Below the pieces are notes generated by a model that made no database searches, had not been told where the DNA came from, and was given only the letters and a program-made list of their open reading frames with translations. Of a stretch of DNA of 21,253 nucleotides, positions 1 through 21,253 are shown one piece after another (within the stretch, counting starts at the first letter, position 1; each line of letters opens with the position of its first letter). The translations under genes and the position numbers were made by a program. Source of the DNA: a virus; the IMG/VR virus record IMGVR_UViG_3300030104_002037, positions 1 to 21,253 of that record, one strand, 5' to 3'.

Positions 1-30
1 GCAAGAGATAAAGCAAACAAAATAGGATAA
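1..30 (+). CDS. 3' end of an upstream gene (partial)
   Basis: Frame 1 reads nine codons (ARDKANKIG) and then TAA, five bases before the tail-fibre start. This fits the C-terminus of a gene that begins outside the window, probably another virion gene. Nothing else can be said from so few residues. Confidence 0.3.
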   Translation, partial: ARDKANKIG

Positions 31-34
31 GCTC

Positions 35-1009
35 ATGGTTAGTGAAATCAAAGCAGACAAGCTGACAAATCAATCTGGTGACCAAGACACATCGGTTGAC
101 CTCTCAACAAACGATGTTGTGAAAGTTAACATTGCAGGGTCGGAGAAGGTCAGGGTGGATGCTAATGGCAATGTGGGTATTGGGACTGCAAGTCCTACTC
201 ATACCCTTGAAATTGATGTTAATGACGATACCCAAGATGGTTATAAACAATTAAAATTGGTTGGTGGTAGACCTACAATTTTTATGAGGGAAAATAATGG
301 CAGTGCTAATGAGAATTTTCAACTTAGAGTTGATAGTGGTAGCTTCTTAATCCAACAACAAGATGATGCACAAAATAGTGCATCAACAAAGATGTCTGTT
401 GACCAATCAGGTCGTGTAAAAATAGGAACTACTTCAACAGTGTCTACAGCAACTGCGGAAATGTTGGCTGTTGATGCAGGAACAAGTGGTGGTTATCCTG
501 CGGTTTTTGCTTCAAACACCTCTGGAGGATTCGCATGTGTATTTCTTAAAACTGGCTCTAATGTAAGTAATCTCATGCTATTTAGGCGAGATTCTACTCA
601 AGTAGGTTCAATAACTACCAACGGCTCAGCAACTGCCTTCAACGAATCTTCAGACTATCGTTTAAAAGAAAATGTAGTAACAGATTGGGATGCTACATCA
701 AGGTTAAAACAACTCAAACCAAGTAGGTTTAACTTCAAGGCAGACAAAGACACAACTGTAGATGGATTTTTAGCCCACGAAGTATCAAGTGTAGTACCCG
801 AAGCTGTAACTGGAGAAAAAGATGCGGTTGAAGTTTGGGAAAAGGAAGAAAAATTACCAGATGGAGTTTCTGTTGGCGACAACAAATTGGATGATGATGG
901 TAATACCATACCAATTATTCAGCAAATAGATAAATCTAAACTTGTTCCATTATTAGTCAAAACAATACAAGAGTTAGAGGCTCGTATAGCTGCATTGGAG
1001 GCTAAGTAA
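35..1009 (+). CDS. Tail fibre/spike with C-terminal endosialidase-type chaperone domain (Peptidase S74)
   Basis: A 324-residue virion protein, probably the distal tail fibre or spike that contacts the host. Residues 40-54 contain the phrase NGNVGIGTASP, common in marine phage fibres, followed by a low-complexity beta-rich region. The C-terminal third is an intramolecular chaperone of the S74 family: SSDYRLKENV at 205-214, with Ser206-Asp207 at the usual self-cleavage point, then GFLAHEV at 244-250 and a terminal coiled coil (ELEARIAALEAK). In this family the chaperone drives trimerisation and is then cut off. The start has an AGGATAAG ribosome site. It lies just before the lysis genes. The S74 call is firm; the receptor is unknown. 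Confidence 0.9.
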   Translation: MVSEIKADKLTNQSGDQDTSVDLSTNDVVKVNIAGSEKVRVDANGNVGIGTASPTHTLEIDVNDDTQDGYKQLKLVGGRPTIFMRENNGSANENFQLRVDSGSFLIQQQDDAQNSASTKMSVDQSGRVKIGTTSTVSTATAEMLAVDAGTSGGYPAVFASNTSGGFACVFLKTGSNVSNLMLFRRDSTQVGSITTNGSATAFNESSDYRLKENVVTDWDATSRLKQLKPSRFNFKADKDTTVDGFLAHEVSSVVPEAVTGEKDAVEVWEKEEKLPDGVSVGDNKLDDDGNTIPIIQQIDKSKLVPLLVKTIQELEARIAALEAK

Positions 1010-1180
1010 TTGAGTAAGCCAACTTTAAACTCTCTTGATACACGCACAGCTAAACTTGAAACTGAAACCAGTATTCAATTCAGGGATTTGTTTAATCGTG
1101 TTAAGCGACTTGAATCTATCATGCTTGCTTCTACTGGTGCTACTCTCCTTTTATTAATAAGTATAGTTATACGGATGTAA
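1010..1180 (+). CDS. XhlA-like small membrane protein (TTG start)
   Basis: A 56-residue protein starting at TTG directly after the fibre stop. A strong GGAGG site at 997-1001 with 8-base spacing supports this start. Residues 1-37 are polar with heptad-like spacing (LDTRTAKLE, DLFNRVKRLES), and the C-terminus is one membrane helix (MLASTGATLLLLISIVI). That coiled-coil plus C-terminal anchor layout resembles haemolysin XhlA-type proteins that work with holins. One base separates it from the next gene. The architecture is clear; the lysis role is inferred from context. Confidence 0.7.
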   Translation: MSKPTLNSLDTRTAKLETETSIQFRDLFNRVKRLESIMLASTGATLLLLISIVIRM

Positions 1181-1181
1181 G

Positions 1182-1670
1182 ATGGACCCTCTTACTATAA
1201 GTGCGGCTATATCAACTGCGACTGCCGCATTTGGGGGTATTAAAAAAGCGTTCATGGCAGGTAGAGAACTTGAGTCTATGACTCAAGACCTATCTAAATG
1301 GATGGGTGCTGTATCTGATGTAGCTAATATAGAAAAGAGGTCTAAGAATCCCACCTTATTTTCCAAAGTATTTAATGGACAGAGCATAGAGCAAGAAGCT
1401 ATCGAAGCATTTGCCGCTAAGAAAAAGCTAGACCAACAACGAGACGAGCTAAAGACTTTCATAATGTTTACTCATGGAACAAAAGCATGGGATGAACTTA
1501 TAGGTATGGAAGGCCAGATAAGAAAACGCAGACAGAAAGAAGTATATGAAGCACAAGAGCGTAAAGAAAAGATTATTATGTGGACTATTGGCATCTGTAC
1601 CTTTGGTATCGGCATTGCTATCCTCTGCGGTTTTGCTTATGGTCTCTTCCTGCTTGACCGAGGCACATGA
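1182..1670 (+). CDS. Conserved phage protein with C-terminal membrane helix
   Basis: A 162-residue protein of unknown function. The N-terminus (MDPLTISAAISTATAAFGGI) is Ala/Thr-rich and amphipathic. The middle is charged and helical, with a basic stretch RKRRQK near 114-119, and residues about 131-157 form a strong membrane helix (IIMWTIGICTFGIGIAIL and on). The start with MDPLT and the Lys/Glu-rich middle recall a family I associate with marine podoviruses, with no known activity. Its membrane-helix codons are read a second time, out of frame, as the signal peptide of the next gene. It sits in the lysis cassette, so a membrane role near lysis is possible but not shown. Confidence 0.75.
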   Translation: MDPLTISAAISTATAAFGGIKKAFMAGRELESMTQDLSKWMGAVSDVANIEKRSKNPTLFSKVFNGQSIEQEAIEAFAAKKKLDQQRDELKTFIMFTHGTKAWDELIGMEGQIRKRRQKEVYEAQERKEKIIMWTIGICTFGIGIAILCGFAYGLFLLDRGT

Positions 1671-1932
1671 ACATTACTATAGACCTACATTAGATAATGG
1701 TGGATATACTATATGTAGACTAAAGAAGATTGAGAAGGTACATGAATCATTCAGAGGAAAAACAACAAGACAATACTGGTGCCTTTATGAAGGAGCAAAC
1801 AATAGTGGGGGAATCGAAATCATGGAGAGCATTGACGCTTGCCCTCGTCAAATCGTATGTCTCTACGAACCAAAAGAAAAAAGAATTACAGTTAAAGACT
1901 TACTAAACTCAATGAAGGATGCTTTTAAATGA
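1546..1932 (+). CDS. Putative lipoprotein, start embedded in preceding gene
   Basis: A 128-residue protein whose first 125 bases lie inside the preceding gene in another frame. Residues 1-36 form a signal peptide: basic start (MKHKSVKKR), hydrophobic core (LLASVPLVSALLSSAVLL) and a lipobox VSSC at 33-36, so Cys36 could be lipidated. The mature part is polar with four further cysteines (TIC, YWC, DAC, IVC), which could form disulphides in the periplasm. A purine-rich AGAAAGAAG precedes ATG 1546. An internal ATG at 1639 would remove the signal and is less likely. The embedded lipoprotein recalls Rz/Rz1 spanins, but the partner here has its membrane segment at the C-terminus, not the N-terminus. 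Confidence 0.65.
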   Translation: MKHKSVKKRLLCGLLASVPLVSALLSSAVLLMVSSCLTEAHEHYYRPTLDNGGYTICRLKKIEKVHESFRGKTTRQYWCLYEGANNSGGIEIMESIDACPRQIVCLYEPKEKRITVKDLLNSMKDAFK

Positions 1933-2201
1933 CAGCAGAAGAGATTGAAGAGCTAGAAGTAGAAGAAAGAAAACTTAGATTAGAAAACAATAACGCTAAA
2001 GAAGACCAACAAAGATACATGGTTTGGTTTTCTGCTGTATCTGTAACAATTTATATTGGTGTACTTATGACAGACTTGGTTAGTCTTGAAAGACTTGACC
2101 ACTTATCTTCTATAGGTAATACTTGGGTATTAAGTAATATGGGTATAATAGGTGCGTTTATAGCAAGCAATGTATTTATAAAAAATGGAAATGGTAAGTG
2201 A
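1929..2201 (+). CDS. Putative holin (two membrane segments)
   Basis: A 90-residue protein whose ATG overlaps the previous stop (ATGA). Residues 1-30 are charged and probably coiled coil (EEIEELEVEERKLRLE). Two hydrophobic segments follow (about 32-50, VWFSAVSVTIYIGVLM; about 65-84, WVLSNMGIIGAFIASNVFI), ending in a short polar tail. Size, two membrane helices and the place in the lysis block fit a class II-type holin. It lacks a diagnostic motif, so the call rests on architecture and context. Confidence 0.6.
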   Translation: MTAEEIEELEVEERKLRLENNNAKEDQQRYMVWFSAVSVTIYIGVLMTDLVSLERLDHLSSIGNTWVLSNMGIIGAFIASNVFIKNGNGK

Positions 2202-2440
2202 TGTCTAAAACTCCTGCATGGCAAAGAAAAGAAGGACAGAATCCTAGTGGTGGATTAAATCAGAAAGGCAGGGATTCTTATAAAGGGAATCTTAAACCAC
2301 CAAGCAAAGAGGTTGGCAATAAAAGAAGAGCATCTTTCTGTGCAAGAATGAAAGGTATGAAAGCTAAACTTACTTCTGAAAAAGTAAGGAACGACCCTAA
2401 TAGCAGAATTAATAAAGCATTAAGAGCATGGAATTGTTAA
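2201..2440 (+). CDS. DUF6321-like small basic protein
   Basis: A 79-residue protein starting at ATG 2201, which shares a base with the previous stop (TGATG); the GTG just before it is a less likely start. The order of motifs TPAWQRKEG, PSGGLNQKGR, NLKPP, RRASFCARM and DPNSRINKALRAWNC matches, from memory, the family DUF6321, frequent in marine phages and some bacteria. It is very basic and soluble. No function is known. It begins a run of four small Lys/Arg/Gly-rich genes between the two holin-like genes. Confidence 0.75.
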   Translation: MSKTPAWQRKEGQNPSGGLNQKGRDSYKGNLKPPSKEVGNKRRASFCARMKGMKAKLTSEKVRNDPNSRINKALRAWNC

Positions 2441-2617
2441 ATGGCAAAAAGCAAAGTAAACCAAGCAGGTAATTATACCAAACCTAAAATGAGAAAAGCA
2501 TTGTTCAATAGAATCAAAGCACAAAATATTCAAGGTACTGGTGCAGGTCAATGGTCAGCAAGGAAAGCACAACTCTTAGCTAAAAGATACAAGGCCTCAG
2601 GTGGAGGTTACACTTGA
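2441..2617 (+). CDS. Small basic hypothetical protein
   Basis: A 58-residue protein that starts at the base after the previous stop and ends overlapping the next start. It is rich in Lys, Arg, Gln and Gly (MAKSKVNQAGNYTKPKMRK at the start, GTGAGQWSARKAQLLAKRYK near the end). The motif order resembles small proteins found beside DUF6321 and DUF5872 genes in marine phages. It could bind nucleic acid by charge, but no domain is recognised. Perfect packing with both neighbours and the open frame make it a likely real gene. Confidence 0.7.
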   Translation: MAKSKVNQAGNYTKPKMRKALFNRIKAQNIQGTGAGQWSARKAQLLAKRYKASGGGYT

Positions 2618-2847
2618 AACCTTCTCAAACAAGTTTATTAAACTGGGGTAAACAAAATTGGAGAACCTCAGATGGTAGCCCATCCAAAGGGAAAAAAAGA
2701 TATTTACCAGATGCCGCATGGAAGGCTCTTACTCCTGCGGAGAAATCAGCAACAAACAAAGCTAAAGCTAAGGGCAATAAAAGAGGACAGCAGTTTGTTA
2801 AACAACCAAAGAGAATTGCAAAAAAAACCAAACAATATAGGAGTTAA
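2614..2847 (+). CDS. DUF5872-like small basic protein (TTG start)
   Basis: A 77-residue protein starting at TTG overlapping the previous TGA. GGAGG at 2603-2607, six bases upstream, decides the start. The phrases SLLNWGKQNWRTSDGSPSKG, RYLPDAAWKALTPAEKSATN, KRGQQFVKQP and IAKKTKQYR match, from memory, DUF5872, a short family shared by phages and eukaryotic viruses with no established function. It is strongly basic and probably soluble. Confidence 0.75.
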   Translation: MKPSQTSLLNWGKQNWRTSDGSPSKGKKRYLPDAAWKALTPAEKSATNKAKAKGNKRGQQFVKQPKRIAKKTKQYRS

Positions 2848-2850
2848 GTT

Positions 2851-2925
2851 ATGCCAAGTGGTAAAGGAACTTATGGGTCTAAAAAAGGTAGACCACCAAA
2901 AAAACCAATAAAGAAACCTAAGTGA
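2851..2925 (+). CDS. 24-residue MPSGKGTYGS-type basic peptide
   Basis: A 24-residue reading frame preceded by a good TAGGAG site at 2838-2843. It begins MPSGKGTYGSKKGRPPKK and is almost entirely Lys, Pro and Gly. The same opening phrase recurs in tiny genes of other marine phages, and the GRPPKK segment resembles an AT-hook, so minor-groove DNA binding is possible. Its stop overlaps the GTG start of the next gene. Confidence 0.65.
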   Translation: MPSGKGTYGSKKGRPPKKPIKKPK

Positions 2926-3287
2926 TAGGTACACTACTTACTTCAGTTACTTCATTAGCTTCTTCATATCTTGAGGGTAAGACTGCTATTCAAAAAGCAG
3001 AAGCCCAGATAAAAATGAAAGAAGCTACTGGAGAAATTGACTGGGATTTGGCGGCAATGAGAGCTAGTCAATCTTCATGGAAAGATGAATGGTTGACTAT
3101 ACTTTTTTCTATACCTCTGATATTATGTTTCTGTGGCGAGTGGGGTAGGCAGATAGTAACTGACGGCTTCCTTGCTCTCTCTGGAATGCCGACTTGGTAT
3201 CAGGTAAGTTTGGGCAGTATTGTTGCGGCATCATTCGCCACACGAAGTGCTAAGAAATTTTTTAATCCAGTAGGTAAAAAGAAATGA
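2922..3287 (+). CDS. Holin, 3TM gene-transfer-release type (PF11351-like)
   Basis: A 121-residue protein starting at GTG that overlaps the previous stop. A soluble helix with KAEAQIKMKEATGEIDWD precedes the phrase SSWKDEWLTILFSIPLILCF, then WGRQIVTDGFLALSGMPTWYQ and a second hydrophobic segment VSLGSIVAASFATRS, and a basic tail. The order 'kDEw..ll.siP', a weakly hydrophobic middle and 'P.WYq..lg.ivaasfg' is that of the 3TM holin family first described for gene transfer agents. It lies just before the endolysin, whose start overlaps its stop. This is the better holin candidate of the two in the cassette. Confidence 0.75.
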   Translation: MIGTLLTSVTSLASSYLEGKTAIQKAEAQIKMKEATGEIDWDLAAMRASQSSWKDEWLTILFSIPLILCFCGEWGRQIVTDGFLALSGMPTWYQVSLGSIVAASFATRSAKKFFNPVGKKK

Positions 3288-3763
3288 CGTTTAGATTATC
3301 AAGCAGAAGTATAAAAAGATTAGAAGGTGTTAATCCAGTTCTTGTAGATATAGTAAACCTGGCTATTACTAAGACTAAAGTAGACTTTGGAGTTTCATGT
3401 GGGGTAAGAACTTTAGATACTCAAAAGAAATTAGTTGAGTCTGGTAAATCTCAAACTATGAATAGTTATCATATACTGCAAGATGACATGACTAGTTGGG
3501 CAGTAGACTTGGTTGCTTATATAGATGGAGATGTATGTTGGGAAGTAAATGTATATGATGATGTTGCTGATGCTATACAAAAAGCATCTAAAGAAATAGA
3601 TACAAAAGGTTTTCGTGTTAGATGGGGTGGTGCTTGGTCTGTACCTGACTTGGCTAAGTGGGATAAGACTATGGAAGAAGCATACCTATCATACATAGAC
3701 TACAAACGTAATTTAAAACAGAGACCTTTTTTTGACGGACCTCATTTCGAACTCAACAAGTGA
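3284..3763 (+). CDS. Endolysin, M15 family L-alanyl-D-glutamate peptidase
   Basis: A 159-residue soluble enzyme predicted to cut the peptide stems of peptidoglycan at host lysis. The fold markers of the VanY/M15 group are in order: GVRTLDTQKKL at 40-50, the zinc-site motif with His63 and Asp75 (SYH...AVDLVAY), WGGAW at 114-118, and GPHFEL at 152-157 with the third zinc ligand His154. The length fits phage M15 endolysins without a cell-wall binding domain. No signal peptide is present, consistent with release through a holin. ATG overlaps the holin stop. The last 22 bases overlap the end of a convergent minus-strand gene. Confidence 0.87.
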   Translation: MTFRLSSRSIKRLEGVNPVLVDIVNLAITKTKVDFGVSCGVRTLDTQKKLVESGKSQTMNSYHILQDDMTSWAVDLVAYIDGDVCWEVNVYDDVADAIQKASKEIDTKGFRVRWGGAWSVPDLAKWDKTMEEAYLSYIDYKRNLKQRPFFDGPHFELNK

Positions 3764-3972
3764 AGCTCCTCTTCAGTTAAGTTTAGGCTTTGAAGAATGT
3801 GTAGACGAGATACCTTTTGAGTCTGCTCCTCCTGAACAATGGCTTTATCTTCTTTTTTGCGAAACAGTTGAGAACAATCAGGACAGTAATACTTCTTGTT
3901 AGCTTTTATTATTGCTGACTCTCCACACCGAGAACACTTCCACTCATTAATTATAACTTGTTGCTTTTCCAT
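3742..3972 (-). CDS. Small zinc-ribbon protein
   Basis: A 76-residue protein with one zinc ribbon, Cys13-x2-Cys16 and Cys30-x2-Cys33 (KCSRCGES...YYCPDCSQ), then a charged helical tail. Proteins like this often bind nucleic acid or act as adaptors; no specific role is visible. AAGGAAAC supplies the ribosome site. It is the last gene of the early operon and its stop lies within the endolysin gene, so early and late transcripts converge and are complementary over 22 bases. Confidence 0.7.
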   Translation of the reverse strand: MEKQQVIINEWKCSRCGESAIIKANKKYYCPDCSQLFRKKEDKAIVQEEQTQKVSRLHILQSLNLTEEELHLLSSK

Positions 3973-4147
3973 TTAGTTTCCTTTTAAGTTTCTGTATCAT
4001 CTTTTCTTTCTGAGAATTATCTTTCAGTAATTTTTTAATCACAGAGTTTAAAGAATCTATCTCATATTTAATTGCTCTATCTACACCAGAATAAACGGAG
4101 TCCATTCTATCTGCTATATCTGTTATTCTTTTTTGTTTCTTTGCCAT
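3947..4147 (-). CDS. Small coiled-coil protein
   Basis: A 66-residue, very basic protein overlapping both neighbours by about 25 bases. It is helical throughout, with heptad-like hydrophobic spacing (IADRMDSVYSGVDRAI, SLNSVIKKLL, KEKMIQKLKRKL). The family is not recognised. The overlaps suggest translational coupling in the early operon. Confidence 0.6.
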   Translation of the reverse strand: MAKKQKRITDIADRMDSVYSGVDRAIKYEIDSLNSVIKKLLKDNSQKEKMIQKLKRKLNGKATSYN

Positions 4148-4341
4148 TTAGATTTCATCCTATCCCATTCCTCATTTAACATATCTACATGACGCTCAAC
4201 CTCAGGGTTGTTGATACGCTCTCCACATTTACATCTAATGTTTTTAAATTGTATGTGGCCTAGATGGTGCATCATTTTGCAATGAGGGCATTGGATTATT
4301 ACCTTGCCCTTCTGGTCTTGTCCTTGAAATATTTTGTTCAC
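4123..4341 (-). CDS. Small zinc-binding protein (GTG start)
   Basis: A 72-residue protein with paired cysteines Cys18-x2-Cys21 (CPHC) and Cys37-x-Cys39 (CKCGERI), a compact zinc-ribbon pattern, followed by a charged helix. The start is GTG, with AAGGAAAC upstream lying inside the stop region of the preceding gene. Function unknown; zinc ribbons of this type commonly contact nucleic acid. Confidence 0.65.
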   Translation of the reverse strand: MNKIFQGQDQKGKVIIQCPHCKMMHHLGHIQFKNIRCKCGERINNPEVERHVDMLNEEWDRMKSKWQRNKKE

Positions 4342-4542
4342 TTATGTTTCCTTATCTTTTAGAAACTTTGGTCTGTTTGGAGGGAGTTTGATATATGTAT
4401 ATCTTTCATAACAGTTCCCTTCCAAACGACCATAGTTCAAATGCTCCACCATTTGTACACATAAGTCTTTGTCTGTAAACTCCACTGCTACAATCTGTAG
4501 ACTAGAAGTTATAAGTACAGCAATGTATGTTATGAAAGTCAT
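4342..4542 (-). CDS. Small exported or membrane-anchored hypothetical protein
   Basis: A 66-residue protein that begins with a hydrophobic segment (MTFITYIAVLITSSLQIVAV), either a signal peptide ending near residue 20 or an anchor. The rest is polar with two cysteines (about 28 and 44) that could pair in the periplasm. No clear ribosome site is seen before the ATG. It is the first gene after a strong stem-loop at 4551-4585, so it may have its own expression. Confidence 0.5.
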   Translation of the reverse strand: MTFITYIAVLITSSLQIVAVEFTDKDLCVQMVEHLNYGRLEGNCYERYTYIKLPPNRPKFLKDKET

Positions 4543-4550
4543 AGTTTGTT

Positions 4551-4585
4551 GGCAAGGTGGAGGAGTGGAGAGATACCACCTTGCC
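4551..4585 (-). terminator. GC-rich stem-loop between SSB-like gene and downstream small genes
   Basis: GGCAAGGTGG (4551-4560) and CCACCTTGCC (4576-4585) are a perfect 10-bp inverted repeat with a 15-base purine-rich loop. It follows the SSB-like gene on the minus strand. There is no U-run after it, so it may act as a weak or factor-dependent terminator, or as an mRNA-processing or stabilising hairpin. Confidence 0.55.
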
Positions 4586-4604
4586 TATCTTTAGGGAGAA
4601 AGAT

Positions 4605-4994
4605 TTAAAATGGTACGACATCATCATCATCTACGTCAACCTTATTGTTAGTAGGTTCTTGTGAAGCGAATTGTCTTTTCTCCTCTATTTTCATTGAAAG
4701 AACTGTACCTCTAGCAGTTTCTTTTTGCCAACATGCTATTCTTTTTTCTCCTCTATCTGTAGATATAGGCCCACTATACTTTGGTGAGTTCTCGCTAGTA
4801 ATATTATTCTCATACAATCTACCAACCTTTACATAGAGTTCTCTATGCTCATTGCCATCAGGGTAAGTTTCTTTTACTAGAACAATTCTTTTGTTAGAAC
4901 CTTCATCATCCCACTTACCTGCACCAACAAGTTTACTTTTATCATGGTCTATAGTAAATATAGCGGCAGTATTTGTGTTATCATAATCTGACAT
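4605..4994 (-). CDS. Putative single-stranded DNA-binding protein
   Basis: A 129-residue protein ending in an acidic tip, VDVDDDDVVPF, very like the DDxxPF tail by which SSB proteins recruit partners. The body (AIFTIDHDKSKLVGAGKWDD, RELYVKVGRLYEN, RIACWQKETARGTVLSMKIEE) has the alternating pattern of a small OB-fold-like beta barrel. It lies directly after the annealing protein and exonuclease genes, the usual place for a phage recombination SSB. AAGGAGAAAC precedes the start. The tail and context support the role; the OB fold itself is inference. Confidence 0.6.
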   Translation of the reverse strand: MSDYDNTNTAAIFTIDHDKSKLVGAGKWDDEGSNKRIVLVKETYPDGNEHRELYVKVGRLYENNITSENSPKYSGPISTDRGEKRIACWQKETARGTVLSMKIEEKRQFASQEPTNNKVDVDDDDVVPF

Positions 4995-5003
4995 TGTTTC
5001 TCC

Positions 5004-5528
5004 TTAAAATGGGTTGTCATTACTTTTCTTGTCGTCTTGGACATACTTACTTCCATCTTGCTTGCCTAAGAAGATGTTAGCATCACAACCAAGATGTGAT
5101 AGTGCTTTAGTTAAAGCATCTGTCATTGCCATCTTAGCGGCTTCCTCATTTGGTCTTTTCATACCATCAGTCATAAGAGTTCTTGAACCTGCTACTGGTC
5201 CATAGCTAAACTTATTGTTCCAATCTTTTGGATTGGCAGTCCACCATATTGTAACTTTAGCTATAACTATAACAGTTGTACCTGCTGTTGGATAATCATA
5301 ATCTACTTCGTATCCCCAACCTTTACCTACTGGACCAAAAGTTTCTGTCATCTTTTGTATCTGGTATTGTGGGTCTATTGATGTAAACTTTCTTGCACCA
5401 AATGATACTGACTTCAGGTATCTTGGGTCAGACTTACAAATTCTATTCCAGTAAGTCATGTTCTCTTTCTTTTCTAAAGACACTTCTAAATCTACATCTT
5501 TTGGTTGTTTCTTTTTAACTTCACTCAT
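5004..5528 (-). CDS. Single-strand annealing recombinase, Rad52/ERF-like
   Basis: A 174-residue protein, start taken at ATG 5528 rather than the GTG one codon upstream because AAGGAGAG is then correctly spaced. Features typical of this phage annealing group are a short N-terminal linker, YLKSVSFGARKFTSIDP, the beta-rich GWGYEVDYDYPTAGTTVIV segment, a DGMKRPNEEAAKMAMTDALT helix followed by KALSHLGCDANIFLGKQDG, and a polar DDKKSNDNPF tail. These proteins anneal complementary single strands made by an exonuclease. The YqaJ exonuclease gene immediately upstream overlaps it by 8 bases, giving a two-gene recombination module. Confidence 0.75.
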   Translation of the reverse strand: MSEVKKKQPKDVDLEVSLEKKENMTYWNRICKSDPRYLKSVSFGARKFTSIDPQYQIQKMTETFGPVGKGWGYEVDYDYPTAGTTVIVIAKVTIWWTANPKDWNNKFSYGPVAGSRTLMTDGMKRPNEEAAKMAMTDALTKALSHLGCDANIFLGKQDGSKYVQDDKKSNDNPF

Positions 5529-6339
5529 CACTCTCTCCTTTAATTGTGATTCGGATTGCTCCTCGTTTATCTTTCTTGAGGCTTATCTTATCATTATAAA
5601 CCTCTCTCTCTTGCTCACCAATAAGGGTTTTAATCTCCTTTTTGGTTTCTTCAAACTCTTTAGCTGAACCCTCTTGCTTTATATATTTAGCAGAGAGTTC
5701 GCTAAAGTAGTTGTTCCCACTCATATCTTTAGCCACTAGTTTATCTATAGCTATACCATCTATCTTTTTCTGGAGTTTAAATTTCCCTTCTCTATCTTCT
5801 GGTTCTTTAAGTTCCATTACATGTTCCCAGAATTTAGCACATTGTTTTATTACTTCTTTCTGGTATTCATAGTCAGGTGCTACATGTACACATTCCCACC
5901 TATTGTTTCCAAATATGTTTGAGAAGTACATGCCATCTATTCTGCTATGGGTATATCTTTCTCCCATTAAGTATAAATAGAATTGAAGTTGTGGCATATA
6001 TCTAACAAGTTGTTTGTCCATTGTGTTGAACTGATGGGTATGCTTGCACTCTATACCTGCATAATTGTTATTATCTGTATGTATAAGACCATCAACATGA
6101 CCACGAAGGAAGCCAGATTCAAACTCACAAAACTGTGAATCAAATGCAGATAACATTGGATAGTTTTTATAAAACCATTGTAAGTTAAATGGTTCAGACA
6201 TAACTCCCATTTGTACTGCAAAGTTATCTGATAAATCTTCTGGTTCTATTTGACCAGTTTTCTCTGCCCAAAGTTGAAACCAATCACCATTCATAATTCT
6301 AACGGCATCACTACCGCCTAAGAAACCTTTACGTTCCAT
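5521..6339 (-). CDS. YqaJ-type phage recombination exonuclease
   Basis: A 272-residue enzyme expected to resect double-stranded DNA ends for annealing-type recombination. Motifs are in order: GFLGGSDAVRIM at 5-16, Glu49 in MSEPFNL, Asp83 in HVDG, the PD-(D/E)xK core Glu97-x-Lys99 in GIECKH, and QLQFYLYLMG at 117-126. These are the metal-binding residues of the YqaJ/lambda-exonuclease fold. The C-terminal 80 residues are charged and helical. AAGGAGAGAGA precedes the start. It heads a block with the annealing and SSB-like genes, and the leader carries a dyad and a stem-loop described separately. Confidence 0.87.
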   Translation of the reverse strand: MERKGFLGGSDAVRIMNGDWFQLWAEKTGQIEPEDLSDNFAVQMGVMSEPFNLQWFYKNYPMLSAFDSQFCEFESGFLRGHVDGLIHTDNNNYAGIECKHTHQFNTMDKQLVRYMPQLQFYLYLMGERYTHSRIDGMYFSNIFGNNRWECVHVAPDYEYQKEVIKQCAKFWEHVMELKEPEDREGKFKLQKKIDGIAIDKLVAKDMSGNNYFSELSAKYIKQEGSAKEFEETKKEIKTLIGEQEREVYNDKISLKKDKRGAIRITIKGESDE

Positions 6340-6357
6340 CTCTCTCTCCTTTGTTGT

Positions 6358-6417
6358 GTTAGGGTAGACCGAGCAAATGTTTTACACAGGCATGGTAAAA
6401 TATAAATCTACCCTAAC
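6358..6417 (-). promoter_or_regulatory. Nested stem-loop in the leader of the exonuclease gene
   Basis: GTTAGGGTAGA (6358-6368) and TCTACCCTAAC (6407-6417) are a perfect 11-bp inverted repeat. Inside it, TTTTAC (6380-6385) and GTAAAA (6395-6400) pair again. The structure lies between the stop of the upstream gene and the exonuclease ribosome site. It could be a transcript-processing or attenuation element; direct activity cannot be judged. Confidence 0.55.
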
Positions 6418-6431
6418 TATTTAAACTTCTA

Positions 6432-6445
6432 TTGCATAAGTGCAA
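6432..6445. promoter_or_regulatory. Operator-like dyad TTGCA-N4-TGCAA, copy 1
   Basis: The 14 bases TTGCATAAGTGCAA form a perfect 5-bp dyad about 90 bases before the exonuclease start. The exact reverse complement recurs at 9993-10006 before the DUF932 gene, with shared flanks (TATTGCA-N4-TGCAAC). On the minus strand the half-site TTGCAC resembles a -35 box, with TAAATA 16 bases further on, so it may be an operator overlapping a promoter. Confidence 0.55.
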
Positions 6446-6450
6446 CGAAG

Positions 6451-7044
6451 TCAATCCATTGATTGTGCCACAGTTTTAATTTTATTTACCAAAGCTCTTC
6501 TAAAATTTACTGAAGGCATAAATTCTTTTGTAAAGTGTACTAGGTATGGGAAGTTTCCATTCAACTCTTCTCTTGTTGGTGAAACTTTAATAGCATACTC
6601 AATACAATCAGCAGGATATTCAGCTAAACTTTTAGATAACTGCTCCAATCTCATGTGTCTCATCTTAGGTGTCTCCCCGAATGGTACTCTACAGAGGAAT
6701 TGTAGCTCAGTGAGGCGTGTTAAAATAATCTCCCTACGTTGAGGCACCAAAAAAGTTTTAGCTAGTCTCCACGCTGAAATTACAGCTTCCTTAAACTCAT
6801 GTATTTCTATGCCATTCTTCACAGAAAAATTAATTGTACCTCCTGAAGATATAAAACTAACATTATTAATGTCTTTAAGTTTCTCTTTAAGAACTTTGTC
6901 ATGTTCATAAGGTGGTCTTATAAATGCTTCTGTCATTGCTTTCACAATACCAAATTGTTCTCGTCCAGTTATCATAGGTTCTGATATTCTTTTGTCCTCT
7001 TCTACTGGTCTTATATCTACAACATTCATTTTAATCTTTTTCAT
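6451..7044 (-). CDS. Hypothetical protein in the replication/recombination operon
   Basis: A 197-residue soluble protein that I do not recognise. The N-terminal 60 residues are mixed and charged. Residues about 105-170 are helical (RREIILTRLTELQFLCRV, MRLEQLSKSLAEYPADCIEYAI), followed by NGNFPYLVHFTKEFMPSV. The pattern 'YP.d....a.. .. .. .FP.l..f' recalls C-terminal parts of phage replication-organiser or helicase-loader accessory proteins, but this is weak. AAAGGAGAGAAA precedes the start, which overlaps the resolvase-like gene stop. Its position between nuclease genes suggests DNA metabolism. Confidence 0.65.
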   Translation of the reverse strand: MKKIKMNVVDIRPVEEDKRISEPMITGREQFGIVKAMTEAFIRPPYEHDKVLKEKLKDINNVSFISSGGTINFSVKNGIEIHEFKEAVISAWRLAKTFLVPQRREIILTRLTELQFLCRVPFGETPKMRHMRLEQLSKSLAEYPADCIEYAIKVSPTREELNGNFPYLVHFTKEFMPSVNFRRALVNKIKTVAQSMD

Positions 7045-7397
7045 TTTCTCTCCTTTATGTAATGCAGTATTTCGTGAAACAATGATTTTGTTACAAGTCT
7101 TTCAAAGACATCTCCATCAATTATTACACATGTTTTTGGTTTCCCTTTCTTTCTTTTGAAGAAAGCTATGTCTCTTTCTTCAAGCACAGAGAACGCATTG
7201 GGGAAACTAGATGCGTCTCTGTACTTTATCTCTGCAATTAATTTCTCATCTGCTATATCTATAACTAAGTCACCTGAGTATTCACCACCTAACGAACCGC
7301 TAAGTGGTTGTTTCTTAACAGAAAAACCTAGTTTAGTTAGCCACTTGAGGAACCATCTTTCATGATAGCTCCCTTTTATTTTGCTTTTGCTTGGCAT
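7041..7397 (-). CDS. Holliday-junction-resolvase-like nuclease (PD-(D/E)xK)
   Basis: A 118-residue protein with the layout of Hjc/RusA-replacing small resolvases and VRR-type nucleases. KGSYHERWFLKWLTKLGF at 8-25 supplies Glu13, SGSLGGEYSGDLVID supplies Asp43, and LIAEIKYRD supplies Glu56-x-Lys58, together a full PD-(D/E)xK active site. The fold cuts branched DNA in many phages, which would help resolve recombination or packaging intermediates. A GAGGAGAGAG site precedes ATG 7397. The gene starts inside the end of the upstream HTH gene and overlaps the following gene by ATGA-type coupling. Confidence 0.75.
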   Translation of the reverse strand: MPSKSKIKGSYHERWFLKWLTKLGFSVKKQPLSGSLGGEYSGDLVIDIADEKLIAEIKYRDASSFPNAFSVLEERDIAFFKRKKGKPKTCVIIDGDVFERLVTKSLFHEILHYIKERK

Positions 7398-7590
7398 ACT
7401 CTCTCCTCTTGCCTTTAGCTAATGCTCTTATTGCTGTGTCCACTTTCATAGCAGTTGAATACCTTAGCTCTGTACCTCTAAGACTTCTGTAGTAGGTAGA
7501 GTAAGGTATCCCTGCTAGTTTAAAAGCGTCAGGTAATAGCACACCTCTCGCCTTTGAATTGATTATTAGATTGTCCAGATATGTTTGCAT
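7360..7590 (-). CDS. Small HTH DNA-binding protein (Cro/CI-like)
   Basis: A 76-residue basic protein. Residues about 15-57 (GVLLPDAFKLAGIPYSTYYR, SLRGTELRYSTAMKVDTAIR) read as a helix-turn-helix of the Cro/CI type found in phage regulators, with a Lys/Arg-rich tail. It overlaps both neighbours (62 and 38 bases), unusually deep for this operon. It may control the early operon or act on the repeated TTGCA dyads; that link is only a suggestion. Confidence 0.65.
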   Translation of the reverse strand: MQTYLDNLIINSKARGVLLPDAFKLAGIPYSTYYRSLRGTELRYSTAMKVDTAIRALAKGKRREYAKQKQNKRELS

Positions 7591-7912
7591 ACTCCTCTTC
7601 TACACTATCGTCTTGCACATTTGCAAGTGTATTCTGCAATGCTTTGATGGTATCTCTTCCACGCTCTGTCAAATCTATAACATCTTTAAAGAAGGTTGGG
7701 CATCTCTTTGCAGTAATAAGCTCTCTTCTTTTAAGAACATTTAATATTGAATTAACAGTAGTGTGTTCCATGTTAAGAGACTCCATAATAGTATGGACAT
7801 TAGCTTGCCTCATTCTATTTTGGAGAACTGCTATAGATACAAGAACCATCTTAGAGTTATGACTTAGCTTGTCCAATAATTCCATTTTATATTTAACATA
7901 TATATCAACCAT
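7529..7912 (-). CDS. Winged-helix transcriptional regulator-like protein
   Basis: A 127-residue protein whose residues about 18-95 resemble a MarR-like winged helix: KMVLVSIAVLQNRMRQANVH, TIMESLNMEHTTVNSILNVL (recognition helix region), KRRELITAKR and the wing-like DVIDLTERGRDTI. The C-terminal 35 residues are polar. AAAGGAATG precedes ATG 7912; a second ATG ten codons in is possible. It overlaps the downstream HTH gene, giving two adjacent DNA-binding proteins. A third TTGCA-N4-TGCAA dyad (7613-7626) lies within it. Confidence 0.6.
   Translation of the reverse strand: MVDIYVKYKMELLDKLSHNSKMVLVSIAVLQNRMRQANVHTIMESLNMEHTTVNSILNVLKRRELITAKRCPTFFKDVIDLTERGRDTIKALQNTLANVQDDSVEEEYANISGQSNNQFKGERCAIT
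7613..7626. promoter_or_regulatory. Operator-like dyad TTGCA-N4-TGCAA, copy 3 (intragenic)
   Basis: TTGCACATTTGCAA lies inside the winged-helix gene and extends to a 6-bp dyad (CTTGCA/TGCAAG). It matches the half-sites of the two intergenic copies but not their spacer. Being coding, it may be chance. Confidence 0.3.
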
Positions 7913-8150
7913 GCTTCATTCCTTTTGCATCTAGTAAAGTATCTTCTATACCTTTAGCAATCTCTGCTTGGATACTCATAGATACTTCCCATGCCTTTGA
8001 TGCTTCAACAAAAAACTCTGCTTGTGCGATTGGGTTGCCATCATAAAGTATTTCTGAGGCAGACAAACAGGCTTGTGGTGAATCAAACAGATGACCTATT
8101 TTATAGCCAAGTTCAGATGGACTAAACTTTCTTGTAAATTCCACACTCAT
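7905..8150 (-). CDS. Hypothetical protein
   Basis: An 81-residue, probably all-helical acidic protein (ELGYKIGHLFDSPQACLSAS, AQAEFFVEASKAWEVSMSIQ). No family is recognised. GGAGAGTGA precedes the start, which overlaps the previous stop as ATGA, and its end overlaps the next gene by 8 bases. Confidence 0.6.
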   Translation of the reverse strand: MSVEFTRKFSPSELGYKIGHLFDSPQACLSASEILYDGNPIAQAEFFVEASKAWEVSMSIQAEIAKGIEDTLLDAKGMKHG

Positions 8151-8341
8151 AATTCACTCTCCTCTCTTAATATATCTAGTTCATCATCTGGAAATGCAGG
8201 TTGAACATCATCTGGTATTATAAATTTAATATGCACTTGATTGTTTTGTATAGAGGACACATTGAAATTAAAATTATATTTATCTTGAATATTTTCACAT
8301 GCTCTCAATATCATTCTTATATTTTTTGATTGACTACTCAT
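8147..8341 (-). CDS. Hypothetical protein
   Basis: A 64-residue protein: an N-terminal helix (NIRMILRACENIQDKYNF), a beta-like segment (VHIKFIIPDDVQPAF) and an acidic tail (DDELDILREESEL). Not recognised. GGAGAGATAG precedes its start, which overlaps the previous stop. Confidence 0.6.
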   Translation of the reverse strand: MSSQSKNIRMILRACENIQDKYNFNFNVSSIQNNQVHIKFIIPDDVQPAFPDDELDILREESEL

Positions 8342-8547
8342 TCTATCTCTCCTCTAAAATGATAAAGACCATAGCGACCACCATCAAACGGCACCATTTC
8401 CGTATCTATAATATAATCCTTTCTAAGATTAAATATCACAGCAGATAATCTTGTGGCTTTGTATCTTTCAAACGCATCCATTGAAGATATTCTTCCATGT
8501 TCTTTAAGATGTCTAAGAATTAAAGATGTCTTAGTTACTTTACTCAT
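8338..8547 (-). CDS. Small winged-helix protein (HTH_39-like)
   Basis: A 69-residue protein that matches the short phage family with a helix-turn-helix reading 'il.hLk.hG.it...A...y...RLsa.i..LR': here SLILRHLKEHGRISSMDAFE and YKATRLSAVIFNLRKDYII, followed by a short wing (GGRYGLYHF). It is a likely DNA-binding accessory protein of the early operon; target unknown. GGAGAGAGT supplies the ribosome site inside the end of the upstream gene, and the start overlaps that stop. Confidence 0.7.
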   Translation of the reverse strand: MSKVTKTSLILRHLKEHGRISSMDAFERYKATRLSAVIFNLRKDYIIDTEMVPFDGGRYGLYHFRGEIE

Positions 8548-8719
8548 TACTCTCTCCTTCTATATCTATAAGTAAATTAATTTTAAGTTGGTTGTTATCC
8601 TCTTCAAATGTATAGCTCCATTCTTTCATAAGAGGATTGTGTTCACCTATCTGATTGTCTAACCAGTTATCTAGTCTGTTTATAAACTCCCTAATATTAT
8701 AAGTTCTAGACTCATTCAT
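8540..8719 (-). CDS. Small acidic hypothetical protein
   Basis: A 59-residue frame that fills the space between two other genes, overlapping each by 8 bases. GGGAGGGAGC precedes its ATG. It begins MNESRTYNIREFINRLDNWL and ends ILIDIEGESNE-like in character, with a helix then two beta-like stretches. Its end encodes the GGAGAGAGT ribosome site of the next gene, as elsewhere in this operon. Confidence 0.65.
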   Translation of the reverse strand: MNESRTYNIREFINRLDNWLDNQIGEHNPLMKEWSYTFEEDNNQLKINLLIDIEGESNE

Positions 8720-8975
8720 TGCTCCCTCCCTTATTTATTATGTTCCATAATTGGAGTGCAAATTCATACCGACCTTCAAGGATACCACTTTCATTTGATT
8801 CTTCATCAGGTTTAGGCTGATTATTGTAATCATTAATTTCATGTTCAATACTTAAATCAATAGCAATTAATAATTTAAGTACCTTACTTAAGTCACACAT
8901 ATACCATTCAATCTCTTTATTTTTATAAGATTGGTATGTTGCTTTAGACTTTTCATTTAATACTAATGGTCGCAT
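8712..8975 (-). CDS. Hypothetical helical protein
   Basis: An 87-residue protein. The start is placed at ATG 8975 because AAGGAGAGAG lies five bases before it; an upstream ATG at 8993 would put that ribosome site inside the gene. It is helical (VLKLLIAIDLSIEHEINDY) with an acidic middle (PKPDEESNESG). Not recognised. It is the first gene after the interleaved inverted repeats at 8991-9055. Confidence 0.6.
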   Translation of the reverse strand: MRPLVLNEKSKATYQSYKNKEIEWYMCDLSKVLKLLIAIDLSIEHEINDYNNQPKPDEESNESGILEGRYEFALQLWNIINKGGSNE

Positions 8976-8990
8976 TACTCTCTCCTTTTG

Positions 8991-9055
8991 CATGGCTTTG
9001 TGTCATGTAGAGGGAAGCACAGATAAGCCATGACACAAAACTCCATGCTTCCCTC
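8991..9055 (-). promoter_or_regulatory. Interleaved inverted repeats with pseudoknot topology
   Basis: Two perfect repeats interlock: TTTGTGTCATG (8997-9007) with CATGACACAAA (9029-9039), and GAGGGAAGCA (9010-9019) with TGCTTCCCTC (9046-9055). The order A-B-A'-B' allows an H-type pseudoknot or two exclusive hairpins. A third option pairs CATGGCTT (8991-8998) with AAGCCATG (9025-9032). It fills the gap between the DUF932 gene and the rest of the early operon. Confidence 0.65.
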
Positions 9056-9060
9056 ATCTC

Positions 9061-9963
9061 TTATGCGTATGCTAACGCATCCTTTAACTGCTCAACTTTT
9101 AGATGCCTAGTAGTTGCATCATTTAATCTACCTACAACAGTTTCGTTTCGCTTCCTGTCATTCTCTCCCTTAGGTGTATGGGTAGCCCAATGTGTAGCTG
9201 TGTTATAGGTAGCCCATTGATTGTCGCCTAGCATTGCTCTCTCTTTTTGCAACTGACCACAAACAATTTCTAATTGAACATCATTTGTTTTAGGATTGCC
9301 TGATTTGGTTGGCATCCTACACAAATAACGCTCAAGTAATTCTTTAGCTGTTGTCTCATCTTGTTTAGTTTCAATCATTCTTTTATATGTATCTTCACTA
9401 TTAACAAATGTTTCCATAGCCATCTTTAGTTTCTCAGATGTATCAGCAACAGAAGCAGAGATAGTATGCTTGATTATATTCTCACTCAACCTCATGCCGT
9501 GTGTCATAGTATTAAGACAGAAGATTCTCTTTCCTTCTCCTGCCATTGCTAACTTCCATGTTCCATCATAAGAATTTCTAAAGTCTATAGTGTATCCAAT
9601 GACATCACCAATCTGAGGTTCTATAGATACATCATCAAAGTATATCTGACCTCTTAGTTTCCTGCCTTCTTCAAACACTTCGATTGTTGTATATGTTTTT
9701 CCACAGTCTAGTTTCTCTACTGTTTCAAGTACACTATCTACAACAGACTCATGCTTTACTGGTACATATTTAGATTTATGAATACCAAGTGTCATGCCAT
9801 TATCTTTTCTGACTAATGCCCTACCTAATCTAGTTGGTATAGGTACACCATCAGCAGATAATTCTTTCCACTCATATCCAAAGTTATAGTCTGAACTATC
9901 ACAAACATTATCAGCTTGTAGTAGTTTCTTATTGTAGACTGACCAATTAAAAGTTCCATCCAT
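9061..9963 (-). CDS. DUF932 family protein
   Basis: A 300-residue protein of the DUF932 family, common in phages and plasmids and often abundant early in infection; its biochemical role is not established. Family phrases seen are PTRLGRALVRKDNGMTLGIH, SKYVPVKHESVVDSVLETVE, the IYFDDVSIEPQIGDVIG strand region, RNSYDGTWKLAMAGEGKRIF and CLNTMTHGMRLSENIIKHT. The start is ATG 9963, with AGAAGGAGAGAGA upstream; the longer open frame reaches into a stem-loop and is not coding. It is the promoter-proximal gene of the early operon, with an operator-like dyad about 30 bases ahead. Confidence 0.85.
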   Translation of the reverse strand: MDGTFNWSVYNKKLLQADNVCDSSDYNFGYEWKELSADGVPIPTRLGRALVRKDNGMTLGIHKSKYVPVKHESVVDSVLETVEKLDCGKTYTTIEVFEEGRKLRGQIYFDDVSIEPQIGDVIGYTIDFRNSYDGTWKLAMAGEGKRIFCLNTMTHGMRLSENIIKHTISASVADTSEKLKMAMETFVNSEDTYKRMIETKQDETTAKELLERYLCRMPTKSGNPKTNDVQLEIVCGQLQKERAMLGDNQWATYNTATHWATHTPKGENDRKRNETVVGRLNDATTRHLKVEQLKDALAYA

Positions 9964-9992
9964 TTTCTCTCTCCTTCTAATGAATATATTTA

Positions 9993-10006
9993 TTGCACTT
10001 ATGCAA
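9993..10006. promoter_or_regulatory. Operator-like dyad TTGCA-N4-TGCAA, copy 2
   Basis: TTGCACTTATGCAA lies 30 bases before the DUF932 start and is the exact reverse complement of the 14-base dyad at 6432-6445. On the minus strand it is followed by AT-rich AATATATTCATT and the ribosome site, so a repressor here would cover the promoter or the transcript start. Confidence 0.55.
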
Positions 10007-10007
10007 C

Positions 10008-10088
10008 CTATCAAATCATATAAGCACAATAATTGCAAGGTGTTTAAGCGAAGCGTGCCTTGCAATTCTTGTGTGTTATGATTGATAG
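10008..10088. promoter_or_regulatory. Long three-segment stem-loop
   Basis: Three paired segments stack into one 81-base stem-loop. CTATCAAATCATA (10008-10020) pairs with TATGATTGATAG (10077-10088), with one bulged A. CACAA (10025-10029) pairs with TTGTG (10069-10073). AATTGCAAGG (10031-10040) pairs perfectly with CCTTGCAATT (10058-10067). The loop is GC-richer (GCGAAGCG). It stands at the head of the early operon and may be a terminator against upstream transcription, a structured leader or an origin element. Confidence 0.6.
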
Positions 10089-10172
10089 ATTCATTCGTAG
10101 GTTAATTAATCCTATTTATTTACCTACATGTCGTGTCCGTTTTAATACCTATTTATTCGGACACAAAATTCA

Positions 10173-10265
10173 TTACCTTCTACGAGCTAATAAGCACCGC
10201 ATGATTAAGGCCATTGAATTTGATTGGGTTCTTGCCCAAGCTAAAATGTGATTGTCATGTTGCAT
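10173..10265 (-). CDS. Possible 30-residue peptide
   Basis: A 30-codon frame with a strong AAGGAGATATTA ribosome site correctly spaced before ATG 10265. The product begins MQHDNHILAWARTQSNSMAL and ends in RRR; it is a possible amphipathic basic helix. The good ribosome site is the main support, since the region is otherwise structured and non-coding, and part of the frame overlaps a stem-loop-rich segment. It could be a leader peptide. Confidence 0.35.
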   Translation of the reverse strand: MQHDNHILAWARTQSNSMALIMRCLLARRR

Positions 10266-10292
10266 TAATATCTCCTTTCTTTCTGTGCTGTT

Positions 10293-10366
10293 GTAAGAAG
10301 ATAATGAGGCCATACAAACTATTCTTAGATAGATTTATATGTATGGTACTTTCATTATCTCCTTAC
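10293..10366 (-). promoter_or_regulatory. Imperfect 20-bp stem-loop carrying a ribosome-site-like arm
   Basis: GTAAG (10293-10297), AGATAATGA (10299-10307) and CCATAC (10310-10315) pair with CTTAC (10362-10366), TCATTATCT (10352-10360) and GTATGG (10341-10346). The right arm, read on the minus strand, is AAGGAGATAATG, a ribosome site and ATG opening a 6-codon frame, so the fold would hide it. It lies between the 66-residue membrane gene and the 30-residue frame. Confidence 0.5.
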
Positions 10367-10375
10367 TTCATTTGG

Positions 10376-10576
10376 TTAAGATAACAGCACAAACCCTAAC
10401 CAAATTCCAAACGCAAATACTCCTAAGTATAATACTCCTTCAAAAGCCCACCAGATTTTACTGTCTGTTGAGAAATCAAAGAATGGTTTGCGTAACTTTT
10501 GTTTTATAATTATCTTTCGTCTTTCATTTGTAAAATCATTTACTTTTGATTTAGAAATTAACTCTGTAAAACTCAT
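10376..10576 (-). CDS. Small single-pass membrane protein
   Basis: A 66-residue protein. The first 35 residues are charged and basic (SKVNDFTNERRKIIIKQKLR), and the last 25 form a membrane helix (IWWAFEGVLYLGVFAFGIWL). This is a C-terminal anchor with the basic part in the cytoplasm. AAAGGGAGAAAG lies about nine bases before the ATG. Not recognised. It is separated from its neighbours by structured non-coding DNA. Confidence 0.55.
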   Translation of the reverse strand: MSFTELISKSKVNDFTNERRKIIIKQKLRKPFFDFSTDSKIWWAFEGVLYLGVFAFGIWLGFVLLS

Positions 10577-10625
10577 TGCAACTTTCTCCCTTTACTCTGC
10601 GTTACTACTGGAACACCCACTTACG

Positions 10626-10733
10626 AGGATAAATCAAGATGACATCAGCCCACGGCTGACGTACATCTTTGACTACGAGCGTATCCACTCGCAGACAAAG
10701 ATGTTCTGGAGAGTGACTAGCACCCTCCAGAAT
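10626..10733 (-). pseudogene. Shrunken remnant of a second terminase small-subunit gene (inverted)
   Basis: Read on the minus strand, this stretch matches the terminase small-subunit gene (11776-12150) in a series of colinear blocks. CTAGCACCCTCCAGAAT (10717-10733) matches the leader at 11759-11774. TACGAGCGTATCCAC (10674-10688) is 15/15 with 11821-11835, ACGGCTGACGTA (10652-10663) 12/12 with 11985-11996, TGACATCAGCC (10640-10650) 11/11 with 12117-12127, and AGGATAAATCAA (10626-10637) 12/12 with 12137-12148. The start codon and most of the gene are gone, leaving about 110 of 390 bases. The remnant folds into three hairpins and directly follows the intact 134-residue gene. Confidence 0.8.
10638..10732 (-). 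ncRNA. Three consecutive hairpins in the terminase remnant
   Basis: TCAGCC/GGCTGA (10645-10650, 10654-10659, loop of 3); ACATCTTTG/CAAAGATGT (10663-10671, 10696-10704) enclosing CGAG/CTCG (10676-10679, 10688-10691); and TTCTGGAG/CTCCAGAA (10704-10711, 10725-10732) extended by GTG/CAC. Such an array in a decayed gene may have been kept for a role in cis or as a small RNA; expression is not shown. It could also end transcription from the gene upstream. Confidence 0.35.
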
Positions 10734-10742
10734 TGGTTGACT

Positions 10743-11147
10743 TTACTTCGGGCTAAGAGGTTGTCTGTTAAACCTACTAGCGTACTCATTAAAGTCTGAG
10801 TTCGTAGAGACTGGGCGTGGTTTCTTCTTACCATGAACATATTCTTCGCCTGACTCTTTCTTGTAGATTTCCTTTGCCGAATCGAGAAGAGCTTTCAGGT
10901 CTGCTACTGTATCTGCCTTCTCTGCCCTGCGAGTGAAGAGTTGTTCAATCCTCATTGACGCTTCACCTGCCTCTATGCAACGCTCTTCTTCCTGAAGTAA
11001 ATCGGATTCAACTTTGTCATGCTGTTCTTGGAAGAACGCAAGTTTAGTGTGAAATCCATAACAGATTGACTCTACAGTTCGGATTCGACCCCAAGGGTCT
11101 CGAACGGAATTTGCAAGAGTTTCGATTGTTTTTGTAAGATTGGGCAT
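10743..11147 (-). CDS. Hypothetical protein, intact copy of the inverted duplication
   Basis: A 134-residue protein of unknown function. The middle is charged and helical, likely coiled coil (FQEQHDKVESDLLQEEERCI, EAGEASMRIEQLFTRRAEKA, DTVADLKALLDSAKEIYKK), and the last 25 residues are polar and perhaps disordered. AAAGGAGGG six bases before the ATG is a strong ribosome site. A decayed copy lies inverted at 11335-11753, ahead of the terminase gene, so this protein's ancestor was probably a neighbour of the terminase small subunit and may have a packaging or early regulatory role. Codon use is less AT-rich than in nearby early genes. Confidence 0.75.
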   Translation of the reverse strand: MPNLTKTIETLANSVRDPWGRIRTVESICYGFHTKLAFFQEQHDKVESDLLQEEERCIEAGEASMRIEQLFTRRAEKADTVADLKALLDSAKEIYKKESGEEYVHGKKKPRPVSTNSDFNEYASRFNRQPLSPK

Positions 11148-11337
11148 GATGCCCTCCTTTCTTTGCTGTTAAATTGTGAACACCAATAGCACGAGAAGAT
11201 AAAACCAAGTCCATAAGAATTGCGGAGGGTCCGCTCGCTCTTGCTTGCGAGTGGAAGCCGTCATTCTTGTTGACATGGTTTTGCTCGTGCTATGGTGGGG
11301 AGCAATTTGACAACTGCAAAGGAAGGAAGGTAGCGTG
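11148..11337. repeat. Palindromic centre of the inverted duplication; divergent control region
   Basis: Read outward from the centre, both arms run ATTCTT, GAC-TGGTTTT, CTCGTGCTAT, GGTG, CAATTT, ACA, AAAG and a ribosome site, then a start codon. The left arm is 11220 down to 11145, the right arm 11262 to 11337. The left arm leads into the 134-residue gene; the right arm leads into its decayed copy. Between them lies CTCGC/GCGAG pairing (around 11234-11252). This is where minus- and plus-strand transcription part, so promoters in both directions are expected. Confidence 0.75.
11270..11296 (+). promoter_or_regulatory. Candidate promoter for the late (plus-strand) genes
   Basis: A perfect TTGACA (11270-11275) is followed after 15 bases by TATGGT (11291-11296) with an extended TGC just before it. 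The spacing is short, which the extended -10 may offset. The matching place in the left arm (minus strand, near 11214-11183) keeps TGCTATTGG but has a poorer -35. Sequence-based guess only. Confidence 0.35.
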
Positions 11338-11753
11338 ACCTGTCTTGCACAAAACATGAGGAACTCGCAGTCAAATTTCGTTCGTGACGCTTGGGCTTAC
11401 AGTCGAATTACCTTCCGAACTACTGGTAGATGTCATCTGTTATGGGTTTCGCACTAAAGTTGCATGCTGTTCTTCCACAGCATGGCAAAGGTGAAGCTGA
11501 TTTGCTACTTTCAGGAAAAGAGTGGGGTTTAGAGGTAGGTGGAGCGTCATCTACCATGAGGATTGAATCTCTCCAGAACCGCAGGTCAGATAAGGCTACA
11601 GTAGTAGACCTGATGCTCTGATTCGGCAAAGGGAATCTGCAGGAGAGATTCAGGCATATTTCATGGTAAGATGATACCTCCACAGTCTCCGTACTCAACT
11701 TTATGGGCGTTAGTAGGATTAACACCTTGACATGCCTCTTTGAACGAGCGTAA
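11335..11753 (+). pseudogene. Decayed copy of the 134-residue gene (frameshifts and a premature stop)
   Basis: This plus-strand stretch aligns end to end with the gene at 10743-11147 read on the minus strand. GTG 11335 aligns with its ATG, NFVRDAW with NSVRDPW, and after a frameshift near 11425-11430 the frame from 11430 reads MGFALKL..QHGKGEADLL..MRIESLQNRRSDKATVVDL, against YGFHTKL..QHDKVESDLL..MRIEQLFTRRAEKADTVADL. A short deletion then makes a premature TGA at 11619-11621, although the DNA match continues (GATTCGGCAAAGG at 11620-11632 equals 10871-10883 reversed, 13/13). TAA 11751-11753 aligns with the intact gene's stop. A 63-residue piece (11430-11621) is still open and might be translated. 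Confidence 0.8.
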
Positions 11754-11759
11754 AGTCCA

Positions 11760-11786
11760 TTCTGGAGGTGCTAGCATGAACCAGAA
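11760..11786 (+). promoter_or_regulatory. Stem-loop enclosing the terminase small-subunit ribosome site and start codon
   Basis: TTCTGG (11760-11765) pairs with CCAGAA (11781-11786), looping out the rest of the GGAGG site and ATG 11776; TGCTAGCA in the loop is itself palindromic. The fold could limit translation or bind the terminase itself. The same place in the inverted remnant forms a longer hairpin (10704-10732). Confidence 0.45.
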
Positions 11787-12150
11787 CAACAGAAGTTTGA
11801 CAGACAAACAGGTGGCATTAGTGGATACGCTCGTATCAAAGGCATGCACGATTAAAGAAGCCTCTCAGATTGCAGGATATGCAAATGGTGAAAGTGGTAG
11901 AGTCAGTGCCAGTAAGGCTTTGAAGCAACCACATGTACAGAGTTACCTCCTGCAATCTGTGGCTAATTCTTTAAGCATGCATGCTACGTCAGCCGTACAA
12001 AAGATAGTTTCCTTGTCAGGTACTGCCAGAAGTGAATACGTACAGCTAGAGGCCAGTAAGGACATCCTTGATAGGGTTGGCTTGAAGAGTCCTGACAAGC
12101 AAGTCCATCTTCATACGGCTGATGTCAAGGTTTCGATTGATTTATCCTGA
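11776..12150 (+). CDS. terS: Terminase small subunit
   Basis: A 124-residue protein that recognises the packaging site and delivers phage DNA to the large subunit. Residues about 10-55 give the expected DNA-binding domain (LTDKQVALVDTLVSKACTIK, EASQIAGYANGESGRVSASK, ALKQPHVQSYL), the helix-turn-helix with a following 'a.k.l..p.vq.yl' signature of the family. The C-terminal part (AVQKIVSLSGTARSEYVQLE, ASKDILDRVGL) is the helical oligomerisation region. The start is ATG 11776, with GGAGG seven bases upstream; a longer frame from TTG 11740 has no support. A hairpin covers its start, another its stop, and a shrunken inverted copy lies at 10626-10733. Confidence 0.85.
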   Translation: MNQNNRSLTDKQVALVDTLVSKACTIKEASQIAGYANGESGRVSASKALKQPHVQSYLLQSVANSLSMHATSAVQKIVSLSGTARSEYVQLEASKDILDRVGLKSPDKQVHLHTADVKVSIDLS

Positions 12151-12194
12151 ATGGCATGACTAGGCATGGGGGGTCAAAACTTGTCATGCCATTC
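12149..12194 (+). terminator. Perfect 12-bp stem-loop overlapping the terS stop codon
   Basis: GAATGGCATGAC (12149-12160) and GTCATGCCATTC (12183-12194) are perfectly complementary, with a 22-base loop containing GGGGGG. The first arm overlaps the TGA of the terminase small-subunit gene. No U-run follows. It may be a transcript-end or processing signal, or a protein-binding site used in packaging. Confidence 0.5.
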
Positions 12195-12235
12195 CCTGTA
12201 AAGGTCTATCACTAACAATTTAGGAGAAAAAAAGC

Positions 12236-12361
12236 ATGATAAAACATGTTGTTAATTTTTTTAGAAGAATAGGGTCGCTGTTTAAAAGAAACATTGACAA
12301 ACCTTCTACACCACCTGTAACAATAAAAAGAGTTAAGAAGAAGAAGTCGAGTAAATCGTAA
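12236..12361 (+). CDS. Small basic peptide
   Basis: A 41-residue frame with TAGGAGA upstream. It begins with an amphipathic basic helix (MIKHVVNFFRRIGSLFKR) and ends with a Lys-rich tail (IKRVKKKKSSKS) after a Pro-rich linker. Not recognised; it may associate with membrane or nucleic acid through charge. The frame has the same strand and style as the small genes around it. Confidence 0.55.
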   Translation: MIKHVVNFFRRIGSLFKRNIDKPSTPPVTIKRVKKKKSSKS

Positions 12362-12409
12362 ACGGCTGTGCGTCACTAAGTGGTAGCATAGCAAACAAAG
12401 GAGCAAGCA

Positions 12410-13402
12410 ATGGCGAGTAAGAATCTTAGAAGTCTATTGAATAGTTTAGACGTACAAGCAAAGAATGACATCATAAGTATATCCCCAAGTATTAGCCAAC
12501 CCTTAGGTGGTGGTAATAAAGCTAAAGGTCAGCTAGGTGGTTCTGAAGGACCGAATGTTGGTTTTGCATTTATTTCCATATTTGGAAAAGTGTTTAAAAC
12601 TAAGTCAAAGAACATACCTATATTCAACAAAATGTTTGGTAGTAAAAATGTTAAGAACATGAACATTGATACTAAGAAGACAAACATTAAGCCTGAGACT
12701 ATTACACCTCGCAGTGTGCTTACTGCTGTTAAGAAAACAAAAGGTGTGAAAGATGTTGCACCTAAAGGTAAAGGTGGTAAATCTGTAGAAGCAATAGCAA
12801 AAAGAAAAGCTAAAAAGGGCGAAGGCAAATCTCGAAGAGTTAAAGTTTCTGACGCTAAGAAGAACCGAAGAGATAGAATGAGTCCTGATGCGAAAGCCGC
12901 AGGTGCTATCGGTTCTGCAGGATTAAGTGCCGCTATTATTGCGGCAGGCGACCAAAGCAAGAAGCGTAAGAAAAGTAAAATACCAAGACCTCCTTCCTCA
13001 ACTGGTGTACAAGACAGGACTCCTATAGCTAAAGACAAGACACCTTCATCTGATGCAGGAACTAGAGGACTTCCAACTGGTGCAAAGCAAAGGGCTGTAG
13101 ATAAAATGGATGTAGCTTCTAAACGAAGAAGGCTACAGAAAAGACCTGCTCCGTCTAATAGGATGGCACCTCCAACTGGTAGAGGTGGAGACAAGCCTTT
13201 AGATAAAGCTAGGTCTGGAACACAGACTTTTGGTACTTTTAAGGAGGCGTTTAGATATTACAACAATCTTCCTAGTGGAAAGAAACCTGCAACATTTACT
13301 TACAAGGGAAAGAGTTATGCAAATGTAACTAAAGACCAAGTAAAGAAAGCAGGGTTTAAAACTTTAAGAGCGTATCTTAATGCACAGAAGAAAAAGAAAT
13401 AA
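12410..13402 (+). CDS. Large basic, mostly disordered protein between the terminase genes
   Basis: A 330-residue protein with very many Lys, Arg, Gly and Pro residues. The first 100 residues are mixed, with a more ordered patch (NVGFAFISIFGKVF). From about 110 to 270 it is low-complexity and strongly basic (KGKGGKSVEAIAKRKAKKGE, SKKRKKSKIPRPPSSTGVQD, RRLQKRPAPSNRMAPPTGRG), broken by one Ala-rich helix (AAGAIGSAGLSAAIIAAG, about 163-180). The last 60 residues look folded (FGTFKEAFRYYNNLPSGKKP, ATFTYKGKSYANVTKDQVKK). It may be a DNA-binding virion or packaging protein; the family is not recognised. AAGGAGCAAGC precedes the start. Confidence 0.75.
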   Translation: MASKNLRSLLNSLDVQAKNDIISISPSISQPLGGGNKAKGQLGGSEGPNVGFAFISIFGKVFKTKSKNIPIFNKMFGSKNVKNMNIDTKKTNIKPETITPRSVLTAVKKTKGVKDVAPKGKGGKSVEAIAKRKAKKGEGKSRRVKVSDAKKNRRDRMSPDAKAAGAIGSAGLSAAIIAAGDQSKKRKKSKIPRPPSSTGVQDRTPIAKDKTPSSDAGTRGLPTGAKQRAVDKMDVASKRRRLQKRPAPSNRMAPPTGRGGDKPLDKARSGTQTFGTFKEAFRYYNNLPSGKKPATFTYKGKSYANVTKDQVKKAGFKTLRAYLNAQKKKK

Positions 13403-13596
13403 TGTCCTTTCTCCACAAACTCTCTCCTGAGGAAAGGCGAATCCTTAGGGTGGTTGTTAAGACTGTCCACCTTAAACACTATCCTAAGGAATTTATTACA
13501 GACTACGAAGCAGATAAGTTAATCTCAATTATAGCACCTGAATCTCTTGACCACTTAAAGAGAACTGGGAAAAATTTTGGAGTAGCAGACCTATGA
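13402..13596 (+). CDS. Conserved small hypothetical protein
   Basis: A 64-residue soluble protein, start overlapping the previous stop (TAATG). It reads MSFLHKLSPEERRILRVVVK, then HLKHYPKEFITDYEADKLIS, an opening I associate with short genes near the terminase in other marine podoviruses. No activity is known. Its stop overlaps the next start. Confidence 0.65.
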   Translation: MSFLHKLSPEERRILRVVVKTVHLKHYPKEFITDYEADKLISIIAPESLDHLKRTGKNFGVADL

Positions 13597-13862
13597 AGTA
13601 TACAAAAAAAACAAAAAAGACATTACTTAAAAACAAAAAGAAAATTGGAGGAACAAAGTTAGCAGGTGCTTTAAATAAAGGAACTTTTAGAGAAGGAAGT
13701 TCTGTTTATAGAGATTTGAATCCAAAAGAACTTATGGAAGTTGGGCCACTTAAACAAATGTTTAATTCATTACTTAAAAATGGTTTTAACAATGCTGAAG
13801 CCTATTCGACTGTAAAAGGTTCGCAGTTGTATAAAAATTTAATGATGATAGGCGAGGTGTAA
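13593..13862 (+). CDS. Small hypothetical protein
   Basis: An 89-residue protein with a Lys-rich N-terminus (MKYTKKTKKTLLKNKKKIGG) and a helical, more neutral C-terminal half (LKQMFNSLLKNGFNNAEAYS). Not recognised. Coupled to the gene before it by an ATGA overlap. Confidence 0.6.
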   Translation: MKYTKKTKKTLLKNKKKIGGTKLAGALNKGTFREGSSVYRDLNPKELMEVGPLKQMFNSLLKNGFNNAEAYSTVKGSQLYKNLMMIGEV

Positions 13863-13865
13863 CCT

Positions 13866-13970
13866 ATGAAAGATACAATGATATTGCGTGGAAAGGGAAC
13901 TCCTTCTGATAAAAATTTAATAAGAATTGAAAAGTTTATAATGAAAGAGTTTAAAAGAAGAGGTAAATGA
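13866..13970 (+). CDS. Small basic peptide upstream of the large terminase
   Basis: A 34-residue frame, MKDTMILRGKGTPSDKNLIR followed by a basic helix. A GAGGTG site precedes it, and its TGA overlaps the terminase large-subunit ATG (ATGA). Its main role may be translational coupling to that gene. Confidence 0.5.
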   Translation: MKDTMILRGKGTPSDKNLIRIEKFIMKEFKRRGK

Positions 13971-15487
13971 CAACCTTTAAATACAAGCCAGATGGAGAAG
14001 TCTTAAAGGATTTTATGAAAGACAGTAGTTTCTTTCGTGGTATTCGTGGCCCTGTTGGTTCTGGTAAATCTGTTGCGTGTTGTGTTGAAGTATTTCGTAG
14101 GGCCTTAGAGCAAAAGGCTAATGATGATGGTGTAAAGAAAAGCAGATGGGCAGTCATCAGAAATACAAACCCACAGCTTAGAACTACTACAATTAAGACT
14201 TGGTTAGATTGGTTTCCAGAAGATGTGTGGGGTAGGTTTCATTGGTCAGTTCCCTACACCCACCACATCAAAAGAAATGATTTAGATATTGAAGTTATCT
14301 TCTTAGCCCTTGATAGGCCAGAAGATGTGAAGAAACTACTCTCCCTTGAATTAACAGGGGTGTGGGTAAATGAAGCCAGAGAAATTCCAAAGAGCATTAT
14401 TGATGCTGTGACAATGAGATGCGGAAGATTTCCTTCTATGCGAGAAGGTGGGCCTAGTTGGTCTGGTGTTATCTGTGATACTAATGCTCCTGAGGAAGAC
14501 CATTGGTGGGCAATTATGTCAGGTGATGTTCCCATACCAGACCACATTCCTAGAGAACAGGCGACTATGTTGATAAAGCCTGATAACTGGAACTTCTATA
14601 CACAACCTCCTGCAATGTTAGAAAAGAAAGGTGAGGATGGTATAATTGAAAGTTATTCAATGAATAAGAAAGCAGAGAATAAATCTAATATTCTTGGAAC
14701 TTATTATTCAAACCTTATTAGAGGAAAGACTAAGAACTGGATAGATGTGTATGTTATGAACAGATTGGGATTAATACAGGAAGGAAAGCCTGTATATCCT
14801 GACTTCTATTCAGAAACCCATATAGCTAAAGAAGAAATACCTATTGCTATTGGAGTACCTTTATATATTGGTATTGACTTTGGGCTTACTCCTTCTGCTG
14901 TATTTGGACAGAAGGTAAGAGGCAGATGGTTAATACAAACAGAGATAGTAGCTATTGATATGGGTATAGTTCGCTTCGCTGAATTACTACGTCAAGAGAT
15001 AGCTACACGATTTGGTAACTTGGATGTGTATATTTATGGCGACCCTGCAGGAGACTTTAGAGCGCAAACAGACGAATCAACACCATTCCAAATACTAAGA
15101 GGTGCAGGATTAAGAGCATCACCTGCACCTAGTAATAGTGTAGACCTAAGACTTGAATCTGTATCTACACAATTAAATAAAATGGCAGAAGGGTTGCCAT
15201 CATTTTTAGTTGATAGGAGATGCCCAACTTTAATAAAAGGTTTTGAAGGTGGTTATGCCTACAGGAAGTTACAGGTAAGTGGAGAGCGATATGATACAAA
15301 ACCTGATAAGAATATGTATTCTCATGTGCATGATGCCCTGCAATATTTAATGTTAGGAGCAGGAGAAGGACGAAAACTTATGTCTGGACAGAAACCAGTT
15401 TCTGCTTTCCATGCAAGAAAAGGCTTTGATATTTTTGCAAGAAAGCCTATACAGAAAAGAAGTAGTTCAATTTGGTCAAGAATGTAG
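13967..15487 (+). CDS. terL: Terminase large subunit
   Basis: A 506-residue DNA packaging motor with ATPase and nuclease domains. Walker A is GPVGSGKS at 28-35, and Walker B is GVWVNEAR at 131-138, with Glu137 as catalytic residue candidate. The RNase H-like nuclease follows: Asp304 in YIGIDFGLTPSAV, Asp359 in IYGDPAGDF, and Asp456 in SHVHDALQYL, the three metal-binding acids. The length is normal for the podovirus type. It would work with the small subunit at 11776 and the portal at 15780; four small genes stand between the two terminase genes. The start is coupled to the 34-residue frame. Confidence 0.96.
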   Translation: MTTFKYKPDGEVLKDFMKDSSFFRGIRGPVGSGKSVACCVEVFRRALEQKANDDGVKKSRWAVIRNTNPQLRTTTIKTWLDWFPEDVWGRFHWSVPYTHHIKRNDLDIEVIFLALDRPEDVKKLLSLELTGVWVNEAREIPKSIIDAVTMRCGRFPSMREGGPSWSGVICDTNAPEEDHWWAIMSGDVPIPDHIPREQATMLIKPDNWNFYTQPPAMLEKKGEDGIIESYSMNKKAENKSNILGTYYSNLIRGKTKNWIDVYVMNRLGLIQEGKPVYPDFYSETHIAKEEIPIAIGVPLYIGIDFGLTPSAVFGQKVRGRWLIQTEIVAIDMGIVRFAELLRQEIATRFGNLDVYIYGDPAGDFRAQTDESTPFQILRGAGLRASPAPSNSVDLRLESVSTQLNKMAEGLPSFLVDRRCPTLIKGFEGGYAYRKLQVSGERYDTKPDKNMYSHVHDALQYLMLGAGEGRKLMSGQKPVSAFHARKGFDIFARKPIQKRSSSIWSRM

Positions 15488-15496
15488 GAGAACAAA

Positions 15497-15769
15497 ATGT
15501 GCTTTGGAGCAAGAACACCACCCCCTGTTAAAGATGATGATAATGAAGAAATCAAACAAACACAGGCAGATAAGATACTTGAAGAAGAACAGACAAAAAT
15601 AAAAAGAAGGCAAGAGTCATTAGAAGATAATATGGATACCCCTGTTACAACAAGTTTTACTGGTGCTGATGGTAAAAAATTAAGACGGAAAAGAAGAGGT
15701 AGAGGTTCACTTCTAATGAGTGGTAGTGGTGGTCAAGGTTTTAGTAAAGGTTTATCTTATTTCGTATAA
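15497..15769 (+). CDS. Small virion-region protein (MCFG type)
   Basis: A 90-residue protein that starts MCFGARTPPPVKDDDNEEIK, has a charged helical middle and ends in a basic Gly/Ser stretch (KLRRKRRGRGSLLMSGSGGQ). Short genes with a similar Cys-Pro start and Arg/Gly/Leu end lie next to the portal gene in many marine podoviruses; their role is unknown. TAGGAGA lies eight bases before the start. It lies between the terminase and portal genes. Confidence 0.7.
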   Translation: MCFGARTPPPVKDDDNEEIKQTQADKILEEEQTKIKRRQESLEDNMDTPVTTSFTGADGKKLRRKRRGRGSLLMSGSGGQGFSKGLSYFV

Positions 15770-15779
15770 GGAATAGATT

Positions 15780-17384
15780 ATGGATATGGAAATGAAGAAA
15801 GCAGGTTCTGGTAAAGAACTGGCTGTATTGTACTTAAAAAGATACGACAAAGCAAAAACCATTAGACAGAAATGGGAAGGTCTTTTTCAAGAATGTTATG
15901 AGTATGCCTTACCTATGCGTGAAACATTCTATAGCCAAACTGTTGGTGAACGTAGAGATGATAAGATATTTGATGAGACTGCTGTAGTAGGTGTACAGGA
16001 ATTTGCATCAAGGTTGCAGTCTGGGTTAGTTCCTAACTTTGCAAGGTGGGCTGATTTTACTTCTGGTAGTGAAGTTCCTAAAGGAGAACGAGATTCAATA
16101 AATAATCAATTAGATGATGTTACTGATTATGTTTTTGAAGTACTTCAGAACTCAAACTTTGCACAAGAGGTGCATGAAAGTTTTATGGATTTAGCTGTAG
16201 GTACTGGAGTGCTTTATGTTTCAGAAGGTGATGCAATACATCCTGTAAAGTTTTCTGCACTACCATTGCCTCATGTTGTTCTTGATGTTGGCCCTGATGA
16301 TATGATTGACCATGTATATAGAGAAAGAACTATACGCAATTCTGAAATTAAAGTGGTATACCCAAAAGCAAAACTGTCTCCAGAACTAACTAATTCTATG
16401 ATGTCTAACCCTGAGGGCAGAGCTACTATCTTAGAAGTTGTATGTAGAAACTACAGCAAACCAAATGAAGATGCTTTTTATTCTATTGTTATAGAAACAA
16501 ACACAAAGTCTGTATTAATACATGATGATTTGAAAGGCACAGGTTCCAATCCATTTTTGTGTTTTCGTTGGTCTAAATGTGCAGGTGAGGTTTATGGAAG
16601 AGGCCCATTATTAAATGCATTAAGTGCGATTAAAACTACTAATCTAACAATACAGTTGATACTTGAGAATGCACAGATGGCTATATCAGGTATATACCAA
16701 ATGGATGATGATGGAGTTATTAACCCTGACACTATAAATTTAGTTCCTGGCACTGTTATACCTAAAGCACCTCAGTCAGCAGGTTTACAACCTGTAAGAG
16801 CCGCAGGTTCTTTTGAGGTAGGCAATCTTATATTGTCAGACATGAGACAAAATATTAAGAGAGCATTGTATAATGACATGCTTGGTAATCCAGATAGAAC
16901 CCCTGCGTCAGCAACAGAAGTTGCAGAACGTATGGCTGATTTGTCCAGACGTATTGGTTCAGCATTTGGCAGGTTGCAAGCAGAACTGGTACAACCAGTA
17001 TTACAAAGAGTTGTTTATATATTAAAAAAACAAGGTCGTATTAAAATACCAACAGTTAATGGTAGGCAAGTTAAAGTACGTTCTGTTTCTCCACTATCTC
17101 AAGCACAAGCAAACCAAGATATTACATCTATTGCTAGATGGCTTGAGTTAATTCAAGCAAGGTTTGGCCCAGAAATGGTTAATCTTCTTATTAACTCAGA
17201 AGAGACTGCGGCACATCTAGCTAAGAAGTTTGGTGTACCAGATACATTGATTAGAGATATTGAAGAAAGAAAACAATTAGTAGCTATGGCACAACAGATG
17301 GCACAGCAAGCACAACAAATGCAAATGCAATCACAGGCACAACCACAAGGAGAGCCTCAAGTTGAGCAAGGACAACCAAACTAA
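15780..17384 (+). CDS. Portal (head-tail connector) protein, T7 gp8-like
   Basis: A 534-residue protein that would form the dodecameric portal through which DNA is pumped and to which the tail attaches. The N-terminal phrase MRETFYSQTVGERRDDKIFD at 46-65, followed by SRLQSGLVPNFARWADF at 77-93, is typical of the T7-type head-to-tail connector family. Further markers are VYGRGPLLNALSAIKTTN, the central PASATEVAERMADLSRRIGS helix, and a Gln-rich C-terminus from about 500 (AQQMAQQAQQMQMQSQ). The length matches the family. AAGGAATAG precedes the start. The last 23 bases overlap the next gene. Confidence 0.94.
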   Translation: MDMEMKKAGSGKELAVLYLKRYDKAKTIRQKWEGLFQECYEYALPMRETFYSQTVGERRDDKIFDETAVVGVQEFASRLQSGLVPNFARWADFTSGSEVPKGERDSINNQLDDVTDYVFEVLQNSNFAQEVHESFMDLAVGTGVLYVSEGDAIHPVKFSALPLPHVVLDVGPDDMIDHVYRERTIRNSEIKVVYPKAKLSPELTNSMMSNPEGRATILEVVCRNYSKPNEDAFYSIVIETNTKSVLIHDDLKGTGSNPFLCFRWSKCAGEVYGRGPLLNALSAIKTTNLTIQLILENAQMAISGIYQMDDDGVINPDTINLVPGTVIPKAPQSAGLQPVRAAGSFEVGNLILSDMRQNIKRALYNDMLGNPDRTPASATEVAERMADLSRRIGSAFGRLQAELVQPVLQRVVYILKKQGRIKIPTVNGRQVKVRSVSPLSQAQANQDITSIARWLELIQARFGPEMVNLLINSEETAAHLAKKFGVPDTLIRDIEERKQLVAMAQQMAQQAQQMQMQSQAQPQGEPQVEQGQPN

Positions 17385-17634
17385 TATAAGTTCAATAGAT
17401 GGATACCCCAGAAAAAGAGAAGATGATGAACGTATCAGCATGGATGTTGCCGCATTATTTTCTACACCAAATGGGCAAGCTGTAAGACAGTATTTTAAAA
17501 GTATTACGATTGAAGCTATTCATGGTTCTGCAGTTACAGACGAAGTATTGCGTCATGCTGAAGGACAAAGGTATATTGTTGCCTTAATAGATAGAAGAAT
17601 TAACCACGCAAATAGGATTAAACAAAATGGCTGA
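17362..17634 (+). CDS. Bbp19-like virion-region protein (TTG start)
   Basis: A 90-residue protein. TTG 17362, inside the end of the portal gene, is chosen because AAGGAGAG (17347-17354) sits seven bases before it; ATG 17440 is an alternative. The segment ALFSTPNGQAVRQYFK..EVLRHAEGQRYIVALIDRRI resembles the Bbp19-type family (FSTP-G-V ... EGQR ... I), found beside portal genes and thought to be structural or assembly proteins. Overlap with both portal and scaffold genes suggests translational coupling. Confidence 0.65.
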   Translation: MSKDNQTNISSIDGYPRKREDDERISMDVAALFSTPNGQAVRQYFKSITIEAIHGSAVTDEVLRHAEGQRYIVALIDRRINHANRIKQNG

Positions 17635-18370
17635 AGAAATGGAAGACAATGTTTCACGTGAAACATCTGAAGAAGAGAGAGACTTTGTAGTATCAGAAGA
17701 ACAGCAAGCACAAGAGCAAAGACCTGAGTGGTTGCCAGAAAAGTTTAAGAATCCTGAGGATTTTGCAAAGTCATATAGTAGTTTAGAAAGAAGACTGAGT
17801 GAGGGTGAAGATGGTTTTCGTGAACAGTTTATGGAAGAAATTACTAATGCTGTTGCAGAAGATGTTCCTGATTCAGCAGATGATTATGAACTGCCTGAGG
17901 GTATTGATGAACAGTTAGCCGCAGATGACCCTTTGCTTGATTGGTGGGCTAATCATTCTCATGCCAATAACTTTACACAAGAAGAGTTCCAAGAAGGAAT
18001 CGAAATGTATAGATTGGCATTGATGGACAAAGAAGGAGGGGAAATAGACCAAGAAGCAGAAATTGCACAGTTAGGTGATAATGCTCCTGAAAGGCTTGAT
18101 GCTGTTCGTTCATTCTCTCAAGAGTTTTTTGCAGAAGAAGAGTTTGCAGAAATAGCTGAACTATGTGCTACTGCTACAGGTGTAAAGGCTATGGAAAGAA
18201 TTATGTCTGCTATGAGTGAAACAGGAGATATTCAATCACAAGCCAGTGGTGGATTAAATGAGGATGCGTTAAAAGAAATGATGCGTGATGAAAGGTATTG
18301 GAAACAAGGACAGCGTGACCTTAACTTTGTGAAAGAAGTAGATGAAGGATTTGAAAAACTATATAGGTGA
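17627..18370 (+). CDS. Capsid scaffold protein, T7 gp9-like
   Basis: A 247-residue, strongly acidic, helical protein in the scaffold position between portal and capsid genes. Typical features are the acidic start, the phrase RPEWLPEKFKNPEDFAKSYS (about 32-51), LERRLSEG, and a charged C-terminal helix (EDALKEMMRDERYWKQGQRD) that would contact the capsid protein. Scaffolds of this type guide procapsid assembly and are then released. The start overlaps the end of the previous gene by 8 bases. Codons 8-13 (NVSRET) are written by a perfect 16-bp parS palindrome. Confidence 0.85.
   Translation: MAEEMEDNVSRETSEEERDFVVSEEQQAQEQRPEWLPEKFKNPEDFAKSYSSLERRLSEGEDGFREQFMEEITNAVAEDVPDSADDYELPEGIDEQLAADDPLLDWWANHSHANNFTQEEFQEGIEMYRLALMDKEGGEIDQEAEIAQLGDNAPERLDAVRSFSQEFFAEEEFAEIAELCATATGVKAMERIMSAMSETGDIQSQASGGLNEDALKEMMRDERYWKQGQRDLNFVKEVDEGFEKLYR
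17650..17665. promoter_or_regulatory. Perfect parS-like ParB binding site
   Basis: TGTTTCACGTGAAACA is a perfect 16-bp palindrome identical to the bacterial chromosomal parS consensus (TGTTNCACGTGAAACA) that ParB binds. It lies near the start of the scaffold gene. No parA or parB gene is in this window. Confidence 0.75.
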
Positions 18371-18395
18371 CATAAAAGTAAAGGAGGGCGATTTA

Positions 18396-18890
18396 ATGCT
18401 TCGCCCTTCTAAGATGAAAGATGTTATGCCTGTATATGAGAATATGCGTATTACTGATATGCGTGAATGTTACATGTGTGGTGTTGACCCTATGAAAGCA
18501 TTAATGATTTCTTTTAAAGATGATGACGCTTTTGGCTATACTATTGAATGGGATGGCAAACCTATAGCAATGTGTGGTGTTACTCCTCACATATATGAAA
18601 AAAATATAGGGCAGATATGGCTTCTTGGTACTGAGGATATAGAGAAAGTTCAGTACTCTTTTTACAAACATAGTAAAAAAATAATGCAAATGATGTTAAA
18701 ATCTTTTGATATTGTAGAAAATTACATTCCTAAAACCCATGTAAAATCTATAAATTGGATTACTTGGTTAGGCTTTCAATTAGATAATTATACTTATTTT
18801 CACAATGAATATGAATTTTTTCGATTTTTTCATTGCAATGTAGAAAAAAATAGTTTTTATAATGAAGAGTCAAGACCCACAATGCACTGA
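18396..18890 (+). CDS. T7 gp13-like internal virion protein / GNAT-like protein
   Basis: A 164-residue protein, start at ATG 18396 with AAGGAGGG (18381-18388) seven bases before it; a longer frame from 18342 inside the scaffold gene has no support. It reads MLRPSKMKDVMPVYENMRIT, AFGYTIEWDGKPIAMCGV, IWLLGTEDIEKVQYSFYKHS, and HVKSINWITWLGFQLDN. The order of strands and helices is that of an acetyltransferase-like (GNAT) fold, and the 'iWlLGT...k....f.k.s' phrase matches T7 gp13-type proteins that help core assembly. Whether it still acetylates anything is unknown. Confidence 0.75.
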   Translation: MLRPSKMKDVMPVYENMRITDMRECYMCGVDPMKALMISFKDDDAFGYTIEWDGKPIAMCGVTPHIYEKNIGQIWLLGTEDIEKVQYSFYKHSKKIMQMMLKSFDIVENYIPKTHVKSINWITWLGFQLDNYTYFHNEYEFFRFFHCNVEKNSFYNEESRPTMH

Positions 18891-18933
18891 TAGACCCTTA
18901 GGGACAATCTAACTGAAGTGACAAAATGGATAA

Positions 18934-18968
18934 TCGTTAGACGTTGAAACATAAACTTTAACTAACGA
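18934..18968 (+). promoter_or_regulatory. Stem-loop in the capsid gene leader
   Basis: TCGTTAG (18934-18940) pairs perfectly with CTAACGA (18962-18968); the loop holds a further TTGAAA/TTTAA match. It ends at the GAGGTG ribosome site of the capsid gene. It may protect the capsid mRNA 5' end or mark a processing site. CCCTTAGGG, a second small palindrome, lies at 18895-18903. Confidence 0.4.
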
Positions 18969-18977
18969 GGTGTTTAA

Positions 18978-19793
18978 ATGGCGAATACTATAAGTACAGC
19001 CTTTATTAAGCAGTTCGAGTCCGAAGTACACATGGCTTATCAGCGTATGGGTTCTAAATTAAGAAATACTGTACGAACTGTAAGTAATGTATCTGGTAAC
19101 GTAGTACGTTTTCAGAAAATCGGAACTGGTTCTGCATCTACAAAGTCCAGAAATGGCAACGTAACTCCAATGGAATTAGCACACACTACAGTAGAAGCTA
19201 CTATGCAAGACTACTATGCGGCTGAGTTTATTGATAAGTTGGACGAATTGAAGACCAACATCAATGAGCGTCAAGCTGTAGCTCAATCTGCGGCGGCGGC
19301 TCTAGGTCGTAAGACTGATGAGATTCTCATAACTGCTATGGACGCAGGTGCTAACTCAACTCAAATACATGACACAGGTTCAGCACTTGCAAAAGCTGAC
19401 TTGCTTTCATTGTTTGAAACATTTGGCTCAGCTAATATTCCAGAAGATGGTGGCAGATACCTAGCTATGCACCCAAAGGGATTTGCAGACTTGTTTAATA
19501 TAACAGAGTTTGCTTCATCTGACTTTGTGGGCGACCAGAATCTTCCATTTGCAGGTGGTATTACAATGAAAGAGTTCTTGGGATTTAAGATATTCTCAAC
19601 CTCTGCTGTAACCGCAGGTAAGAATATGGCATATCACACTTCTTCTGTAGGCTTAGGGGTAGGTAAAGATGTATCTACTGAAGTAAACTACGTTGCAGAA
19701 AAAGTATCACACTTAACCACATCAATGATGTCAATGGGTGCCGCTGTTATAGACGACAATGGTATCTATGAAGTCCTTGATAATAACTCATAA
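18978..19793 (+). CDS. Major capsid protein
   Basis: A 271-residue capsid protein of the marine podovirus type (Phage_capsid_2-like). Markers are the start MANTISTAFIKQFESEVHMA, NVVRFQKIGTGSASTKSRNG, DYYAAEFIDKLDELKTNINE, AVAQSAAAALGRKTDEILIT (long spine-helix region), and the C-terminal MSMGAAVIDDNGIYEVLDNN. It is shorter than the HK97-type proteins of many phages, as usual for this group. The codons are less AT-rich and more regular than those of the neighbours, consistent with high expression. A strong GAGGTG site and a leader hairpin precede it, and the scaffold is two genes upstream. Confidence 0.92.
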   Translation: MANTISTAFIKQFESEVHMAYQRMGSKLRNTVRTVSNVSGNVVRFQKIGTGSASTKSRNGNVTPMELAHTTVEATMQDYYAAEFIDKLDELKTNINERQAVAQSAAAALGRKTDEILITAMDAGANSTQIHDTGSALAKADLLSLFETFGSANIPEDGGRYLAMHPKGFADLFNITEFASSDFVGDQNLPFAGGITMKEFLGFKIFSTSAVTAGKNMAYHTSSVGLGVGKDVSTEVNYVAEKVSHLTTSMMSMGAAVIDDNGIYEVLDNNS

Positions 19794-19804
19794 GGAGATA
19801 AATC

Positions 19805-20110
19805 ATGGCTTTAAATATGAGTAACCTTATTCGTATCGGTGGAGGTAGCGGTGTGAATATGTGGTATTATGCATCTAATGATGCTTTATCTGTTGTTAGG
19901 GCGGCAAACTATTTTTCAACTGCTGATGCTACTGGTGGTGAACATAATGGTGAAACTGCTCTTGGCATGATGAATGCAGGAGATATTGTTGTGTTAGTTG
20001 ATTCAAATTCAACTCATAAAGATGCTTCAATTACTGTTGTAAAAGAAGTATCAGCTACAGCAATAGACTTAGGTGATGGTACTACAATCAGTAGTGCTGA
20101 TAGTGACTAA
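19805..20110 (+). CDS. Putative head decoration or head-stabilising protein
   Basis: A 101-residue beta-rich protein directly after the capsid gene, with a strong AAGGAGAT site. It reads MALNMSNLIRIGGGSGVNMW, YYASNDALSVVRAANYFS, then GMMNAGDIVVLVDSN and SITVVKEVSATAIDLGDGTT. Genes of this size and start lie between capsid and tail tubular genes in many marine podoviruses and are thought to decorate the capsid. No direct motif proves it. Confidence 0.65.
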   Translation: MALNMSNLIRIGGGSGVNMWYYASNDALSVVRAANYFSTADATGGEHNGETALGMMNAGDIVVLVDSNSTHKDASITVVKEVSATAIDLGDGTTISSADSD

Positions 20111-20115
20111 GGATT

Positions 20116-20134
20116 GGGGGGGAGAAATCCCCCC
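20116..20134 (+). terminator. G7/C6 stem-loop between decoration and tail tubular A genes
   Basis: GGGGGGG (20116-20122), AGAAAT and CCCCCC (20129-20134) form a very strong short hairpin just after the decoration gene stop. No U-run follows, and the next ATG (20144) is nine bases further and lacks a ribosome site. It could reduce read-through or tune translation of the tail gene. Confidence 0.5.
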
Positions 20135-20143
20135 TCACCAACA

Positions 20144-20734
20144 ATGGTAGATAGTACACATTCAGATAGTGCAATAGACCTCTGCTCAAGGGGTCTTATT
20201 TTAATTGGAGCAGAGCCTATTACAGCTTTTTCTGATGGCACAACTGAAGCTCTTGTTGCTGTAAATATGTACGAAGATATTGTTAGGTCTGCTCTTGTTA
20301 ATACAAGATGGAGATTTGCTACCAATCAAACGCAACTTAATTTACTAACGGATGTTCCAAAAGGAAGATATGACAATGCATATCAGTTACCTACTGATAG
20401 ACTTTTGGTTCATGCACTTACTGTAAATGATAATATTATAGGCTATCAACTATATGGAGATATGGCTTATGCCGATACAGCAGATACAGACACAGTGATA
20501 TGTGATTATACATTTAGAGTATCAGAAGAAAACTTTCCTCCTCACTTTAATATTGCAGTTATATATTCATTAGCAAATGTCTTTGCAGTATCTATAGCAA
20601 GAGATGCAAGTCTTGGAGAACAGATGGCTGTATTGGCAAACAATGCAATGTTAAAAGCTAGGAATGTAGATTCACAACAACAGACAACTAGAGCGATTGC
20701 TCAAACGAGGTTCTTGACTGAAAGGAGAAGCTAA
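20144..20734 (+). CDS. Tail tubular protein A, T7 gp11-like
   Basis: A 196-residue adaptor protein joining the portal to the tail. The start is placed at ATG 20144 (MVDSTHSDSAIDLCSRGLIL) since this matches the usual beginning of the family; a TTG start at 20114 would translate through a hairpin. Family features are CSRGLILIGAEPITAFSDGT, a TRWRFATNQ segment, LPTDRLLVHALTVND, YTFRVSEENFPPHFNIAVIY and the helical C-terminus. Its TAA overlaps the next ATG, coupling it to tail tubular B. Confidence 0.9.
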   Translation: MVDSTHSDSAIDLCSRGLILIGAEPITAFSDGTTEALVAVNMYEDIVRSALVNTRWRFATNQTQLNLLTDVPKGRYDNAYQLPTDRLLVHALTVNDNIIGYQLYGDMAYADTADTDTVICDYTFRVSEENFPPHFNIAVIYSLANVFAVSIARDASLGEQMAVLANNAMLKARNVDSQQQTTRAIAQTRFLTERRS

Positions 20735-21253
20735 TGAGAAGGGTAAAAGTTCCTATTAGTAATTTTCAGTTTGGAGAAATAAGCCCATCATTAATATCAA
20801 GAACGGATTCTGCTGTGTATGCTCAGTCTGCACAGAAGGTAGAGAATTTATTCTTACGAGCAGAAGGTGGTGTTATTAAACGAGCAGGTCTAAAACATTT
20901 GTATGAGTTTGATACAACTTTTGAAGAAGCATCCTTTACAATTACTGTGAGTGATTATGGTAATATTATTGTTGGTTCTACAATAAAGTTTTTTAAAGGT
21001 GATGGTACATTAATTACTCTTGAGTTTGAAACAGCAGGTGGTTCTTCTCCAAGTTCTTCATCAGGAAACACACATTACGTTAGAGCAAATACAGATAACA
21101 ACACAACTGCTGATAATATTTATACAGCTATTAATGCTATATCTGGATTTACAGTAGCCAATCCTTCTGCGGCTGTTGTTACAGTTACAAGAGATGACCC
21201 TTTTCATGGCAGACATTTAACAGTTGAGTCTTCAGATACAGTAAGGTTAGCAA
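20734..21253 (+). CDS. Tail tubular protein B, T7 gp12-like (partial, continues past the window)
   Basis: The first 173 residues of the tail nozzle protein. AAAGGAGAAG precedes ATG 20734, which overlaps the previous stop. The opening FQFGEISPSLISRTDSAVYA, followed by QSAQKVENLFLRAEGGVIKR, is typical of this family in marine podoviruses: an N-terminal 'f..Ge.sP....R.D...Y...a....N......Gg..rR.G' pattern. The 3' end lies outside the window. Confidence 0.88.
   Translation, partial: MRRVKVPISNFQFGEISPSLISRTDSAVYAQSAQKVENLFLRAEGGVIKRAGLKHLYEFDTTFEEASFTITVSDYGNIIVGSTIKFFKGDGTLITLEFETAGGSSPSSSSGNTHYVRANTDNNTTADNIYTAINAISGFTVANPSAAVVTVTRDDPFHGRHLTVESSDTVRLA

Follow-up and report, generated by a model that had tools for sequence, protein, structure and literature searches.

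In plants, MIR genes are born by inverted duplication of their target gene, which leaves an inverted, imperfect gene copy and a long hairpin antisense to that gene, and in phage phi29 a compact packaging RNA of about 174 nt provides an example of a phage RNA linked to packaging. Phages and prophages also encode the large ornate noncoding RNAs GOLLD and ROOL (PMC12286853), which are very long structured elements recognised by covariation and of unknown function; they are multi-branched, contain pseudoknots, are conserved in sequence and lie near tRNA islands. Hairpins derived from template switching have been described in RNA genes, where the helices are short (Monttinen and Loytynoja, 2022; PMC8794818), and in this case inverted copying yields stems whose pairing is kept through multi-base compensatory changes. 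Obelisks, which have been reported from the ocean (PMC11922315), viroid-like RNAs and hepatitis delta virus are circular RNA replicons that form a self-complementary rod of about 1 kb with an ORF in one arm.

The phage locus described here shares features with each of these systems. Like GOLLD and ROOL it is very long and recognised by covariation; however, its rod is unbranched, overlaps a protein gene and stands before the gene for the terminase small subunit (terS). It has no Rfam match and its fold is not multi-branched: an Rfam 15 scan of the window (the whole stretch of 21,253 nt that was analysed) returned nothing at 10600-12160 and two sub-threshold hits elsewhere. As in template-switch hairpins, long stems are kept paired by compensatory changes of several bases, but here the arms measure about 540 nt, and a complete protein gene lies within them. 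In contrast to Obelisks, viroid-like RNAs and hepatitis delta virus, the rod is encoded in dsDNA phage genomes, including that of a cultured phage, and it differs from plant MIR genes in that it belongs to a bacterial virus, where there is no Dicer/Argonaute pathway, and in that its arms are maintained rather than decaying. With the phi29 packaging RNA it may have in common a link to packaging, yet it is several times longer. As far as tested, the element has the defining features of neither GOLLD/ROOL nor viroid-like RNAs. A literature search of open papers (subscription journals were outside its scope) found no such element described, and on sequence analysis and this search we rate the rod as an apparently new kind of element.

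The window is marine phage DNA (IMG/VR record IMGVR_UViG_3300030104_002037, positions 1 to 21,253) and contains strong inverted repeats at one place only, 10702-11788, which matches its own reverse complement with 71% identity over 1087 bases (E 4.8e-122). The features of the region are as follows.

10703-11238, plus strand: left arm of the hairpin, from the MFE fold, the pair table and the self reverse-complement match; antisense to p134.
11239-11246, plus strand: apical loop of the hairpin, 8 nt, with the closing stem CCGCTCGC/GCGAGTGG.
11247-11787, plus strand: right arm of the hairpin, from the fold and the pair table.
10743-11147, minus strand: p134, an intact gene of 134 aa in the early direction, an ORF with the SD AAAGGAGG, wholly within the left arm.
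11335-11753, plus strand: broken inverted copy of p134, from alignments and ORFs, running from a GTG start-like to a stop-like position, frame not kept.
11776-12150, plus strand: terS, terminase small subunit (phrog_2538, E 1e-11).
10627-10689, minus strand: collinear terS remnant (chain score 72, shuffle maximum 43).
11270-11296, plus strand: promoter-like TTGACA-N15-TATGGT, a consensus match only, right of the apex and with suboptimal spacing.
11727-11756, plus strand: TTGACA-N18-TAAAGT, probably the late promoter of terS; it falls within the outer end of the right arm.
12149-12194, plus strand: hairpin directly 3' of terS with 15-nt arms, 93% (repeat I9).

An earlier note on this DNA had described two homologous, inverted arms that are collinear through the promoter-like region, p134 and a terS remnant, and this description holds: the match between the aligned arms is far above chance, and the four exact blocks that it quoted are present. 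The left p134 is intact and has a strong SD, and the right copy is indeed broken; the right arm retains the promoter-like region, the SD and the start region, but no p134 frame is open throughout, the longest sense ORFs being 40 and 63 aa. The left terS remnant, about 65-110 nt, is likewise real, since its chain score with terS exceeds the maximum from 500 shuffles; it now folds as two small hairpins (10643-10663 and 10663-10704), the second of which has three pairs with double changes that preserve pairing in the related contig L004. The promoter-like sequence at 11270-11296 is kept in L004 and in a closer relative, L003, and a TTGACA box stands at the place of the terS promoter in most relatives.

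The self-complementary structure extends well past the gene homology. In L003 (3860-3920 and 5530-5600; the same is seen in L004) inverted similarity runs on past terS, and in both contigs GGGGGGTCAAAA...ACCGCC 3' of terS mirrors GGCGGT...TTTTAACCCCCC left of p134. Many relatives have a double poly-G, GGGGGGGAACACAAGGGGGGG, between the TTGACA box and the terS start (e.g. L076, just before 2336), instead of which the window has a single GGGGGGTCAAAA after terS (GGGGGG near 12168). Between terS and terL the window encodes a basic protein of 330 aa (12410-13402); PHROGs give no match to it, and even among close relatives its conservation is poor.

On the strand of terS, the plus strand, the predicted fold of the region is a single rod of about 440 bp that does not branch, with arms of about 540 nt each and 468 pairs in total. 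Its MFE is -650 kcal/mol, with a z of about -32 relative to 12 dinucleotide shuffles, compared with an MFE of -535 and a z of -27 for the minus strand. In the window group each rod has a predicted 24-33 G.U pairs. The apex usually consists of a loop of 3-8 nt on a perfect closing stem, in the window and in most relatives, as in a hairpin formed in cis rather than in two RNAs that pair in trans. Pairs enclosing terS, which appear in whole-region folds, were rejected as a further part of the structure, being background-like outside the window group.

Two further viral contigs share the structure over 1.5 kb, L003 with 95.6% and L004/L005 with 87% identity. This bears on the possibility, raised by the earlier note, that a molecule was joined to its own complement: inverted duplications are a familiar artefact of amplification, but the arms are only about 71% identical, with their differences compensated, and the same structure recurs in samples independent of one another as well as in a cultured phage, so that a chimera or assembly artefact can be ruled out for practical purposes. 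Arms that had evolved separately would each stay close to their orthologue and grow less like their partner, yet the left arm of L004 is 70% like its own right arm and 62% like the right arm of the window, hence the arms co-evolve. When the window fold was imposed on the window, L003 and L004, 37 pairs had changed on both sides and were still paired, as opposed to 13.5+-3.0 with shuffled and 0-7 with slid partners, and 96.9% of cells were paired, as opposed to 39-42% with partners slid. L004 has 40 joint changes where 8.7 are expected, and a contiguous double change of six pairs occupies columns 413-418 of this alignment. When a p134 profile built from three sequences was used to look for further close relatives of the window, it returned L003 and L004 alone.

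In a second cluster of 13 contigs (12 distinct phage sequences), the lower stem is 99.3% paired and its changes are mostly G.U-compatible; 10 cells have double changes, against 4.8+-1.5 shuffled and 0-2 slid. The apical tip in this cluster (L104-L117; A8 alignment columns about 164-385) has been swapped wholesale, while the lower stem is near-invariant, and both exchanged tips are self-complementary and unrelated to each other. Covariation is weaker in other clusters, with whole 960-nt folds. Simple mutational decay after duplication is excluded by the covariation, and a diversity-generating template/variable repeat was rejected in view of the inverted orientation of the copies and of differences that affect all bases.

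The mismatches between the arms are also biased by strand. Among isolated mismatches in strand-neutral arm alignments of 25 representative loci, the plus strand has 213 G.T and 36 A.C, where composition predicts 142 G.T of 249 (p 5e-22), and the bias has both an A/G and a C/T component. It is small in the cultured phage Hodr (G.T 4, A.C 2), in which the minus strand folds equally well as the plus strand, and in L092 (9 vs 6). Synonymous divergence in the p134 family is 0.289 inside the rod and 0.647 outside, comparable related phages being used, and in the window group the pS of p134 is 0.085 and 0.19 as against 0.24 and 0.35 for terL. Covariation beyond shuffled and slid controls and one-strand tolerance of G.U, with a strand preference that is weak in Hodr and L092, are properties that a structured RNA would be expected to have.

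A process acting on DNA alone, by quasi-palindrome template switching or gene conversion and with no selected fold, would have to account for the mismatch bias by strand-asymmetric deamination, with C-to-T and A-to-G changes where the plus strand is exposed. The six-pair double changes at columns 413-418 and the co-changed blocks at the terS 3' end do look like copying, template switching is known to make and keep hairpins (PMC8794818), and the phage encodes a YqaJ/RecE-like exonuclease, which makes long single-stranded DNA plausible. Some of the excess of G.T could come from deamination biased by strand, but neither the synonymous constraint inside the rod nor the near-invariant lower stem with its 99.3% paired cells could arise in this way; furthermore, the bias has its A/G component, the position of the rod is fixed and its association with p134 is family-wide, and pure mutation would not preserve a rod of 100-470 bp at the same site across so many lineages. 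We therefore regard a DNA process on its own as unlikely, although worth keeping in mind.

The region is instead probably a selected, self-folding and nearly unbranched element of the plus strand, which would form a module with p134 at the junction between early p134 and late terS. If the plus single strand is what is selected, the selected molecule is probably RNA. The early/late junction beside terS is a usual place for replication and packaging sites, and the element lies there, between early and late genes, so a signal made of single-stranded plus-strand DNA, for example for replication or packaging, has to be considered; G.T is the best-tolerated mismatch in DNA too, and no promoter was found for a plus transcript. 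Known single-strand signals are, however, far shorter, the length of the rod varies from about 100 to 525 bp, and G.T in DNA is much costlier than G.U in RNA, yet there are 24-33 per rod in the window group. A DNA signal accordingly has a rather small probability, a little below that of the DNA process discussed above.

Rods are widespread at this position. Among 64 loci with enough sequence upstream of terS, which share ancestry so that the counts are not independent, 43 have a rod just upstream of terS (42 of them with 96 pairs or more on one strand, and L009 by depth), while 44 control windows taken from the same contigs all stay below 90 pairs. Rod size ranges from about 100 to 470 pairs, with 525 in the MAG-binned L092 and L094, and the apex lies about 100-180 nt upstream of the start codon of the divergent gene. 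The cultured Pelagibacter phage EXVC031P Hodr bears a rod (z -18); in the isolates HTVC033P, VA-RY-3, Pmp11 and Mwe-JY08, which have a related terL, none was found upstream of terS. In relatives the rod usually covers the 5' part only of the p134-family gene, and in the window group, L010, L046 and L009 it reaches or just passes the stop codon. The left rod end coincides with an apparent intrinsic terminator hairpin of the p134-family gene in L010 (about 720-750), L046 (about 3250-3275) and L009 (about 770-800).

A p134-family profile matches 42 of the 43 loci with a rod and none of the 21 without (42/1/0/21), and the exception, L012, has an SD-led gene of 161 aa in the same place; the profile was built from rod-bearing loci and ancestry is shared, so the association is suggestive and not a count of independent events. 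Five MAG-binned phage contigs bear rods, each together with a divergent gene that is SD-led and 131-168 aa long; three relatives that lack this gene have no rod. Contigs of the family (L091-L094; PBGS01000047, PAJN01000046, NZYO01000030, PAAM01000029) are found in MAGs labelled Euryarchaeota, Gammaproteobacteria and Rhodobiaceae, labels so different that host assignment by binning is unreliable here.

The p134 family in relatives has a dN/dS of mostly 0.1-0.3, which indicates a real gene under purifying selection, whereas the p134 of the window group is fast-evolving (dN/dS 0.3 to 0.76), and protein constraint there is uncertain. The AlphaFold model of p134 is a helical hairpin (pLDDT 84). No robust match to p134 was obtained in Pfam or PHROGs, and none under E 0.001 when the model was compared with PDB folds; its best match among viral models is an uncharacterised phage protein (E 1e-4).

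The earlier note had proposed that a p134-terS tandem was duplicated inversely, that each arm then lost one gene, and that p134 was thereby moved from the late to the early direction. The arms are collinear from the promoter-like region through p134 to the terS remnant, and an inverted copying event is upheld, but the rest of this history fares badly. The ancestor it predicts, with p134 before terS on the same strand and no inverted copy, was seen in none of the 64 relatives, as a p134-family HMM gave 43 hits on the early strand and 0 on the terS strand in regions upstream of terS; p134 has therefore probably always been divergent. Reciprocal loss implies independent decay, yet the arms co-vary, remain paired, are G.T-biased and are synonymously constrained, which identifies the right arm as a pairing partner rather than a relic. 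Rods without a full p134 duplication are, moreover, the common state in relatives, and we consider the proposed history highly improbable.

Under the reading of a selected plus-strand element, the arms would be kept alike by two forces, namely copying between the arms during replication, by template switching, and purifying selection on pairing. Copying is favoured by the contiguous multi-base double changes together with the terS 3'-end block: every phage bears, in the remnant of its left arm, a mirror image of its own terS 3' end (in the window, for instance, TTGATTTATCCT), for which copying is the best explanation. Hairpins are known to be both created and maintained by template switching (PMC8794818). 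On the simplest view, a pre-existing rod was lengthened in both directions by inverted copying from arm to arm, which would have placed a copy of p134 on the right and a copy of terS on the left; neither copy has to code for a protein. Whether these rods represent a new class of giant phage rod RNAs, in which a kilobase plus-strand hairpin and a p134-family protein form a two-part module with antisense overlap, shaped by inter-arm copying and selection for pairing, we judge an even call from the comparisons made here.

Regarding function, only a tentative proposal can be made from sequence. A transcript across the junction would be antisense to the start of p134 and would lock itself into the rod, and it may thereby shut off p134 expression and insulate the early/late transcription boundary or process it through RNase III. 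We favour a plus-strand RNA that would place a duplex at this boundary as a silencer or processing site for p134, or a structural RNA on which p134 acts, a proposal that we hold with low confidence, well below that in the element itself; a trans-acting structural RNA handled by the p134 protein is as possible as a role in shut-off or at the boundary. Since the promoter-like sequence of terS lies inside the outer right arm, a terS transcript started there would not contain the rod, and transcription of a rod RNA would have to begin at a promoter lying more to the left; a promoter-consensus search left of the rod gave no convincing plus-strand candidate.

If it is transcribed, the rod would be among the longest uninterrupted natural hairpins known to us in a bacterial system, unannotated in current RNA databases, and its makers would be marine phages, one of which infects Pelagibacter in culture. 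It offers a natural case of a long stem that is made and kept by copying and selection while one arm encodes a protein, and it cautions that an inverted gene copy beside a broken one need not be a decaying relic. Should the reading as a giant rod RNA prove true, a single DNA segment of these phages would serve as a protein gene, as an arm of a structural RNA and as the boundary between early and late transcription.
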